The position numbers were made by a program, and so were the translations under genes. A stretch of DNA of 64,000 bases from Flavobacterium azooxidireducens (lineage in GTDB: Bacteria; Bacteroidota; Bacteroidia; Flavobacteriales; Flavobacteriaceae). Under the pieces are notes generated by a model. The model was not told where the DNA came from, did no database searches, and worked only from the letters and a program-made list of their open reading frames with translations. This document shows, in pieces, positions 1 to 64,000 of the stretch; the first letter of the stretch is position 1, and every line of letters starts with the position of its first letter. The DNA is taken from contig NZ_CP096205.1 of the NCBI RefSeq assembly GCF_023195775.1, forward strand, positions 868,001 through 932,000. Direction: 5' to 3'.

Positions 1-1
1 T

Positions 2-805
2 GAAAATGACAAACCATTAACCACCATAAAAAACGGTGACGTTGTTATTTTCTTCAATTTCAGAACCGATAGAGGTCGTCAATTAACTGAAGTTTTAACT
101 CAATTTGATTGTCATGAACAAAATATGCATCAGTTGGATTTGTATTATGTAACGTTAACGAATTATGATGAAACGTATAAAAACATCAAAGTAATTTACA
201 ACAAAGATAATATCACAGAAACGTTGGGAGAAGTTTTAGAAAGAAATCATAAAAAACAAATCCGAATTGCAGAGACAGAAAAATACCCACACGTAACGTT
301 CTTTTTTTCAGGTGGTCGAGAAGAACCCTTTGAAGGCGAAACCCGTATATTAAGAAACTCACCAAAAGTAGCCACTTACGATTTGAAACCTGAAATGAGT
401 GCCTTTGAATTAAAAGATGCCTTGGTAGAAGAACTCAAAAAAGGAGAAGTTGATTTTGTTTGTTTAAATTTTGCTAACGGCGACATGGTTGGTCATACCG
501 GTGTGATGGAAGCAGCCATAAAAGCTTGTGAAGCAGTAGATGTTTGTGTAAAAGAAGTAATCGAAACGGCTTTGGCAAACAATTACACCACCATCGTTAT
601 TGCCGATCACGGAAATTGTGAAACAATGATGAACTCAGATGGCTCACCAAACACAGCTCACACCACCAATCCTGTTCCGGTGATTTTGGTTGACAACGAT
701 TTAAAAACAATTAACAATGGTGTTTTAGGCGACATTGCTCCAACCGTTTTAGACTTGATGGGAATAGAAAAACCTGATGCTATGACAAGGCATTCCTTAC
801 TGTAA
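2..805 (+). CDS. gpmI: 2,3-bisphosphoglycerate-independent phosphoglycerate mutase, 3' part
   Basis: Glycolytic enzyme that interconverts 3- and 2-phosphoglycerate using two Mn ions. The reading frame is open from base 2, so the 5' half lies outside the window; about 267 of the usual ~505 residues are present. Visible are a FRTDRGRQL stretch of the transferase domain, NGDMVGHTG, IADHGN (metal-binding Asp-His) and NTAHTTNPVPV (metal-binding His), all diagnostic of the alkaline-phosphatase-like catalytic domain. The C-terminus looks complete. The next gene starts 5 bp after the stop, so the two may be cotranscribed although they are functionally unrelated. Confidence 0.95.
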   Translation, partial: ENDKPLTTIKNGDVVIFFNFRTDRGRQLTEVLTQFDCHEQNMHQLDLYYVTLTNYDETYKNIKVIYNKDNITETLGEVLERNHKKQIRIAETEKYPHVTFFFSGGREEPFEGETRILRNSPKVATYDLKPEMSAFELKDALVEELKKGEVDFVCLNFANGDMVGHTGVMEAAIKACEAVDVCVKEVIETALANNYTTIVIADHGNCETMMNSDGSPNTAHTTNPVPVILVDNDLKTINNGVLGDIAPTVLDLMGIEKPDAMTRHSLL

Positions 806-810
806 ATATA

Positions 811-3800
811 TTGAAATCAATTTATAATTTTTTCGTTCTACTTTGGCTTTTAATCATCCAAGACGCTTTTGCTCAAGGAGGTGCTCCTAGTTGTCAAGAA
901 TTTCAAGCAAATTTTGAATCTTATCAATCGTGTGCTACAAGCATTCCGTTTCAAAATTCAACAGGTGCCAATAGCGAGAGTTTCTCAACCACTTGTATAG
1001 GTGCTGCTTTTAGAGGACCAACTTGGTTTTTTATTCAAATTCAAACACCCGGAAGTATTACTTTACAAATTAGTCAAGTGAATGATGCCGGTATTGGTAC
1101 TGATGTTGATTTTGTGCTTTGGGGACCGTTTACAGATTTATCAAACGTTTGTAGCCAGCTCAATATTTCAAGAGAAGTAGATTGCAGTTGGTCTGATAGC
1201 AGCATCGAAATTGTTTCTATTCCAAACGGACAAACTGGTGAATTATATGTGCTTTTGATCGACAATTATTCTAACCAATCAGGACAAATTTCTATTTCGC
1301 AAATTGATGGAACCGGAAGTTCAGATTGTAGTTTTTTATCTTCGGTAGAAATCATAGACGATAGCGGAAACGAAATCACACAAACTGAATACTGTAAACC
1401 ACAGACAAAAAGTATCACTGCGAGAATTGACGTAACCGATTTTGATGGAAATCCCGGGGATTTACGTTTTAATTATACTTGGTATAGAAATGATGTAGTG
1501 TTAAGTACAATTACAGATAGCACAATAAGCACAAACACATTAGCCAACATTGCAGAATCCGGCATCTATCGAGTAGAAACAACCACTTATGATAGTACCG
1601 ACCCAACGGTTGATCTAACTAATTTACCTGTCAGTGAAGCTGAAATTGAATTAAAATTCTTTGTTTTACCGAATATTTCTATACAGAATTCTGCAACAGT
1701 ATGTTTAACTTCAAATCCGGTTTTACAAGGCACTATTTTGAACCAAAATTTATTTGATCAATTAATTGATAATCCAATTTATCAATGGTATAGAAATGAT
1801 GTGCCTGTTTCTGGTATTTCTAATAATAGCTTTACACCAACACTTCCCGGAAAGTATAATTTGGGCATAAAAAACGGTGGTTGTAACGAAGTTATTTCTA
1901 ACTCAATTTTTATTTACGACACGCCTCAAGTTAGTATTTTAGACAATGCTTCGATTTGTGATAATGATAGTTTTACGATTACTTCTACAATTGCTAATAG
2001 CGGAAATTTGAATAATCTAACCTATCAATGGTATCAAAACAACAATCCGATTGCTGGTGCAAATGGAAACACATTGGTTGTTTCAACGGCAATTCAAGCT
2101 AATAATTCAACCGCAGCCTATTATTTAGAAGTTACAGAAGAAGGAATTTGTGTAGGAAATTCGAATACTGTTTCCGTTCAAATAAATCCAGTTCCGGTAT
2201 TAAACACAAGCCCAATTATAGTTGAACAATGTGATTATATTGCTCCAAACAATGATGGAATTGCCACTACAAATTTAACCGAAGCATATAATCAAATCAC
2301 CAACAATGTTTCCGGTTTAACCTTGTTTTATTTTTTAGATAGCGGTTTAACGCAACCGATTTTGACTCCCGAAGCGTTTGTGAATTCAACAGCGAACCAA
2401 ACCATTTATGTGATTGCGGTGAATGAAAATGCAACTCCAAATTGTACTTCAACCACTGTAGCAACCATTGCTTTGACAGTAAATCCTACGAGTTTATCAT
2501 CCTATCCAAATATGGCTCCTGTTTGTCCGGTTTTGAATCAAAATTATGGTTTGGTGAATTTTTCAACTCAGGAAAACATTATCCGAACTAACTTTTTTGG
2601 CGGCAATCCGGTTGAAATTACTTTTTACTTAACAGATACAGATGCTTCTGTAAAAACAAATCAATTAACAAATTTGTCGCAAATTCCGGTTGGAATTCAA
2701 ACTATTTATGCACGAATTGAAACCAATACTATTTGCGAAGGCGTTGGTGTTTTTCAAGTAGAAATAATTACGCCACCTCTTCAAAACACTGTTGCTTCCA
2801 TTGCTTTGTGTGAAAATGAAAGTATTGTTTTAAATAGTTTTGATGCGGAAGCTCTGTTAAACCAAAATCCAACTGTCCAAACAACTTATTTCAGAACATT
2901 TCTATTGGCAGAAAACAATTCTGGTGCTTTAAATAAAAATATTCCGCAAGCATTTCCGGTTGGCGAAAACGACATTTTTGTTCGTTTATTTGATACGGCA
3001 ACACAATGTTTTTCGATTATAAATTTCACTATTGAAGTTTTTCCAAATCCGGTTATTTTTAATCCAAATCCGATTTCTATATGTGGCGATATGGTTTCAA
3101 CGTTTGATTTAACACTTCGAAACAATCAAATTACGGGCGGAAACAGCGATTATCAAGTATTCTATTATGAGACTCCTGCCGATTTAACAGCAGATAATTT
3201 TATTCCACAGCCGGATGCTTATCAATCTGCTACAAAAACTATTTTTGTAAAAGTAGTTGACCCAACTAATAACAATTGTTTTTCTACCACTACTTTAAGT
3301 TTAGCGGTAGTAACAATTCCTGGAAGTTTAAACAACCCAACTCCTATTGAAAATTGTGATGATAGCGGGTTTTATGCTTTTGACTTAACCGAAAGAATTG
3401 CAGAAATTGCAGGACCTTCTAACTTAAATAATATTGTTATCAGATATTATGAAAATTTTACTGATGCTCAAAGCAACAACAATTTTTTCATTCAAAATCC
3501 AACAAATTTCACCAATACAATTAAGGATTTTCAAACAATTTATGTCCGTGTAACCAGCACCACCAATTTTGATAGTGAGACTGGATTAGCCTGTTTTAGA
3601 GTTTTAGAATTAGACCTTTATGTTCGTCCGTTTCCGGAAAATAATCTGAGAACATTTCCATATTATATTTGTGTGGATGAAAATGGAAATATCTTGAGAG
3701 AGGCGTTTATTAGAACATTATTAAATGAAACCGATTATACTTTTGCATGGTTTACCGAATTTGATGCTCTTTCAGGAAATGAAATTTCAGGAGAATCTTC

Positions 3801-4398
3801 AAGCACATTTTCAACTGACATCGAAGGAAATTTTTCAGTTTTAGTAACAAACATTTCTAATGCGGCACTTTGTTCGAGCGTTTTTAATTTTACAACGATA
3901 AAAACTTTAACTCCAAACGCTGTTACGGTTTCCCCACAAAACTTAATTAGATTTGAAAATGAGAATACAATCACTGCAACGGCTACACCAACTTCTGCGG
4001 ATTATGAATATTCTATAATTCCGGATTTATGGCAAGAAAGTCCAATTTTTACCAATATTCCGGCAGGTGATTTTGTCTTGAAAGTTCGCAATAAATTTGG
4101 TTGCGATGAAATAAGCACCTCGTTTACTGTTTTAGATTTTCCTATATTTTTCACTCCAAACGGAGATGGTTTTAACGATAGTTGGAAAGTTATTGGCTCA
4201 CCAATTATCGAAATTAACCATGTTTATATTTTTGACCGTTATGGAAAATTACTGAAAGAAATTGGTCAAAACGGCAACGGATGGGATGGAACTTTTAACG
4301 GAAGACCAATGCCGTCTGACGATTATTGGTTTAAAGCGATTTATACTAAGGATGGAGTAAAGCAAGAATTTAGATCTAATTTTAGTTTGAAACGATAG
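811..4398 (+). CDS. Large secreted protein with T9SS type B (gliding-motility-associated) C-terminal domain
   Basis: 1195 residues. An N-terminal signal peptide (KSIYNFFVLLWLLIIQDAFAQ) is followed by a PPC-like beta-sandwich (about 30-165), many Ig-like or HYR-like repeats with tyrosine- and cysteine-rich strands, and a C-terminal domain from about 1110 with FFTPNGDGFND, VYIFDRYGKLL and GWDGTFNG. That end is the type B sorting signal read by the type IX secretion system, so the protein is probably exported and surface-held. The start is TTG; no ATG fits the signal peptide. It begins 5 bp after gpmI and ends at a strong terminator. The ligand or role of the repeats cannot be told from sequence. 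Confidence 0.88.
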   Translation: MKSIYNFFVLLWLLIIQDAFAQGGAPSCQEFQANFESYQSCATSIPFQNSTGANSESFSTTCIGAAFRGPTWFFIQIQTPGSITLQISQVNDAGIGTDVDFVLWGPFTDLSNVCSQLNISREVDCSWSDSSIEIVSIPNGQTGELYVLLIDNYSNQSGQISISQIDGTGSSDCSFLSSVEIIDDSGNEITQTEYCKPQTKSITARIDVTDFDGNPGDLRFNYTWYRNDVVLSTITDSTISTNTLANIAESGIYRVETTTYDSTDPTVDLTNLPVSEAEIELKFFVLPNISIQNSATVCLTSNPVLQGTILNQNLFDQLIDNPIYQWYRNDVPVSGISNNSFTPTLPGKYNLGIKNGGCNEVISNSIFIYDTPQVSILDNASICDNDSFTITSTIANSGNLNNLTYQWYQNNNPIAGANGNTLVVSTAIQANNSTAAYYLEVTEEGICVGNSNTVSVQINPVPVLNTSPIIVEQCDYIAPNNDGIATTNLTEAYNQITNNVSGLTLFYFLDSGLTQPILTPEAFVNSTANQTIYVIAVNENATPNCTSTTVATIALTVNPTSLSSYPNMAPVCPVLNQNYGLVNFSTQENIIRTNFFGGNPVEITFYLTDTDASVKTNQLTNLSQIPVGIQTIYARIETNTICEGVGVFQVEIITPPLQNTVASIALCENESIVLNSFDAEALLNQNPTVQTTYFRTFLLAENNSGALNKNIPQAFPVGENDIFVRLFDTATQCFSIINFTIEVFPNPVIFNPNPISICGDMVSTFDLTLRNNQITGGNSDYQVFYYETPADLTADNFIPQPDAYQSATKTIFVKVVDPTNNNCFSTTTLSLAVVTIPGSLNNPTPIENCDDSGFYAFDLTERIAEIAGPSNLNNIVIRYYENFTDAQSNNNFFIQNPTNFTNTIKDFQTIYVRVTSTTNFDSETGLACFRVLELDLYVRPFPENNLRTFPYYICVDENGNILREAFIRTLLNETDYTFAWFTEFDALSGNEISGESSSTFSTDIEGNFSVLVTNISNAALCSSVFNFTTIKTLTPNAVTVSPQNLIRFENENTITATATPTSADYEYSIIPDLWQESPIFTNIPAGDFVLKVRNKFGCDEISTSFTVLDFPIFFTPNGDGFNDSWKVIGSPIIEINHVYIFDRYGKLLKEIGQNGNGWDGTFNGRPMPSDDYWFKAIYTKDGVKQEFRSNFSLKR

Positions 4399-4416
4399 AA
4401 AAAACAAACATCATAT

Positions 4417-4454
4417 AAAAAATCATTTCGGTTTCATTACTGAAATGATTTTTT
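4417..4454 (+). terminator. Rho-independent terminator
   Basis: 13-bp stem AAAAAATCATTTC / GAAATGATTTTTT with a 12-nt loop, followed by more T. It ends the large T9SS gene and isolates the cas1-cas2 operon from it. Confidence 0.85.
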
Positions 4455-4466
4455 TTGAAATCTACC

Positions 4467-4484
4467 TTTACGGATTCCCGTAAA
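4467..4484. promoter_or_regulatory. Palindromic operator-like site upstream of cas1
   Basis: Perfect inverted repeat TTTACGG-ATTC-CCGTAAA. Its 16-bp core (4468-4483) differs at only two central bases from the palindrome between cas9 and the tracrRNA (12763-12778). The core ends 28 bp before the far end of the predicted cas1 -7 element. The repetition and placement are seen in the sequence; that a protein binds here is inferred. Confidence 0.6.
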
Positions 4485-4503
4485 AATGAATCGATTAACT
4501 TTT

Positions 4504-4511
4504 TTAATTTG
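4504..4511 (+). promoter_or_regulatory. Predicted cas1-cas2 promoter -7 element
   Basis: TTAATTTG, one mismatch from the Bacteroidota consensus TAnnTTTG, 21 bp before the cas1 ATG. No clear -33 TTG was seen, so it may depend on an activator at the upstream palindrome. Confidence 0.45.
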
Positions 4512-4532
4512 CATAAGAAAACAACAACTCTT

Positions 4533-5417
4533 ATGTTAAAAAAAACAATTTTACTCGAAAAAAAAGCTTCTCTTTCCTATAAAAATCTTCAATTAGTTAT
4601 CAAAACAGAAGAAAGAGAAGCCACAATTCCTATAGAAGACATTGGATTTATTGTGTTAGATCATCCCGAGATTTATATAAGTATTCCGGCTATGAATTTA
4701 CTCATTGAAAACAATTCATCTTTTATTATTTGCAATACAAATCATTTGCCAAATGGGATGTTCTTGAACCTCAATAGTCATCATATCCAACAAGAGATTT
4801 TTAAAAAACAAATTGATGCTTCTGCACCTTTAAAAAAACAATTATGGCAACAAACCATAGTTGAAAAAATTAAAAACCAAGGCATTTTATTAGAAAAAAT
4901 AAGCGGTTCAAAAAATCATTTTGAGTTTTTGGCTTCCAAAGTGCAAAGTGGCGACACAACCAATATGGAAGGTGTGGCGGCGAGCCAATATTGGAAATCA
5001 TTTTTTGATTTAGATTTTAAACGAGAACGATTTGGCGATTATCCAAACAATTTTCTCAATTACGGCTATGCTATTTTAAGAGCGGCCACTGCAAGAGCTT
5101 TGTCGGGAAGTGGATTGCTCAACACACTTGGCATTCATCACAAAAGCAAGTACAATGCTTTTGCATTAGCCGATGACATTATGGAACCATTTCGCCCAAT
5201 TGTGGATGAAAAGGTTTTTGAATTAATGCAAAACTATGATGAACAGGAACTGAATACTTTACTTAAATCTGAACTCTTACAAATTTTAACCCGAACGGTC
5301 TATTTTAAAGAAGAGAAAAGTCCGCTTATGGTTGCATTGCAAAAAACAGCCAGTTCCTTACAGCAATGTTATTCGGGCGATCGAAAGAAAATAAAATATC
5401 CAAAATTATGGAGCTAA
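4533..5417 (+). CDS. cas1: CRISPR-associated endonuclease Cas1, type II
   Basis: 294 residues; integrase subunit that with Cas2 inserts new spacers at the leader end of the array. The start chosen is ATG 4533 (MLKKTILLEKKASLSYKN), which fits the family; a TTG-initiated extension to 4455 would run through the promoter. Family hallmarks: NMEGVAASQYW (metal-binding Glu146), GIHHKSKYNAFALADDIMEPFRP (His202/203, Asp214/215). Length matches type II Cas1. It overlaps cas2 by 10 bp, so the two are an operon. Unlike most II-C loci, cas9 is not in this operon but about 3.6 kb away on the opposite strand. Confidence 0.96.
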   Translation: MLKKTILLEKKASLSYKNLQLVIKTEEREATIPIEDIGFIVLDHPEIYISIPAMNLLIENNSSFIICNTNHLPNGMFLNLNSHHIQQEIFKKQIDASAPLKKQLWQQTIVEKIKNQGILLEKISGSKNHFEFLASKVQSGDTTNMEGVAASQYWKSFFDLDFKRERFGDYPNNFLNYGYAILRAATARALSGSGLLNTLGIHHKSKYNAFALADDIMEPFRPIVDEKVFELMQNYDEQELNTLLKSELLQILTRTVYFKEEKSPLMVALQKTASSLQQCYSGDRKKIKYPKLWS

Positions 5418-5737
5418 ACGGATACCGAATTATGTGGCTATTTGTATTTTTTGACTTACCAACCGAAACCAAAAAAGACCGAAGAAATGCTTCCGGTTTT
5501 AGAAACAACTTGCTAAAAGATGGTTTTAGTATGATGCAATATTCGGTTTATGTGCGTCATTGTGCGAGTAGCGAAAGTGCGGATGTGCACGAAAAACGAA
5601 TTCATAAACTCTTGCCACCATTAGGAAAAGTGAGTGTTTTGCGAATAACCGATAAACAATTTGGCAATATTTTAAATTTTTGGGGCAAAGCCGAAGTGCC
5701 AAAAGCTCCGCAACCTACGCAGTTGGAGTTGTTTTAA
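5408..5737 (+). CDS. cas2: CRISPR-associated protein Cas2, type II
   Basis: 109 residues, partner of Cas1 in the spacer-integration complex. Start ATG 5408 lies inside the cas1 3' end. The ferredoxin-like fold signature is clear: MWLFVFFDLPTETKKDRR (Asp16) and FLLKDG-like NNLLKDGFSMMQYSVYVRHC, then VSVLRITDKQFGNILNFWG. The proline-rich tail PKAPQPTQLELF is typical of type II-C Cas2. An upstream in-frame ATG at 5366 would add 14 residues inside cas1 and is less likely. It converges with the RAYT gene with only 2 bp between stop codons. Confidence 0.95.
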   Translation: MELNGYRIMWLFVFFDLPTETKKDRRNASGFRNNLLKDGFSMMQYSVYVRHCASSESADVHEKRIHKLLPPLGKVSVLRITDKQFGNILNFWGKAEVPKAPQPTQLELF

Positions 5738-5739
5738 AT

Positions 5740-6282
5740 TTATTTTTGATAAAACTTATCTTTCAACCAGTTAGTAGGATTATTTGAAATATAATTAAAT
5801 ATATTGACATAAGCTTTTTCATCTCTAATAATATGGTCATGGAATGAACGATGCCATGCAAAATCCTTAAAACCTAATTCATGAATTTGATTGGATGATT
5901 TTGTTTTCATTGCCCCCATCAAACTTGATAATGATTTTATTTTAATTTCCTTTTCCACTACTTTTTGACTGTCAATTTCTATGATTAAATGAAAATGATT
6001 GGGCATAACAATATAATTATGAATATCCACATATTCATACTGACTCATTAACCATTTGATTTTTTCATCAACAATTAATCCATATTGATTTAATTCAACT
6101 TTACATTCTATTTCTGGATTAACTTCGGACAGGGATGATTGTACGGACAGGTCGCGACCTGTCCCTACGGCAATCACACGACCCAAACAACACAAATTAT
6201 TTTTCACACAACTTGTGACAAAATATAAATTATTACTGGAATAATCGAATCCTTTCATTCGATTACTTTTTCGATTTTTCAT
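5740..6282 (-). CDS. REP-associated tyrosine transposase (RAYT, Y1 HUH family)
   Basis: 180 residues. The HUH motif is PNHFHLII (His96, His98); the C-terminal part has HDHIIRDEKAYVNIFNYISNNPTNW, with Tyr158/Tyr164 as candidates for the nucleophile. These enzymes cut and rejoin single-stranded REP hairpins, and REP copies flank or lie near their genes. Here one REP palindrome lies inside the coding sequence (residues about 38-48, VAVGTGRDLSV region) without breaking the frame, and a second lies upstream. It sits between cas2 and the array and has no known CRISPR role; probably a domesticated single-copy enzyme. Confidence 0.88.
   Translation of the reverse strand: MKNRKSNRMKGFDYSSNNLYFVTSCVKNNLCCLGRVIAVGTGRDLSVQSSLSEVNPEIECKVELNQYGLIVDEKIKWLMSQYEYVDIHNYIVMPNHFHLIIEIDSQKVVEKEIKIKSLSSLMGAMKTKSSNQIHELGFKDFAWHRSFHDHIIRDEKAYVNIFNYISNNPTNWLKDKFYQK
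6141..6168. repeat. REP palindrome inside the RAYT gene
   Basis: Core GGACAGGTCGCGACCTGTCC is a perfect 20-bp palindrome. Flanking GTA/TAC extends it to 28 bp with one mismatched pair. It is identical to the copy at 6427-6454 and is translated in frame within the transposase. Confidence 0.85.
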
Positions 6283-6426
6283 GGTTTATATATTTTTTAA
6301 ATGGCTTTGATAATGAATACTAAAAAAATTCAATTACAAACTTATAAAAATCAACCATTTAATACAAAATTTCAGGATGATGATTATTAGAATAACGATT
6401 TTCAGGATAATGATTTCAGGATGCAT

Positions 6427-6454
6427 GTACGGACAGGTCGCGACCTGTCCCTAC
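6427..6454. repeat. REP palindrome upstream of the RAYT gene
   Basis: Second identical copy of the 28-bp element, 286 bp from the first. Just upstream (6370-6425) are three short direct repeats of TTTCAGGAT, so the RAYT 5' region is repeat-rich. Confidence 0.85.
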
Positions 6455-6466
6455 GCAACACAAATA

Positions 6467-6515
6467 AAAAAATGCTTCAATCTTGCCTTATCACTGCAAA
6501 AAAGAAGCATTTTTT
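6467..6515 (-). terminator. Terminator at the distal end of the CRISPR array
   Basis: 12-bp stem AAAAAATGCTTC / GAAGCATTTTTT around a 25-nt loop. It is U-rich in both directions, but no rightward gene ends here, so it most likely ends leftward pre-crRNA transcription before the RAYT gene. Confidence 0.65.
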
Positions 6516-6539
6516 ATCACGACATACCCCGATATTCTC

Positions 6540-6552
6540 TTGATTATTAGAA
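6540..6552. repeat. Inverted partial repeat in the array trailer
   Basis: TTGATTATTAGAA, 15 bp outside the terminal repeat, is complementary to that repeat's TTCTAAT...AATCAA segment (6579-6595), leaving a 4-nt bulge. In the leftward transcript it would fold back on the last repeat. Confidence 0.55.
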
Positions 6553-6567
6553 GGTAACGAGCCAACT

Positions 6568-8711
6568 AATATCGTGTTTTCTAATCTTTAATCAAACCAC
6601 AACTTCTGTATAGAAACTATTTAATATTGACGGAATATCGTGTTTTCTAATCTTTAATCAAACCACAACCAGTTGTCCCAAAGAATTCTATTGGGTACAA
6701 ATATCGTGTTTTCTAATCTTTAATCAAACCACAACGAATTGGAAGCGTAATTGATCTAACTGTTGAATATCGTGTTTTCTAATCTTTAATCAAACCACAA
6801 CTACTGTAACAATTGGGGCGGGTATTGATGCAATATCGTGTTTTCTAATCTTTAATCAAACCACAACAAGAACCCGCTTATGTTCTTAAAGGCTATGAAT
6901 ATCGTGTTTTCTAATCTTTAATCAAACCACAACTTTTCCGTTGTGTTTGTATCGTTCCAAACGAATATCGTGTTTTCTAATCTTTAATCAAACCACAACA
7001 ATACCAAACGAAGCTACTTATAAAAACAAAATATCGTGTTTTCTAATCTTTAATCAAACCACAACACGTAACATCGAAAACAACAACGGTTGGAAATATC
7101 GTGTTTTCTAATCTTTAATCAAACCACAACAAACATTTCATCTGACATAATAGCTAAATCAATATCGTGTTTTCTAATCTTTAATCAAACCACAACGCAT
7201 CCATTCTTTTTTAGCCTCGTCAGTAAAATATCGTGTTTTCTAATCTTTAATCAAACCACAACAAGTTGCAGCCGTTCACATGACAAACAACGAATATCGT
7301 GTTTTCTAATCTTTAATCAAACCACAACATCGCTTAATTGTTGACGTAAACACCACAAAATATCGTGTTTTCTAATCTTTAATCAAACCACAACACCGCT
7401 GTATTGTGTTTATTGGTGCGTTTTAATATCGTGTTTTCTAATCTTTAATCAAACCACAACCTATTTACCAAAAGGAATAATTTTCTATCAATATCGTGTT
7501 TTCTAATCTTTAATCAAACCACAACAAGTGAATCAGATGCAATAAAGAAAACAGCAATATCGTGTTTTCTAATCTTTAATCAAACCACAACATTGTTTTG
7601 GAAATGATTCATAATAAAAATAATATCGTGTTTTCTAATCTTTAATCAAACCACAACAAAAACAAGTTGGCAAAGAATAGACTGTATAATATCGTGTTTT
7701 CTAATCTTTAATCAAACCACAACAAGTAAAGTGAGTTTCATTTTGTACTATTGAATATCGTGTTTTCTAATCTTTAATCAAACCACAACAATGGTGGATT
7801 AGGTGGGTTTATCGAACGTAATATCGTGTTTTCTAATCTTTAATCAAACCACAACAGAACCTTACATGACTATTGCGGCTTATTAAATATCGTGTTTTCT
7901 AATCTTTAATCAAACCACAACAGTGGGATGAAATACTTGATTACGCAAAGAAATATCGTGTTTTCTAATCTTTAATCAAACCACAACACAGCGGGTTAAA
8001 CGTCTGCTCATACCCAAATATCGTGTTTTCTAATCTTTAATCAAACCACAACCGGAGGTCACTATGTGAAATCTATCTACATAATATCGTGTTTTCTAAT
8101 CTTTAATCAAACCACAACTCTCTGTTGTTATTTCAATCACTATACCAAAATATCGTGTTTTCTAATCTTTAATCAAACCACAACCTCCCTAAGTGATGAA
8201 CTATTGATTTTTCAAATATCGTGTTTTCTAATCTTTAATCAAACCACAACTGTTCAGCTTGAATACTAAGACTATCAAATAATATCGTGTTTTCTAATCT
8301 TTAATCAAACCACAACTGATAATAGATTACCCATTCCTTCAATTGAATATCGTGTTTTCTAATCTTTAATCAAACCACAACGTATTCGATTGAATGTTTG
8401 ATATTTCTCCTAATATCGTGTTTTCTAATCTTTAATCAAACCACAACTATGGTCATCACAGAACCCATGGTAATGATAATATCGTGTTTTCTAATCTTTA
8501 ATCAAACCACAACAATGCAAGTGTAGGGGATAGAGTTTTTTGTAATATCGTGTTTTCTAATCTTTAATCAAACCACAACCGAGTATTTAATACCGTTGTA
8601 GGACACATTAATATCGTGTTTTCTAATCTTTAATCAAACCACAACATATATTGATTTTATGTCTATTTCTATACCAATATCGTGTTTTCTAATCTTTAAT
8701 CAAACCACAAC
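6568..8711 (-). CRISPR. CRISPR array, type II-C, 33 repeats and 32 spacers
   Basis: 36-bp repeats; on the crRNA (minus) strand each starts GTTGTGGTTTGATT and ends ACACGATATT. All 33 copies read identical, including both ends. Of 32 spacers, 28 are 30 nt and four are 29 nt (before the repeats at 7095, 7490, 8017 and 8346). Orientation follows from the tracrRNA: its anti-repeat has the plus-strand sequence, so crRNAs must be read leftward, with the leader at 8712-8783 and the terminator at 6467-6515. Apparent ORFs in the array are repeat translations only. Confidence 0.98.
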
Positions 8712-8745
8712 GGAGTGACTGCGTAGAAACTCCGTTGTGGTTTGA
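8700..8745 (-). promoter_or_regulatory. Leader hairpin that includes the first repeat
   Basis: Perfect 17-bp inverted repeat: TCAAACCACAACGGAGT (8700-8716) and ACTCCGTTGTGGTTTGA (8729-8745), 12-nt loop. Twelve base pairs use the leader-proximal repeat and five lie wholly in the leader. In the leftward transcript the leader would pair with the 5' part of the first repeat, the same bases the tracrRNA pairs with. Only 72 bp separate the array from the parE stop; a TTGACA and a near-consensus TAAGTTTT lie there as weak promoter candidates. Confidence 0.7.
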
Positions 8746-8783
8746 GTTGTTTAAGAGTTTGAAAAACTTATGTCAATGAAATT

Positions 8784-9059
8784 TTAAAAATTTTGTCTGC
8801 CAATGATTGCCATGATTTCTATTTCATCGGCTTTGATTTTATAAAAAATGGTATCGACTCCGCAAACACAATAGCGATATCCTTTTTTATAATGATTAGC
8901 ATTGGGAAATAGAAATGGATTTGAAGCTATTTTAGAAAAACATTCAAAAAACATTTCGTAATATTTATTGGCTTGTTCCAATCCAAATTGACCAATACTA
9001 TATTCAAAAATCCGAGTCAAATCTTCTTCAACTTGAATGTTAAGTCTATAACTATACAT
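8784..9059 (-). CDS. RelE/ParE-family toxin
   Basis: 91 residues with the ParE/RelE fold pattern: an N-terminal strand and helix (YRLNIQVEEDLTRIFEYSIGQFGLEQANKYYEMF), SNPFLFP, KGYRYCVCGVDTIFYKI and the C-terminal strand EIMAIIGRQNF. ParE toxins usually act on DNA gyrase, RelE on ribosome-bound mRNA; the ParD-like partner favours ParE. It overlaps the antitoxin gene by 8 bp. Its stop is 72 bp from the CRISPR array, so it lies between cas9 and the array on the same strand. Confidence 0.85.
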   Translation of the reverse strand: MYSYRLNIQVEEDLTRIFEYSIGQFGLEQANKYYEMFFECFSKIASNPFLFPNANHYKKGYRYCVCGVDTIFYKIKADEIEIMAIIGRQNF

Positions 9060-9291
9060 TCAATTTTTTTTTAATTTCTGCTAATAATTCTTCTTTGCTT
9101 TTTGTGCTAAAACCGCTTTTTTCTGCTTTTTCAATTTTCATTCGCACAAATTCCACATAAGCATCTTGCTCTCGTGCTTGTTTGATGAGATAATTTACCG
9201 CTTCGCTTTTACTTGTAAATTCTTCTTTAGCTACTTGTTCTTTTAACCATTCATCGTTTTGATTGGCTAAAGTGATACTTTGTCTTGCCAT
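9052..9291 (-). CDS. ParD-like (ribbon-helix-helix) antitoxin
   Basis: 79 residues. MARQSITLANQNDEWLKEQV is a ribbon-helix-helix N-terminus; FTSKSEAVNYLIKQAREQ is its second helix, and the charged C-terminal tail would wrap the toxin. Such proteins bind their own operator as dimers, and a long palindrome begins 3 bp upstream of the start codon. cas9 ends 43 bp upstream on the same strand, so cas9 read-through could also express the pair. Confidence 0.85.
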   Translation of the reverse strand: MARQSITLANQNDEWLKEQVAKEEFTSKSEAVNYLIKQAREQDAYVEFVRMKIEKAEKSGFSTKSKEELLAEIKKKLNV

Positions 9292-9293
9292 AA

Positions 9294-9337
9294 TAAAATT
9301 ATTTAGTGGTGTAAATATACACCACTAAATAATTTTA
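9294..9337 (-). promoter_or_regulatory. Palindromic operator/promoter of the toxin-antitoxin pair, overlapping the cas9 stop
   Basis: Perfect inverted repeat with 20-bp arms (9294-9313 and 9318-9337) and a 4-nt centre; the inner part is ATTTAGTGGTGTA/TACACCACTAAAT. TATATTTA at its centre on the minus strand resembles TAnnTTTG, so antitoxin binding would cover the promoter. The outer arm includes the cas9 stop codon (9335-9337). As RNA it is a stable hairpin and could also end cas9 transcripts. Confidence 0.75.
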
Positions 9338-12300
9338 CAAATTTTTTATTTTCCCTGATACTGAAATTTTTACTTTTATTGGATTATATGTAAACCAACC
9401 TGTTTTACCATTCAAAAAATTCTTAATATAAATTCGTTCATTATCATTATTAATCGTTGAGGTTTTTGCAATTCTAAAATAATAATCTCCAGAAGTAAAT
9501 TTCTGTACTCTATATAAATGTTCTTTCAATACTTCATAATTGGGATTTATCCAATTTATTTCGTCTTCATGTAATCCCAACAAAAACATATCATTAATAT
9601 GCAAAGTTGTTACAATTTCTTCCCCATCCAATGGTAACTGATAAACCGATTGTCCCGTTCTTTTTCTTTCAACAACAGTCCAAAAAGTTACCACATCTTC
9701 TTTTAAATTACCTTTTTCATCTTTATAAATTAAAACATGATGGTTGTTTCTTGGATTTACCCATTGATTCACATTTTCTTTCAGTTTTTCTGCTCCACCA
9801 ATATTCTCTTTTACTCTGACTTTTAAAATTGGAACTGGTGCTCCATTTTTATTGGATAAAAATATTTGTGGTTGCTTTATTCCTTTTTCGTCAACAATGA
9901 AAAAAGTATTGGCTGGAACTTTATCTTTTACAAAGCCTCCAAGCTCATTCACCCGTTTTAAAATCAACAATTTTGTTGTTTCATCAACAACTTTTTCAAT
10001 TTGTTTGGCTGTTTCTAAACTATCAATTGATTTTCTAACATGAAAAGCTTCTTCTCCATTAAAATTTCTTTTACCAAATACGGTTTCTTTATGTAATTGT
10101 CCCCGAGCCGCAACACCAACATTTTTATGTTTAATTCCATTTTTTTCTGTAATGTGTCTTCTAACAGTTATATCATTGGAAGCTTTTTTATGAGAAATTA
10201 AAATTTTCTCTACTGCTATTTCTGCATCTCTTCTAAACGATTCCCAAGGCAATGGAAAGTTCTTCAATTCTGAATTTCTATTGTATCTGTTCCATCTTGA
10301 TAATTCTTGAACATACGAAACTTTTGTGCAAGCCAAAACCAAAGCATCAATAGCATGATGACGATGATCTTCACGTGTTTTTGCATTTTCATCATTCAAA
10401 ATATTATTCATTCCCCATTTCTGACGCAAGTTTGAAGTGGCTTGACCTGGTGAAACTATAACATGCCTACATACTTTTGAAAGATAATTTTTGGCTTCTT
10501 TACTTATATATCTTGTGTCATTTAATTGTCTTGAAGAAAAATCATCATCAAACTTCTGTTGAACAAACCGTTTAAATTTTTGATATGCATTTGGATATTC
10601 TTTAGTATCTGAAAATAATTTTAATGCTCTCTCTTTTATCGCCGACCAATTGATTTCATCGTTTCCATAATATTCAAATGGTGTTTTATTCCCTTTAAGA
10701 ATGTTTTCTTTGGCATAACACAACGTTTTATTACCAAAACTATCGTTTAACGAGCGACTCCAAGGATGAATGTGTTCAATTTGAACTTCTCCGGTAAATA
10801 ATTGGGTAACCGAAATAGGTTTTCCTGTATATGGACACGTTTTTTTACATTCTTCCCAAAGTTTATAAAGCAAAATATTATCGTGAGTAATTCTGATATT
10901 ATTTTCTACTAATCTGTCTTTTACTCTATCATTTTCTCTTTCTAATCTATTTTGTTCTTTTCGTATTTTGTTTCGTTGTGATTTTGAAATTTTTAAATCA
11001 CGAGCCATTTCTACTTTTATTTCATCAATCTTACCATGAACCTCAATTAGTTCATTAACTAATTTTCTTAATTCAAAAAGTGCCGTAATTACAATAGGAT
11101 TTCGAATAGCTTGAATTTCTTTGTCAGCTTCTTTTCCTAATGGTAATTTTTCTAATAATTCTGAAACATCAATAGTTGCGGAATGATGATATAATTTACG
11201 AAGTTGGTTGTCTGAAATATTGTAATCATTTCGTAAAATATCTTTAATTATCTCAATAAATCCACCTTTTGTTTTGGAACGAACAATCCCTTCAATATTA
11301 TCTATTAAATAATTACGTTTTTCTTCTGATAATTTATTCCAATCGGAGCCAAAAACATTTTTAATTCCTCCTAAAACTACAGCAACATCATAAGTAAATC
11401 CTATTTGCAAAAACGGTAGTATGTTCGAAATTGCTTTTCTACTTAAATTGGAATAGCCATCTTTAACATTAAATCTTGAGATAGAATCAGCCTGTTCTTG
11501 CGTAAAATTCCAGTTCTTAATAGCATATTCTTTTAAATTAGATTTACTATCAAAAAAATACAAAACATGCCAAATATCCTCTTGTTCCTTTTCTGAAAAT
11601 TCAAACCATTTTTTACCAAAATACTTTTTATTGGATAAATTAGAAATAGTATGAGTTCCAACTATTTTATCTTCATCTTTATAATTAAATTTAAATTCAG
11701 CACTTTCTTTTCCAATAGCTTTTCTAATTTTTTTGAATTCCGGCTTTTCATTGGCAAACAAAAACTCTACAATTTTTTCCTTTTCTTCTTGCGAAATTTT
11801 CTTTCCATTATATTCAACCGTATTTAGCCATTGCCAAACTCTAAATTGCTCAAATGGAATTGCACTAAGTGGACACTTGGTTTTCGTTGGCTCAAAAGAA
11901 CAATTACCCACTAAATGCTTCTGTGAACGCAATGGTCGTTGATGAAATAAAATTCCATCTTCTTTATAACCTTCTAATTTTCTTCCGCCAAATAATGTTT
12001 TTAAATCTTCATTAAGATTAGAATGAAACTGAGATTGCTTGTTCCAAATCAATTCAAACTCATCAACATACATTTTACGAGTTGTGTATCGGTTACGAAT
12101 TCGTTCCAAACCATCTTGAAAAGGTTGATTTTCTTTTGGATAAATTTCAAATAAATAAGAGCCTAACGTTTTATCTTGAATGTTTTCTTGTGTTTCTATA
12201 ATACCAATTTTTCCTTCTTTTGGATTTCCTTTAAAAATAGCTCCGTCATCTGTTCCGCCTTTTCTGCTATTACTCAAAAATCCTCTTCTTTGTATTAAAT

Positions 12301-12709
12301 GATAAAAAATTCTACCAATTTCTTCTAAAGATAATTTTTCATTCAATGCTTTTTGACGCAATTCATAAGGATTTAACGAAAACCAATTTGATAATTTTTC
12401 AGATGGAAATTCTTTAGTTTTTTTCCAATCTTCAAAATCAGACGCAACCATTGGGCACATTTTATTTTCTGAAAGTGCTTTTAGTAAAATTTTCTTTCTC
12501 AATCTTCTTCTGAAAAATTGACGACGAACACCTCTTGCTCCAGTTCTTCCAGCATTTTTCGACATTTCTCTTCCTTCTCCTTCGCCCAAATTTTCAACTC
12601 CCATTGGAAATATTCTACTTCCAATACCTAAAATTTTATTATGAGCATCATCAATCAATGCCCACCCAATACTATTCGTTCCCAAATCCAACCCTAAAAT
12701 CTTTGCCAT
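9335..12709 (-). CDS. cas9: CRISPR-associated endonuclease Cas9, type II-C
   Basis: 1124 residues, the compact II-C size; RNA-guided double-strand DNA nuclease. RuvC-I KILGLDLGTNSIGWALID (Asp8); arginine-rich bridge helix GVRRQFFRRRLRKK (about 60-73); REC lobe to about 550; RuvC-II DEIKVEMARDLK (Glu567); HNH VQIEHIHPWSRSLNDSFGNK (His646, Asn660); RuvC-III DHRHHAIDALVLACTK (His784/785, Asp788); then wedge and PAM-interacting domains. All catalytic residues are present, so it should be active. cas9 is alone on its strand, divergent from the tracrRNA, with no cas1-cas2 downstream; the toxin-antitoxin pair and array follow instead. Confidence 0.97.
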   Translation of the reverse strand: MAKILGLDLGTNSIGWALIDDAHNKILGIGSRIFPMGVENLGEGEGREMSKNAGRTGARGVRRQFFRRRLRKKILLKALSENKMCPMVASDFEDWKKTKEFPSEKLSNWFSLNPYELRQKALNEKLSLEEIGRIFYHLIQRRGFLSNSRKGGTDDGAIFKGNPKEGKIGIIETQENIQDKTLGSYLFEIYPKENQPFQDGLERIRNRYTTRKMYVDEFELIWNKQSQFHSNLNEDLKTLFGGRKLEGYKEDGILFHQRPLRSQKHLVGNCSFEPTKTKCPLSAIPFEQFRVWQWLNTVEYNGKKISQEEKEKIVEFLFANEKPEFKKIRKAIGKESAEFKFNYKDEDKIVGTHTISNLSNKKYFGKKWFEFSEKEQEDIWHVLYFFDSKSNLKEYAIKNWNFTQEQADSISRFNVKDGYSNLSRKAISNILPFLQIGFTYDVAVVLGGIKNVFGSDWNKLSEEKRNYLIDNIEGIVRSKTKGGFIEIIKDILRNDYNISDNQLRKLYHHSATIDVSELLEKLPLGKEADKEIQAIRNPIVITALFELRKLVNELIEVHGKIDEIKVEMARDLKISKSQRNKIRKEQNRLERENDRVKDRLVENNIRITHDNILLYKLWEECKKTCPYTGKPISVTQLFTGEVQIEHIHPWSRSLNDSFGNKTLCYAKENILKGNKTPFEYYGNDEINWSAIKERALKLFSDTKEYPNAYQKFKRFVQQKFDDDFSSRQLNDTRYISKEAKNYLSKVCRHVIVSPGQATSNLRQKWGMNNILNDENAKTREDHRHHAIDALVLACTKVSYVQELSRWNRYNRNSELKNFPLPWESFRRDAEIAVEKILISHKKASNDITVRRHITEKNGIKHKNVGVAARGQLHKETVFGKRNFNGEEAFHVRKSIDSLETAKQIEKVVDETTKLLILKRVNELGGFVKDKVPANTFFIVDEKGIKQPQIFLSNKNGAPVPILKVRVKENIGGAEKLKENVNQWVNPRNNHHVLIYKDEKGNLKEDVVTFWTVVERKRTGQSVYQLPLDGEEIVTTLHINDMFLLGLHEDEINWINPNYEVLKEHLYRVQKFTSGDYYFRIAKTSTINNDNERIYIKNFLNGKTGWFTYNPIKVKISVSGKIKNL

Positions 12710-12733
12710 AATAACCTAATTTTAAACAATTTT

Positions 12734-12741
12734 TAAAAGTA
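12734..12741 (-). promoter_or_regulatory. Predicted cas9 promoter -7 element
   Basis: On the minus strand TACTTTTA (consensus TAnnTTTG, last base off), with a TTG -33 candidate 16 bp upstream that directly abuts the palindrome at 12763-12778. Predicted leader is about 19 nt. Confidence 0.5.
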
Positions 12742-12762
12742 ATAAAAAGAAAATTAACAATT

Positions 12763-12778
12763 TTACGGAAACCCGTAA
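12763..12778. promoter_or_regulatory. Palindromic operator-like site shared by cas9 and tracrRNA promoters
   Basis: TTACGGAAACCCGTAA, inverted repeat TTACGG-4-CCGTAA, matching 14 of 16 bases of the site upstream of cas1. Its edges lie 29 bp from the far end of the cas9 -7 element and 30 bp from that of the tracrRNA, so one site is placed symmetrically for two divergent promoters. Confidence 0.6.
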
Positions 12779-12800
12779 TCCAACCAAAAAAAGTTTTTTC

Positions 12801-12808
12801 TATATTTG
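12801..12808 (+). promoter_or_regulatory. Predicted tracrRNA promoter -7 element
   Basis: TATATTTG, an exact match to the Bacteroidota TAnnTTTG element, placed just before the anti-repeat. Confidence 0.7.
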
Positions 12809-12814
12809 TCTCAG

Positions 12815-12902
12815 ATTAAACTTTCTAATCTTTAATCTTATCACAATAAGGCTATATGCCGTAGGTTTTAACCTTTAGTCCTGCTTCGGTGGGACTTTTT
12901 TT
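12815..12902 (+). ncRNA. tracrRNA
   Basis: The anti-repeat, starting TTTCTAATCTTTAATC (about 12822-12837) and continuing TTATCACAA, pairs with the crRNA repeat: about 16 contiguous pairs, a 2-nt internal mismatch, then the GUUGUGG end. Hairpins follow: GGC-TATAT-GCC, AGG-TTTTA-CCT, and the terminator stem AGTCCTGC-TTCG-GTGGGACT with seven T. Expected length is about 88 nt, the usual II-C size. The 5' end is inferred from the -7 element. Confidence 0.9.
12877..12902 (+). terminator. Intrinsic terminator of the tracrRNA
   Basis: 8-bp stem with TTCG tetraloop followed by a T7 run; it doubles as the 3' hairpin of the tracrRNA. Confidence 0.9.
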
Positions 12903-12978
12903 ATATCAAACAATTCCCAAAATTAAGTTAATCAATTTCAAAATCAATAGCAATACTATTACTTTTGCGTTGTTAATT

Positions 12979-12986
12979 TACTTTTG
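12979..12986 (+). promoter_or_regulatory. Predicted promoter -7 element of the TetR/exporter operon
   Basis: TACTTTTG exactly fits TAnnTTTG, 13 bp before the TetR ATG; a TTTTG lies near the -33 position. The transcript would have almost no leader. Confidence 0.55.
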
Positions 12987-12999
12987 TAAAAGTTGGCGT

Positions 13000-13671
13000 A
13001 TGAAGAATATTCTAGATGGCATCAAAATAAACATTAGTCCCAAAATCTATGTTAAGGACCCGGAGACTTCTGAATTGGGTAAAAAAATACTTGAAAACAG
13101 TATTCTATTGATAGATGAAATCGGGTTTGATAATTTTACTTTTAAAAAATTGGGGCTAAAAATTGGTTCAAATGAAAGTTCAATTTATCGCTATTTTGAA
13201 AGCAAACACAAACTTTTGTTGTACCTTAGTTCTTGGTATTGGGGTTGGATAGAATTCAAATTAGTGCTTTCTACCAACAGTATTTCTAACCCAAAAGATA
13301 AATTGATGAGAGCCATTGAAATTGTAACCGAAGAAATTATCAGTGATACAAATCAACCACACATTAACGAAGTTATTTTAAATAAAATCATCATTTGTGA
13401 ATTTTCAAAATCCTATCTAACCAAAGAGGTAGATGATGAAAACAAAGAAGGCTATTTTTTAATTTACAAACGTGTCATTAACCGAATTATAGAAATGGTG
13501 AACGAGGTAAACCCAACTTTTCCTTATGCTAAAAGCTTAATTTCCACTGTTGTGGAAGGAGCTTTGCACCAACATTTTTTAAAAAGTCACTTTAAATCGA
13601 TAACAGACTGTTCGGATGAAATTACGCCGACTGAATTTTTCAAAAACTTAGTTTTAAAACAGATTAACTAA
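13000..13671 (+). CDS. TetR/AcrR-family transcriptional regulator
   Basis: 223 residues. An N-terminal helix-turn-helix (about 30-65: ILLIDEIGFDNFTFKKLGLKIGSNESSIYRYFESKHKLLLYL) is followed by a helical ligand-binding part. Start ATG 13000 is chosen: it follows a good promoter, while a GTG start at 12889 would lie inside the tracrRNA terminator. It is the first gene of an operon with an ABC protein (2-bp gap), an adaptor and an outer-membrane channel, so it most likely controls that exporter. Because it neighbours the palindrome between cas9 and tracrRNA, it is one candidate to bind that site, without direct evidence. Confidence 0.85.
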   Translation: MKNILDGIKINISPKIYVKDPETSELGKKILENSILLIDEIGFDNFTFKKLGLKIGSNESSIYRYFESKHKLLLYLSSWYWGWIEFKLVLSTNSISNPKDKLMRAIEIVTEEIISDTNQPHINEVILNKIIICEFSKSYLTKEVDDENKEGYFLIYKRVINRIIEMVNEVNPTFPYAKSLISTVVEGALHQHFLKSHFKSITDCSDEITPTEFFKNLVLKQIN

Positions 13672-13673
13672 TT

Positions 13674-15344
13674 ATGGAAAAAGCATCAAAATCGCCTTTA
13701 AAACGTTTTATCAACCTCCTAAAACTAGACAAAAAAGACATTTATCAAGTGTTTTTTTATGCCATTTTTTCAGGAATTGTTAGTCTTTCATTACCATTAG
13801 GAATTCAAGCCATCATCAACCTTATTCAAGGCGGAAGAGTGAGTCTGTCGTGGATAATTCTAGTTGCAGTTGTGATTTTAGGCGTTGTTTTTAACGGAAT
13901 TTTGCGTTTAATGCAACTTAGAATTACAGAAACCATTCAACAAAAAATATTCATTCGATCGTCTTTTGAATTTTCGTATCGATTTCCAAAAATCAAACAT
14001 ACCGAGTTTCATAACAATTATCCTCCCGAATTAGCCAATCGCTTTTTTGATACCATAACAGTTCAAAAAAGTGTTGCCAAATTAGTGTTAGATTATTCAG
14101 AATCATTGCTGCAAATTGTTTTCGGACTACTTTTGCTATCGATTTATCACCCGCTTTTTATATTGTTTGGGCTTTTATTATTTATTGTTTTGTATTTAAT
14201 TTTCAGAATTTCCTTTGAAACAGGTTTAAAAACAAGTTTAACCGAATCAAAATACAAATACAAAGTAGCTCATTGGATTCAAGAAATTGCTCGAAATTAT
14301 TTTGGATTTAAAAGTAAAATCGAATCGGAATTTGCGTTGACTAAAAACGATAAATTAGTAACCGAATACCTCAAATCCAGAGAAAGTCATTTTGAAGTTA
14401 TCAGACGACAATTCATACAATTGATTGGTTTTAAGGCTTTAATTTCATCTGGTTTATTACTCATTGGAGGTTATTTGGTAATCAATCAACAATTAAATAT
14501 CGGTCAGTTTGTGGCTGCCGAAATCATCATTCTTTTGGTAATTAATTCTGTTGAGAAAATAATTGTTGGATTAGAAACTTTTTATGATGTATTAACGTCA
14601 ATCGAAAAAATCGGACAAGTAGTTGATATGGAAATTGAAGAAGAAGAAACTGCTGAAAACACCTACTGTTATAAAAATATTCATTTTGAAATTGATGAAT
14701 TAAATTATGCTTTTCCGAACTCCACGAAAAAGATTTTAAATGCAATTTCAACCCATATCCATCAAGGTGAAAGAATATATTTGGAGGGAAGAAACGGTTC
14801 CGGAAAAACAACACTGCTTCGCATTTTGGCAGGATTAATTCACAGCAATGGAAGTTCGATTTATATTAATGACGAACATTATAATAAGATAAACATCGAA
14901 CAATACCGTGCTCAAATTGGCGTAATTACAGAAGGTCAATCACTATTTGAAGGTTCTTATTTGGAAAATATTACGTTTAAAAATCCTGATATTTCTACTG
15001 AAAAATTAAAATCAATATTAGAAAGAATAAAATTAGCCGAAGTAATAAAAAAGATGCCCAAAGGATTAGATGAAAAAATTCTAACCGAAGGAAAGCAACT
15101 ACCTTCTTCTTTAGCACAAAAAATTCTTTTGGCTAGGGCAATTGTAAATGATCCACTAGTGCTGTTTTTAGAAAATCCTTTTGATAAAATGGATGAAGAT
15201 GAAAGCAGAGAAATTATCGATTTTATTCTGTCAAAAGAAAATAATTGGACGGTAATTGTTACATCTAAAAATGAATACTGGAAACAAAAATGTGACCGAA
15301 TCATCACATTAGAAAAAGGAAAATTAATTTCTGATACTAAGTAA
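13674..15344 (+). CDS. ABC exporter-like protein (membrane and nucleotide-binding domains) with degenerate ATPase motifs
   Basis: 556 residues; inner-membrane exporter half-transporter. Residues 20-310 form a six-helix transmembrane domain, 330-556 an ATP-binding domain. The Walker A motif GRNGSGKTT (372-380) is intact, but the signature is LPSSLAQ (476-482) instead of LSGGQ, the Walker B ends FLEN (Glu500, Asn501) instead of DE, and the H-loop His is Ser531. Hydrolysis may therefore be weak or absent. It lies in an operon with TetR, HlyD-type and TolC-type genes, as in type I-like export systems. The substrate is unknown. Confidence 0.85.
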   Translation: MEKASKSPLKRFINLLKLDKKDIYQVFFYAIFSGIVSLSLPLGIQAIINLIQGGRVSLSWIILVAVVILGVVFNGILRLMQLRITETIQQKIFIRSSFEFSYRFPKIKHTEFHNNYPPELANRFFDTITVQKSVAKLVLDYSESLLQIVFGLLLLSIYHPLFILFGLLLFIVLYLIFRISFETGLKTSLTESKYKYKVAHWIQEIARNYFGFKSKIESEFALTKNDKLVTEYLKSRESHFEVIRRQFIQLIGFKALISSGLLLIGGYLVINQQLNIGQFVAAEIIILLVINSVEKIIVGLETFYDVLTSIEKIGQVVDMEIEEEETAENTYCYKNIHFEIDELNYAFPNSTKKILNAISTHIHQGERIYLEGRNGSGKTTLLRILAGLIHSNGSSIYINDEHYNKINIEQYRAQIGVITEGQSLFEGSYLENITFKNPDISTEKLKSILERIKLAEVIKKMPKGLDEKILTEGKQLPSSLAQKILLARAIVNDPLVLFLENPFDKMDEDESREIIDFILSKENNWTVIVTSKNEYWKQKCDRIITLEKGKLISDTK

Positions 15345-15345
15345 T

Positions 15346-16692
15346 ATGCTGAATATCGCTAAAAATAATATCAACGAAAAAGTAAATTTATCTCGATTTA
15401 AAACCATTCGTAAATTGGGTGAAAGACGTTATTTTAAAACGTTTAATCGCATTTTAATTTGGTTTTTTATCGGAAGTTTTCTGTTTGTTTTGCTGCCTTG
15501 GACGCAAAACATTCAAGGAAATGGATTTGTCACCACCATTTCACCGGAACAACGTCCGCAAACCATTCACACAGCCATTGCCGGTAGAATTGAAAAATGG
15601 TATGTGGCCGAAGGTCAATATGTGAATAAAGGCGACACGATTTTATTTATTTCTGAAGTAAAAGAAGATTATTTCGATCCAAATTTGGTGGACAATACCG
15701 AAAACCAAATGAAGGCGAAAATGCTTTCGGAAGAATCGTATGAAGGAAAAGCCAATTCACTTTCAGCTCAAATTACAGCGATTGAACGTGAACGAATTTT
15801 AAAATTAGAACAAGCCAGAAATAAAATTGAACAATCGCTTCTAAAGGTAAAAAGTGATAGTATGGATTTGGAAGCGGTGAAAACACAACTTAAAATCGCT
15901 CAAACCCAATTTAAACGTTCGGAAGATTTAAATAAAGAAGGTCTAAAACCGATGACTGATGTGGAAGACAAGCGATTGAAATTACAAGATTCGGAAGCTA
16001 AAATCATTACGCAACAAAATAAATTGTTAACTGCTAGAAACGAATTAATCAATGCAAAAGTTGAAATTAATCGAATCACAGCAGAATATACCGATAAAAT
16101 TTCGAAAGCTCAAAGTGAACGTTTTACCGCATTAAGTAGTCAATTTGACACAGAAGCTCAGGTGAATAAATTACAAAATCAGGTCACAAATTACAAAATG
16201 CGGAACGAACTTTATTACATTAAAGCTCCTCAAAACGGCTATGTAAACAGAGCTTTGCAATCCGGAATTGGCGAAACGATTAAAGAAGGAACACCGGTGG
16301 TGAGTATCATGCCATCAAAATATGATATTGCTGTTGAAACGTATATTCAACCCATCGATATGCCGTTAATTCATAAAGGTGAAAAAGTGCGTGTTTGGTT
16401 TGACGGTTGGCCCACCATCGTTTTTAGCGGCTGGCCCAATTCTTCCTACGGAACATTTGGCGGTGAAATTATTGCTGTCGAAAATTTTATTAGTGTAAAT
16501 GGAAAATACCGCGTTTTAATTGCTCAAGATCCAAAGGATAAACCTTGGCCAAAAGAACTCAACATTGGTGCGGGTGCTCAAACGTTTGCTTTGTTAGACA
16601 ATGTTCCGATTTGGTATGAATTATGGCGAAAATTAAACGGATTTCCACCGAATTTTTATACACCAACACAAACCAATGAAACTAAAAAATAG
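15346..16692 (+). CDS. HlyD-family periplasmic adaptor
   Basis: 448 residues. One N-terminal membrane anchor (about 38-58, LIWFFIGSFLFVLLPW), a split lipoyl-like domain (HTAIAGRIEKWYVAEGQYVNKGDTI), a long coiled-coil hairpin (about 120-280) and a beta-barrel/RND-type C-terminal part. It would bridge the inner-membrane ABC protein to the outer-membrane channel. It starts 1 bp after the ABC stop codon. Confidence 0.9.
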   Translation: MLNIAKNNINEKVNLSRFKTIRKLGERRYFKTFNRILIWFFIGSFLFVLLPWTQNIQGNGFVTTISPEQRPQTIHTAIAGRIEKWYVAEGQYVNKGDTILFISEVKEDYFDPNLVDNTENQMKAKMLSEESYEGKANSLSAQITAIERERILKLEQARNKIEQSLLKVKSDSMDLEAVKTQLKIAQTQFKRSEDLNKEGLKPMTDVEDKRLKLQDSEAKIITQQNKLLTARNELINAKVEINRITAEYTDKISKAQSERFTALSSQFDTEAQVNKLQNQVTNYKMRNELYYIKAPQNGYVNRALQSGIGETIKEGTPVVSIMPSKYDIAVETYIQPIDMPLIHKGEKVRVWFDGWPTIVFSGWPNSSYGTFGGEIIAVENFISVNGKYRVLIAQDPKDKPWPKELNIGAGAQTFALLDNVPIWYELWRKLNGFPPNFYTPTQTNETKK

Positions 16693-16699
16693 GTATTTG

Positions 16700-18100
16700 A
16701 TGAAAAGAATTTTGCCAATTTTATTGTTTTTTTCAGCTATTTCTTGGTCGCAAAATAGTCCAGCAGATTCCATTTTGACGTTGGATGCGTATTTGGGTTA
16801 TGTCAAACAATTTCATCCTTTGGTAAAACAAGCCAACTTAGAAGTGAGTCAAGCTCAAGCCGGAATTATTGCCGCTCGTGGCGGATTTGATCCTAAAATT
16901 GAAGTGGACTATGAAAACAAACAATTCAAATCGACGGAATATTATGATTTATTGAATGCTACGTTTAAAATTCCGACTTGGTATGGAATTGAAATTAAAG
17001 CCGGATTTGATCAAATGGAAGGTGTGTATTTGAATCCACAAAATACTGTACCTCCAAACGGTTTGGCAATGGCAGGAATTTCTGTTCCGCTTGGTCAAGG
17101 TTTGCTGATTAATAACCGAATGGCCGATTTGAGAAAAGCCAAAATTTATGCTAATTTATCGCAAGCCGAACGAGATTTGGAAGTTGCCAATGTACTTTAT
17201 GCAGCTGCAAATAGCTATTTTAATTGGTATAGGAGTTATAATGAATACAAATTATATGAAACTTTTTTAAAAAATTCAGAAGAACGATTTAATGGAATTA
17301 GAGGATTAATCACTGCCGGAGATCGACCTGCGATTGATAGCATTGAAGCCGGAATTTTAGTGAAATCCAGAAAATTAAGTTTAGAACAATCACGGTTGAA
17401 ATTGCTTAAATCGAAACTGGAATTATCAAATTTTTTATGGTTTGAAAATAATCTTCCGGTAGAATTGCAAGATGGCATTTCACCGGAAAGTGAATTAGAA
17501 AAAAAGGTTGAAAATACATTACAAACAAACGGATTATTATTGGCCGATATCGATTTTCAAAATCATCCGAAGATTCGATCGTTACAAAATAAGGTTTCTA
17601 TTTTAGAGGTTGACAAACGGTTAAAAGGCGATTTACTGAAACCGACGATCAATTTAAATTACAATTATTTATCTGAACCGGAATTTGTTCGCGATTTTAA
17701 TACTGTGAATTATAAGTATGGAGTAAACTTTAGTTTTCCTTTATTTTTAAGGAAAGAAAGAGGAAATTTTAAAATTGCCAAATTGAAACTACAAGATGCT
17801 GAATTAGATTTGAAATTTGAAGATCAAGTGCTCAGAAACAAAATCGATTATCAATTGGAAGAAATTAGGTCTTTAAAAAATCAGATTTCAATTGCAAGTG
17901 AATTGGTGAATGATTTTAATACGATGCTCGATGCCGAAGAAAGAATGTTTTTTTATGGAGAAAGTTCATTGTTCTTAATTAATTCCAGAGAAAACAGTTT
18001 GCTAAGTACAAGTTTGCAACAAATTGAAACCGAATTTCGGTTTTTTGTTGCCAATGCAGATTTGTTTAAGTTGATAGCGAATCCGCAGTTTAACAATTAA
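16700..18100 (+). CDS. TolC-family outer-membrane efflux protein
   Basis: 466 residues. Start ATG 16700 gives a clean signal peptide (KRILPILLFFSAISWSQ); an ATG at 16676 inside the adaptor gene is possible but less fitting. Two coiled-coil repeats (QANLEVSQAQAGIIAARGGFDPK and the C-terminal LKNQISIASELVNDFNTMLDAEERMFFYGES) match TolC. It is the last gene of the exporter operon and is followed by a terminator. Confidence 0.9.
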   Translation: MKRILPILLFFSAISWSQNSPADSILTLDAYLGYVKQFHPLVKQANLEVSQAQAGIIAARGGFDPKIEVDYENKQFKSTEYYDLLNATFKIPTWYGIEIKAGFDQMEGVYLNPQNTVPPNGLAMAGISVPLGQGLLINNRMADLRKAKIYANLSQAERDLEVANVLYAAANSYFNWYRSYNEYKLYETFLKNSEERFNGIRGLITAGDRPAIDSIEAGILVKSRKLSLEQSRLKLLKSKLELSNFLWFENNLPVELQDGISPESELEKKVENTLQTNGLLLADIDFQNHPKIRSLQNKVSILEVDKRLKGDLLKPTINLNYNYLSEPEFVRDFNTVNYKYGVNFSFPLFLRKERGNFKIAKLKLQDAELDLKFEDQVLRNKIDYQLEEIRSLKNQISIASELVNDFNTMLDAEERMFFYGESSLFLINSRENSLLSTSLQQIETEFRFFVANADLFKLIANPQFNN

Positions 18101-18114
18101 TTTTAAATGATTTA

Positions 18115-18145
18115 AACCTGACAGATTTTAAAAATCTGCCAGGTT
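18115..18145 (+). terminator. Hairpin terminator after the exporter operon
   Basis: AACCTG-a-CAGATTTT / AAAATCTG-c-CAGGTT, a near-perfect hairpin with one internal mismatch, 14 bp after the TolC stop. It lacks a strong T-run and may serve both strands. Confidence 0.55.
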
Positions 18146-18205
18146 AAGTAAACTTGTAATCAAATAAAAAATTGAGTTTGTGGCGAAGATGAATTATGAA
18201 TGTAA

Positions 18206-19492
18206 TTAACAAATAACCTTTTTAATCTCCATCATGTCATAATATGCTTTTTCAATCCATTCTCGGTGGTTAGGATGGGCAATTTTGACCATTTCTGCTA
18301 CACGTTGTTTGAGTGTTTTTCCGTAAAGGTTTGCGATTCCGTATTCTGTGATGATGTATTGAACGTGTGAACGAGTCGTAACAACACCTGCTCCTTGTTT
18401 TAAAAACGGTACAATTCTACTTTCTCCTCTTTTTGTTTGAGATGGCAGTGCAATAATTGCTTTTCCGCCATCACTCAATGAAGCTCCTCGCATAAAATCC
18501 ATTTGACCTCCTACTCCTGAATACATTTTTCCTCCGATGGAATCGGCACAAACTTGCCCGGTTACGTCGACTTCGATGGCAGAATTGATAGCGACCATTT
18601 TTGGGTTTTTACGGATTCTTGCGGTATCATTGACAGCCGAAGATTCCTTCATCTCGATAAATGAATTATCATCTACAAAATCATATAAACGCCGTGATCC
18701 CATTAAAAAAGTTGCCAAAACACGTCCGCGAGTTGTTCCTTTGTAGTTGCAATTGATGACATCATTTTCAATTAAATCGATCACACCATCTGAGAACATT
18801 TCGGTGTGCAATCCTAAATCTTTGTGATTGCCTAATTTGCTCAATGCGGCATTTGGAATAGATCCAATTCCCATTTGAAGTGTGCTTCTATCGTCGATTA
18901 AGGAAGCAACATATTCTCCAATTTTTTCTTCTTCTGGCGTAAAAGTTTCAATGCCATGCGTATAAATAGTTTCGTTTACATCCACTAAATAATCTATTTC
19001 AGATTCGTGTAGAATTCCATCGCCAAAGGTTCTTGGCATTTGCGGATTAACTTGTGCTATAACAATTTTTGCGTTTTCGATAGCAGCCACGGAAGCTTCT
19101 ACAGAAACACCCAAGGAACAATAACCATGTCTATCCGGTGGTGAAACGTGTATAAAAACAACATCTAATGGCAATACATTTTTTCGAAATAAATTAGGCA
19201 ACTCACTTAAAAAAACCGGTGTATACGAACCGTTTCCGGCTTTAAGTGTGTGACGTACATTGGCTCCTAGAAAAAAAGAATTGACGTGAAAACTTGCCGC
19301 TAATTCCGGATTGGCATACGGTGCTTCGCCTTCGGTGTGAAGGTGACAAATTTCTACATTTTTTAGTTCGGATGCTCGTTGGGTTAATGCTTTGGTTAAA
19401 ACGGTTGGTGATGCAGCTGCAGCCTGAACGTAAACCCTATCGCCGGATTTTACTACTTGAACTGCTTGTTCTGCGGTGACATATTTACTCAT
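18206..19492 (-). CDS. Acetyl-CoA hydrolase/transferase family protein (4-hydroxybutyrate CoA-transferase-like)
   Basis: 428 residues; family I CoA-transferase that moves CoA between acyl groups such as acetate, butyrate or 4-hydroxybutyrate. The family signature is GLHTEMFSDG with the catalytic Glu231; also MGIGSIPNAAL, GGQMDFMRGA and ITEYGIANLYGKT. Length matches the two-domain single-chain form. It is divergent from map, with a structured repeat between them. The exact acyl substrate cannot be set from sequence. Confidence 0.9.
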   Translation of the reverse strand: MSKYVTAEQAVQVVKSGDRVYVQAAAASPTVLTKALTQRASELKNVEICHLHTEGEAPYANPELAASFHVNSFFLGANVRHTLKAGNGSYTPVFLSELPNLFRKNVLPLDVVFIHVSPPDRHGYCSLGVSVEASVAAIENAKIVIAQVNPQMPRTFGDGILHESEIDYLVDVNETIYTHGIETFTPEEEKIGEYVASLIDDRSTLQMGIGSIPNAALSKLGNHKDLGLHTEMFSDGVIDLIENDVINCNYKGTTRGRVLATFLMGSRRLYDFVDDNSFIEMKESSAVNDTARIRKNPKMVAINSAIEVDVTGQVCADSIGGKMYSGVGGQMDFMRGASLSDGGKAIIALPSQTKRGESRIVPFLKQGAGVVTTRSHVQYIITEYGIANLYGKTLKQRVAEMVKIAHPNHREWIEKAYYDMMEIKKVIC

Positions 19493-19567
19493 ATTTCCTA
19501 AATTTTGAACAAAGATAAGGGTGAAAAACTGTTTAAAACCTGATAATTCTCATTGTTTTTGGGATTT

Positions 19568-19722
19568 CTAGCCCCGATAGTAGTGGAAAGCCTTTTGCAG
19601 GATTGTTGCAGTTTTTCTTGGTAAAAAAAAGCGACCAACGGAAGCTCTTTTTTTGCCTTAGAAAAACGCAACAAGACAAAAAAGCTTGGAACGGATAGCG
19701 GGATTTTGCTTCTTAAAAAAAA
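19568..19722 (+). repeat. Structured intergenic repeat, copy A
   Basis: Opens TAGCCCCGATAGTAGTGGAA and closes AACGGATAGCGGGA..GCTTC. The ends can pair (CCCG-TA with TA-CGGG). An inverted second copy is at 37138-37281 and a short one at 61779-61858. Confidence 0.65.
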
Positions 19723-19743
19723 TGATAAATTTGTTTACCTTTG
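19716..19743 (+). promoter_or_regulatory. Promoter of map
   Basis: -33 TTG at 19716-19718 and -7 TACCTTTG at 19736-19743, 17 bp apart: a full Bacteroidota promoter 18 bp before the ATG. Confidence 0.7.
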
Positions 19744-19761
19744 CCTCTTTAAATTTTGATT

Positions 19762-20580
19762 ATGATTATTCCGAAAACCCGAGAAGAAATTGAGTTGATG
19801 CGAGAGAGTTCGCTACTGGTTTCGAAAACGCTTGGTATGATTGCAAAGGAGATTAAGCCTGGTGTAACAACGCTTTATTTAGATAAATTGGCGGAAGAAT
19901 TTATTCGTGACCACGGTGGCGTTCCTGCGTTTTTGGGGTTGTATGATTTTCCGAATTCGTTGTGTATGAGTCCGAATGCTCAGGTGGTGCACGGGATTCC
20001 AAACAATAAACCGTTGGAAAGTGGCGATGTGATTTCGGTGGATTGCGGAGTTTTGAAGAATGAATTTTATGGTGATCACGCCTATTCTTTTGAGATTGGC
20101 GATGTGGCACCGGAAACAAAAAGGTTATTGAAAATTACGAAGGAATCGTTGTATGTTGGTATTCGCCAATTTAAGGCGGGAAATCGTGTGGAAGATGTGG
20201 GAAATGCGATTCAAACGTATTGCGAATCAAATGGCTATAGTGTTGTGAGAGAATTGGTTGGTCACGGATTGGGACGAAAAATGCACGAAGATCCGGAAAT
20301 GCCGAATTATGGTAAACGCGGTCGCGGAAAATTGTTTGTAGAAGGTATGGTGGTTGCGATTGAGCCGATGATTAATATGGGAACAAAAAATATCAAACAG
20401 TTGAAAGACGGTTGGACAATTTTGACAGCTGATATGAAGCCAAGTGCTCATTTTGAGCACAATGTGGCGTTGATTGATGGAAAACCGGAGTTGCTTTCTA
20501 CGTTTCAATATGTGTATGATGCGTTGGGGATTGTGAGTGATGAGGAGAAGGAGTTTAGAAAGTTACCTTTGGTGATTTGA
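19762..20580 (+). CDS. map: Type I methionine aminopeptidase
   Basis: 272 residues; removes the N-terminal Met from nascent proteins. ATG 19762 is chosen over a TTG two codons upstream. Metal and substrate residues are visible: VVHGIP (His77), ISVDCG (Asp94), GDHAYSF (Asp105), GHGLGRKMHE (His168), AIEPM (Glu201) and the final EHNVAL. It has its own promoter and no operon partner. Confidence 0.95.
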   Translation: MIIPKTREEIELMRESSLLVSKTLGMIAKEIKPGVTTLYLDKLAEEFIRDHGGVPAFLGLYDFPNSLCMSPNAQVVHGIPNNKPLESGDVISVDCGVLKNEFYGDHAYSFEIGDVAPETKRLLKITKESLYVGIRQFKAGNRVEDVGNAIQTYCESNGYSVVRELVGHGLGRKMHEDPEMPNYGKRGRGKLFVEGMVVAIEPMINMGTKNIKQLKDGWTILTADMKPSAHFEHNVALIDGKPELLSTFQYVYDALGIVSDEEKEFRKLPLVI

Positions 20581-20689
20581 CACGGATTTACTTCGTCAGT
20601 TCGCTTCGCTCGTGTCACGGCTTTTCACGGATTAAAATTACACAGAACTTGGGAAGCTTTAAATCATACTAAACTCTTAAGAATTTTAA

Positions 20690-20738
20690 TTTTGACACGG
20701 ATTTCACGAATTTTCACGAATTAATCAATTACACAGAG
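20690..20738. repeat. Left inverted repeat flanking the GxxExxY gene
   Basis: Starts TTTTGACACGGATTTCACG and ends CACAGAG. Its reverse complement recurs, with few changes, at 21180-21227 on the other side of the gene. A degenerate copy of the same kind (TTTTCACGGATTAAAATTAC) is at about 20623. Confidence 0.75.
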
Positions 20739-20785
20739 CCTCTAAAATTTTATTTTTTTTTCTAAGCCTTTTTAAATACTCTTTT

Positions 20786-21160
20786 ATGATTGATTTATAT
20801 TTAAAAGAAGAAACGTATAAAATTATTGGACTTTGTATGGAGGTTCATAAAATTTTAGGGAAAGGTCATTCTGAGATTATTTATAAAGATGCTTTGGAAT
20901 ACGAATTTAGAATGAATGGTATTCCCTATGAAAGAGAAAAAAGTTATCGAATTGAATACAAAGAAATCTTTCTTTCAAGATATTATAATGCAGATTTTGT
21001 GGTTTTTGACGAAATAATTCTTGAGGTTAAGGCAATAGAATGTTTAACCAAAAGCGATATTAAACAAACTTTAAATTATTTAGCTGCTTCAAAAAATAAG
21101 TTAGGTCTTTTAGTGAACTTTGGAGAAGATTCTTTAAAGCACCAAAGAGTTATTCTATAA
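20786..21160 (+). CDS. GxxExxY-family protein
   Basis: 124 residues. The family motif is GHSEIIYKDALEYEF; ADFVVFDEIILEVKA and QTLNYLAASKNKLGLLVNFG give a nuclease-like PD-(D/E)XK core, with Asp and Glu-x-Lys visible. The function of the family is not known. The gene is enclosed by about 49-bp inverted repeats, which suggests a unit that has been moved as a block. Confidence 0.85.
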   Translation: MIDLYLKEETYKIIGLCMEVHKILGKGHSEIIYKDALEYEFRMNGIPYEREKSYRIEYKEIFLSRYYNADFVVFDEIILEVKAIECLTKSDIKQTLNYLAASKNKLGLLVNFGEDSLKHQRVIL

Positions 21161-21179
21161 TATTTTACGCAATCCTTTT

Positions 21180-21227
21180 CTCTGTGAAATTTTAAAATTC
21201 GTGAAATCCGTGAAATCCGTGTCAAAA
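21180..21227. repeat. Right inverted repeat flanking the GxxExxY gene
   Basis: Reads CTCTGTGAAATT ... GAAATCCGTGTCAAAA, the reverse complement of the left copy apart from a few substitutions and a 1-nt length difference. Confidence 0.75.
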
Positions 21228-21268
21228 AACAAAAAAAGCATTTACATTTACCATAAAACATTCAACTT

Positions 21269-22057
21269 ATGAATTGTAAAACGTGTGATTATTCCATCGA
21301 TCCTAATGCAAGATATTGCCCTAATTGCGGTGCTAAAATAGTTGATGAAAGACTTTCTTTAAAAGGAACTTGGGAGGAATTTATTGGTCCGTTTTTTAGT
21401 TGGGATAATAATTTTTGGAGAACCTTTTTTGGTATGTTCAAAAATCCTAAAGATGTTTTAGAGGCGTATATTAGTGGAGCAAGAAAGAAATATTTTCACC
21501 CGTTTTCGTATATTATTTTATATGCAACTGTAGCCGTTTTTTTCTATAAGTTTTTCCCGATGGAATCTATCATGGAATATTCTGATGGAATTTCTAATGA
21601 AGTTTCTAAAAGTTCTTCAAATGGTGCTAACGCTCCAAAGATTGATATGAAGCCTTTTATGGAGGCTATGATGAACTATTATAACTTTTTGGTTTTACTA
21701 CTTATGCCTATTTATGCACTTACAAGTTATATAGTTTATCATAAAAGAGGTCATAATTTCTTTGAGCATTTAGTTTTCAATAGCTACATTCAAACAAATC
21801 TAGGTTTTATATCGTTGGCTTTACAAGTACTATTGGTTAGCTTATTAGGTATGACTTTTCAAAGTTATGCTACTCTTTTTATGATTGTATTTGTATTTTA
21901 TACAGTATACATTTTAAAGAAATTGTACAATCAAAATTTAAAACGAACCATTTTTTCGGGCATTAAATATGTCCTTTTATTTTTTGGATTGTATTTAGGA
22001 GTAATGATTATCTTCTCATTTCTTTTTGTCATAATCTTCTTTTTAACTAAGATGTAA
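21269..22057 (+). CDS. DUF3667 membrane protein with N-terminal zinc ribbon
   Basis: 262 residues. A zinc ribbon (CKTCDYSI...YCPNCGAK, four Cys within 22 residues) is followed by the family segment LSLKGTWEEFIGPFFSWDNNFWRTFFGMFKNPKDVLEAYI and four to five transmembrane helices. Function unknown. Its stop overlaps the ATG of the following methyltransferase by one base, so they are coupled. A second family member is at 35624. Confidence 0.85.
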   Translation: MNCKTCDYSIDPNARYCPNCGAKIVDERLSLKGTWEEFIGPFFSWDNNFWRTFFGMFKNPKDVLEAYISGARKKYFHPFSYIILYATVAVFFYKFFPMESIMEYSDGISNEVSKSSSNGANAPKIDMKPFMEAMMNYYNFLVLLLMPIYALTSYIVYHKRGHNFFEHLVFNSYIQTNLGFISLALQVLLVSLLGMTFQSYATLFMIVFVFYTVYILKKLYNQNLKRTIFSGIKYVLLFFGLYLGVMIIFSFLFVIIFFLTKM

Positions 22058-22824
22058 TGAAAAAAGTTTTTAAGTTTATACTAAATACTATTCCGCGACC
22101 GATTCTCATTAGGTTGAGTTATGTGGCAAGACCTGTCTTGGAATTTTTGTTGAAAGGAAATCGGTTTACCGACCCAATTGATGGGAAAAGTTTTAGGATG
22201 TTTTTACCTTATGGCTATGGAAAACAGCGTAATAATGTTTTGTCACCGAGTACACTTTCGTTGGAAAGACATCGGTTGTTGTGGTTGTATTTGAATAGAG
22301 AAACTGATTTTTTTACAGCTCCAAAAAAAGTACTGCATTTTGCTCCTGAACAAGCTTTTTATAAACGTTTCAGAAATCAAAAGAATTTAGAGTATACTAC
22401 TACTGATTTATTTTCGCCTTTAGCGGATGTGAAAGCGGATATTTGCAATCTTCCGTTTGAAGATAATTCGTATGATGTGATTTTGTGTAATCACGTTTTG
22501 GAGCACATTCCGGATGACACAAAAGCGATGCAGGAATTATATCGTGTTTTAAAACCTGGTGGAATGGGGATTTTCCAGATTCCGCAAGATTTATCAAGAG
22601 CTGTTACTTTTTCAGATGATTCTATTACGGATCAAAAAGAACGAGCAAAAATTTTTGGTCAATATGACCACGTTCGTGTTTATGGCAGAGATTATTTTGA
22701 CAAATTGAGAAGCATTGGTTTTAGAGTTGTGGAAGAAGATTACACTTCCAAAATTTCGCCTGAATTGGTGGAAAAATATTGTTTGGCAAAAGGGGAAATT
22801 ATTCCGGTTTGTTTTAAAAATTAG
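22057..22824 (+). CDS. Class I SAM-dependent methyltransferase
   Basis: 255 residues. Rossmann-type core: VLHFAPEQAFYKRF (motif I position), TTTDLFSPLADVKADICNLPFEDNSYDVILCNHVLEHIPDD and LKPGGMGIFQIP, all typical of methyltransferase type 11. The start ATG overlaps the upstream stop. The N-terminal stretch (NTIPRPILIRLSYVARPVLEFLL) may be membrane-associated. The substrate is unknown. Confidence 0.85.
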   Translation: MKKVFKFILNTIPRPILIRLSYVARPVLEFLLKGNRFTDPIDGKSFRMFLPYGYGKQRNNVLSPSTLSLERHRLLWLYLNRETDFFTAPKKVLHFAPEQAFYKRFRNQKNLEYTTTDLFSPLADVKADICNLPFEDNSYDVILCNHVLEHIPDDTKAMQELYRVLKPGGMGIFQIPQDLSRAVTFSDDSITDQKERAKIFGQYDHVRVYGRDYFDKLRSIGFRVVEEDYTSKISPELVEKYCLAKGEIIPVCFKN

Positions 22825-22841
22825 ATTTTTAAATATACAAA

Positions 22842-22863
22842 ACCCACGGTTGAAACCGTGGGC
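22842..22863. terminator. Hairpin between convergent genes
   Basis: CCCACGGTT-ga-AACCGTGGG, a 9-bp perfect stem between the methyltransferase and the M16 peptidase genes. It has no T-run, so it may be a REP-like palindrome rather than a true terminator. Confidence 0.5.
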
Positions 22864-22891
22864 TAGTAAATAAAATCATATAATTAGTGTT

Positions 22892-25699
22892 TTATTCTTC
22901 CGGCATTAACATCGCCACAACCTTATCTTTTGAAAGGTATTTTTTAGCCACAGCCTGAATATCTTTTGCAGTAACTGCATCAATTTTTTGTTCTACTTGT
23001 AAAATTTCATCTGCTGAAACTCCGTAAGTAAATGAACGGGTTAGATAAGACATCCAATAGTTATTTTGCTTGATTTTTTCTTTGTAATCTAATTTTTCAG
23101 CTTCTTTAAACTTGTTTAAGTCTTTTTCATCCGGGCCATTTTCGATGATTTTGTTCAATTCTCTTAAGGCAGATTGTGCTAATGTTTCTGCATTTTCCGG
23201 TCCGCAAGGGAAATTTATTGTGAAATTATAGCTTCCGTTTGGCACTTTGCTCATGCTTCCTCTCGCATTCGCTCCGTAAACACCACTTTCATTTTCTCTA
23301 AGTTCTTCAATTAAATTGATGGTTAGAACTTCTCCGGCAGCTCTTAAAGCCAAAGCTTCTTTTGCATCATACGTACAATCACCATAGAACATAATGTTAA
23401 CGGTACTTTTTGGATCTTTCCCTTTTTTAACTACCTTTTTCAAGTCGCCTTTCAACATTCTGTAGCCTAAATCAACTGCTTTTTCAGATGTTCCATTTGA
23501 TGGTAAGGATGCTAAATATTGACTTGCAAATTCTTCTAATTTTTGATCGTCAATGTTTCCAACAAAATAGAAATGGAAGTCTCCTGCATTGGCAAAACGC
23601 TCTTTGAATTTTTTGTAAGCCAACTCATAATCAGTTTTTTCCCAAGCGGCATCATCCGGAATAATTCCTTTAAAACGCGGGTTATTTTGATTCAAATAGG
23701 TATATAGTTCATTTTGAAAATGCATCGTTGGCATAGCTTTCATATTAGCCATAAAACCATTTTGTTTGATTTTATAACTTTCAAACGCTTCTTTATCCAA
23801 ATTCAAATCAGTAAAGTAAGCATATACTGTTTGGAAAAGATATTCCAAATCTTTTGGTGCTGCTGAACCTCTAAAACCTTCTTGCGTACCTCCCACATAC
23901 GGATTAACTCTAGCGATTTTACCAGTCATAAATTTATTGATGTCGTTCAATTTCATTCCAGAGAAACCGGCTTCCGTTAGTCCGCCCATTGCCCATTGCA
24001 CTTTTTCGTATTCTTCGTTACCAATTAAATTTGAACCTCCAAAACTTAGAGCTTCAAAAAGAATTTCGTCGTTCTTAAAATCAGTTTTTTTGTAAGTTAC
24101 TTTTGCTCCATTTGATAAAGTTAACGTAGTTGTTCCTATTTTATCATTGGTTTCTTTTTTGGTAACAGAACCTTTTTTTACAGGATTTCTAAGTAAACTT
24201 TCAGCAACAGCTTCATCAACATAAGCAGTGATTGAGGCTTTATCAACTTTAATAGAATTTAAAACTTCTTGCTCAGTTGGTTTAACCATACCTTCTTTTT
24301 CAGGTCCGGTTAAAATAATTACTCTGTTATCTTCTTTGATATAGCCACTAATTAATTTATTGGTTTCTTCTACTGAAATAGTTGGCAATAGTTTTTTCAT
24401 GGTTGTAAATGTCCATTCAATTCCGGGAACCGGTTCGTTTTGTAAAAAATTGCCTTGGTATTCCCACACATAACTTTCTGATTCTGTTTTGTCTCTTTCG
24501 TTATATTGTTGTTCGATTTGAGATAAAAATTCAGTTTTGGCTCTTTCTAATTCACCAGCTGTAAAACCAAAAGCCTTTACTCTTTCATTTTCTTCCACTA
24601 ATAATTTTAAAGCTTCCAATTGTTTGTCTTGTGGAACCATTGCGAACGATTGGAAAGCTTTTTTTGTTTTAGCATACGTTTCACCGTAGTATGAATATCC
24701 GTATGTGAAAGGTGGGTTTGGTGAATTTCTCTTTTCTTCTAAACGATTGTTTAGCATTGTAGCAAATAAACCGATAGTTAATTCATCTTTCATATCACCA
24801 ATCGTTTTCACAACTTTTGGTTCTTCATAATCTTTATACAACAAACGAACTTGTGTAAAAGCAGCTTCAGGATCACTTTCTACTGCTACAAATGTTTCTT
24901 TGTGATTTGGAACATCAAATTTAGTTCTTGGACGTTCATTTTTAGGATTCTTATATTTAGAAAAATGAGCGATAATTTTTTTCTCCATTTCAGTCACATC
25001 AATATCGCCAACAACGATAACGCTCATTAAATTTGGACGATACCAATCTTTGTAGAAGCTAACCACTTTATCATAGGTAAAGTTTTCCAATATCTCTTTT
25101 TGACCGATAGGAAGGCGTTTTGCATAATGAGAATTGTACATCATTTTAGGCATAAATCGACCCATCATACGTTTATCTGCTCCTAAACCAATTCTGTATT
25201 CTTCTAAAACAACACCTCTTTCTTTGTCAATTTCTTCTGGTGTTAAGGTTGTATTGAAAGCCCAATCTTCAATAATTTGAAAACCTTTTTCCAATTTTGC
25301 AGGATCATCGGACGGAATAGGTAAAAAATAAACGGTTTCATCAAAACTTGTGTAAGCGTTTAAGTGTTGACCGAATTTTACACCGATACTTTGCAAATAA
25401 TCTACTAATTCATTTTTTGGGAAATTTTTTGTTCCGTTGAAACACATGTGCTCCATGAAGTGAGCTAAGCCTTGTTGGTCATCATTTTCAAGAATCGAAC
25501 CAGCATTGATAACAAGTCTTAAATCAACTTTGTTTTCGGGTTTTGCATTCTTTTTGATGTAATAGGTCAAACCGTTTTTAAGTTTTCCGGTTTTTACCGA
25601 TGGATCCATCGGAATTTGGCTGTCAAGTTTTAGTTCTTGTGCGAATACTAACGATGGTAATGCTAACAAAAACAGTAATAATTTGTTAAGTTTCTTCAT
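22892..25699 (-). CDS. M16-family (pitrilysin-type) zinc peptidase
   Basis: 935 residues. A signal peptide (MKKLNKLLLFLLALPSLVFAQ) is followed by a catalytic M16 domain with the inverted zinc motif HFMEH (His80, Glu83, His84) in GLAHFMEHMCFNGTKNFPKNELVDYLQSIG, a linker and a second, inactive M16_C half (about 520-935). It is likely periplasmic and processes peptides. It lies 93 bp downstream of apbE on the same strand; no obvious terminator separates them. Confidence 0.92.
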   Translation of the reverse strand: MKKLNKLLLFLLALPSLVFAQELKLDSQIPMDPSVKTGKLKNGLTYYIKKNAKPENKVDLRLVINAGSILENDDQQGLAHFMEHMCFNGTKNFPKNELVDYLQSIGVKFGQHLNAYTSFDETVYFLPIPSDDPAKLEKGFQIIEDWAFNTTLTPEEIDKERGVVLEEYRIGLGADKRMMGRFMPKMMYNSHYAKRLPIGQKEILENFTYDKVVSFYKDWYRPNLMSVIVVGDIDVTEMEKKIIAHFSKYKNPKNERPRTKFDVPNHKETFVAVESDPEAAFTQVRLLYKDYEEPKVVKTIGDMKDELTIGLFATMLNNRLEEKRNSPNPPFTYGYSYYGETYAKTKKAFQSFAMVPQDKQLEALKLLVEENERVKAFGFTAGELERAKTEFLSQIEQQYNERDKTESESYVWEYQGNFLQNEPVPGIEWTFTTMKKLLPTISVEETNKLISGYIKEDNRVIILTGPEKEGMVKPTEQEVLNSIKVDKASITAYVDEAVAESLLRNPVKKGSVTKKETNDKIGTTTLTLSNGAKVTYKKTDFKNDEILFEALSFGGSNLIGNEEYEKVQWAMGGLTEAGFSGMKLNDINKFMTGKIARVNPYVGGTQEGFRGSAAPKDLEYLFQTVYAYFTDLNLDKEAFESYKIKQNGFMANMKAMPTMHFQNELYTYLNQNNPRFKGIIPDDAAWEKTDYELAYKKFKERFANAGDFHFYFVGNIDDQKLEEFASQYLASLPSNGTSEKAVDLGYRMLKGDLKKVVKKGKDPKSTVNIMFYGDCTYDAKEALALRAAGEVLTINLIEELRENESGVYGANARGSMSKVPNGSYNFTINFPCGPENAETLAQSALRELNKIIENGPDEKDLNKFKEAEKLDYKEKIKQNNYWMSYLTRSFTYGVSADEILQVEQKIDAVTAKDIQAVAKKYLSKDKVVAMLMPEE

Positions 25700-25792
25700 A
25701 AAATTATATTTATTGGATTATAAATTTAGAAGAATAACTCGATTTCTAATTATTTATTATATTTTCTTTAACGAAAAACCCTACTTTTAGAA

Positions 25793-26812
25793 TCATTCTA
25801 AAATAAGTTTCTTGAAATTATCTGTTTTAAATTGTTGAATTTGATTTTTTTCATCAGCGTAAATTAGCAAAACATATAAATCAGATCTTGATTGAAGTAG
25901 CTTTTTGATGTTTTCCATTTCCATAATCATAAATGCTGTTGCATAACCATCTGCTTCAATGCAATTTGGAGATAAAACAGTTGCACTTAAAATTATTCCT
26001 TTTTGAGAAAGTCCGTTTTTTGGATTTATTATGTGAACGAATTTTTGTCCGGATACCGAATCTGTCATTACTTTTCTGTAATTTCCGGAGGTTGCCATTC
26101 CGAGGTTTTCTAATTTAATTTTGGCAATCAGTGTTCGTTCTTCCGGTTTTTGAGTTGGATCATCAATTCCGATTACCCAATTTTTATTTTCAACGTTATT
26201 TTTTCCAAAAGCGAAAATCTCACCACCTATTTCTACAATACCATTTTGAATGCCTTTTGATTTTAGAAAATCCGCCACTAAATCAACTGAATAACCTTGA
26301 GCAATGGCATTAAAATCAAAATAAGTTTCATTGAATTTTTTTGAAATAGTTTTATTTTCATTCAATTTGACTTTATCAAAACCAACGAATTGTAATAAAC
26401 TATCAATTTTGGATTGATTTAAATCGATTTTTTCTTTGGTTGGACCAAAACCGTAAGCATTCACTAAAACACCAATAGTTGGGTCGAAAAGTCCATTTGT
26501 TTCAGTGTGAATTTGTTGTGATACTTTGAAAGTTTCTATAAAAAAATCATCTACAACAATTGTTGAATCTCCTTCGTTGATTTTGGAAATTTTGGAATCC
26601 GGTCGATATGTTGAAAGCGACATATCAAAAGCGAGCAGAAGAGAATCGATGCTTTGTTTGTTAATTATTTCGCTTTTACTGACATATTTTACAGCATAAG
26701 TGCTTCCCTGAGCTTCTCCTTGGATAATAAAAACTTTTTCTGTTTCTTCCTTTTGACAGGAAAATAGCAATAATGCAAAAACGAAAACACTAACTAATTT
26801 CTTTAATTCCAT
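25793..26812 (-). CDS. apbE: FAD:protein FMN transferase (ApbE), lipoprotein
   Basis: 340 residues from ATG 26812, which gives a lipoprotein signal peptide (MELKKLVSVFVFALLLFSC). Family features: GSTYAVKYV, DFNAIAQGYSVDLVADFL, GGEIFAFGKN, IINPKNG and EADGYATAFMIM. ApbE attaches FMN through a phosphoester to Thr in NqrB and NqrC, and the nqr operon lies upstream on the same strand, so these are its likely substrates. The start overlaps the preceding gene by 23 bp. An upstream in-frame ATG (26890) would destroy the signal peptide. Confidence 0.92.
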   Translation of the reverse strand: MELKKLVSVFVFALLLFSCQKEETEKVFIIQGEAQGSTYAVKYVSKSEIINKQSIDSLLLAFDMSLSTYRPDSKISKINEGDSTIVVDDFFIETFKVSQQIHTETNGLFDPTIGVLVNAYGFGPTKEKIDLNQSKIDSLLQFVGFDKVKLNENKTISKKFNETYFDFNAIAQGYSVDLVADFLKSKGIQNGIVEIGGEIFAFGKNNVENKNWVIGIDDPTQKPEERTLIAKIKLENLGMATSGNYRKVMTDSVSGQKFVHIINPKNGLSQKGIILSATVLSPNCIEADGYATAFMIMEMENIKKLLQSRSDLYVLLIYADEKNQIQQFKTDNFKKLILE

Positions 26813-27155
26813 TGTAATTGATGATATAATCTTCATTTTTTGTAACTGGTTTTTCATAATCTGATGCATTGGCAATTCCGACTCCGGCATAAAGGACTTT
26901 TGCTTTGAGTTTAACAGCGTGTTCTTTAAACGTTTCCATCCAAATTGAATCGTATTCTTCGGGATTATTTGGATAATTAAAAACGGTCACCAAAACAAAA
27001 TGCAATGTGTTGGTTGGTTTATCCACACAAACAAATTGAGGGTGACGCTTTAGTTGACTATTGACTGCAATGAAATCAAATCCTTGGCTTTCGAGTTCTT
27101 TACCAACATAATTCATCGCAATGTTGTGGAGGTCTTGATCTGATAAAATTTCCAT
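26790..27155 (-). CDS. Small protein of the nqr region (121 residues)
   Basis: 121 residues, no signal peptide: MEILSDQDLHNIAMNYVGKELESQGFDFIAVNSQLKRHP. A mixed alpha/beta cytoplasmic protein. I do not recognise a defined family; similar genes in flavobacteria are, as I recall, named only by their position near nqrF. It is translationally coupled to apbE (23-bp overlap), which suggests a role in expression or maturation of the Nqr flavoproteins, but this is inference. Confidence 0.75.
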   Translation of the reverse strand: MEILSDQDLHNIAMNYVGKELESQGFDFIAVNSQLKRHPQFVCVDKPTNTLHFVLVTVFNYPNNPEEYDSIWMETFKEHAVKLKAKVLYAGVGIANASDYEKPVTKNEDYIINYNGIKEIS

Positions 27156-27187
27156 TTCACAAAGGTAAGTTTTTAATTGTTATTCAT

Positions 27188-27217
27188 AAAAAAACCGACT
27201 CATTTCTGAATCGGTTT
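27188..27217 (-). terminator. Terminator after the SH3-domain gene
   Basis: On the minus strand AAACCGA, 12-nt loop, TCGGTTT followed by a T-run. It is practically identical to the terminator at 28064-28093. Confidence 0.8.
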
Positions 27218-27236
27218 ATAATTTTTGATTAAAAAA

Positions 27237-27653
27237 TTATGCTCTTAAATACCTTGCGTAGGCATAACCTTCTTCGCCGTCTTTGGTTCTAATTTTCCAC
27301 CATTCGTCTGATGATTGTTCAACTAAAACTACGACTTCTCCTTTTGCAGCTTTACCTACAATTGCTCCTTCTGTGGATGCTTCTCTTCTAATATTTAAGT
27401 TACTACTTTCAGTAGCTACGACTAAAGATGTACCCGGTGCTAAACCAGCTACTTGAACATCAACATTGATATCGCTAGCAGAAAAAGTTGGATCGATTAG
27501 GCCTAAAGCATCCCAAACTGCATCTTTTCCTTTATTAGATGAAGTTGTTCCTGAAACATAAAGAATTCCATCTTGTTCAACTACTTGCAAATTATTAATT
27601 CCTGCAGATTGAGCAGCTGCTACAACGCCTGCGTATTTATTTGATAATGTCAT
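27237..27653 (-). CDS. SH3b-domain protein
   Basis: 138 residues. The N-terminal half (about 1-60: NKYAGVVAAAQSAGINNLQVVEQDGILYVSGTT) resembles a BON or LysM-linked module; the C-terminal half is a bacterial SH3 domain (LNIRREASTEGAIVGKAAKGEVVVLVEQSSDEWWKIRTKDGEEGYAYARYL). No signal peptide is evident. It follows the BON-domain lipoprotein by 8 bp, so the two form one unit between two copies of the same terminator. Confidence 0.8.
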   Translation of the reverse strand: MTLSNKYAGVVAAAQSAGINNLQVVEQDGILYVSGTTSSNKGKDAVWDALGLIDPTFSASDINVDVQVAGLAPGTSLVVATESSNLNIRREASTEGAIVGKAAKGEVVVLVEQSSDEWWKIRTKDGEEGYAYARYLRA

Positions 27654-27661
27654 AGTTTGAA

Positions 27662-28003
27662 TTAATTAGTATAGTTATAATTTACTTTACCAACTTTCAA
27701 AGCATCAATAGACATTTTGATTTTTCTGGCTTGATCCGGAGTAACTTTACCGGTAATGGTAAGTTCATCATTGACAACTTCTGCTTTTACGTTAGGAAAA
27801 TCCTTTAAAGCATCGTTTACTTTTTGCACAACTTCTGGAGAAACTGCAGAAACAGTTTCAACTTGAATGGGTTCGACTGGAGTTGGTTCTACAACTTCTA
27901 CTGGTGTTTCAACTGAAACAGGCTCTGTTGCTTTCTTTTTACAAGAAACAACGGCTGCAGCCATCAATAATGATAAAGCTGCGATTTTGAATGTTTTTTT
28001 CAT
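27662..28003 (-). CDS. BON-domain lipoprotein
   Basis: 113 residues from ATG 28003. Lipoprotein signal (MKKTFKIAALSLLMAAAVVSC) with Cys21, a Pro/Val/Glu-rich spacer (TEPVSVETPVEVVEPTPVEP), then one BON domain (VSPEVVQKVNDALKDFPNVKAEVVNDELTITGKV). It is probably anchored to a membrane facing the periplasm; BON domains bind phospholipid or envelope structures. It is cotranscribed with the SH3b gene. Confidence 0.85.
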   Translation of the reverse strand: MKKTFKIAALSLLMAAAVVSCKKKATEPVSVETPVEVVEPTPVEPIQVETVSAVSPEVVQKVNDALKDFPNVKAEVVNDELTITGKVTPDQARKIKMSIDALKVGKVNYNYTN

Positions 28004-28063
28004 AATAAATAATATGTGTGTATAAATATTAACAAATCTATGATAAAAAACATTACAAAAAGC

Positions 28064-28093
28064 AAAAAACCGACTCATTTCTGAATCGGTTTA
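28064..28093 (-). terminator. Terminator of the nqr operon
   Basis: Same hairpin as at 27188-27217 (AAACCGA ... TCGGTTT plus T-run on the minus strand), 21 bp after the nqrF stop. It separates nqrABCDEF from the downstream genes. Confidence 0.8.
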
Positions 28094-28114
28094 AGTATTA
28101 TTATTAAAATTGGA

Positions 28115-29410
28115 CTATCCTCCAAAGTCATCAAAACGGATATTTTCCGGTGGCATTCCGAAGTCTTCTCCCATTTTCTGAACGGCATTGTTCATCATTG
28201 GTGGACCACAGAAATACAATTCAATATCCTCCGGATTTTCGTGTTTAGACAAATAGTTGTCAATTACAACGTTGTGAATAAATCCAACAAAACCATCTCC
28301 TTCTCCACTTGTTCCGTCTTTTACTTTCCAGTTATCTTCCGGTAATGGTTCAGATAAAGCCATATAGAATTTAAAGTTAGGGAAATCTTTTTCCAAAGCT
28401 CTAAAGTGATCAACATAGAATAATTCACGTTTTGAACGACCACCATACCAATAGGTCACTTTTCTTCCTGTTTTTACGGTTCTGAAAAGGTGGTATAAGT
28501 GTGAACGCATTGGAGCCATTCCGGCACCACCACCCACATAAAGCATTTCGGCTTCACTTTCGTTGATGAAAAATTCTCCATAAGGTCCCGATACAATTAC
28601 AGGATCACCTGCTTTTCTTGAGAAAATGTATGATGATGCAATTCCGGGATTAACAGATGCCCAACCATTTTTAGCTCTGTCCCAAGGTGGAGTAGCCACA
28701 CGAACATTTAGCATAATTTTTCTTCCTTCTGCTGGGTAAGAAGCCATTGAGTAAGCTCTTTCAACCAATTCAGTATTTTTCATTACTAATGGCCATAAAT
28801 TAAATTTATCCCATTCTGCTTTAAATTTGTCAGGTTCACCAGGATGTTCTTCCGGATGAGCAGCAATATCAATATCGGAATATTTTACTTCACATTTAGG
28901 AATTTCAATTTGGATATATCCGCCTGCTTCATAATGCATATCGTCCGGTAATTCAACAATAAATTCTTTGATAAACGAAGCAACGTTGTAATTTGAATAT
29001 ACTTTTGCTTCGAATTTTTTAATACCGAAAACCTCTTCAGGTACTTCGATAACCATATTGTTTTTTACTTTAACTTGACAACCTAATCGCCATCCTTCGG
29101 CAATTTCTTTTCTTGTAAAATGTGGTTCTTCTGTTGGAAGAATTGATCCTCCTCCATTCGTTACAATACATTTACATTGTATACAAGTTCCACCACCACC
29201 ACAGGCAGATGGAAGAAATATTTTACTGTTTCCAAGTGTAGTAAGTAGTGTATTTCCTGATTCTACTTCTAATTCGTTTTCTCCGTTAATTTTAATTTTT
29301 ACCGGACCCGACGGAAGTAATTTTGATTTGGCTCCTAACAACATTCCCACTAAAAGGAAAACGATGACTAGGAAAACTACAACACTGGCTAAGATTACTG
29401 GTGTATTCAT
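28115..29410 (-). CDS. nqrF: Na+-translocating NADH:quinone reductase subunit F
   Basis: 431 residues; electron entry subunit that oxidises NADH. N-terminal helix (about 5-27), a [2Fe-2S] domain with Cys70, Cys76, Cys79 and Cys111, an FAD-binding segment ([12 protein letters not shown]) and an NADH-binding domain ([28 protein letters not shown]). All ligands are present and length is normal. Last gene of nqrABCDEF. Confidence 0.97.
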
Positions 29411-29429
29411 TATATTGTATCTTATTTAA

Positions 29430-30047
29430 TTATATTTTAATTCCCATGAAACTCATAAAACCAATCGCCATTAAACCTGTAATGAGGAAAGTAATACCTA
29501 ATCCACGTAATGGAGCAGGAACGTGTGAATAAGCAATTTTTTCACGAATAGCAGCAATAGCTAGAATGGCCAAGAACCATCCGATACCTGAACCTAAGCC
29601 ATAGGTTACTGCTTCAGAAATTCCTCCGAAATCTTTTTGTTGCATAAATAACGAACCTCCTAAAATCGCACAGTTAACTGCGATCAATGGAAGGAAGATA
29701 CCTAAAGCTCCGTAAAGTGCCGGTGCAAATTTTTCAACAACCATTTCCACTAATTGCACCATAGAAGCAATTACTGCGATGAACATAATGAAACTAAGGA
29801 AACTTAAATCCAAAGAAGCATAATCTTCACCTAACCATGCTAAAGCTCCTTGTTTTAATAAATAATTATCCAATAAGTAGTTGATTGGAACTGTTATCGC
29901 TAATACGAAAATTACAGCAACACCTAAACCTACGGCTGTTTTAACTGTTTTTGATACTGCTAAATAGGAACACATTCCTAAGAAGTAGGCGAAAATCATA
30001 TTTTCGATGAAAATACTTTTTACAAATAAACTTGCTAATTCTTGCAT
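29430..30047 (-). CDS. nqrE: Na+-translocating NADH:quinone reductase subunit E
   Basis: 205 residues, six transmembrane helices, of the RnfA/NqrE type. [18 protein letters not shown] and the central [17 protein letters not shown] carry the conserved Cys that, in the known enzyme, helps bind an intramembrane Fe centre with NqrD. Operon position between nqrD and nqrF is normal. Confidence 0.96.
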
Positions 30048-30076
30048 GTTATAATAATTTAATAGCTACGCTATGA

Positions 30077-30739
30077 TTAGTGTTTTTCAATTAATTTACG
30101 GTTTTTTGAACGTTGAATCCATATGATGATTCCAACTACTATTAATGCCATTGGCGATAATAACATCAAACCGTTATTTTCATATCCGTAAGCATATAGT
30201 CCGGTTTTATCAGTAACGTTTCCTAAAACTTCATAACCTAACAATTTGCCAGAACCAAGTAATTCACGGAAAAACGCTACTACAATTAAAATTACTCCGT
30301 AACCCCAAGCATTACCAATTCCGTCTAAAAATGATTTCCATGGTCCATTTCCTAAAGCAAAAGCTTCCAGACGTCCCATTACGATACAGTTGGTAATAAT
30401 TAAACCTACGAATACTGATAATTGTTTACTAACATCATAGGCAAATGCTTTCAAAACTTGGTCAACTAAAATTACTAATGAAGCAACAATTACAAGTTGA
30501 ACGATAATTCTAATTCTGTTTGGAATTAAATTTCTGATTAACGATACAATTACGTTACTGGCTGCCAAAACTACTAATACCGAAATTGCCATAACGATAG
30601 CCGGTTTTAACTGAACAGTAATTGCTAATGCAGAACAAATTCCTAATACTTGAACGGTGATTGGATTGTTATCATTGAATGGATCAGACAACAATGTTCT
30701 ATTTTTCTTTGAGAACAACGGTTCTTTTTCTTCTGACAT
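30077..30739 (-). CDS. nqrD: Na+-translocating NADH:quinone reductase subunit D
   Basis: 220 residues, six membrane helices. [27 protein letters not shown] and [17 protein letters not shown] are NqrD/RnfE signatures with the conserved Cys. It starts 4 bp after the nqrC stop. Confidence 0.96.
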
Positions 30740-30743
30740 AATG

Positions 30744-31475
30744 CTAATTTTTTAGTGCAAGTTTAGATTTTTGACTGGAAAAATAATTTCCGTAATGAGA
30801 TAATCTTTCTTTGATCATCGCTGATACTCCATCGCCGGTAATCGTTGCACCAGAGATTGCATCTACTTTATTATCGTCTTTATCGTTTCCGCCAGTGTAT
30901 CCTTTCTTTACTTCAATTCCAACTAATTGACCTTCGGTTGTAAATATTTTTTCACCTACAAAACGATCTAAAAACCAAGGCTGAGTAATTTCAGCTCCTA
31001 AACCAGGTGTTTCACCTTTGTGATCAAAAACAACACCTTTTACCGTATTCATATCTTTTTCTAAAGAAACATAACCCCAAATTGCATCCCAAAGACCTGC
31101 TCCACGAAGCGGAATGATGTAAAAAGTTTCTCCATCTTTTTCTGCTACAAATAGTGGAAATTTTTGTTGAGCTACATCTTTCTTTACTTCCGTTTTTAAA
31201 TCAATTTCAAACGTTTTCTGTCTATCTTCCGTAGCAGTACCATCGGCATTAATTAAATAACCACTTTTGATTACTTCATCAAATTTTGCTTGTGCTTCTT
31301 CTCTACTGATTCCGGTAACTCCTACAGTAGTTAGAATATTTTGCATTTTTTCATTTCTTACGTTGACATCTTGCATCGGCTTTAATGAAGTAGCTGCAAA
31401 AGCTAACAAAGCTCCCACGACTACCACCATAATTCCGGCAAATAAAAACGTATATCCGTTACTATTTCTATCCAT
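30744..31475 (-). CDS. nqrC: Na+-translocating NADH:quinone reductase subunit C
   Basis: 243 residues: one N-terminal helix and an FMN-binding domain. The flavinylation motif [13 protein letters not shown] gives Thr211 as the residue that carries covalent FMN, added by ApbE (gene at 25793-26812). [15 protein letters not shown] and [12 protein letters not shown] are family signatures. It starts 2 bp after nqrB. Confidence 0.96.
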
Positions 31476-31477
31476 GA

Positions 31478-32629
31478 TTAAGCAGTTTTTAATTGTTTAG
31501 CAACTCTTTTCTTTCTTCTTTTGACGTTACCTTCCACCACATAATGATCGATGGTTGGTGCAAATACATTCAGTAACAATATCGCCATCATCACACCTTC
31601 CGGATAGGCCGGATTGAAAACTCTAATTAGAATACTAAAGAATCCAATTAAGAAGCCATAAATCCATTTTCCTCTGGTTGTTTGAGCGGCAGATACAGGA
31701 TCTGTTGCCATAAATACGATACCAAATGCTAAACCTCCTACTAATAGGTGGCTCATACCAAAGTTCATTAAAGGATTTGCTCCCCATAATTCGAATAAGA
31801 AAGCGGTAAACGCAGCTCCTAAAAATCCGCTGACAATGATTCTCCAACTTCCAACTCCGGTGATGACTAAAATCGCAGCACCAACTAGAATCCAAAGTAC
31901 AGATGTTTCTGAAATAGATCCCGGTATGGTTCCCGCAAACATACTCCACGTATCATAACCTGCTTCTTGCCCAGCAGCTAATTTTCCTAAAATTGTTTCT
32001 CCAGAAATTGCATCCGTTGTAGTGGCATCAGAAACCCAAACTTTATCTCCAGACATATAAGTAGGATAAGCAAAGAAGGCAAATGCTCTCGCTGTTAAAG
32101 CAGGATTTAAAATATTCATACCGGTTCCTCCGAAGGCTTCTTTACCGATAATAACGGCAAAAATCACCGACAATGCCAACATCCATAAAGGTAAGTCGAT
32201 TGGCATAATCATCGGAATTAATAATCCGGTTACTAAGTATCCTTCGTTTACTTCGTGTCCTCTTACGATGGCAAAGTAGAATTCAATTCCTAATCCAACT
32301 CCGTAAGAAACGGCGATCATTGGTAATACTTTCCACATTCCGTGAATTAAAGCATCCATAAACGGAACTACTTCTTGAATTTGCGACAAACTTTGGTAAC
32401 CTGCATTCCAAGTTCCAAAAATTAATGCTGGAATTAAAGCTAAAACCACCGTAATCATGGTACGCTTTAAATCAACTGCATCTCTAATGTGAGCTCCGTG
32501 CTTTGTTGTGTGATTTGGAACATATAAAAATGTGTCCAATGCATTGACAGCCGGTGCAAATTTTTCCAATTTTTCACCTTTTCCGAAAGGCTTTTTTATT
32601 TGGTCTATTTTATCTCTTAAAAACTTCAT
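31478..32629 (-). CDS. nqrB: Na+-translocating NADH:quinone reductase subunit B
   Basis: 383 residues, multispanning; sodium pathway and second covalent FMN. Signatures: GYLVTGLLIPMIMPIDLPLWML and FGGTGMNILNPALTARAF. The flavinylation site reads DAISGETILG, so Thr212 is the expected FMN-carrying residue, with Glu where most copies I recall have Ala (SGAT). Normal length and operon position. Confidence 0.96.
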   Translation of the reverse strand: MKFLRDKIDQIKKPFGKGEKLEKFAPAVNALDTFLYVPNHTTKHGAHIRDAVDLKRTMITVVLALIPALIFGTWNAGYQSLSQIQEVVPFMDALIHGMWKVLPMIAVSYGVGLGIEFYFAIVRGHEVNEGYLVTGLLIPMIMPIDLPLWMLALSVIFAVIIGKEAFGGTGMNILNPALTARAFAFFAYPTYMSGDKVWVSDATTTDAISGETILGKLAAGQEAGYDTWSMFAGTIPGSISETSVLWILVGAAILVITGVGSWRIIVSGFLGAAFTAFLFELWGANPLMNFGMSHLLVGGLAFGIVFMATDPVSAAQTTRGKWIYGFLIGFFSILIRVFNPAYPEGVMMAILLLNVFAPTIDHYVVEGNVKRRKKRVAKQLKTA

Positions 32630-32639
32630 AGCTATATTT

Positions 32640-33989
32640 TTAACCTACTTCGTTAATCATTAAATCTAATGCTTCTCTGATAATTACTTGTGCTTCTAAC
32701 TTTGAAGTATTTGTGTAATCTATCAAAGCAAAATCTTCAGGAGCTACTTCGTAGATTCCTAAACTTTCCATTTTATCGATGTCATTTGCCAAACAAGCTT
32801 TTAGCAATTGCATTGGATAAATATCCAACGGCATTACTTTTTCCATTTCGCCTGTTACAACTAATGCTCTTTCTTCACCGTTTAAATTAGTATCGGCAAC
32901 ATATTTTTTACCCGGCATTAACCAAGATAAAGCAGTACGTTGCATACTGTGTTTGTTTACTCCTGCAAATGGCAACCAACCAAACATTCTGTATTGATTT
33001 CCTTCCGGAATAACCGTTACAGTGTTTGAATAATAGCCTAAATTTCCGTTTGCTGAAACTTTATCGCCTGTGAAAACATCACCGGAAATGATTCGAACAT
33101 TGTCTGAAGCTAATTTTCCGGAAACAATTTCTTTCATTTGAGCTCCAATTCGAACGGTATAATATTGTGGTTTTGTTACTTCTGAACCGGTTAATGCTAT
33201 TACTTTGGTTGCATCAAATTTCCCGGTTAAGAATAAATCACCAATGATGGCAACGTCTTGTGGAGCAACAATCCAAACGCGTTCTCCGGCATTGATTGGG
33301 TCAATTTTTGAAATTTGAACACCAACATTTCCAGATGGATGCGGACCAAAAACTTTATGTAATTCTACTCCTGAAACAGAACTGAAAATTGAATTTACTT
33401 TTCCGTTTACCGAAAGATGAACTTTTCCTTGGGTTAATTTTGATAAAGCATCAATTCCGGCTTGAAATTGAGTTAATTTATCTTTTAAAGCCACTTCAAC
33501 ATCGGCAGATAATGGTGCCGAATTGTAAGCGGAAATAAAAATTGCTTTTGGAGTATCGGTGGAAGTTGCTACAACATCATACGGACGTTGTTTGATAAAA
33601 GGCCAACAACCGGAAGCAAGCAAATGTGACTTAACTTGTTCGGCTGACATTTCTTTTGGATTTTTCTTTCCGTGCTCCACAAAAGTGTCTTGAGCATCGG
33701 CAAGAATGTTGATTTCCAAAATAACTCTTTTCTCTCCACGCTTGATTTCACTAATTTTTCCGGAAACGGGTGAAACAAATTTCACTGCTTCATCGTTTTT
33801 GGAATAAAAAATGACTTCTCCTGCTTTAACTTCGGCTCCTTCTTTAAGCACCAGCTTTGGTGTAACTTTATGAAAATCAGAAGGCTTTATGGAATAAACT
33901 TGTGATCGTGAAGTTGCATCAACTTTTGCTTCTGCTTCTCCAACGAGTTTTAAGTCTAACCCTTTCTTGATTCGAATGTCTTTTGACAT
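32640..33989 (-). CDS. nqrA: Na+-translocating NADH:quinone reductase subunit A
   Basis: 449 residues, cytoplasmic-side peripheral subunit. Opens KDIRIKKGLDLKLVGEAE, with VSPVSGKISEIKRGEKRVILEI (barrel-sandwich hybrid) and GWLPFAGVNKHSMQRTALSWLMPGKKY. First gene of the operon; its promoter candidate lies about 50 bp upstream. Confidence 0.96.
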   Translation of the reverse strand: MSKDIRIKKGLDLKLVGEAEAKVDATSRSQVYSIKPSDFHKVTPKLVLKEGAEVKAGEVIFYSKNDEAVKFVSPVSGKISEIKRGEKRVILEINILADAQDTFVEHGKKNPKEMSAEQVKSHLLASGCWPFIKQRPYDVVATSTDTPKAIFISAYNSAPLSADVEVALKDKLTQFQAGIDALSKLTQGKVHLSVNGKVNSIFSSVSGVELHKVFGPHPSGNVGVQISKIDPINAGERVWIVAPQDVAIIGDLFLTGKFDATKVIALTGSEVTKPQYYTVRIGAQMKEIVSGKLASDNVRIISGDVFTGDKVSANGNLGYYSNTVTVIPEGNQYRMFGWLPFAGVNKHSMQRTALSWLMPGKKYVADTNLNGEERALVVTGEMEKVMPLDIYPMQLLKACLANDIDKMESLGIYEVAPEDFALIDYTNTSKLEAQVIIREALDLMINEVG

Positions 33990-34039
33990 ATTTTATGAAG
34001 ATATGATTAGTAAATAGTTTTACATAATTTTAAACGGTG

Positions 34040-34047
34040 CAAATTTA
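34040..34047 (-). promoter_or_regulatory. Predicted nqr operon -7 element
   Basis: On the minus strand TAAATTTG, an exact TAnnTTTG, 51 bp upstream of the nqrA ATG. A TTG occurs 12 bp further upstream, closer than usual. Confidence 0.5.
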
Positions 34048-34369
34048 AAAATTAAATAACAATTGAACGACATGATTAACAAATGTCTAATGGTTTTTCA
34101 TTTATTTATATTAATTCTAAATAGTGTTTTAATTTCAATTGAAATGATTCGCTTTTAATGAATTCCTTCTTAGCCCTGATTGAAGCCAATAGCTTTTTGT
34201 TCTGGTGTTCAGAACAAAAACTATGGCAAAAAGCAGGAACATGGTTGGCTGAAAAAGCCCGAACCATTCGCTCCAAGAAATTTAAAAAATATTGTATCGG
34301 AAAATTATGTGGCATCTTTTATGTTAGCAAATAAATAGTATATTTACCTTTTGATTAAAAAATTCTCTC
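34048..34369. other. Intergenic stretch without a convincing gene
   Basis: Contains a perfect inverted repeat TTTTTGTTCT (34194-34203) / AGAACAAAAA (34211-34220) and a 69-codon minus-strand frame (34106-34315; product ends SFQLKLKHYLELI) with no signal, domain or promoter that I recognise. It may be a remnant of a gene or a repeat element. The promoter region of the T9SS plug gene occupies the last 50 bases. Confidence 0.35.
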
Positions 34370-35620
34370 ATGCGAAACCTTTTTTTACTCGTTTTTTGTT
34401 TTATTAGTAGTGTTTCTTTGGCTCAAGCTGAACAAGAAATTGCTCCGCCTTATAACATTAAAACGGCTACGTTTATTCAGAATAACATTAACGCGATTCC
34501 GATTTTTAGGTTGGGCGATCCGTTTCAATTTGTTTTTGATGATTTGTATGGCGATGAAGCAAATTACTACTACACGATCACGCATTGCGATTATAATTGG
34601 ACTAAATCGCAGTTGAATTTGAACGAATATATTGTTGGTTTGGACAATCAACGCATCATGGATTATGAAAATTCGTTCAATACGTTGCAATTGTATTCGC
34701 ATTATCGGGTTTCGTTTCCGAATCAATTCACGAAAGGTTTTAAAGTGAGTGGAAACTATATGTTGAAAATCATGAACAATAATCAGGAAGTGGTTTTTAC
34801 GCGAAAATTTATTTTGTATGAAGATTTGGTTTCGGTTCCTATGCAGGTGAAAAGTGCTCGTGACGTTCGGGTCTTGAATCAGAAACACAATTTAGAATTT
34901 TCGATTTTGCCTAATAATATGTTGTTGCAGAATCCGATTCAGAACATTAAAATTATGCTGTTGAAAAACGGTATTTGGAATACCGCCATTACCAACGTAA
35001 AACCAATGTTTACGCTAGGCAACGATTTGATTTATAAATATGATAAAGAAACACAGTTTTGGGCAGGAAATGAATTTTTGTTTTATGAGAATAAAGACAT
35101 TAGAAATGCCGTGAACAATGTTCGTTATATTGAATTAAAAGGAATTTATAACACTTATCTAATGCCTAATTCCACTCGTGGAAATTTAGAATATACTTTT
35201 TTTCCGGATTACAACGGAAACTTTTTAATTAACAACGTTGGTGCACGAGAAAATGTTGACGTAGAAGCTGATTATTCTTGGGTGTTCTTCACCCTAAGTG
35301 CCCCTACCTATTACGGCAAAAAAGATATTTATATAACCGGAATGTTCAACAATTATGCTTTGACACCGGAATATAAAATGGATTATAATAAAGAAAAAGG
35401 CATCTATGAAAAAGCCTTGATTGTAAAACAAGGTTTTACAAATTATGAATACACATTAGCCGATTCTAATGGCCGAGTAGATTTTGAAAATGCATTAGAT
35501 GGCAACTTTTTTCAAACGGAAAATAATTATTTTTGTATAGTTTATTACCGTGCCAACAACGACCGTTTTGACCGTGTAATCGGAAAAGGAATGGCAAGTT
35601 CGGTTGATATTATTAAATAA
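34370..35620 (+). CDS. Type IX secretion system plug protein (DUF5103)
   Basis: 416 residues. Signal peptide MRNLFLLVFCFISSVSLAQ, then the DUF5103 body with IPIFRLGDPFQFVFDDLYGDEANYYYTITHCDYNW and FNTLQLYSHYRVSFPN; a CBM48-like segment (IYITGMFNNYALTPEYKMDYNKEKGIYEKALIVKQGFTNYEY) follows. In Flavobacterium johnsoniae this family forms the periplasmic plug of the SprA translocon. Length fits. The next gene starts 3 bp after the stop. Confidence 0.9.
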   Translation: MRNLFLLVFCFISSVSLAQAEQEIAPPYNIKTATFIQNNINAIPIFRLGDPFQFVFDDLYGDEANYYYTITHCDYNWTKSQLNLNEYIVGLDNQRIMDYENSFNTLQLYSHYRVSFPNQFTKGFKVSGNYMLKIMNNNQEVVFTRKFILYEDLVSVPMQVKSARDVRVLNQKHNLEFSILPNNMLLQNPIQNIKIMLLKNGIWNTAITNVKPMFTLGNDLIYKYDKETQFWAGNEFLFYENKDIRNAVNNVRYIELKGIYNTYLMPNSTRGNLEYTFFPDYNGNFLINNVGARENVDVEADYSWVFFTLSAPTYYGKKDIYITGMFNNYALTPEYKMDYNKEKGIYEKALIVKQGFTNYEYTLADSNGRVDFENALDGNFFQTENNYFCIVYYRANNDRFDRVIGKGMASSVDIIK

Positions 35621-35623
35621 TAT

Positions 35624-36742
35624 ATGTCTGAATCTACAAGAGAAATTAAAAATTACCGCGGATTAAAATGCTTAAACTGCAACCATCCGCTAGACATTTC
35701 AGATAAATTTTGTCCCAATTGCGGGCAAAAAAACACCACCAAAAGACTAAGTCTAAAAGACTTTGTAGATGAGTTTTTGGCTAATTTCTATGCATACGAT
35801 TCTAAAGTTAGAAACACAATAATCAAACTTTTTACCAAACCGGGAAAAGCTGCAAAAGAATTTATTGATGGTAAAAGACAAACGTATGCCAATCCGTTTC
35901 GCTTTTATTTAAGTGTTTCCTTAATATATTTTATTTTTAGTGGATTAGTGACCAAATTTAACGATGAAACAATTGTTGATTTGGAGCAAACTACCATCAA
36001 AAAAAGCGAAGAAAAAAATCAAGAAAAAGATTCAACAAAAACAACTAACGATCAACTCGATTTAAACGACCCGAATTCTCCCGTTCAAATCAACCTCGGA
36101 AATGTTGAAATAAAAAAAGACACAGTAAAAAAACAAAAATTTTACACCGAAAAACAAATTGCCGATTTTGGTTTTTTAAAGAGAACGTCTCGAAAAGTTC
36201 AAACATATGCCAATTTTTTTGACCATTCTAAAACAACCTATCCGCCTAAAATTCTCGATTCATTAAAACATGAAAAATCGAAATGGAATTTATATTTACT
36301 CAAAAAAACGTATCAATTTAAAAAATTGGATGAAGAGGATAATTATGGTAAAAACGGTTTTGAGCTATTTTTTGACTATTTGTTAGAAAAAATGCCTTTT
36401 ATTTTATTTATCTCTTTACCCTTTTTAACAATTGTTTTTGCTGTTTTGTATTATAGAAAAAAACTATCCTATGCAGAACACATGGTATTTGTTTTCAATT
36501 TTATGAGTTTCATGTTTTTACTCATATTTACAAAGGAGATTATCGGTCTAATTACAGGTTTAGACTTAGGTTGGATATTTCTAATCATAACGCCCATTTA
36601 TTTCTACAAATCTTTAAGAAATTTTTATCAACAAAGTAGGTGGAAAACAATTTTAAAATTTGTAATTTTGAACTTTCTATTACCAACAACTGCTTCATTT
36701 GTAGCACTTTTGGTTTTACTTATAGGATTTTTGTTGTATTAA
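35624..36742 (+). CDS. DUF3667 membrane protein with N-terminal zinc ribbon (second copy)
   Basis: 372 residues. Zinc ribbon CLNCNHPLDISDKFCPNCGQKN, then RLSLKDFVDEFLANFYAYDSKVRNTIIKLFTKPGKAAKEFIDGKRQTYANPFRFYL, a lysine-rich charged insert (about 125-250) and C-terminal transmembrane helices. It is larger than the family member at 21269 because of the insert. Function unknown. It is tightly linked to the T9SS plug gene and to apaG (2-bp gap). Confidence 0.85.
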   Translation: MSESTREIKNYRGLKCLNCNHPLDISDKFCPNCGQKNTTKRLSLKDFVDEFLANFYAYDSKVRNTIIKLFTKPGKAAKEFIDGKRQTYANPFRFYLSVSLIYFIFSGLVTKFNDETIVDLEQTTIKKSEEKNQEKDSTKTTNDQLDLNDPNSPVQINLGNVEIKKDTVKKQKFYTEKQIADFGFLKRTSRKVQTYANFFDHSKTTYPPKILDSLKHEKSKWNLYLLKKTYQFKKLDEEDNYGKNGFELFFDYLLEKMPFILFISLPFLTIVFAVLYYRKKLSYAEHMVFVFNFMSFMFLLIFTKEIIGLITGLDLGWIFLIITPIYFYKSLRNFYQQSRWKTILKFVILNFLLPTTASFVALLVLLIGFLLY

Positions 36743-36744
36743 TC

Positions 36745-37131
36745 ATGGTTTCACAAATTACAAGAGGCATAAAAATTTCAGTTACTACTAGTTTTGAAGG
36801 AACTTACTTCAAGAACTACAAGCTTCATTTTGCCTTTAGTTACCACATTACCATCGAAAACCACAGCAAAGATTCCGTGCAATTGATGTCGCGTCATTGG
36901 GAAATTTTCGACTCACTAAACCACAACGAAATCGTTGATGGCGAAGGCGTTATAGGAAAAAAACCCGTTCTAAAACCCGGCGAAAGTCACACCTATAGTT
37001 CAGGTTGTTTATTGTCATCGCCTTTCGGTGCAATGCGAGGTCATTTTAATATGATTAATTTCACGTCAACCCGCAATTTCAGAGTGATTGTGCCTACTTT
37101 CAAGTTAGGAGCTCCATTTGCTTTAAATTAA
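36745..37131 (+). CDS. apaG: ApaG-family protein
   Basis: 128 residues from ATG 36745, which begins MVSQITRGIKISVTTSFEGTY, the usual ApaG N-terminus. Body: FAFSYHITIENHSKDSVQLMSRHWEIFDS, KPVLKPGESHTYSSGCLLSSPFGAMRGHF. Single fibronectin-like domain implicated in cation efflux in enterobacteria; its role here is unknown. An earlier in-frame ATG (36640) lies inside the DUF3667 gene and is rejected. Confidence 0.92.
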   Translation: MVSQITRGIKISVTTSFEGTYFKNYKLHFAFSYHITIENHSKDSVQLMSRHWEIFDSLNHNEIVDGEGVIGKKPVLKPGESHTYSSGCLLSSPFGAMRGHFNMINFTSTRNFRVIVPTFKLGAPFALN

Positions 37132-37137
37132 TTTTCA

Positions 37138-37281
37138 GAAGCTATTCCCGCTATCCGCTACAAGCTTTTGCTCTAAAACCTTTTTTTCAAAGGTCCGGCA
37201 GTAGCTCCCAAGGTCGCTCTGCCAAACCAAGAAAAAATAGGTTTTCTTCACAAAAGGCTTTCCACTTCTATCGGGGCTAGG
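37138..37281 (-). repeat. Structured intergenic repeat, copy B
   Basis: On the minus strand opens CTAGCCCCGATAGAAGTGGA and closes AGCGGATAGCGGGAATAGCT. Same order of blocks as copy A at 19568-19722, including an internal TTTTCTTGGT. Confidence 0.65.
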
Positions 37282-37343
37282 CGAGAGTGCTAACAATTCC
37301 CTAAAATACAAACACAGTTATCAAAAATTCAAAAAAACCTTTG

Positions 37344-37351
37344 TACTTTTG
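37344..37351 (+). promoter_or_regulatory. Predicted pruA -7 element
   Basis: TACTTTTG, exact TAnnTTTG, 72 bp before the pruA ATG; no clear -33 TTG. Confidence 0.5.
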
Positions 37352-37423
37352 TGTTCCATTACATAATTCACACAGAAAGAATTATATAATTACCAAAATG
37401 TCTAATAATCAAACAACACACTT

Positions 37424-39049
37424 ATGTTAAAAGGATTTTTTCACGTACCCAAAGCCATTAACGAACCCGTAAAATCATACGCTCCCAACAGTCCTGAAAA
37501 AGCAGCTGTTTTAATGGCTTACAAAGAAATGTGGAACAGCAAAATCGATGTACCATTATATATAGGTAGCGAAGAAATTCGCACCAAAAATACGCGTAAC
37601 ATGACGGCTCCACACGATCACAAACACATCGTAGGAACCTATCATTTAGCCGAAAAAAGTCACGTAGAAAAAGCAATCACAAACGCATTAGAATCAAGAA
37701 AAGCTTGGGCAGCTATGCCGTGGGAACAACGTGCCGCTATTTTCTTAAAAGCTGCCGAATTGATTGCCGGACCGTATCGTGCCAAAATCAATGCCGCCAC
37801 AATGATCGCTCAGTCCAAAACCATTCACCAAGCTGAAATCGACGCTTCGTGTGAATTAATTGATTTTTTGCGATACAATGTCGAATTCATGACACAAATT
37901 TATAACGATCAACCCGCTTCCGATTCTTCAGTTTGGAATCGCGTAGAATACCGTCCGTTAGAAGGATTTGTGTATGCTATTACGCCATTTAACTTTACAG
38001 CTATTGCCGCCAATCTTCCTGCCAGTGCTGCCATGATGGGCAACGTTGTGATTTGGAAACCAAGTGATAGTCAAGTATTTTCAGCAAAAATAATTATCGA
38101 TGTTTTCAAAGAAGCCGGTGTTCCGGATGGTGTTATCAACGTTGTTTTTGGAGATGCTGTGATGATTTCAGATACTATTTTTGATCACGCCGATTTTGCC
38201 GGAGTTCATTACACCGGTTCAACCTTCGTGTTTAAAGAAATTTGGAAAAAAATCGGAACCAACATTCACAAATACAAAACTTATCCAAGAATCGTTGGCG
38301 AAACAGGCGGAAAAGATTTCGTTGTCGCTCATCCAAGTGCGAATGTAAAACAAGTAGCTACCGGATTAATTCGTGGTGCGTTTGAATTTCAAGGACAAAA
38401 ATGTTCAGCAGCTTCCAGAGCCTACATTCCAAAAAGTATGTGGCCGGCAGTTGAAGCCGAATTAAAATCGGAAATGGCAACCATCAAAATGGGTTCACCG
38501 GAAGATTTTTCAAATTTCTTCACCGCTGTAATTCACGAAGGTTCATTTGATAAATTAGCTAAATTCATCGATCAAGCTAAAAAAGACAAAGATGCCGAAG
38601 TAATCATCGGTGGAAATTATGATAAATCAGTTGGTTATTTTATCGAACCTACGGTTATCTTAACCACCAATCCAAAATATGCCACAATGGAAACCGAATT
38701 ATTCGGACCGGTTTTAACCATTTATGTTTATGACGATAATAAATGGAAAGAAACACTGAAGTTAATTGATGAAACTTCAGAATATGCCTTAACCGGAGCT
38801 GTTTTCAGTCAAGATCGTTATGCTATTACCGAAGCAACACAAGCTTTAGAAAATTGTGCCGGAAACTTCTACGTGAACGACAAACCAACCGGAGCCGTTG
38901 TTGGAATGCAACCTTTTGGAGGGGCAAGAGCTTCCGGAACAAACGACAAAGCAGGTTCTGCACAGAACTTATTACGTTGGGTTTCGCCAAGAACAATCAA
39001 AGAAACGTTTGTTACACCTGAAAATTACCGTTATCCATTCTTGGGTTAA
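37424..39049 (+). CDS. pruA: L-glutamate gamma-semialdehyde dehydrogenase (delta-1-pyrroline-5-carboxylate dehydrogenase)
   Basis: 541 residues; second step of proline breakdown to glutamate, NAD+-dependent. Signatures: FVYAITPFNFTAIAANLPA, VIWKPSD, VGETGGKDF (catalytic Glu), FEFQGQKCSAASRAY (catalytic Cys), GNFYVNDKPTGAVVGMQPFGGARASGTNDKAG. Full length for the monofunctional enzyme. It has its own promoter and terminator; no proline dehydrogenase gene is adjacent. Confidence 0.96.
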   Translation: MLKGFFHVPKAINEPVKSYAPNSPEKAAVLMAYKEMWNSKIDVPLYIGSEEIRTKNTRNMTAPHDHKHIVGTYHLAEKSHVEKAITNALESRKAWAAMPWEQRAAIFLKAAELIAGPYRAKINAATMIAQSKTIHQAEIDASCELIDFLRYNVEFMTQIYNDQPASDSSVWNRVEYRPLEGFVYAITPFNFTAIAANLPASAAMMGNVVIWKPSDSQVFSAKIIIDVFKEAGVPDGVINVVFGDAVMISDTIFDHADFAGVHYTGSTFVFKEIWKKIGTNIHKYKTYPRIVGETGGKDFVVAHPSANVKQVATGLIRGAFEFQGQKCSAASRAYIPKSMWPAVEAELKSEMATIKMGSPEDFSNFFTAVIHEGSFDKLAKFIDQAKKDKDAEVIIGGNYDKSVGYFIEPTVILTTNPKYATMETELFGPVLTIYVYDDNKWKETLKLIDETSEYALTGAVFSQDRYAITEATQALENCAGNFYVNDKPTGAVVGMQPFGGARASGTNDKAGSAQNLLRWVSPRTIKETFVTPENYRYPFLG

Positions 39050-39071
39050 TTAAGTATAAATCAAAAAATTT

Positions 39072-39106
39072 AAAAGTCCGAATGTTAATTATTCGGACTT
39101 TTTTTT
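39072..39106 (+). terminator. Terminator of pruA
   Basis: 12-bp perfect stem AAAAGTCCGAAT / ATTCGGACTTTT, loop of 7, followed by a T-run. Confidence 0.9.
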
Positions 39107-39154
39107 ATATTTGATAGAAATAAACCTATTAACTTCAAAAATCATCTCTCGCTA

Positions 39155-41428
39155 ATGAAAACAAAAATTACGATTTTCGCTTTATTTTCAATTTTATTTT
39201 CTTTTGCTCAAAAAGGAGAATATGATTTATTGAAAGAACATACACAAACTAAGATTTTGTACGATCAAGTTTTCGATATTTCTAAAATCACCAAAACCAA
39301 AAAGGATGAAATTTCTGCGATGTACTTCAGACAAGTTTATCACGAAATTCAACGAGCTGATTATTTACAGCGATTGCCAAAATATGAAATTCTGAAAAAA
39401 GAAGCAGATGATGCTTTTTTTACTAAACAAATTCCACTTTCTATTTTAATTTCCGAAGTGGAAACCATCAAAACAGAAGCTTTAGAAAACAATACTATTT
39501 CAAAAAATAACAATCAATTTGTTTTGAATAATCCATCAGCCGATGCTTTTCAAAACCACGAAATTGCATTGATGGCTCCGTTGGTTTCCAGATCAAAAAA
39601 TAAAACAGTTGAATTTATTCTGAAAGACAAAAATATTTTCAACACAACTTCCAAAAATATTCAAGCTATTTATATCAGTTTTATCGACGAAAGTCTTTGG
39701 CAGACAGTTATCATTAATCAACCAATTCATGTGGATTTTGGAACTTCCGGTAAAAAATCAATTTCATTTAAAATTGAATTCACCAACGGAGAAAGTAAAA
39801 TCATCAAATCAACTTTCGAAATTCAAGGAAGTTCAACCATTGCCAATCGCAACGGAAATGAAATTTTAGCAGAAACAATTACCGCATCAATTCCGTATCA
39901 AGGTTACGGCGAAAGTGCGGCTTATTTAGGTCAAGGCGAATATGAAATTTACCTAGATAATGTTGATCAAGTTTTAGATAAACCCATTTTTCTAATTGAT
40001 GGTTTTGATCCGGGCGACACGAGAAACACAGAATTAATTTACTCTTTATTGAATTATGGCGGAACAGATCAAAACTTAGCCGATATTGTTCGCAACGAAG
40101 GTTTTGACATCGTTGTACTAAACTTTCCGCAATATTCTCCCGCAGACGGAATTGTGATTGATGGTGGTGCCGATTTTATTCAACGAAACGCAATGATTTT
40201 AGTAGAACTTATCAATCAAATTAATGCTCAAAAAGTTGGAACAGAAAAAAATGTCGTGATCGGACCAAGTATGGGCGGACTCATCTCGCGTTATGCCTTG
40301 CGATATATGGAACAAAACGATATGGAACACGATACTCGTTTGTATATTTCATTTGATTCGCCGCATTTAGGTGCTAATGTACCCATTGGGTTTCAACATC
40401 TTTTTAATTATATGGCAAACGGTCCGTTGGGAGATGTAACGCTTCAAGAAATTGTGAATAGTGTGTTGTCAAGTCCGGCAGCCAAACAAATGTTACTCGA
40501 TCATTACACCGGCCATTTGCAAACCGGAAGTGCAACCGAGTTTGATAATGCCACTCAATTACCAACCGGAGCTCCGAATTTTAGAACAGCTTTTCAAAAT
40601 GAATTAAACACAATGGGTTTCCCAACAGAAACAAGAAATGTTGCCATTAGCAACGGAAGCGGAAGCGGAACCATGACCGGAACCCCGGGAATGTTTGTAT
40701 TAAACGATTATATTGTGAATGCAACTGACACGCAAAGAGCAAGATTTGATGTGCGTTTTACACCACCGGCAGGCGTTTCAAATCAATTGGTAAGCCGATT
40801 TAGAGGACAACAATTTGTATTTATTTGGTTAACGATATTTTCAAGTCAGGCGAATGCAACCTCTCCGGCAACATCTTCCGGATTAGATTCTGCTCCGGGC
40901 GGAATGTTTAATGTCGCTGATTTTGCTGAAGCCGGAAGTGGAAATCCAACTTTAGATGCCTTTTTAGACAATTTGGCTATCGATCGTTTTTGTTTTATTC
41001 CAACGTTGAGTTCGTTGGCAATTTCTAATCCAAATTGGTATGCAAATGTGACTGATGCCTCAATTACACCTTTTGCCGCTACTTTTGTACCAACAGAAAA
41101 TGAAGATCACGTGACGTTATCCGCCGGAAATGTAGAATTTGCTTTAGAGGAAATTTTAAACGAACCTTTATCTGTTGAACAACCTATTTTATCTGAAACG
41201 TTTTTAATCAAAAACCCAATTAAAAATACGATTGAAATGTATAGTTCTAGCTTACTTTCAAACGTAACTATCTCGATTGTTGATGCTTCGGGGAAAAAAG
41301 TTTTCTCTCAAAATAACATTTCAATTGAAGGAAATCATCAATTGGATGTCAATTTATCGAACGGATTTTACTTGATTAAAATTGAGTCTGCTGAAAGAAA
41401 TTTTGTGCAGAAGTTGATTAAAAATTAA
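39155..41428 (+). CDS. Secreted alpha/beta hydrolase with T9SS type A sorting domain
   Basis: 757 residues. Signal peptide (KTKITIFALFSILFSFAQ), an N-terminal accessory region, then an alpha/beta-hydrolase core: PIFLIDGFDPGDTRN and the nucleophile elbow IGPSMGGLISRYALRYM (Ser372), lipase/esterase type. The C-terminus (LIKNPIKNTIEMYSSS...VTISIVDASGKKVFS...LSNGFYLIKI) is a type A sorting domain, so the enzyme is predicted to be exported by T9SS. The natural ester substrate is unknown. Confidence 0.88.
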   Translation: MKTKITIFALFSILFSFAQKGEYDLLKEHTQTKILYDQVFDISKITKTKKDEISAMYFRQVYHEIQRADYLQRLPKYEILKKEADDAFFTKQIPLSILISEVETIKTEALENNTISKNNNQFVLNNPSADAFQNHEIALMAPLVSRSKNKTVEFILKDKNIFNTTSKNIQAIYISFIDESLWQTVIINQPIHVDFGTSGKKSISFKIEFTNGESKIIKSTFEIQGSSTIANRNGNEILAETITASIPYQGYGESAAYLGQGEYEIYLDNVDQVLDKPIFLIDGFDPGDTRNTELIYSLLNYGGTDQNLADIVRNEGFDIVVLNFPQYSPADGIVIDGGADFIQRNAMILVELINQINAQKVGTEKNVVIGPSMGGLISRYALRYMEQNDMEHDTRLYISFDSPHLGANVPIGFQHLFNYMANGPLGDVTLQEIVNSVLSSPAAKQMLLDHYTGHLQTGSATEFDNATQLPTGAPNFRTAFQNELNTMGFPTETRNVAISNGSGSGTMTGTPGMFVLNDYIVNATDTQRARFDVRFTPPAGVSNQLVSRFRGQQFVFIWLTIFSSQANATSPATSSGLDSAPGGMFNVADFAEAGSGNPTLDAFLDNLAIDRFCFIPTLSSLAISNPNWYANVTDASITPFAATFVPTENEDHVTLSAGNVEFALEEILNEPLSVEQPILSETFLIKNPIKNTIEMYSSSLLSNVTISIVDASGKKVFSQNNISIEGNHQLDVNLSNGFYLIKIESAERNFVQKLIKN

Positions 41429-41470
41429 TTTTTATGATTATATTTCTTTAAAACAGAAATAGACTCCGTC

Positions 41471-41482
41471 GTGTCATTTCGA
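41471..41482. repeat. Left piece of a REP palindrome split by the IS110 element
   Basis: GTGTCATTTCGA; joined to 42685-42701 it restores a 29-bp arm that is the exact complement of 42718-42746. Confidence 0.7.
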
Positions 41483-41485
41483 TTT

Positions 41486-42460
41486 CTATGATAAAACCAA
41501 ATTTTTTTGATAAGGAATTTGGTTTTTAATTACTGCAAAAACCCGATGTATTATTTTGTTTCTAACTGCATTTCTAACGCTCATTTTATTTTTACCTTCT
41601 TCTACTTTTCGAAGATAATAATTTCTTAAGTCATTATCATTCCTAATAGCACTCATCGCTCCTAGATGCAAGACACTTTTAACTGTTTTATCAGCAAGCC
41701 TTGACACTCCGGATCTTCGCTTTATTGATGTGCCTGACTGAAAATCAAAAGGAACAACTCCGCTATAACAGGCCATTTTCCTTGGATCTGTTATAGTTGT
41801 AAACCCTTCCGTTTTTGCCAAAATAATCCACGAGAGCACTTTACCTACACCAGGAACAGACTTCATCAATTGATAATTATTTTTTAAATCTGATTCACTA
41901 GAGATAACTTCTTCTATACTTTTTTCTATGTTTTTAATTTGAATATCAATACTCTTAACAAGTTGCAAATTTAATTTCAGCAATTCCTTGTCCATATTAA
42001 TTCCTTTCATCAGTTTGTAGTCATCCTGCTGGCTCGTCAATTGTTTTCTCATTTTTATTCTTGCTGCTCTTTCTGTAAGCAGTACTTTAATTTTTCTGAT
42101 TGTCAAGGATGAAGGTTTCCATTGTGTAATTTCTTGATGGTTCTTCTCGATAAAATTACAAATTCGAAGTGCATCAACCTTGTCATTTTTTCCTCTTGTA
42201 AGGCCCATACTCTTCTTTAAGTGTAAGGGTGATATGATATAAACTTTAAAGTTGTGAGATTCCAAGACCTGCAACAAATTCCAATTATATTTACCCGTAT
42301 TTTCCATAGCTACAATAGGATAGCTAGTAGAATAAATTTTAAAAAAACGCTTAATACTCTGTACTTTGTTTTCAATAGTAAAATAGGAAACTTTTTCATC
42401 TTTGATACAAATGTCTAAAGTCTTCTTACTGATGTCAATGCCAATAATAATGTTTTTCAT
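41486..42460 (-). CDS. IS110-family transposase (DEDD recombinase)
   Basis: 324 residues from ATG 42460. RuvC-like N-terminal domain: IIGIDISKKTLDI (Asp9), AMENTGKYNW (Glu53), RGKNDKVDALRI (Asp93, Asp96). C-terminal Tnp domain: helix-hairpin-helix SVPGVGKVLSWIILA and the serine motif FDFQSGTSIKRRSGVS (Ser242). Both active-site halves are intact, so the element could be mobile. In this family the recombinase is guided by an RNA from the non-coding end. An ATG 45 bp upstream is also in frame. Confidence 0.93.
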   Translation of the reverse strand: MKNIIIGIDISKKTLDICIKDEKVSYFTIENKVQSIKRFFKIYSTSYPIVAMENTGKYNWNLLQVLESHNFKVYIISPLHLKKSMGLTRGKNDKVDALRICNFIEKNHQEITQWKPSSLTIRKIKVLLTERAARIKMRKQLTSQQDDYKLMKGINMDKELLKLNLQLVKSIDIQIKNIEKSIEEVISSESDLKNNYQLMKSVPGVGKVLSWIILAKTEGFTTITDPRKMACYSGVVPFDFQSGTSIKRRSGVSRLADKTVKSVLHLGAMSAIRNDNDLRNYYLRKVEEGKNKMSVRNAVRNKIIHRVFAVIKNQIPYQKNLVLS

Positions 42461-42682
42461 AACTTTGCTTTTAACGTTAAACAAGTGATTTGAGAAATTC
42501 ATCATAAGCTCAACTCCTTAATAATGGGTCTGGTTCCCTAATTTCTATTTGAGTCTTTGATGAAAAGGGAAGCTAAAGTCTTAATCGAAATATGAGTAAT
42601 TAACTCTGACGCAGGAATAGTGTACTTTTGCTTCCTTTCTCAATCATAAATTTATTGATTTTTTCTAAAAACAAATCTAAAG
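42461..42682 (-). ncRNA. Putative bridge RNA region of the IS110 element
   Basis: 222 bp of non-coding DNA upstream of the transposase, where IS110-group elements encode the bridge (seek) RNA. It contains, on the transposase strand, ATTTCGA (42585-42591), a 7-nt match to the target flank GTCATTTCGA and a candidate target guide. Exact RNA ends and folding cannot be fixed by eye. Confidence 0.5.
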
Positions 42683-42746
42683 GACGAAGGAGAAATCACA
42701 TAAAGTAGGTAAACGATATGTGATTTCTCCTTCGTCGAAATGACAC
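42683..42746. repeat. REP palindrome at the right border of the IS110 element
   Basis: GACGAAGGAGAAATCACAT (42683-42701) and its complement at 42718-42736, 16-nt loop; the right arm continues CGAAATGACAC to 42746, matching the piece left of the element. Confidence 0.85.
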
Positions 42747-42772
42747 AAAAAGGCGAAGTATTTAAATGGTTT

Positions 42773-43402
42773 TTACACTTTAAACTTCAACGGCAAATGC
42801 ACCACTTTCTTCGTTTCAAAAAACTCTTCCGAAAAATAATCGGCTAAATTAAATTCCGTTGCTTTTGGAAAATCTTTCAATTCTTCTGTTAAATCGCCAC
42901 CTTTTAAATACAAAATACCATTTTTAAGTTCGTGGTTGTTTTGTTTTTTAATTTTGTCTTTTATCCAAGAAACAAAATCCGGCATATTTGTGACTGCTCT
43001 ACTAACGATAAAATCAAAATCACCTTTGACATTTTCGGCACGCAATTGTTCTGCTTTTACATTCTTTAAACCTAACGCAGTAGCCACTTCATTAACCACT
43101 TTTATTTTTTTGGCAATTACATCAATCAAATAAAAACGAGTTTCCGGAAACAAAATCGCTAACGGAATTCCGGGAAAACCACCGCCGGTTCCCACATCCA
43201 AAACAGTCGATTTCGGTTGAAATTCCATCACTTTGGCAATTCCTAATGAATGTAAAACGTGTTTCACATACAATTCATCAATATCCTTTCGGGAAATTAC
43301 GTTGATTTTGGCATTCCATTCGGGATACAATTCGCCTAATTTTTGAAACTGAACAACCTGATTTTCAGTAATGTTAGGAAAATACTTCAAAATTTCTTCC
43401 AT
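42773..43402 (-). CDS. rsmG: 16S rRNA (guanine527-N7)-methyltransferase
   Basis: 209 residues. GidB/RsmG signatures: NAKINVISRKDIDELYVKHVLHSL, VLDVGTGGGFPGIPLAI (SAM-binding loop), VKAEQLRAENV and FIVSRAVTNMPDFVSWI. Normal length. Cytoplasmic; modifies G527 of 16S rRNA. It stands alone, ending near the REP and IS110 region. Confidence 0.95.
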   Translation of the reverse strand: MEEILKYFPNITENQVVQFQKLGELYPEWNAKINVISRKDIDELYVKHVLHSLGIAKVMEFQPKSTVLDVGTGGGFPGIPLAILFPETRFYLIDVIAKKIKVVNEVATALGLKNVKAEQLRAENVKGDFDFIVSRAVTNMPDFVSWIKDKIKKQNNHELKNGILYLKGGDLTEELKDFPKATEFNLADYFSEEFFETKKVVHLPLKFKV

Positions 43403-43483
43403 ATTGTGCTATTTTTAACAAAAGTAAACATTTTGGTGTTGAAATTTTATTGTTTGTTCAACGTTATGATTTATATTAATACT

Positions 43484-43491
43484 TACCTTTG
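43484..43491 (+). promoter_or_regulatory. Predicted desaturase promoter -7 element
   Basis: TACCTTTG, exact TAnnTTTG, 17 bp before the ATG; no good -33 TTG. Confidence 0.55.
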
Positions 43492-43508
43492 AAAAAATTT
43501 TTAATTAC

Positions 43509-44603
43509 ATGAATACCACAATTCCAACATTCTCTAAAGACGACAATCTAAAGTTTTTTAGAACGCTTAATAGTCGAGTGAACAACTACTTCAAAGAAAA
43601 TAACATACAAAAAACCGGAAATTGGAAACTTCACTTGAAAACAATCGTGATGTTTACTATCTTTTTAACTCCTTACTTCTTCCTTTTGGCTATGGATATG
43701 CCATTTTGGACGTATCTATTACTTAACGTCGTAATTGGTGTTGGAATGGCTGGCGTTGGAATGAACGTAATGCACGATGGAAATCACGGTTCGTATTCTA
43801 ACAAACCTTGGTTGAACAAAATTATGGGTGGAAGCATTTATATTCTAGCCGGAAATGTGTACAATTGGCAAGTACAACACAATGTTTTACATCATACTTA
43901 TACCAATATAGTTGGTCACGACGAAGATTTAGATGCTGGTAGAGTTATCCGTTTTTCAAAACAATCAGAATGGAGATATTTTCATAAATTTCAACATTAT
44001 TACTCTGTTTTCTTATATGGTTTGTTGACATTCAATTGGGCAATCACTACCGATTTCAAACAAATGAGAGCCTATTTAAAACGTAAATTATCATATGGTG
44101 AACCTAAAAGTCCTAAAATTCTTTGGACAACATTAATCATTACTAAAGTAATTTATTTCTCAATTTGGTTAGTATTACCAATGGTTATGGGAATCACTTG
44201 GTGGAAAGTTATTCTTGGTTTTGCAGTAATGCATTATACAGCCGGTTTAATTTTAAGCATCGTTTTCCAATTAGCTCACGTTGTTGATGAAACCACAAAT
44301 CCGGTTCCAAACGAAGTTGGTGAAATCGAAAATACCTGGGCAATTCACCAATTGTTCACGACTGCCAATTTTGCTCCTAAAAACTGGATAGTAAACTGGT
44401 ACACCGGTGGTTTAAATCACCAAATCGAACACCATATTTTCCCTCATATCAGTCACGTTCACTACGGTAAAATTGCTGATATTGTGAGAGAAACTGCCAA
44501 AGAATGTGATCTGCCTTATCACGAATTCAAAACGATGAGAGCTGCAGTTATCGCTCACTTCAAACATTTGAAAGAGTTGGGTCAAGAACCTCAAATGGCA
44601 TAA
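43509..44603 (+). CDS. Membrane fatty acid (acyl-CoA/acyl-lipid) desaturase
   Basis: 364 residues. The three His boxes of the di-iron desaturases are present: HDGNH (89-93), HNVLHH (124-129) and HQIEHH near 305, with two pairs of membrane helices. The third box with Gln (QIEHH) is typical of front-end or lipid desaturases without a fused cytochrome b5. It introduces double bonds in membrane fatty acids; the position cannot be told from sequence. Confidence 0.9.
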   Translation: MNTTIPTFSKDDNLKFFRTLNSRVNNYFKENNIQKTGNWKLHLKTIVMFTIFLTPYFFLLAMDMPFWTYLLLNVVIGVGMAGVGMNVMHDGNHGSYSNKPWLNKIMGGSIYILAGNVYNWQVQHNVLHHTYTNIVGHDEDLDAGRVIRFSKQSEWRYFHKFQHYYSVFLYGLLTFNWAITTDFKQMRAYLKRKLSYGEPKSPKILWTTLIITKVIYFSIWLVLPMVMGITWWKVILGFAVMHYTAGLILSIVFQLAHVVDETTNPVPNEVGEIENTWAIHQLFTTANFAPKNWIVNWYTGGLNHQIEHHIFPHISHVHYGKIADIVRETAKECDLPYHEFKTMRAAVIAHFKHLKELGQEPQMA

Positions 44604-44646
44604 GTAGATTACTTTTTAAAATTTAAACACACAAAACACAACTACA

Positions 44647-45831
44647 ATGAATTCGTTATCGGATAGAATTAACAATTTATCTACTTCTCAAACCTTAGCT
44701 ATGGCAGCCTTGGCGAGAGAATTAAAAGCTCAAGGAAAAGATATCATCAGTTTAAGTTTAGGCGAACCTGATTTTAACACGCCCGACTTTATTAAAGAAG
44801 CGGCAAAAAAAGCAATCGACGAAAATTACAGCACTTATTCGCCTGTTGATGGTTATGCCGAATTAAAAGAAGCCATTTGCCGAAAATTCAAAAGAGATAA
44901 CAATTTAGATTACAAACCGGCAAACATTGTGGTTTCCACCGGTGCAAAACAATCACTTTACAACATTGCTCAATGTATGTTGAATGATGGTGATGAAGTA
45001 ATTTTACCCGCTCCATATTGGGTGAGTTATTACGAAATCATCAAAATGTCAGGTGGAATTCCGGTTGAAGTCCCAACTTCAGTAGAAAGTGATTTCAAAA
45101 TCACCGCCGAACAATTAGAAAAAGCCATCACACCAAAAACCAAAATGATTTGGTACAGCTCGCCTTGCAACCCAAGCGGATCTGTTTATAGCCGTGAAGA
45201 ATTTACAGCCATTGCCAAAGTGTTGGAAAAGTATCCAAACATTTATGTAGTAGCCGACGAAATCTACGAACACATCAATTTTTCTGGAACTTTTTGCAGT
45301 ATTGCTTCCGTTCCGGGAATGTTTGAAAGAACCATCACTGTGAATGGTGTCGCCAAAGCATTCGCGATGACAGGATGGAGAATCGGTTACATCGGAGCAC
45401 CGGAATTTATCGCAAAAGCGTGTACAAAAATGCAAGGTCAAGTCACATCCGGAGCCAATTCTATTGCTCAACGAGCAACGATTGCCGCTGTGGATGCCGA
45501 CCCAAAAGTGTTGAATTACATGGTGGAAGCTTTCCATAAAAGAAGAGATTTAGTCGTAGGTTTAATCAAAGAAATTCCGGGTCTAAAAATCAACGTTCCA
45601 GAAGGTGCATTTTATGTATTTCCGGATGTATCGTCATTCTTCGGAAAAACATTACGCGGAACTTTAATCAAAGATGCAACCGATTTTTCGATGTATTTGC
45701 TTGCCGAAGCCAACGTAGCGACCGTAACCGGAGATGCCTTTGGAAACCCTGATTGCATAAGATTTTCCTACGCAACCAGCGAAGAATTACTCACCGAAGC
45801 AATGCGAAGAATCAAAGAAGTTTTAGCATAG
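44647..45831 (+). CDS. PLP-dependent aminotransferase, aspartate aminotransferase type (class I)
   Basis: 394 residues. PLP lysine in VNGVAKAFAMTGWRIGY (Lys237), SSPCNPSGS (Asn175), VVADEIYEHI (Asp204) and the substrate Arg in CIRFSYATSEE. Closest to class Ib aspartate aminotransferases, which may also act on related amino acids. It starts 43 bp after the desaturase and is followed by a strong terminator. Confidence 0.92.
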   Translation: MNSLSDRINNLSTSQTLAMAALARELKAQGKDIISLSLGEPDFNTPDFIKEAAKKAIDENYSTYSPVDGYAELKEAICRKFKRDNNLDYKPANIVVSTGAKQSLYNIAQCMLNDGDEVILPAPYWVSYYEIIKMSGGIPVEVPTSVESDFKITAEQLEKAITPKTKMIWYSSPCNPSGSVYSREEFTAIAKVLEKYPNIYVVADEIYEHINFSGTFCSIASVPGMFERTITVNGVAKAFAMTGWRIGYIGAPEFIAKACTKMQGQVTSGANSIAQRATIAAVDADPKVLNYMVEAFHKRRDLVVGLIKEIPGLKINVPEGAFYVFPDVSSFFGKTLRGTLIKDATDFSMYLLAEANVATVTGDAFGNPDCIRFSYATSEELLTEAMRRIKEVLA

Positions 45832-45852
45832 TATCTCAAAAAACATCCGTTT

Positions 45853-45905
45853 ATAATCAGCCATAAGTGTATATTTTTAACCACTTATGGCTGATTATTT
45901 TTTTT
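45853..45905 (+). terminator. Terminator of the aminotransferase gene
   Basis: 17-bp perfect stem ATAATCAGCCATAAGTG / CACTTATGGCTGATTAT, 12-nt loop, then a run of T. Confidence 0.88.
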
Positions 45906-45927
45906 AACATACTAAACATTCTACATC

Positions 45928-45973
45928 ATAATTAGCCATAAATTAATTTTTTATTATATTTGTGGCTAATTAT
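45928..45973 (+). promoter_or_regulatory. Promoter flanked by an inverted repeat, upstream of the ATPase gene
   Basis: ATAATTAGCCA (45928-45938) and TGGCTAATTAT (45963-45973) flank the -7 element TATATTTG (45955-45962). The arms resemble the terminator stem just upstream (ATAATCAGCCA). A repressor bound to both arms would occlude the promoter. Confidence 0.55.
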
Positions 45974-45979
45974 AATTGA

Positions 45980-47389
45980 ATGGAAGCCATTGGTAGAAAT
46001 AGAGAAAAAGCAGTATTTAAGAGACTTTATGAGGAAGAAAAGTCTCATTTTGTAGCTGTTTATGGGAGAAGGAGAATTGGAAAAACTTTCATAATCAAAA
46101 ACTATTTTAAAACTTTTGCATTTCAACATACAGGAATCGCAAATGTAGGAATGACAGAGCAATTAGAAGCTTTCTCAAATTCTTTACAATACTATTCATC
46201 AAAAAAAACACCTCAACCAAACAATTGGTTGGAAGCTTTTGAAATTTTGAAAAAAGTTTTAGTAGCGTCAAAAAAAGAAAAAAAAGTAATTTTTATTGAT
46301 GAATTACCATGGTTAGACACGCCAAGATCAAATTTTCTTTCTGCTTTAGAACATTTTTGGAATGGCTGGGCAGCACACAGAAAAGACATATTATTGATTG
46401 TTTGTGGATCCGCCACATCTTGGATTGTTAAAAAAATATTCAATAACAAAGGCGGTTTACATAATCGAGTAACGCACAAAATCAACTTAAAACCATTCAA
46501 TTTAGCAGAAACAGAAGAATTTCTTCAAAGTAAAAACATCGCATTCAATCGTTATCAACTTGTAAAGGCGTATATGGTTTTTGGTGGTGTTCCTTTTTAT
46601 TTAGAAGGAATAGAAAAAGGCAAAAGTATTGATCAATGTATTGATGATTTATTATTTGATGAAAGTGGATTGTTATATCAAGAATATCAAAATCTATATC
46701 AAGCATTGTTTTCAAATCCTGAAAATTATATAAGTGTTGTAAAAGCATTAGCAACTAAAAACAAGGGTCTAACTCGTGATGAAATTGTCAAAATTGCAAA
46801 GTTCAAAACAGGCGGAACTCTAAGTGCTATTTTGAATGATTTGGAACTTTCAGATTTTATTCGAGTTTATCAACCCTTCGGAAAGAAAAAAAGAAATAGT
46901 TTATATCAATTAACTGATGCATACAGTTTATTTTACCACAACTTTTTAGAAAAAAATAAAATTAAAAAAGGATATTGGCTTCATAATATTGACAATCCTA
47001 AAGTACGTGCTTGGAGTGGATATGCCTTTGAGATAGTATGTTTACAACACATTTCAGAAATTAAAAAAGCATTGGGAATAAGTGGTGTTTACACTGAAAT
47101 ATCTAGTTGGATAAGCCGTACTGAAGAACAAAATGTCCAAATAGATTTAGTAATCGACAGACGCGACCAAGTAATTAACTTATTTGAAATTAAATATTCT
47201 CAGGAAGATTATTTGATTACGGCAAAATACAGTAGTGAATTACGGCAAAAAATTGGTGTTTTCAAAAGAGAGACAAAAACAAAAAAAGCTGTATTTTTAT
47301 CTATGTTAACAACCTATGGTTTAAAAATTAATGAAAACAGTGGTTATGTTCAAAACGATTTGAACATGGATTGTTTATTTCAAGAATAA
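45980..47389 (+). CDS. ATP-binding protein with C-terminal PD-(D/E)XK (DUF234-like) domain
   Basis: 469 residues. An AAA/STAND-like ATPase opens the protein: Walker A GRRRIGKT (29-36), Walker [14 protein letters not shown] (Asp107, Glu108), then a sensor region ([12 protein letters not shown]) and a winged-helix part ([32 protein letters not shown]). The C-terminus [20 protein letters not shown] has the Asp...Glu-x-Lys nuclease pattern. Such proteins are common as mobile, perhaps defence-linked genes; a proven function is lacking. It has its own promoter; purT follows 4 bp after the stop. Confidence 0.85.
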
Positions 47390-47393
47390 AAAA

Positions 47394-48560
47394 ATGAAAA
47401 AAATCCTCCTACTCGGTTCCGGAGAACTCGGAAAAGAATTTGTCATCGCTGCACAACGAATTGGCCAAACCGTCATTGCTGTCGATAGTTATGAAAATGC
47501 TCCTGCGATGCAAGTGGCTCACAGTTTTGAAATCATCAATATGTTAGACGGTGCCGAACTCGATCGAATTGTAGCCAAACACCAACCCGATTTCATTGTT
47601 CCCGAAATTGAAGCCATTAGAACAGAACGTTTTTATGACTACGAAAAACAAGGCATAACCGTTGTTCCATCTGCGAAAGCAGCAAATTTTACTATGAATC
47701 GAAAAGCCATTCGTGATTTGGCTGCGAATGATTTAGGCTTACGAACAGCAAATTATCGTTACGCCACTTCAGCAGAAGAATTAGAAAAAGCGGTTTCAGA
47801 AGTCGGCATTCCGTGTGTGGTTAAGCCATTAATGAGTTCATCCGGAAAAGGTCAATCGACTATCAAATCAAACGAAGATATTGCCAAAGCTTGGAATTAT
47901 GCCGTGGAAGGTTCTCGTGGTGATGTAGTAGAAGTAATCGTGGAAGCGTTTGTCAATTTTAATTCCGAAATCACCTTATTAACCGTAACGCAAAACAATA
48001 ATTTACCCACTTTATTTTGTGCACCAATTGGTCACCGACAAGAACGAGGCGATTATCAAGAAAGTTGGCAACCGGCAAACGTTTCTGAAAAAGACATTTT
48101 GGAAGCTCAAGAAATGGCTCGCAAGGTGACTGAAGCATTAGGTGGAGCCGGGTTATTTGGAGTCGAATTTTTCTTGACAAATGAAGGCGTTTATTTTTCA
48201 GAACTATCGCCCAGACCACACGATACCGGAATGGTTACCTTAGCCGGAACGCAAAATTTTAATGAGTTTGAATTGCATTTACGAGCAATTTTGAGTTTAC
48301 CAATTGCGGAAATTACGTTAGAAAAAGCAGGAGCAAGTGCGGTTATTTTAGCTACTGAAAATTCAAATCATCCTACTTATTCCGGAATTGAAAAAATTGC
48401 CGCTTTACCAAAAACAGATTTCAGAATTTTTGGGAAACCTACTTCACGACCTTATCGCAGAATGGGTGTTGCTTTGGTAAATGATTCGTTAGAAACTCAG
48501 ATGGAAGATATTGTAGAAAATGCAAAAACAGCCGCTAAAATGGTTTCTGTTCATTCATAA
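47394..48560 (+). CDS. purT: Phosphoribosylglycinamide formyltransferase 2 (formate-dependent)
   Basis: 388 residues; purine biosynthesis, ATP plus formate with GAR. ATP-grasp enzyme: [86 protein letters not shown]. Full length. It directly follows the ATPase gene and may be read from it, although functionally unrelated. Confidence 0.95.
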
Positions 48561-48589
48561 ATCAACATAAATTCTCATTTTAACATCCA

Positions 48590-49147
48590 TCAAAAGCTTA
48601 ACTTTCTTATCACTTTTGCAGGATTTCCAACGGCTAATGAATTATCGGGAATATCTTTTGTAACAACCGAACCGGCACCGATTGTACAACCATTCCCGAT
48701 TGTAACACCCGGACAAATCACTGTATTTCCGCCTATCCAACAATCATTGCCAATTGAAACTGGTTTTGAAAACTCAACCGTTCGTCGTTCAATTGGATTT
48801 AGAGGATGTGTTGCTGTGTAAACATGAACGTTTGGACCAAAGAAAACATTGTTACCAATCGTTATTTTCATCGTGTCTAAAACGACACAATTGACATTGA
48901 AATACACATTTTCTCCTGCATGAATATTATAACCATAATCACAGTGAAATGGTGGTTCAACATACAGTCTTTTATGAGCGTTTGGCATCAGTTGATGAAG
49001 AATATTTCTTGCATTTCCATTCATTACATATTCGGTCACATTTAATTTATGTAATAACTTTTTGGCACGTAATCGTTCTGCAACTAAAATTTTATCATTT
49101 GCAAAATAAATTTCGCCGGCTAACATTTTATCTTTTTCGGTTTTCAT
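48590..49147 (-). CDS. Maltose/galactoside-type sugar O-acetyltransferase
   Basis: 185 residues. N-terminal Mac domain (KDKMLAGEIYFANDKILVAERLRAKKLLHKLN) and left-handed beta-helix hexapeptide repeats (VSIGNDCWIGGNTVICPGVTIGNGCTIGAGSVVTKDI), with the catalytic His in YTATHPLNP. Trimeric acetyl-CoA-dependent enzyme; acceptor unknown. It is divergent from the Crp-family gene. Confidence 0.92.
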   Translation of the reverse strand: MKTEKDKMLAGEIYFANDKILVAERLRAKKLLHKLNVTEYVMNGNARNILHQLMPNAHKRLYVEPPFHCDYGYNIHAGENVYFNVNCVVLDTMKITIGNNVFFGPNVHVYTATHPLNPIERRTVEFSKPVSIGNDCWIGGNTVICPGVTIGNGCTIGAGSVVTKDIPDNSLAVGNPAKVIRKLSF

Positions 49148-49197
49148 TCTTTAAATTTCAATCTTTCAAAGATACCATTTCTATAAAATTAAAATTG

Positions 49198-49205
49198 TAT
49201 TTTTG
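49198..49205 (+). promoter_or_regulatory. Predicted -7 element of the Crp-family gene
   Basis: TATTTTTG, exact TAnnTTTG, 5 bp before the ATG; suggests a nearly leaderless transcript. Confidence 0.45.
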
Positions 49206-49210
49206 ACTTA

Positions 49211-49786
49211 ATGAAATCCATTCTTCAAAACATTTCTAAACACATTTCCTTAACTATAGACGAGGAACAACTGTTTTTATCAAAAATCGAAGTTCAACAC
49301 TTCAAAGCAAAAACCATTTTGCACAATGCCGGAGAAATTTGCAAACATTCTTATTTTGTCAATTCGGGATTGCTGAGAAGTTTCAATATTAATGACAATA
49401 TTGTGGAGCACGTGCTACATTTTGCCTGCGAAGGTTGGTGGATTGGCGATATGTACAGCTTACTTTCTCAAAAACCGGGCAATTTATTTATTGAAGTTTT
49501 AGAAGATTCGGAAGTGGTTTTGTTATCCAAAGAAAACCAAGAACAATTGTATTTTGAAATTCCGAAACTCGAACGCTTTTTCAGAATTTTAACCGAAAAC
49601 TCCTTGGTTGCTCATCAAGAACGCTTGATGGATAATTTAAGTTTGCCTGCTGAAGATCGTTTTGAAAAATTCTGCAAAAAATACCCCACACTCATTCAAA
49701 AAGTACCTCAAAAACAGATTGCTTCTTATATAGGTGTAACTCCTGAGTTTTTTAGTAAGATGAAAAGTCGGATGTTGAGGAAGTAG
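49211..49786 (+). CDS. Crp/Fnr-family transcriptional regulator
   Basis: 191 residues. A cNMP-binding-like beta-roll (about 20-110: FKAKTILHNAGEICKHSYFVNSGLLRSF, GEGWWIGDMYSLL-like segment) and a C-terminal helix-turn-helix (VPQKQIASYIGVTPEFFSKMKSRM). No Cys cluster, so not an Fnr-type Fe-S sensor; the effector is unknown. It is divergent from the acetyltransferase, which it may control. Confidence 0.88.
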   Translation: MKSILQNISKHISLTIDEEQLFLSKIEVQHFKAKTILHNAGEICKHSYFVNSGLLRSFNINDNIVEHVLHFACEGWWIGDMYSLLSQKPGNLFIEVLEDSEVVLLSKENQEQLYFEIPKLERFFRILTENSLVAHQERLMDNLSLPAEDRFEKFCKKYPTLIQKVPQKQIASYIGVTPEFFSKMKSRMLRK

Positions 49787-49789
49787 TTT

Positions 49790-49865
49790 TCGGTTGTCTG
49801 TTATCCGTTGTCTGTTCTCTGTTGCCTGTTGTCGGTTGTCTGTTGTCTGTTCTCTGTTCTCTGAT
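49790..49865. repeat. Degenerate tandem heptad repeats (gttgtct type)
   Basis: About ten imperfect units GTTGTCT/GTTCTCT after the Crp-family gene. The inverse units (GACAACGGACAACCGACAAC, 51288-51307) lie right of the IS3 element, so the undisturbed site was a large imperfect palindrome. Confidence 0.65.
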
Positions 49866-49909
49866 AACTGTACGTCCCTGATATAGGTTGACCACAAAAG
49901 TCAACTTAT

Positions 49910-50308
49910 ATGAAAGCAAATTTGAGAAAAATTAAGAAGTATCGATTTTATTCTACCGAGTTTAAACAGGAAATAGTTTCGTTATATGAAAGCGGAATTT
50001 ACAGTGTTTATCAATTAGAAAAATTATATGGTATCTGTAATAAATCTATTTATCAATGGATTTATAAATTTTCTACCTTTAACAAAAAAGGAATACGGGT
50101 TGTTGAGATGAAAGAAAGTAACACTCAAAAGCTAAAAGAGCTAGAGCAGAAAATTAAAAGTTTGGAGCAAATAGTTGGTCAGAAGCAAATTCAGATTGAG
50201 TATTTGGAAAAGATGATTGATATTGCCAAAGATGAGCTAAATATTGACATTAAAAAAAACTCAAGCACCCTACAATCCAATGGTTTAGAGAGAACAAAGA
50301 AAAAGTAA
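49910..50308 (+). CDS. IS3-family transposase OrfA
   Basis: 132 residues. HTH_Tnp_1-like domain (YRFYSTEFKQEIVSLYESGIYSVYQLEKLYGICNKSIYQWIYKF) and a leucine-zipper coiled coil (LKELEQKIKSLEQIVGQKQIQIEYLEKMI). It binds the element's ends. An A8 run at 50252-50259 near its 3' end is a slippery site; a -1 shift there enters the orfB frame, which is open from 50254. Confidence 0.92.
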   Translation: MKANLRKIKKYRFYSTEFKQEIVSLYESGIYSVYQLEKLYGICNKSIYQWIYKFSTFNKKGIRVVEMKESNTQKLKELEQKIKSLEQIVGQKQIQIEYLEKMIDIAKDELNIDIKKNSSTLQSNGLERTKKK

Positions 50309-51147
50309 GTTTCTCTTTAAATAGTCTGTACAAGGTTGTTACTATATCTAAACAAGCTGTGAATAAATATTGTAAAGAACAAAAATTATTCACCGAAAAA
50401 GTAGAGAAATTAGTAATCGAAGCTCAAGAATTAAGGAAAGAGCATCCGGGTTGTGGGGTTGAAAAAATGTATTACGTACTTCGACCAGAGTTTTTAGGAA
50501 GAGATAGGTTTATAGATATTATGATGGATTTAGGATTTAGAGTTCAGTATAAAAAGAATTACAAACGGACAACTTATTCCATTGCAAATCAATATCCAAA
50601 TTTAATAAAAGGATATTTGGTTAATAAACCGTCAACAATATGGCAATCAGATATTACCTATATCGCTTTGGGGGAAAGATTTTATTATGCTGTTTTTATT
50701 GTTGATGTATATACAAAGTTGATTGTTGGTCACAGAATATCTAACCATATGAGAGGAACAGCAAACCTTGAAGCGTTAGAAATAGCTTTGAAAGAGTATG
50801 ATGCTCCAAAAATTCATCACTCCGATAGGGGAAGTCAATATTTATATCATGAGTATATAAATCTATTAAAGTCAAGGGGTTCAAGAGTCAGTATGGCAAT
50901 TTCTGCTCAAGATAATGCTTATGCTGAAAGGATAAACAGAACAATTAAAGAAGAATATTTGGATTATTGGAAGCCAAAAACATTTGAGGAATTACAAAGA
51001 AATATAAGCAAAGCAGTTTGGCATTATAATGAAAAGAGGATTCATAAAAATTTAAACAAAATGACACCGAGAGAGTTTTATGAAAATTGTTTCAAAAAGA
51101 ATTATAAAAATCCAATTATTGAAATCTATGACAATGGTTCGGGATAA
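50254..51147 (+). CDS. IS3-family transposase OrfB (rve integrase core), made by -1 frameshift
   Basis: The frame opens at 50254 and reads KKLKHPTIQWFRENKEKVSFSLN before the first start-like codon (GTG 50359), so the product is normally an OrfAB fusion. An HTH_21 segment (ELRKEHPGCGVEKMYYVLRP) precedes the DDE core: WQSDITYIAL, IHHSDRGSQY and NAYAERINRTIKEEYL. All three acidic residues and a complete C-terminus are present. Confidence 0.9.
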   Translation, partial: KKLKHPTIQWFRENKEKVSFSLNSLYKVVTISKQAVNKYCKEQKLFTEKVEKLVIEAQELRKEHPGCGVEKMYYVLRPEFLGRDRFIDIMMDLGFRVQYKKNYKRTTYSIANQYPNLIKGYLVNKPSTIWQSDITYIALGERFYYAVFIVDVYTKLIVGHRISNHMRGTANLEALEIALKEYDAPKIHHSDRGSQYLYHEYINLLKSRGSRVSMAISAQDNAYAERINRTIKEEYLDYWKPKTFEELQRNISKAVWHYNEKRIHKNLNKMTPREFYENCFKKNYKNPIIEIYDNGSG

Positions 51148-51348
51148 AAATCATAAAAGTTATTTCCAAAATTTTTTTAGCCAGTTAAAAGGGCTAAAAA
51201 TTTCAGAATAACTTTTATTTTTGATCAGTGATAAATTTAAACATTAGTATTAAAAACCGGTCAACCTTATTTAGGGATTTACAAACCGACAACGGACAAC
51301 CGACAACTTTCTTAATCTACATTAAGTGCTAAACCCTTCTTATGGTTG

Positions 51349-51356
51349 TAAATTTG
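51349..51356 (+). promoter_or_regulatory. Predicted pirin gene -7 element
   Basis: TAAATTTG, exact TAnnTTTG, 29 bp before the ATG. Confidence 0.5.
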
Positions 51357-51385
51357 TACTATAAATAACAACAAATCTATTAGTT

Positions 51386-52099
51386 ATGAAAAATACAATT
51401 TTACACAAAGCCAATGAAAGAGGTCATGCCGATCATGGATGGTTGAATGCTTACCACAGTTTTAGTTTTGCCAATTGGTATAATCCGGATAAAGTTCAAT
51501 TTGGTGTTTTGAGAGTGTTGAATGATGATACTGTTGCCGGTGGAATGGGATTTGGAGCTCATCCACACGATAATATGGAGATTATAACAATTCCTTTGGA
51601 AGGCGATTTGGCTCACAAAGACAGTATGGGAAACACTGAAACCATTAAGTTTGGCGATGTTCAAGTGATGAGTGCAGGAACCGGAATCAGACACAGTGAG
51701 TTTAATCCGAATGCGGATAAAAGAACAAAATTGTTGCAAATTTGGTTGTTTCCAAATAAGCAAAATGTGGAACCTCGTTACCAACAAATTACGTTGGACG
51801 TAAACGACCGACAAAACAAATTACAACAAATTTTATCGCCAAATCCGGAAGATGCCGGTGTGTGGATTCACCAAGATGCTTGGTTTCATTTAGGTAAATT
51901 TGAAAAAGGATTGACTGAAAATTACACTATAAAAAGAGAGGGAAATGGTGTTTATGCATTTGTGATTTCGGGAAGTGTAACAATTAACGGTCAGACTTTA
52001 GAAACCCGCGATGCGTTAGGTGTCTGGGATACTGAAAAGTTAGAAATTACTTCTACTTCGGATGCAGAAATTTTGTTGATGGATGTTCCGATGGAGTAA
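51386..52099 (+). CDS. Pirin family protein
   Basis: 237 residues, bicupin. Metal-binding and family motifs: RGHADHGWLNAYHSFSFANWYNP, GFGAHPHDNMEIITIPLEGDLAHKDSMGN, VQVMSAGTGIRHSEFN. Bacterial pirins of this type (YhhW-like) can act as quercetinases; the physiological role is uncertain. Single gene with its own promoter and terminator. Confidence 0.93.
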   Translation: MKNTILHKANERGHADHGWLNAYHSFSFANWYNPDKVQFGVLRVLNDDTVAGGMGFGAHPHDNMEIITIPLEGDLAHKDSMGNTETIKFGDVQVMSAGTGIRHSEFNPNADKRTKLLQIWLFPNKQNVEPRYQQITLDVNDRQNKLQQILSPNPEDAGVWIHQDAWFHLGKFEKGLTENYTIKREGNGVYAFVISGSVTINGQTLETRDALGVWDTEKLEITSTSDAEILLMDVPME

Positions 52100-52121
52100 A
52101 TAATTGATTGATTGATTTTTT

Positions 52122-52160
52122 AGACCTGGCTTTTTTTTAAGAATTGTCAGGTCTTTTCTT
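52122..52160 (+). terminator. Terminator of the pirin gene
   Basis: AGACCTG / CAGGTCT stem with a 19-nt loop, then TTTTCTTTT. Confidence 0.75.
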
Positions 52161-52302
52161 TTAGTATTTATAAACAAAATCAAAACATAATTAGTTAATT
52201 AATTCAATAAACAAGCGAATTTACTTATAATTATTTCATAATTTAACTTTTTTTTGTTAGGTTTACCCTGAAAACTAAATCAATAATCTTAAACAATTTT
52301 AC

Positions 52303-53973
52303 ATGAACAATTTTACATTTGAAACAACTCAAGTCAAGCAGATGTTGAGTAAATCGATTTTGGCACTTGCTCTACTCTCTTCTAGTATTACTTTTGCTCA
52401 ACAGGTTGAATCTCCATTAAAATCGATGAAAGGAGAAGAAATAATTTCAAAACGTGATTTATTTGCTAACCATTATTTAAATGAAAACGGAACTTTTTCA
52501 GCAGCAATAGGCACATCACCTATTAACTATAGAAAAGACGGTAGTTTTCATCCCATTAACACATCAATTAAAAATAGTAATAACACGAATTATCCTTATG
52601 CCAATACTGAAAATTTGATGGAATCTCATTTTGGAGCAACTTCTGCTCATGGAATTCAAAATAAGATTGAAGGAAAAACAGTCTCTGAATTTTTAAATAC
52701 AAAAATGCATTGGGAAGTTAATGGTCAGCTTACAGCAACTGTTGATCAATCGAACTCAACAATTGTTGTAAACAATAACAAAGCAAGCTATAATAACATT
52801 TTTGGAGAAATTGATGCCGAATTCAAAATCACAAATGGCAAAAGAAAATTAAACTTCATCATCCCATCACAAAATGCAATTGCAAATGCTCCTGTTGGTG
52901 CAGATTATTTAGTTTTTTCGGAAGAAATTTTACTTCCAGAAACATGGAAACATATTTCAACAGAAAAAGGTATCTATATATTTGACGAAAAAAACAATGC
53001 TGTTTTATTATATGAATCTCCCTATTCTGTTGATGGAGGGAAAAGAAAATTACGTGAAAAAAATACATTTATTGACGTATTTGCAAGCGGAAACCGATTA
53101 ACTATTTTAACAAAAGTAAAAACAAGTTGGTTATTAAGCCAAGCCAGAACATTTCCAATATTAGTTGATCCAACCGTAACAACTTATCCAGATGAAGTTG
53201 AAATGCACACCGGATGTGTTTATTCTTCTGATGGATATAAAGTTGATAGTTTTATTAGCTTTGGAAGAGATGAAGATTTTTTAGGGCAAGAAGATTTTTT
53301 AAGAGGATGGGCGAGATTTAACACCACTTCAATTCCTGATGATGCTACCATTGATGCCGGAACAACTATTCATTTTTATATTGAAGATGGCAGTCCTGAT
53401 TACAGCCCAGCTAACGGACATTCAATGGTAATTTCTCAAATACCTTCTACTATAAATCCGGTAACTGCAAACGGAACAACGCTTTATAACACCATTAATC
53501 AAAACGGATATTCTCCGGTAATTACTGCACCATTAAACACAATTGGTTGGAAAAATCATACTATTACAGCAAATCAAATAGCCATAGACATTCAAAATCA
53601 ATTAGCCCAAAATTATTTTTCGGTTGGATTTATGCCACAAGGAGACTTTTTTGAAGGTGAATATTTAATTGCCTCTGGTTGGGATACAGATGAAAAACCG
53701 TATTTAGTTATTAATTATACTGAAAGCACTATGAGCGTTGGTGATGCTTCAAAAGGCATTGGATTATATCCAAATCCGGTTCAATCAGAATTATTTGTTA
53801 AGTCGGATTATAATGTTGAATCTATTGAAGTTATCTCTATGCTAGGGCAATCTGTAGCAAAATCAAACGGAACAAACAGCATAGTTGTTTCTTCGTTAGC
53901 AAACGGAATTTATGCTGTTCAAATTACTTTAGATAATGGATCAGTTGTTAATCAAAAATTTGTGAAGAATTAA
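52303..53973 (+). CDS. Secreted protein with T9SS type A sorting domain, function unknown
   Basis: 556 residues from ATG 52303; the signal peptide (MLSKSILALALLSSSITFAQQ) starts at Met14, so ATG 52342 is an alternative start. A middle part of beta-strands ends with a DNRLRE-like module (TVTTYPDEVEMHTGCVYSSDGYKVDSFISFGRD...RGWARFNTTSIPDDATIDAGTTIHFYI). The C-terminus (GLYPNPVQSELFVKSDYNVESIEVISMLGQSV...SLANGIYAVQI) is a standard type A T9SS signal. No catalytic motif recognised. Confidence 0.85.
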   Translation: MNNFTFETTQVKQMLSKSILALALLSSSITFAQQVESPLKSMKGEEIISKRDLFANHYLNENGTFSAAIGTSPINYRKDGSFHPINTSIKNSNNTNYPYANTENLMESHFGATSAHGIQNKIEGKTVSEFLNTKMHWEVNGQLTATVDQSNSTIVVNNNKASYNNIFGEIDAEFKITNGKRKLNFIIPSQNAIANAPVGADYLVFSEEILLPETWKHISTEKGIYIFDEKNNAVLLYESPYSVDGGKRKLREKNTFIDVFASGNRLTILTKVKTSWLLSQARTFPILVDPTVTTYPDEVEMHTGCVYSSDGYKVDSFISFGRDEDFLGQEDFLRGWARFNTTSIPDDATIDAGTTIHFYIEDGSPDYSPANGHSMVISQIPSTINPVTANGTTLYNTINQNGYSPVITAPLNTIGWKNHTITANQIAIDIQNQLAQNYFSVGFMPQGDFFEGEYLIASGWDTDEKPYLVINYTESTMSVGDASKGIGLYPNPVQSELFVKSDYNVESIEVISMLGQSVAKSNGTNSIVVSSLANGIYAVQITLDNGSVVNQKFVKN

Positions 53974-53992
53974 GCGGAAAGTTTTAAGATAA

Positions 53993-54026
53993 AAAAAGAG
54001 GAGTTGTTTAGACAGCTCCTCTTTTT
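53993..54026. terminator. Bidirectional terminator between convergent genes
   Basis: AAAAAGAGGAG / CTCCTCTTTTT plus an inner TGT/ACA, T-rich on both sides; serves the genes ending at 53973 (+) and 54045 (-). Confidence 0.9.
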
Positions 54027-54044
54027 GTTTTTGTTAAAGATGAT

Positions 54045-56336
54045 TTATTTTTTACTTTCTATTTCCTTTTTGGATTGATTTAATTTTTTAATTGGGTTTG
54101 TTCTATCACTTCCTTTATCTTCTATTAAAGGTATTGTAGTTGGTTCTGCATCAATATTCATATATCTTGCAGAATAGTTTAATTCTGATTGACTTCCGTC
54201 TTCTTTAGTTATTTTAACAGATGCTCTTGTGGCAACTAAAGAATATGAAAATTCTACATTTGAATTTCCGTTAGCTAATTCAATTACATCAAATCCTTTT
54301 GCGGATTTATTAGTTACATAAACACCGTTACACTCTCCTTCTAACTGAATAAAAACTTTTAAAGGATGTCTTTCATCAACCAAAATATTATCGGACAAAA
54401 TTTCATCAATTTTAATCTGAGCACGTCCGTTAATTAATCTTCCTGTTCCATAATCCTGAAACAAACTTTCTGGTGCAGAAACAGCTGGCATCACAAAAGT
54501 CTTATCGTCCTTTTTAATAGTTGTAGCATTGACCCCTGGTCCAATAACATTTGCTATTAATGTCTTGTTTGAGTTAGGTTGAGAAGATCTAAAATAAATA
54601 TCCCATAAGTCATTAAACGCAATAGCGGTAGAAAATAATATATTATAACCATAATAACTCATAACTCCTTCAAAAGCAGCCCCCACAGTTCCCGTAAAAG
54701 AGGAGTTCGTTCCCACAAGAGTTCCTTGAGAAACAAGACCGTATCTTTGATTACCCGTAAATAAAGAACTCGGAGTTAAAGAACCTGTGCCAGCACCGTT
54801 AAACTGACCGGCAGTTCCTTGCGTTGCATTTAAATAACCACTGTAAGCAGAACCGCCATTTACTTGACTTGTAGAGCGGATTCCAATTGCCCCCAAAGCA
54901 TCAATAGCGGCACCACCATTTGTTCTAAAATTAGTTGATGTCATTGCGTCTATTGTTGAGGTGCCTCCAAAACCTCCTTCAATAGCTAGGGCAGATGATG
55001 TACCAACAGAGCTTGCATATATTCCTGCAGAATTTGTATTATTTGACAAGGTAGTTACTTGAAGTCCAGAATAGGGATTATTTGTATCGTTATGATCTAT
55101 CAAAACACCTACTCCATCTGCATTGACATCGGCTACATAAGCAATTGTACCATTATTAATAACAGAATTATATTGTCCACTCACTCCACTTGCAGTAGAA
55201 TTATTAATTATTTGTAGTCCGCTATCACTATTGTTTCCAGAAATTAAAACCGAACCTGCATCGGCAACAATTGCTCTTCCGGCACCCGCACCTCCTTCAT
55301 CATATGCAAGGTCTAAAGTGTTATGAGCACTTGCCGTAGCTCCTCCTTCCATTCTAACCCATCTAGCTCCATCCCAATAATAATAACCAGGGGTCACATT
55401 ATTTGGAGCTGTGCCAGCTGTTGCTGTATTATAAACAATCGTTCCCGCTAGCGGTGCACCGCCACCATTTGGATTTACTACCGGTGCAGCAACATTTGTA
55501 GCGGTAAGGATAATTCTGGGAGCAATAAAACCACTTGTTGTTGATGTTACATCTAAGGCTGCATTGGGTGTGGTTACACCAATACCAACCGCCGTATTGG
55601 TAATTCTAACTCTTTCTCCACCATTTGTAGATAATCCTAAATTATCAGCAGAAGGGCTAAAAAGTCCGGTATTTGCATCGGCAGAAAAACTATAAAATGG
55701 TAAAAGTGCAGTTCCTCTATTCATGGCATGAACTTGAAATTCATTAGGAATTTGGAAACGAGCAGTACCACCAGTAGAAAAACGAATTGTATTTGCTCCT
55801 TGTAGCCACATTCCGGTATCTGTACCACCATCCCAGCTATACGTTGGCGAGGCAGAACTTCCTCCATAACCTAAAATTTGGTTTGATGCAGAAGGTAATC
55901 TAAATTTATTGGAACCATTTGTTCTAAAATGTAAATCTACATTGTCTGTAGTTCCTACAAAATTTGTTCCAGAATTTGTTCCGGCATTTCCACTAATTGC
56001 CCATGCATCGGTTGGAGCAGGAATGCTTCCGCCGATGGCAACCCAACGATTGGTTAACCAATAGTAAAAGCCGGGAACAACGTTGTTAGGAGCAGTTCCG
56101 TTTGTAGCAGTGTTGTAAACTAAAGTTCCATTTTGTAAAGCTCCGCCTTGCGGATTTACGACAGGATTAGCAACAATGGCAGAGGTAAGTGTAACACGTG
56201 GAATTAACATTCCGTTTGTAGTAGAATTGACATCTAATGCTCCTTGGGGTGTTGTGGTCCCCACGCCTACTTGAGCAAAAACAGGATGCAAAAATCCTGC
56301 TAACACTAGTGTTAGGATTAAGTAAAATTTATTCAT
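54045..56336 (-). CDS. Secreted repeat protein of flavobacterial type, function unknown
   Basis: 763 residues from ATG 56336 (signal peptide MNKFYLILTLVLAGFLHPVFAQ). Two copies of a module VGVGTTTPQGALDVNSTTNGMLIPR / VGIGVTTPNAALDVTSTTSGFIAPR, each followed by VVNPNGG...VYNTATAGTAPNNVTPGYYYWDGARWV. The middle resembles tail-fibre or trimeric-adhesin repeats (NADTGLFSP-like, GGERVRITNTAVGIG). The C-terminus lacks an obvious T9SS signal and ends in a Lys-rich tail. An upstream in-frame start would remove the signal peptide. Confidence 0.75.
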   Translation of the reverse strand: MNKFYLILTLVLAGFLHPVFAQVGVGTTTPQGALDVNSTTNGMLIPRVTLTSAIVANPVVNPQGGALQNGTLVYNTATNGTAPNNVVPGFYYWLTNRWVAIGGSIPAPTDAWAISGNAGTNSGTNFVGTTDNVDLHFRTNGSNKFRLPSASNQILGYGGSSASPTYSWDGGTDTGMWLQGANTIRFSTGGTARFQIPNEFQVHAMNRGTALLPFYSFSADANTGLFSPSADNLGLSTNGGERVRITNTAVGIGVTTPNAALDVTSTTSGFIAPRIILTATNVAAPVVNPNGGGAPLAGTIVYNTATAGTAPNNVTPGYYYWDGARWVRMEGGATASAHNTLDLAYDEGGAGAGRAIVADAGSVLISGNNSDSGLQIINNSTASGVSGQYNSVINNGTIAYVADVNADGVGVLIDHNDTNNPYSGLQVTTLSNNTNSAGIYASSVGTSSALAIEGGFGGTSTIDAMTSTNFRTNGGAAIDALGAIGIRSTSQVNGGSAYSGYLNATQGTAGQFNGAGTGSLTPSSLFTGNQRYGLVSQGTLVGTNSSFTGTVGAAFEGVMSYYGYNILFSTAIAFNDLWDIYFRSSQPNSNKTLIANVIGPGVNATTIKKDDKTFVMPAVSAPESLFQDYGTGRLINGRAQIKIDEILSDNILVDERHPLKVFIQLEGECNGVYVTNKSAKGFDVIELANGNSNVEFSYSLVATRASVKITKEDGSQSELNYSARYMNIDAEPTTIPLIEDKGSDRTNPIKKLNQSKKEIESKK

Positions 56337-56666
56337 TTTTGGATTTAGTTTGTTGTCAAATATATAAAAATATTGAATAAAAAAGCAAAACACTGTAATT
56401 ATTATCACAAAATTTAAAAACAAATTACTTTTTCATAATTATGAATAGTTGAAAATAGCAAAAAAGCAACTTTTATCGATATTTTCATACAATTCATCAA
56501 TTATAATTTTATATTTTGCTTATTGACAAAAGTTTATATATGTTTGCTCAGAATTTTTCCCCAACTATTCAATTTCTTAACCTCGGCAATATTGTTCTTT
56601 TCTTTTAAGAATAAATAGAGTTATTGCTATTCCGAAAACAAACTTTTAACAACAATTTTCATTATC

Positions 56667-57074
56667 ATGATTAGAACTACTCATTCTATCAGGAAACAAA
56701 TTTCTTTGCTCTACACCGTAGGCTTTTTGTTTCTTTTTTTACTGCCTTTTTTGGGGAATGCTCAAAATTCTTTAAACAGAATTGCAAAGGATGTTCCATC
56801 CGCTATTATTCAGGAAAACAATTCTCATACTATTCAAAATAGTATTTTATCGGAATTAAGAAGTAACACACATGACAAAAAGGAAACAAATCTTCCTCCA
56901 AATCAAAATGTACTAGACAGTCAGGTTTTGGAACAATCTGTAGAATCAAATTCTGAAAAAAAATCTACCTCAAAAACACGTATAAAAAATCTTTATTCAC
57001 AAAGTGGATCTTTTACAAATGAAGATTATACTCAAGAAATCAATACAATTAATTTAAAAATAAAATCTGAGTAA
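56667..57074 (+). CDS. Small secreted protein, function unknown
   Basis: 135 residues. N-terminal signal/anchor (LLYTVGFLFLFLLPFLGNAQ) then a low-complexity Ser/Asn/Glu/Lys-rich tail without recognised domain. Its stop lies 1 bp before the start of the 1448-residue T9SS protein, so the two are expressed together; it may assist or accompany that protein, which is inference. Confidence 0.65.
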   Translation: MIRTTHSIRKQISLLYTVGFLFLFLLPFLGNAQNSLNRIAKDVPSAIIQENNSHTIQNSILSELRSNTHDKKETNLPPNQNVLDSQVLEQSVESNSEKKSTSKTRIKNLYSQSGSFTNEDYTQEINTINLKIKSE

Positions 57075-57075
57075 T

Positions 57076-60000
57076 ATGAAAAATTTATACTCCTGTATCC
57101 TTGGATTATTCTGCCTAATCCAAACCATCACAAATGCTCAGACAATTATTTATCAACAAAATTTTGATGGCAATAACGGATCATACACAAATACCATAGT
57201 TTCAGAAGGAGGAACTAATGGATGGAGAGCAAGTAGCACTGCTGCACAATATGGTAACTATAGACATATGTGGAATTTTTCCAATAATATATCTGGTGGA
57301 AATGCAAACGTATTACCTATTTCCGGTCGTTCATTAGGTATGGGTTTCTATAATGGGAACAATCCAAATGTTACAAATCAACCTTTTAGAACTTGGGATG
57401 GAGCTAATTGTTCTGTAATACCTACTACAACTAGATGGGCTCATGTGGGTTTATCTACAGTTGGCTATGAAAATATTACAGTAGAATTTAAGTGGAGATG
57501 TTTAGGTGAAGTTGGCGGAGGTATCGTTTATGACTACGGAACAATCAATACTTCAATAGATGGAGGTTCAACTTGGTTAATGGATCAAACTGGCGGTCAA
57601 GGTGGAACAACTGGTGCTCATGGTACATTTCCTAGTGGATTGTATTATGGAAATTCAGGTGTTCAAACAACTACTTTAACTTTACCAGCTACAAGAAATA
57701 ATCAAGCAAATTTCAGACTGGCATTTAGAATGGTAGTTGACCAATGTGATGGTACAGGCGGCGGATTTATTGTAGATGACATTATTGTCAGAGGAACTCC
57801 TCTTGCTACCGACAGAACCCTAACCGTAGCCCAAGCTTACACTGGAGCAACCTACGCAAATGGCCCTCACGTTTTTGCAAATAATGCATCGGTTACGGCA
57901 ACATCAGGAACAAGAGCGGGATATAATGTAACGGGCTGGACAGGAACAGGAAGTGTACCTGCAACGGGTACTGGTGGTTCTGCTACTTTTACAATTGCAC
58001 AAAATTCAAGTATTACTTGGCAATGGCAACAAGTAGGAGTTCCTACCAATGTTTCTTTTAGTAATACGGGTGGTAGCGAGCAACTCACGTTTAACAACAG
58101 TAGCACTAATACGACTACGCCTGTTTTCAGAATGAGTCATGCCACCGACCCAGCTACAGATTATCAAGTAGAAATTAATACAAACCCAACATTTTCGGGT
58201 GGTACAAGTTGGACACAAACTTTTACAGGAACTTATCCAATTAATACAGCGGCGAACTTTTCTTTTACTAACAGTTTTACTCCAAGTGATAACACAACAT
58301 ATTATGTAAGAGCAAGAGTAAGAGGAGCTGCGAATGTATGGAGCAGTTGGTCAACAGAAACGTATAGCTTTACACATACAACATCTGCCACAACTCCTTC
58401 TTGGTTACAAACTACTCAAGCACAGTTGGCAACAGCTACGCATTCCGGAACATTGGCCAACAGTAGTAATAATATTGTGTTATCAAGTGGTGGTGGAAAT
58501 GTTGTCACTAATGGAAGTTTTGAAACAGGCACAACTGGCTGGACAATATTAAAGCCAAGTTGGTTTACTGTTGCTTCAGAACCTTATGGAAACACACAAG
58601 GAGCAAATGCTTTAAACATCTATAACAGTAATCCTAGTTCGTTTGGTAACTTTAATGGAGATGCAGCAGGAGCCTACCAATCATTAAACATGAACGGAAT
58701 ATCAAACATTAGTTTAGATGCTGGTTATGAAGCTACGGGCGGTAGTGCATTTATAGCACAACTTAGAGTCTATGTTTCAGAAACAAACCAAACAGGTTAT
58801 ACTGATGGTACGCTAGTACACACTTGGACTCCTAATTCAACATTAACAACAGGTAATGCTATTAATATTAATGTTGAATCTTATGGCTTTACCGGCAATA
58901 AGCTATTGAAAATAATAATGTACTTTACGGGTAACGATTATGCAGAAAGATACTTATACCTTGATAATGTTCAAGCGATCGCTTCACCAAACGGAACAGC
59001 TACTTCAACACCAATCTATTTAGCTTCTGTTCAAAACGTAACGGAATATGGTGAACTAAAATGGAACCAAACGCTTAATGGAGGAAATGTTGCATTAAAA
59101 ATTCAGCAATACAATGGCTCTACGTGGGCAGATGTTGCAGGTTATACAAACATTACAGCAAGTGGAGACGGTGAAAAAACACACGATTTATCAGGAATGA
59201 CTGCTTATGACCAAATTCGTTTGGTAGCAACCTTAAGCGGGACATCAACTGTAACATTGCACGACTGGGCGGTGGAATTTGAAAATCCTTGTACGGCTGC
59301 AATTGATTCTGTATCAAATGGCTCAGGTTGTGGTGCTATAACGCTAGAAGCAGAAGGTTCTACTTCAACCACAGAATACCGTTGGTATGATGCCGAAGTT
59401 GGTGGAAACTTAGTTGACACGACTACAATTGGCGAATGGACAACTCCTGTTTTAACACAAACCACGACTTACTATGTTAGCTCATATAATGGCGAATGTG
59501 AATCAGCTCGCGTAGCCGTAACCGCCACATTCACTCCAACTGATGCAGAAATTATATTTACTGAAGGAGCATCAACTTGTGAGCCTGGAAATGTTACTTT
59601 ATTTGCTGAAACGAGCAATGACGGAATTTATACAGTTAATTGGTATGATGCTGAAACAGGTGGGAATTTGGTTCACACAGGATTTACTTATACGGTGAGT
59701 TTAGCACAAACAACTTTGTTTTATGTTGCGGCTGCCGAAGGAAGTTGCGAATCGGAACGAATAGAAATAACAGCAACTATAAATTCTAAAACTTGGAACG
59801 GATCTGTAAGTACAGATTGGAACACAGGAGATAACTGGACTCCAAGTGGAGTACCTACTTCATCAAATTGTGTTGTGATTGCAGACGTAACCAATGCACC
59901 AATTCTCTCAACCGGAAATGAAGGTTTTGCAAAATCACTTACATTATTAGAGAATGCTTCTTTATTAGTACAAAGTGAAGCAACTTTAACTGTAACTGAA

Positions 60001-61422
60001 ACAGTAAACTTAGCTGTTGATGCTATTACCGAAGAAACTTTGGCCACGTTTACAATTGAAAACGATGGTTATTTAGTTCAAACACAGAACACGGCTACGA
60101 ATTCAAATGTTGGTAAAATATCAGTTAATAAAAACAGTAATCCGATGTTCAGATTGGAAGCAACAGGATGGGGTTCTCCGGTAGAGAATCAGAAACTGTA
60201 TGACTTTGCTGTTGGAACCGTTTTTGGAAGAGTGTATTTTTATGATGAAACTGCCAATGCATTCTCCGCAAGCGGAATTGCAACAAATTCAGTATTTGAA
60301 CTTGGAAGAGGATATTCTGTACGTGCTCCAAACACCTATAATTCGTATAATGAAACAGCAACACCAACTGTATTTGAAGGTTTATTTTACGGTCGTCCGA
60401 ACAATGGAGATATAGGAATTAATGTAACCGCCAATAATTTAGGCTACAATTATGTTGGAAATCCTTATCCTTCTCCAATTGATGCCGAAGAATTTTTATC
60501 CAGTAATAGTAATGTTGCCTCGTTGCATTTTTGGACTCACGAAGCTCCGCCAATTGATGGTGAATATGCAGCTAATAATTATGCTTCTTTCACAACTATG
60601 GGTGGAACTATGGCTGCAGCCGGAGGTGAAGAACCAGACGGAATTATTCAAGTGGGACAAGGTTTTGTTATTAAAGCAGAGCAACAATTCTTATTACAAT
60701 TTACAAATGACTTGCGTATCCCGAACAGTAATGGTCAGTTCTTTAGATCTGCTGATACCGAAAAGCACCGTATGTGGCTAAATTTAAATGATAGCACAAC
60801 AAATTATAATCAAATTTTATTAGGTTATGTTGAAAATGCAACAATGGCTGTAGATCATCAAATTGATGCAAAATTGTTTGGCTATTCTGATAATTCAATT
60901 TACAGTTTGATTGACAATGAAAAGTATGTTATTCAAGGAAGAAGTTTGCCTTTTGATGTTCAGGATGTTGTTCCTTTAGGATTTAAAGCTACGCATGCCG
61001 GTACTTTTACAATTAATATTAGTAAAAAAGATGGATTGTTTGAAAATGATCAAATCATTTATTTAAGAGATTTGAACTTAGGAATTATACATAATCTTAG
61101 TGAAGCTGATTACACTTTCTTAACTGAAATTGGAACTTTTGAAAACCGTTTTGAAATTGTATATCAAAACGAACCTTTATCAATTGATGAAACTAGTTTA
61201 AACAATTCCAATTGGATTGTTTATAAAGACAATGTAAAACAAACAATAACTGTTGAATCAAAAGGCTTTGAAATCAATGAAATTGAGATTTATGATTTAA
61301 CAGGAAGATTGTTGTTGAATCAGAAAGATGTAAATTCAGATACGTTTATTTGTCAAAACAATTTTGCAGATCAAGTTTTGCTTGTTAAAATCAATAAAAC
61401 GTTAGTTAAAAAAGCACTATAA
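57076..61422 (+). CDS. Giant secreted multidomain protein with T9SS type A-like end
   Basis: 1448 residues. Signal peptide (KNLYSCILGLFCLIQTITNAQ), an N-terminal MAM/LamG-like jelly roll (about 25-235), a YNVTGWTGTGSVPATG segment, fibronectin-like strands (SATTPSWLQTTQAQL), a second carbohydrate-binding-like sandwich (VTNGSFETGTTGWTI), two Ig-like repeats (TTTYYVSSYNGECESARVAVTATF; QTTLFYVAAAEGSCESERIEITATI) and a C-terminus FEINEIEIYDLTGRLLLN...QVLLVKI typical of type A sorting. Probably a surface adhesin or polysaccharide-binding protein; no catalytic motif seen. Confidence 0.82.
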   Translation: MKNLYSCILGLFCLIQTITNAQTIIYQQNFDGNNGSYTNTIVSEGGTNGWRASSTAAQYGNYRHMWNFSNNISGGNANVLPISGRSLGMGFYNGNNPNVTNQPFRTWDGANCSVIPTTTRWAHVGLSTVGYENITVEFKWRCLGEVGGGIVYDYGTINTSIDGGSTWLMDQTGGQGGTTGAHGTFPSGLYYGNSGVQTTTLTLPATRNNQANFRLAFRMVVDQCDGTGGGFIVDDIIVRGTPLATDRTLTVAQAYTGATYANGPHVFANNASVTATSGTRAGYNVTGWTGTGSVPATGTGGSATFTIAQNSSITWQWQQVGVPTNVSFSNTGGSEQLTFNNSSTNTTTPVFRMSHATDPATDYQVEINTNPTFSGGTSWTQTFTGTYPINTAANFSFTNSFTPSDNTTYYVRARVRGAANVWSSWSTETYSFTHTTSATTPSWLQTTQAQLATATHSGTLANSSNNIVLSSGGGNVVTNGSFETGTTGWTILKPSWFTVASEPYGNTQGANALNIYNSNPSSFGNFNGDAAGAYQSLNMNGISNISLDAGYEATGGSAFIAQLRVYVSETNQTGYTDGTLVHTWTPNSTLTTGNAININVESYGFTGNKLLKIIMYFTGNDYAERYLYLDNVQAIASPNGTATSTPIYLASVQNVTEYGELKWNQTLNGGNVALKIQQYNGSTWADVAGYTNITASGDGEKTHDLSGMTAYDQIRLVATLSGTSTVTLHDWAVEFENPCTAAIDSVSNGSGCGAITLEAEGSTSTTEYRWYDAEVGGNLVDTTTIGEWTTPVLTQTTTYYVSSYNGECESARVAVTATFTPTDAEIIFTEGASTCEPGNVTLFAETSNDGIYTVNWYDAETGGNLVHTGFTYTVSLAQTTLFYVAAAEGSCESERIEITATINSKTWNGSVSTDWNTGDNWTPSGVPTSSNCVVIADVTNAPILSTGNEGFAKSLTLLENASLLVQSEATLTVTETVNLAVDAITEETLATFTIENDGYLVQTQNTATNSNVGKISVNKNSNPMFRLEATGWGSPVENQKLYDFAVGTVFGRVYFYDETANAFSASGIATNSVFELGRGYSVRAPNTYNSYNETATPTVFEGLFYGRPNNGDIGINVTANNLGYNYVGNPYPSPIDAEEFLSSNSNVASLHFWTHEAPPIDGEYAANNYASFTTMGGTMAAAGGEEPDGIIQVGQGFVIKAEQQFLLQFTNDLRIPNSNGQFFRSADTEKHRMWLNLNDSTTNYNQILLGYVENATMAVDHQIDAKLFGYSDNSIYSLIDNEKYVIQGRSLPFDVQDVVPLGFKATHAGTFTINISKKDGLFENDQIIYLRDLNLGIIHNLSEADYTFLTEIGTFENRFEIVYQNEPLSIDETSLNNSNWIVYKDNVKQTITVESKGFEINEIEIYDLTGRLLLNQKDVNSDTFICQNNFADQVLLVKINKTLVKKAL

Positions 61423-61426
61423 CTTG

Positions 61427-61458
61427 TTGTAATCCGGTGTTGGTTCGCCGGATTACAA
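61427..61458. terminator. Hairpin after the giant gene
   Basis: 11-bp perfect stem TTGTAATCCGG / CCGGATTACAA, 10-nt loop, weak T-run; may be a partial terminator before the small gene downstream. Confidence 0.55.
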
Positions 61459-61488
61459 TTTATAAAAATTTCCAAAAAACTAAATACC

Positions 61489-61704
61489 ATGAAAAACAAA
61501 AGTTTCTACAACTGGATAGTAACGCTTTTTATTTTAAGTTTTCCTATCAGTTTATTTGCAGATGACGATATTGACCCACATCCAACTGATGATGATCCAC
61601 TACCGGGAGCTCCAATAGATACTGCTTTAATTTATTTAATAATTATTGGAATTGTTTTCGCTTTCTATGTTGTTCAAAGACAGAAGAAAATAAACAAAAT
61701 CTAA
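61489..61704 (+). CDS. Small PID-CTERM-like membrane protein
   Basis: 71 residues: cleavable signal peptide (WIVTLFILSFPISLFAD), acidic spacer (DDDIDPHPTDDDPLP), the tripeptide PID (GAPIDTALIYLIIIGIVFAFYVV) followed by a transmembrane helix and a basic tail (QRQKKINKI). This architecture fits the PID-CTERM putative protein-sorting family, recalled from memory. The mature exposed part would be under 20 residues. Found right after the giant T9SS gene. Confidence 0.65.
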   Translation: MKNKSFYNWIVTLFILSFPISLFADDDIDPHPTDDDPLPGAPIDTALIYLIIIGIVFAFYVVQRQKKINKI

Positions 61705-61723
61705 TATCACTTTATATTCTTAA

Positions 61724-61748
61724 ACCCGGCAAATTTGTCGGGTTTTTT
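61724..61748 (+). terminator. Rho-independent terminator
   Basis: ACCCG-g-CAAATTTG-t-CGGGT followed by T5; ends the gene cluster 56667-61704. Confidence 0.8.
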
Positions 61749-61778
61749 GTTTCCAAAAATGCGAATAATTTCCTTTCT

Positions 61779-61858
61779 GCTCCCGATGGTAGTGGAAATC
61801 TTTTTGTTTTTTTTCAGAAAAACAAAAAATTGGAACGGACAGCGGGAACTGCGATTCC
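61779..61858 (+). repeat. Structured intergenic repeat, copy C (short)
   Basis: CTCCCGATGGTAGTGGAAAT ... TTGGAACGGACAGCGGGAAC: the same ends as copies A and B with most of the middle missing. Confidence 0.6.
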
Positions 61859-61942
61859 AAAAAAGCCCAAACGCTGCGGCTCCAAAAAAAATAAATAGTA
61901 CATTTGTTATAACTTTAATGAATTAATTTTTTAGAATAGTAT

Positions 61943-62815
61943 ATGAAAGCATACGTTTTTCCTGGACAAGGAGCTCAGTTTACCGGAATGGGTAAGGATT
62001 TATATGAAAACTCGGCTTTGGCGAAAGAATTGTTTGAAAAAGCCAATGATATTTTGGGTTTTAGAATTACAGACATTATGTTTGAAGGTTCGGCTGAGGA
62101 ATTGAAAGAGACTAAGGTTACACAACCGGCGGTGTTTTTGCACTCGGTAATTTTGGCTAAAACCTTAACCGATTTTGCACCGGATATGGTGGCGGGACAT
62201 TCGTTAGGCGAATTTTCGGCGTTGGTTGCCAATGGAGCATTGTCGTTTGAAGATGGCTTGAAATTGGTTTCGAAACGTGCGTTGGCAATGCAAAAAGCGT
62301 GTGAAATCACCCCTTCTACAATGGCTGCGGTTTTGAATTTAGAAGATAAAATTGTGGAAGATATTTGTGCTTCGATTGATGGTGTTGTGGTGGCGGCAAA
62401 TTACAATTGTCCGGGACAGTTAGTAATTTCAGGCGAATATAAAGCCGTGGAATTGGCTTGCGAAAAAATGAAAGAAGCAGGTGCAAAACGTGCGTTGATT
62501 TTGCCTGTTGGCGGAGCATTTCATTCGCCAATGATGAAACCGGCAAGAGAAGAATTGGCTGCTGCGATTGAAGCGACGACTTTTTCTACACCGATTTGCC
62601 CAGTGTATCAAAATGTAACAGCGAGTGCGGTTTCTGATCCGGAGGAAATAAAAAAGAATTTGATTATTCAATTGACGGCTCCGGTGCGATGGACGCAATC
62701 GGTTCAACAAATGATAGCCGATGGTGCGACTAGCTTTACAGAAGTTGGACCCGGAAAAGTGTTGGTTGGCTTAGTGAATAAGATTGACAAAGAAGTGGAA
62801 ACAATCTCGGCCTAA
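61943..62815 (+). CDS. fabD: ACP S-malonyltransferase
   Basis: 290 residues; loads malonyl groups onto acyl carrier protein for fatty acid synthesis. MKAYVFPGQGAQFTGMG, the nucleophile motif AGHSLGEFSALV (Ser87), the active-site His in GGAFHSPMM, and YQNVTA. Normal length. No other fab gene is adjacent. Confidence 0.95.
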   Translation: MKAYVFPGQGAQFTGMGKDLYENSALAKELFEKANDILGFRITDIMFEGSAEELKETKVTQPAVFLHSVILAKTLTDFAPDMVAGHSLGEFSALVANGALSFEDGLKLVSKRALAMQKACEITPSTMAAVLNLEDKIVEDICASIDGVVVAANYNCPGQLVISGEYKAVELACEKMKEAGAKRALILPVGGAFHSPMMKPAREELAAAIEATTFSTPICPVYQNVTASAVSDPEEIKKNLIIQLTAPVRWTQSVQQMIADGATSFTEVGPGKVLVGLVNKIDKEVETISA

Positions 62816-62875
62816 TTTAAGTTTGGCACTTGATTTGATAATTAGGATTTATTAACTTTTAAAACATAAACAAAA

Positions 62876-63130
62876 ATGAAAAAAACACTTTTAGGATTAG
62901 TATTGATGGGATCATTATTTGTGGTTTCTTGTAAAGAAAAAACAACTGAAGAAAAAGTAGAAGATGCAGTTGAATCTGTTGGAAACGATATTGAAAATGC
63001 TGCAAACGAAACCGGAGATGCAGTTGAAAATGCAGCGAATGAAACAGGTGAAGCTTTAGAAAATGCTGCAGAAAAAACAGAAGAGGCTGTTGAAAACGGT
63101 AAAGAAAAACTGAAAAACGCAGCGGAATAA
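62876..63130 (+). CDS. Small repeat-containing lipoprotein
   Basis: 84 residues. Lipoprotein signal LLGLVLMGSLFVVSC (Cys19) followed by imperfect 11-residue repeats (VENAANETGDA, VENAANETGEA, LENAAEKTEEA), an amphipathic helix pattern like YtxH or LEA proteins. Probably an envelope stress or structural protein; function unknown. Confidence 0.7.
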   Translation: MKKTLLGLVLMGSLFVVSCKEKTTEEKVEDAVESVGNDIENAANETGDAVENAANETGEALENAAEKTEEAVENGKEKLKNAAE

Positions 63131-63137
63131 TTTTAAA

Positions 63138-63170
63138 AAAATATCCTCACCCACAAAGTGAGGATATTTT
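63138..63170 (+). terminator. Terminator after the small lipoprotein gene
   Basis: 13-bp perfect stem AAAATATCCTCAC / GTGAGGATATTTT, 7-nt loop; T-rich on both strands. Confidence 0.85.
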
Positions 63171-63210
63171 ATTTTATATCGTTGGCTAAAGGAGAGTGAT
63201 TATTTAAAAT

Positions 63211-63489
63211 TCAGGTGACAAGAATTTTGTTTTTATGATTTTCGAAAAAAATGTACCAAGTAGTTCTTGAATTTGATTTGTAGAAAATATAACGACTACC
63301 GAGATTTTTCAACTTGAATGGAGTTTTCTTGTGAGGAAAAGTTGATATTTCATTTATTGTAAAATCTACAATTTTATTCACATAAATCACTGCATTTTCA
63401 GGATATGCAAAATATTCCTCTGCAAAAAGAAGATAAATTAATTCGTCAAGGTAGAGTAGAACTTCATTTTTAAAAATTACTTTTTCCAA
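63211..63489 (-). CDS. Putative RelE/ParE-like toxin
   Basis: 92 residues. Short alpha-beta protein with the ParE-like pattern: VIFKNEVLLYLDELIYLLFAEEYFAYPENAVIYVNKIVDFTINEISTFPHKKTPF, SRYIFYKSNSRTTWYIFFE. Overlaps the preceding small gene by 13 bp on the same strand, the usual toxin-antitoxin layout. Similarity is weaker than for the pair at 8784-9291. Confidence 0.65.
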   Translation of the reverse strand: MEKVIFKNEVLLYLDELIYLLFAEEYFAYPENAVIYVNKIVDFTINEISTFPHKKTPFKLKNLGSRYIFYKSNSRTTWYIFFENHKNKILVT

Positions 63490-63659
63490 GGATAGGCTTT
63501 TATACGTTTGGTCATTTCGGCTTTAAATTGTTCTGGTGTTAATCCTTTTTCAAACTCTTTATCAAAATCAAAATCTTCACCAATTCCTTGAGGTTTGGTT
63601 TTTTCGTAGAGGGAAGTTGGCTCTTCAACTTTGTCTTTTTTTGGCTTTTTATCTTTCAT
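63477..63659 (-). CDS. Putative antitoxin partner, small charged protein
   Basis: 60 residues from ATG 63659 (MKDKKPKKDKVEEPTSLYEKTKPQGIGEDFDFDKEFEKGLTPEQFKAEMTKRIKAYPWKK). Highly charged, with a C-terminal helix, as in antitoxins, but without a recognisable DNA-binding fold. Overlap with the toxin-like gene is the main support. An in-frame ATG at 63704 adds 15 hydrophobic-rich residues and is less likely. Confidence 0.55.
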   Translation of the reverse strand: MKDKKPKKDKVEEPTSLYEKTKPQGIGEDFDFDKEFEKGLTPEQFKAEMTKRIKAYPWKK

Positions 63660-63712
63660 ACTGCTTTGATTTTGAACAAATTTAATAAAAAAGTATGAAA
63701 TCAAGTTTAAAA

Positions 63713-63743
63713 AAAGGAGCTTGACTATAAAATCAGCTCCTTT
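63713..63743 (-). terminator. Terminator for the gene at the right edge
   Basis: AAAGGAGCT / AGCTCCTTT, 13-nt loop; T-run on the minus strand. Confidence 0.75.
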
Positions 63744-63774
63744 GTCTATTATTTTCTAATAAATTCATTAACCT

Positions 63775-63999
63775 TTACGGTAAATACTCATATAGAACGC
63801 TATATTGATCAACATAACCATCATCATTAATTACAACTGTTGATGATATTGGGTATTTGTCTGTACCATAATTATAACTTACTTCTACCCTTCCAATTTC
63901 AACATTATCCTCATCTTTTATGATTGCTCGGTAAGGGTTATTTACTGGCAACAATAATTTTGCCATGATAATTTCTGGAGATGATGGTGCCATTCCGAA
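63775..63999 (-). CDS. Hypothetical protein, 3' end only
   Basis: At least 74 C-terminal residues; the frame is open to the window edge, so the start may lie outside. PYRAIIKDEDNVEIGRVEVSYNYGTDKYPISSTVVINDDGYVDQYSVLYEYLP shows beta-strands but no family I recognise. Confidence 0.5.
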   Translation of the reverse strand, partial: FGMAPSSPEIIMAKLLLPVNNPYRAIIKDEDNVEIGRVEVSYNYGTDKYPISSTVVINDDGYVDQYSVLYEYLP

Positions 64000-64000
64000 A

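Follow-up and report, generated by a model that had tools for sequence, protein, structure and literature searches.

Leader-repeat hairpins are known from type II-A and type VI CRISPR arrays (PMC12080349, PMC13187072). For type II-C arrays, the accessible part of PMC12080349 states that none have been identified, and it also notes that the extra repeat of these arrays could give rise to an extraneous crRNA (ecrRNA). The II-C locus of F. columnare has 36-nt repeats and carries parD/parE between cas9 and the array; base 36 of its repeat is leader-proximal, transcription of its arrays is inferred to run toward the leader, and a promoter in each repeat has been proposed (PMC8092290). In R. anatipestifer, spacers enter between cas2 and the array (PMC6008519). 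These papers, and PMC5608340 below, are cited from the accessible portions of their texts.

Here we analyze a stretch of 64,000 nt from Flavobacterium azooxidireducens (contig NZ_CP096205.1, positions 868,001 to 932,000), referred to as the window, in which one end of a II-C array is joined to a hairpin. We consider it likely that this hairpin acts in cis at the 5' end of the pre-crRNA and silences the extraneous crRNA of the extra first repeat.

The II-C locus and its hairpin

The array is read on the minus strand (Table 1), in which sense the repeat begins with GTTGTG from nt 1 onward and pairs with the tracrRNA. The features of type II-C are present, namely a Cas9 with RuvC and HNH domains by Pfam and a tracrRNA whose anti-repeat is recognizable in the sequence and in co-folding. 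In the interval bounded by cas1 and cas9, the open reading frames of 80 aa or more are cas1, cas2, Y1_Tnp, an 84-aa frame inside the array, parE, and cas9, and neither csn2 nor cas4 was found among them. Beside the IS200/REP-type transposase gene (Y1_Tnp, 5740-6282), between cas2 and the array, a 20-bp perfect palindrome occurs in two copies (6145 and 6431).

Table 1. Features of the locus, numbered from the first nucleotide of the window.
Feature	Position	Strand	Description and basis
cas1	4455..5417	+	Pfam
cas2	5366..5737	+	Pfam
Probable true adaptation leader	6508..6567	-	3' of the array in crRNA sense; conserved flank by the last repeat; PMC8092290 (accessible part)
CRISPR array	6568..8711	-	33 identical 36-nt repeats, spacers of 29-30 nt
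First (extra, probably oldest) repeat, crRNA sense	8676..8711	-	Repeat listing
Hairpin 3' arm	8700..8716	-	Flank bases 8712-8716 and the first 12 nt of the first repeat (8700-8711)
Hairpin loop	8717..8728	-	Inverted-repeat search and folding
Hairpin 5' arm	8729..8745	-	Anti-repeat 8734-8745 and five flank-only bases 8729-8733
Promoter-like pair	8749..8776	-	TTG 8774-8776 and TAAAC 8749-8753; conserved; predicted start about 8744-8739
parE-like toxin gene	8784..9059	-	Pfam; reads toward the hairpin and array
parD-like antitoxin gene, 79 aa	9052..9291	-	Pfam score 20.3 (curated cut-off 21)
cas9, 1124 aa	9335..12709	-	Pfam RuvC_III, HNH_4
tracrRNA	12819..12905	+	Anti-repeat, stem-loops and terminator-like end (by eye); co-fold

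The hairpin is a perfect inverted repeat of 17 bp with fully complementary arms and a 12-nt loop, and its division into 12 pairs within the repeat and 5 within the flank agrees with the original prediction. Folding of this region on the minus strand gave z = -4.8 against 200 shuffles. By length, the hairpin is rare in the window rather than unique, as it is one of four perfect inverted repeats that span 17 bp or more and have loops of 3-60 nt, the others lying at 9294-9337, 42683-42736, and 45853-45898. The first of these, 20 bp long, directly follows cas9, between cas9 and parD. The second, also 20 bp, resembles a CTCCTTCGTCGGAATGAC-like sequence upstream of the arrays of some relatives (e.g., L077 and L058) and is perhaps a dispersed family repeat.

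In the predicted repeat-tracrRNA duplex, repeat nt 1-8 and 11-26 are paired and nt 9-10 are not. The earlier statement that the arm-paired part of the repeat also pairs with the tracrRNA thus holds for 10 of the 12 nt and fails for nt 9-10. The arm itself was considered as a tracrRNA and rejected because a full tracrRNA sits at 12819-12905 and because the arm, after a short loop, runs straight into the first repeat; an anti-repeat followed by a nexus and terminator fits 12819-12905 and not the arm. A sub-threshold match of the hairpin to the Rfam family psRNA14 (24.4 bits, cut-off 60, E 1.6) was taken as chance.

Conservation of the arm and covariation of the stem

Relatives were gathered by Cas9 homology and none were picked for a hairpin. 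Within the genus, Cas9 matched 36 of 398 genomes; at family and order level, it matched 24 of 397 and 9 of 296. Each count includes the window's own genome. A further Cas9 source was 47 loci from genome contigs, and 40 wider stretches were added, one of which duplicated a locus already in the set. Repeats were assigned to the same family when they had at most 8 mismatches in 36 positions and at most 3 in the first 11, and other repeat families were left out. Removal of duplicates gave 69 array starts, and L155 was dropped for its Ns, leaving 68. A first unit was scored as intact with at most 2 mismatches in 11, and an arm was scored as present when 9 or more of 11 positions matched within 110 nt.

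An arm was present in 43 of 47 starts with an intact first unit and in 6 of 21 starts without one (Fisher p 3e-7, relatedness ignored). The 11-nt sequence CAAACCACAAC is exact in 36 of the 43 elements that combine an arm with an intact repeat (type A), the window included, while among 13,600 shuffled flanks a match of 9/11 arose in 4.0% and of 11/11 in 0.015%. Upstream RNA complementary to the first repeat is therefore conserved, as in other leader-repeat hairpins, and a lack of complementary arms in related leaders, which had been named as grounds for giving up the original prediction, was not observed. On the Cas9 tree, the state of the first unit changes 14 times and that of the arm 13 times; on average, 7.4 of 13 independent pairs show an arm change in the same direction and 0.5 show one in the opposite direction. 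This tree-aware test is weaker than the Fisher test (median p 0.039, range 0.008-0.125).

The arm carriers include Flavobacterium, Lutibacter, Confluentibacter, Kaistella, and Aequorivita, and the Cas9 proteins that accompany the arm fall at about 1124, 1300, and 1550 aa, with identity to that of the window as low as about 30% for the most distant. Judged from these sequences, the arm follows the repeat and not one Cas9. In other repeat families (L136, L137, L139, and L085), inspection by eye found no comparable arm, and several first units there appear to be degenerate or interrupted.

Two groups of array starts speak against silencing of the ecrRNA. The arm persists beside a non-intact unit in 6 of 21 starts, and four intact starts of 47 were scored as lacking it, namely L124, L046 (which has a partial arm), L068, and L078. 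No convincing helix was seen in L124 and L046. In L068 and L078, the repeat start folds with other upstream bases, forming a short hairpin in the former and a wobble-rich arm in the latter; these folds were seen post hoc and stand outside the count.

First units that are not intact take several forms. Some are truncated at the 5' end and fused to a TTGACAT box that is also found in the flanks of arm carriers (e.g., L063, L065, L067, and L075), while others are mutated (e.g., L062 and L123) or interrupted (e.g., L053, L052, and L144). In L053, L052, L055, L071, and L144, the first repeat is broken after GTTGTGGTTT (or its remnant) by an insert of about 50-60 bp, which has inverted ends of the ACAAACAC.../...GTGTTTGT kind. 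In L144, the insert is found in at least 2 units, as if copied along with the repeat.

It could be supposed that the hairpin shields the long pre-crRNA from decay and that the use of a repeat as one arm is incidental, as use of the promoter-like boxes would place the structure at the 5' end or close to it. We regard this as improbable, since a hairpin within the flank would suffice for such protection, but 43 of the 47 intact starts have an arm that matches the repeat; moreover, the arm is mostly absent (15 of 21) where the first repeat is already disabled.

The stem was also recovered unaided by RNAalifold from the 43 aligned elements, with double changes in 4 of 14 pairs. Across all 16 stem pairs, 96.5% of cells pair, compared with 34-46% when the partner is slid. 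The nearly invariant arm accounts for most of this signal, which makes the flank-only pairs the real test. In shuffles that ignore relatedness, the flank-only pairs exceeded expectation in the fraction paired (91.2% versus 69.9%, sd 2.0), in double-changed cells (44 versus 12.5 expected), and in covariation score (0.596 versus 0.228), with 0 of 500 shuffles as high in each case. The same shuffles gave no excess for two further measures, the number of flank-only pairs with a double change (4 versus 3.8; 368 of 500 shuffles as high) and the number of further pair types (10 versus 9.3; 213 of 500). Slid versions of the flank-only pairs reached at most 71.9% paired and a score of 0.248. Among 41 distinct loops, the first 8 pairs from the repeat boundary form in 79.6%, compared with 61.8% (sd 2.0) when right sides are re-dealt and 31-56% when slid.

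A covariance model built from the elements matched 58 of 396 genomes in the genus and 7 of 247 drawn from the phylum, all seven in Flavobacterium and one being the window's own. All 30 of the genus loci that were opened lie on a first repeat; 13 of these, including the window, were already aligned, 7 have a loop that is present in the alignment, and 10 are outside it. In these ten loops, pairs 1-5 are formed in 8, 10, 8, 10, and 10 of 10. Compensatory changes are thus found in the flank-only part of the stem, and the arm itself hardly varies. The comparison of related II-C leaders that had been proposed as a check on the original prediction has yielded covarying flank bases, and the hairpin, which related II-C arrays also carry, is more than a leftover repeat copy, as had been claimed. 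In the flanks of L049, L149, L076, and L081, the 5' flank strand of the stem can also pair with an inner copy of its partner, and this three-part A-B-C arrangement is a possible alternative fold.

Covariation alone would fit equally a palindrome that acts as DNA, whether as a cruciform, a boundary, or an integration mark for Cas1-Cas2 or array stability. Among 52 distinct elements, however, G-U wobbles are favored over A-C mismatches by 7 to 1 (p 0.035 in a one-sided test on elements that are not independent), and the arm of L078, noted post hoc, pairs only with several wobbles. Together with the leader-distal position discussed below, this makes a role in DNA very unlikely.

Array polarity, transcript start, and predicted masking

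The original prediction took the hairpin flank for the leader of the array. Repeat base 36 of the window faces the cas2 side (6567 and below). Of 119 stretches that contain an array, 48 have a flank after the last repeat that starts with AGTTG or something close to it when locus copies are kept; 39 do once copies and arrays of fewer than 8 repeats are removed, and many other stretches end inside the array. L048, which has the same array as L014, keeps the hairpin and a single repeat although it has no spacer, and its order is hairpin, repeat, and an AGTTG-type flank that was taken for the adaptation leader. In the shared-spacer comparison for dating the ends, no pair of arrays had only part of their spacers in common. 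Of 39 arrays, 7 have a deviating first repeat at the hairpin end and 4 have one at the other end. Given the F. columnare precedent (PMC8092290), the conserved flank on the cas2 side, and the order in L048, the hairpin most likely lies at the leader-distal, oldest end of the array. Its flank is therefore probably not the adaptation leader, and the proposals that it changes processing of the newest spacer or marks the Cas1-Cas2 integration site as a cruciform would no longer apply.

This polarity also bears on the possibility that the hairpin, like its S. pyogenes II-A counterpart, serves chiefly to accelerate maturation of the neighboring crRNA. The geometry equals that of the II-A leader-repeat hairpin (PMC12080349, PMC13187072). 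However, the adjacent spacer here is probably the oldest, and II-C repeats are reported to have their own promoters (PMC8092290), so a boost to the first crRNA has little obvious value and such a role seems improbable.

Upstream of the arm, 40 of 43 elements have a TTGAC whose first base precedes the arm by 25 to 33 nt, and 37 of 43 have a TAAAC at a distance of 8 or 9 nt. The Bacteroidetes promoter spacing of -33/-7 was used for the start estimate. The positions of the boxes suggest a transcription start within the first bases of the arm. As the promoter consensus quoted in PMC10309648 (accessible part) is TAnnTTTG, from which TAAAC differs, we infer the promoter only from these boxes. Transcripts that read through from parDE or cas9 would carry the complete arm in either case.

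As the hairpin sits between parE and the array on the same strand, it might instead terminate transcription or insulate the array from parDE/cas9, and upstream terminators are one published II-C solution (PMC12080349). A consensus scan of 8600-9340 found no terminator-like site, and the stem is not followed by the U-tract that such a terminator has; we give this explanation hardly any weight.

The preferred reading, silencing of the ecrRNA, was modeled by co-folding the 28 of 43 type A arrays that have exactly one recognizable tracrRNA in the stretch, using one repeat per RNA and the array's own tracrRNA. In 23 of 28 leader RNAs, repeat nt 1-6 are predicted to pair with the tracrRNA with a probability below 0.05, whereas the median probability is 0.971 with the arm removed and 0.978 in ordinary units of the same arrays (236 units, 27 arrays). 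For the window, the corresponding values are 6.5e-5, 0.971, and 0.969. The upper duplex (nt 12-24) is predicted to remain paired with the tracrRNA in leader RNAs (median 0.99). Masking leaks in 5 of 28 models (L080, L060, L040, L082, and L059), and it weakens when the RNA starts 5 nt inside the arm, close to where the inferred start lies (median 0.42, 0 of 28 under 0.05). Without tracrRNA, occupancy of nt 1-8 above 0.5 is found in 45 of 47 intact first repeats and also in 38 of 53 second repeats, a weak separation. In a two-repeat co-fold, second units have a median of only 0.387 (9 of 27 above 0.5), a result that we regard as confounded, since the single tracrRNA is available to both repeats; the first unit of L068 reaches 0.943 in this setting, its short hairpin being predicted not to resist the tracrRNA.

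In type II processing, RNase III is expected to cut the upper repeat-tracrRNA duplex. With nt 1-6 blocked and nt 12-24 paired in the co-fold, the hairpin would hide the guide-proximal handle and spare this expected target. The folding and comparative data thus support the earlier suggestion that the hairpin would hold the first repeat of the transcript.

As such, the following sequence of events may be proposed. The arm CAAACCACAAC, just downstream of the promoter-like site, would pair with the first repeat over nt 1-11, in a stem lengthened by the variable, covarying flank bases. The short repeat segment that must pair with the tracrRNA next to the guide would thereby be hidden, so that the extra repeat, lacking its own spacer, would be unable to load Cas9 as an extraneous crRNA. 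This blocking would hold for transcripts from the local promoter and for read-through from parDE/cas9 alike. As the upper tracrRNA duplex would stay free, RNase III could still remove the leader.

A broader reading is possible, although we put it forward tentatively and think it doubtful. A promoter-linked, previously undescribed structured RNA might cap the old end of Flavobacteriaceae II-C arrays across several Cas9 lineages, masking the Cas9 handle and exposing the RNase III duplex, so that the first repeat would be a processing site that detaches upstream transcripts and makes no guide. Lineages without the cap would instead disable the first repeat, which is truncated and joined to the TTGACAT box, or interrupted.

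Comparison with described systems

The hairpin contradicts the published statement that none have been identified in type II-C. Its novelty in II-C had been anticipated, and a literature search covering mostly the beginnings of abstracts and few subscription papers, most of which fell outside its scope, found no description of the element. The F. columnare II-C locus shares cas9, parDE, 36-nt repeats, and a leader at the base-36 end with the window, and the word 'hairpin' has 0 occurrences in that paper, whose RNA-seq data gave only eight reads for the II-C array (PMC8092290). Prevotella intermedia, also in Bacteroidota, has a stem-loop predicted beside its II-C array, but that palindrome is placed inside the leader on the cas2 side, ahead of the first repeat, and is not described as repeat-pairing in the accessible part of PMC5608340. 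The II-C countermeasures against ecrRNAs (PMC12080349) concern the same problem and the same array end, and mutated first units are found in relatives of the window as well; those countermeasures are upstream terminators, hairpins formed between the guide region and the upstream region, or mutations.

The II-A leader-repeat hairpin (PMC12080349, PMC13187072) is comparable in that upstream RNA pairs with an ecrRNA-forming first repeat of a Cas9 array, and the II-A stem named in the original prediction is borne out by these papers. The likeness is drawn from the published descriptions. The hairpin of the window belongs to type II-C, lies probably at the old end and not in a leader at the spacer-acquisition end (as judged from the conserved cas2-side flank, L048, and PMC8092290), and adjoins a promoter-like site at the end opposite the adaptation leader. 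The type VI (Cas13) hairpin likewise pairs with the first repeat, and suppression of the ecrRNA has been shown there (PMC13187072); however, Cas13b processes its own repeat, whereas the system of the window would be blocked at tracrRNA pairing. The two exchangeable solutions in one family, the arm and a disabled first repeat, provide a natural experiment on whether extraneous crRNAs cost fitness. If our reading is true, II-A and II-C Cas9 arrays, despite their opposite polarity, and Cas13 arrays share one cure for the extraneous guide.
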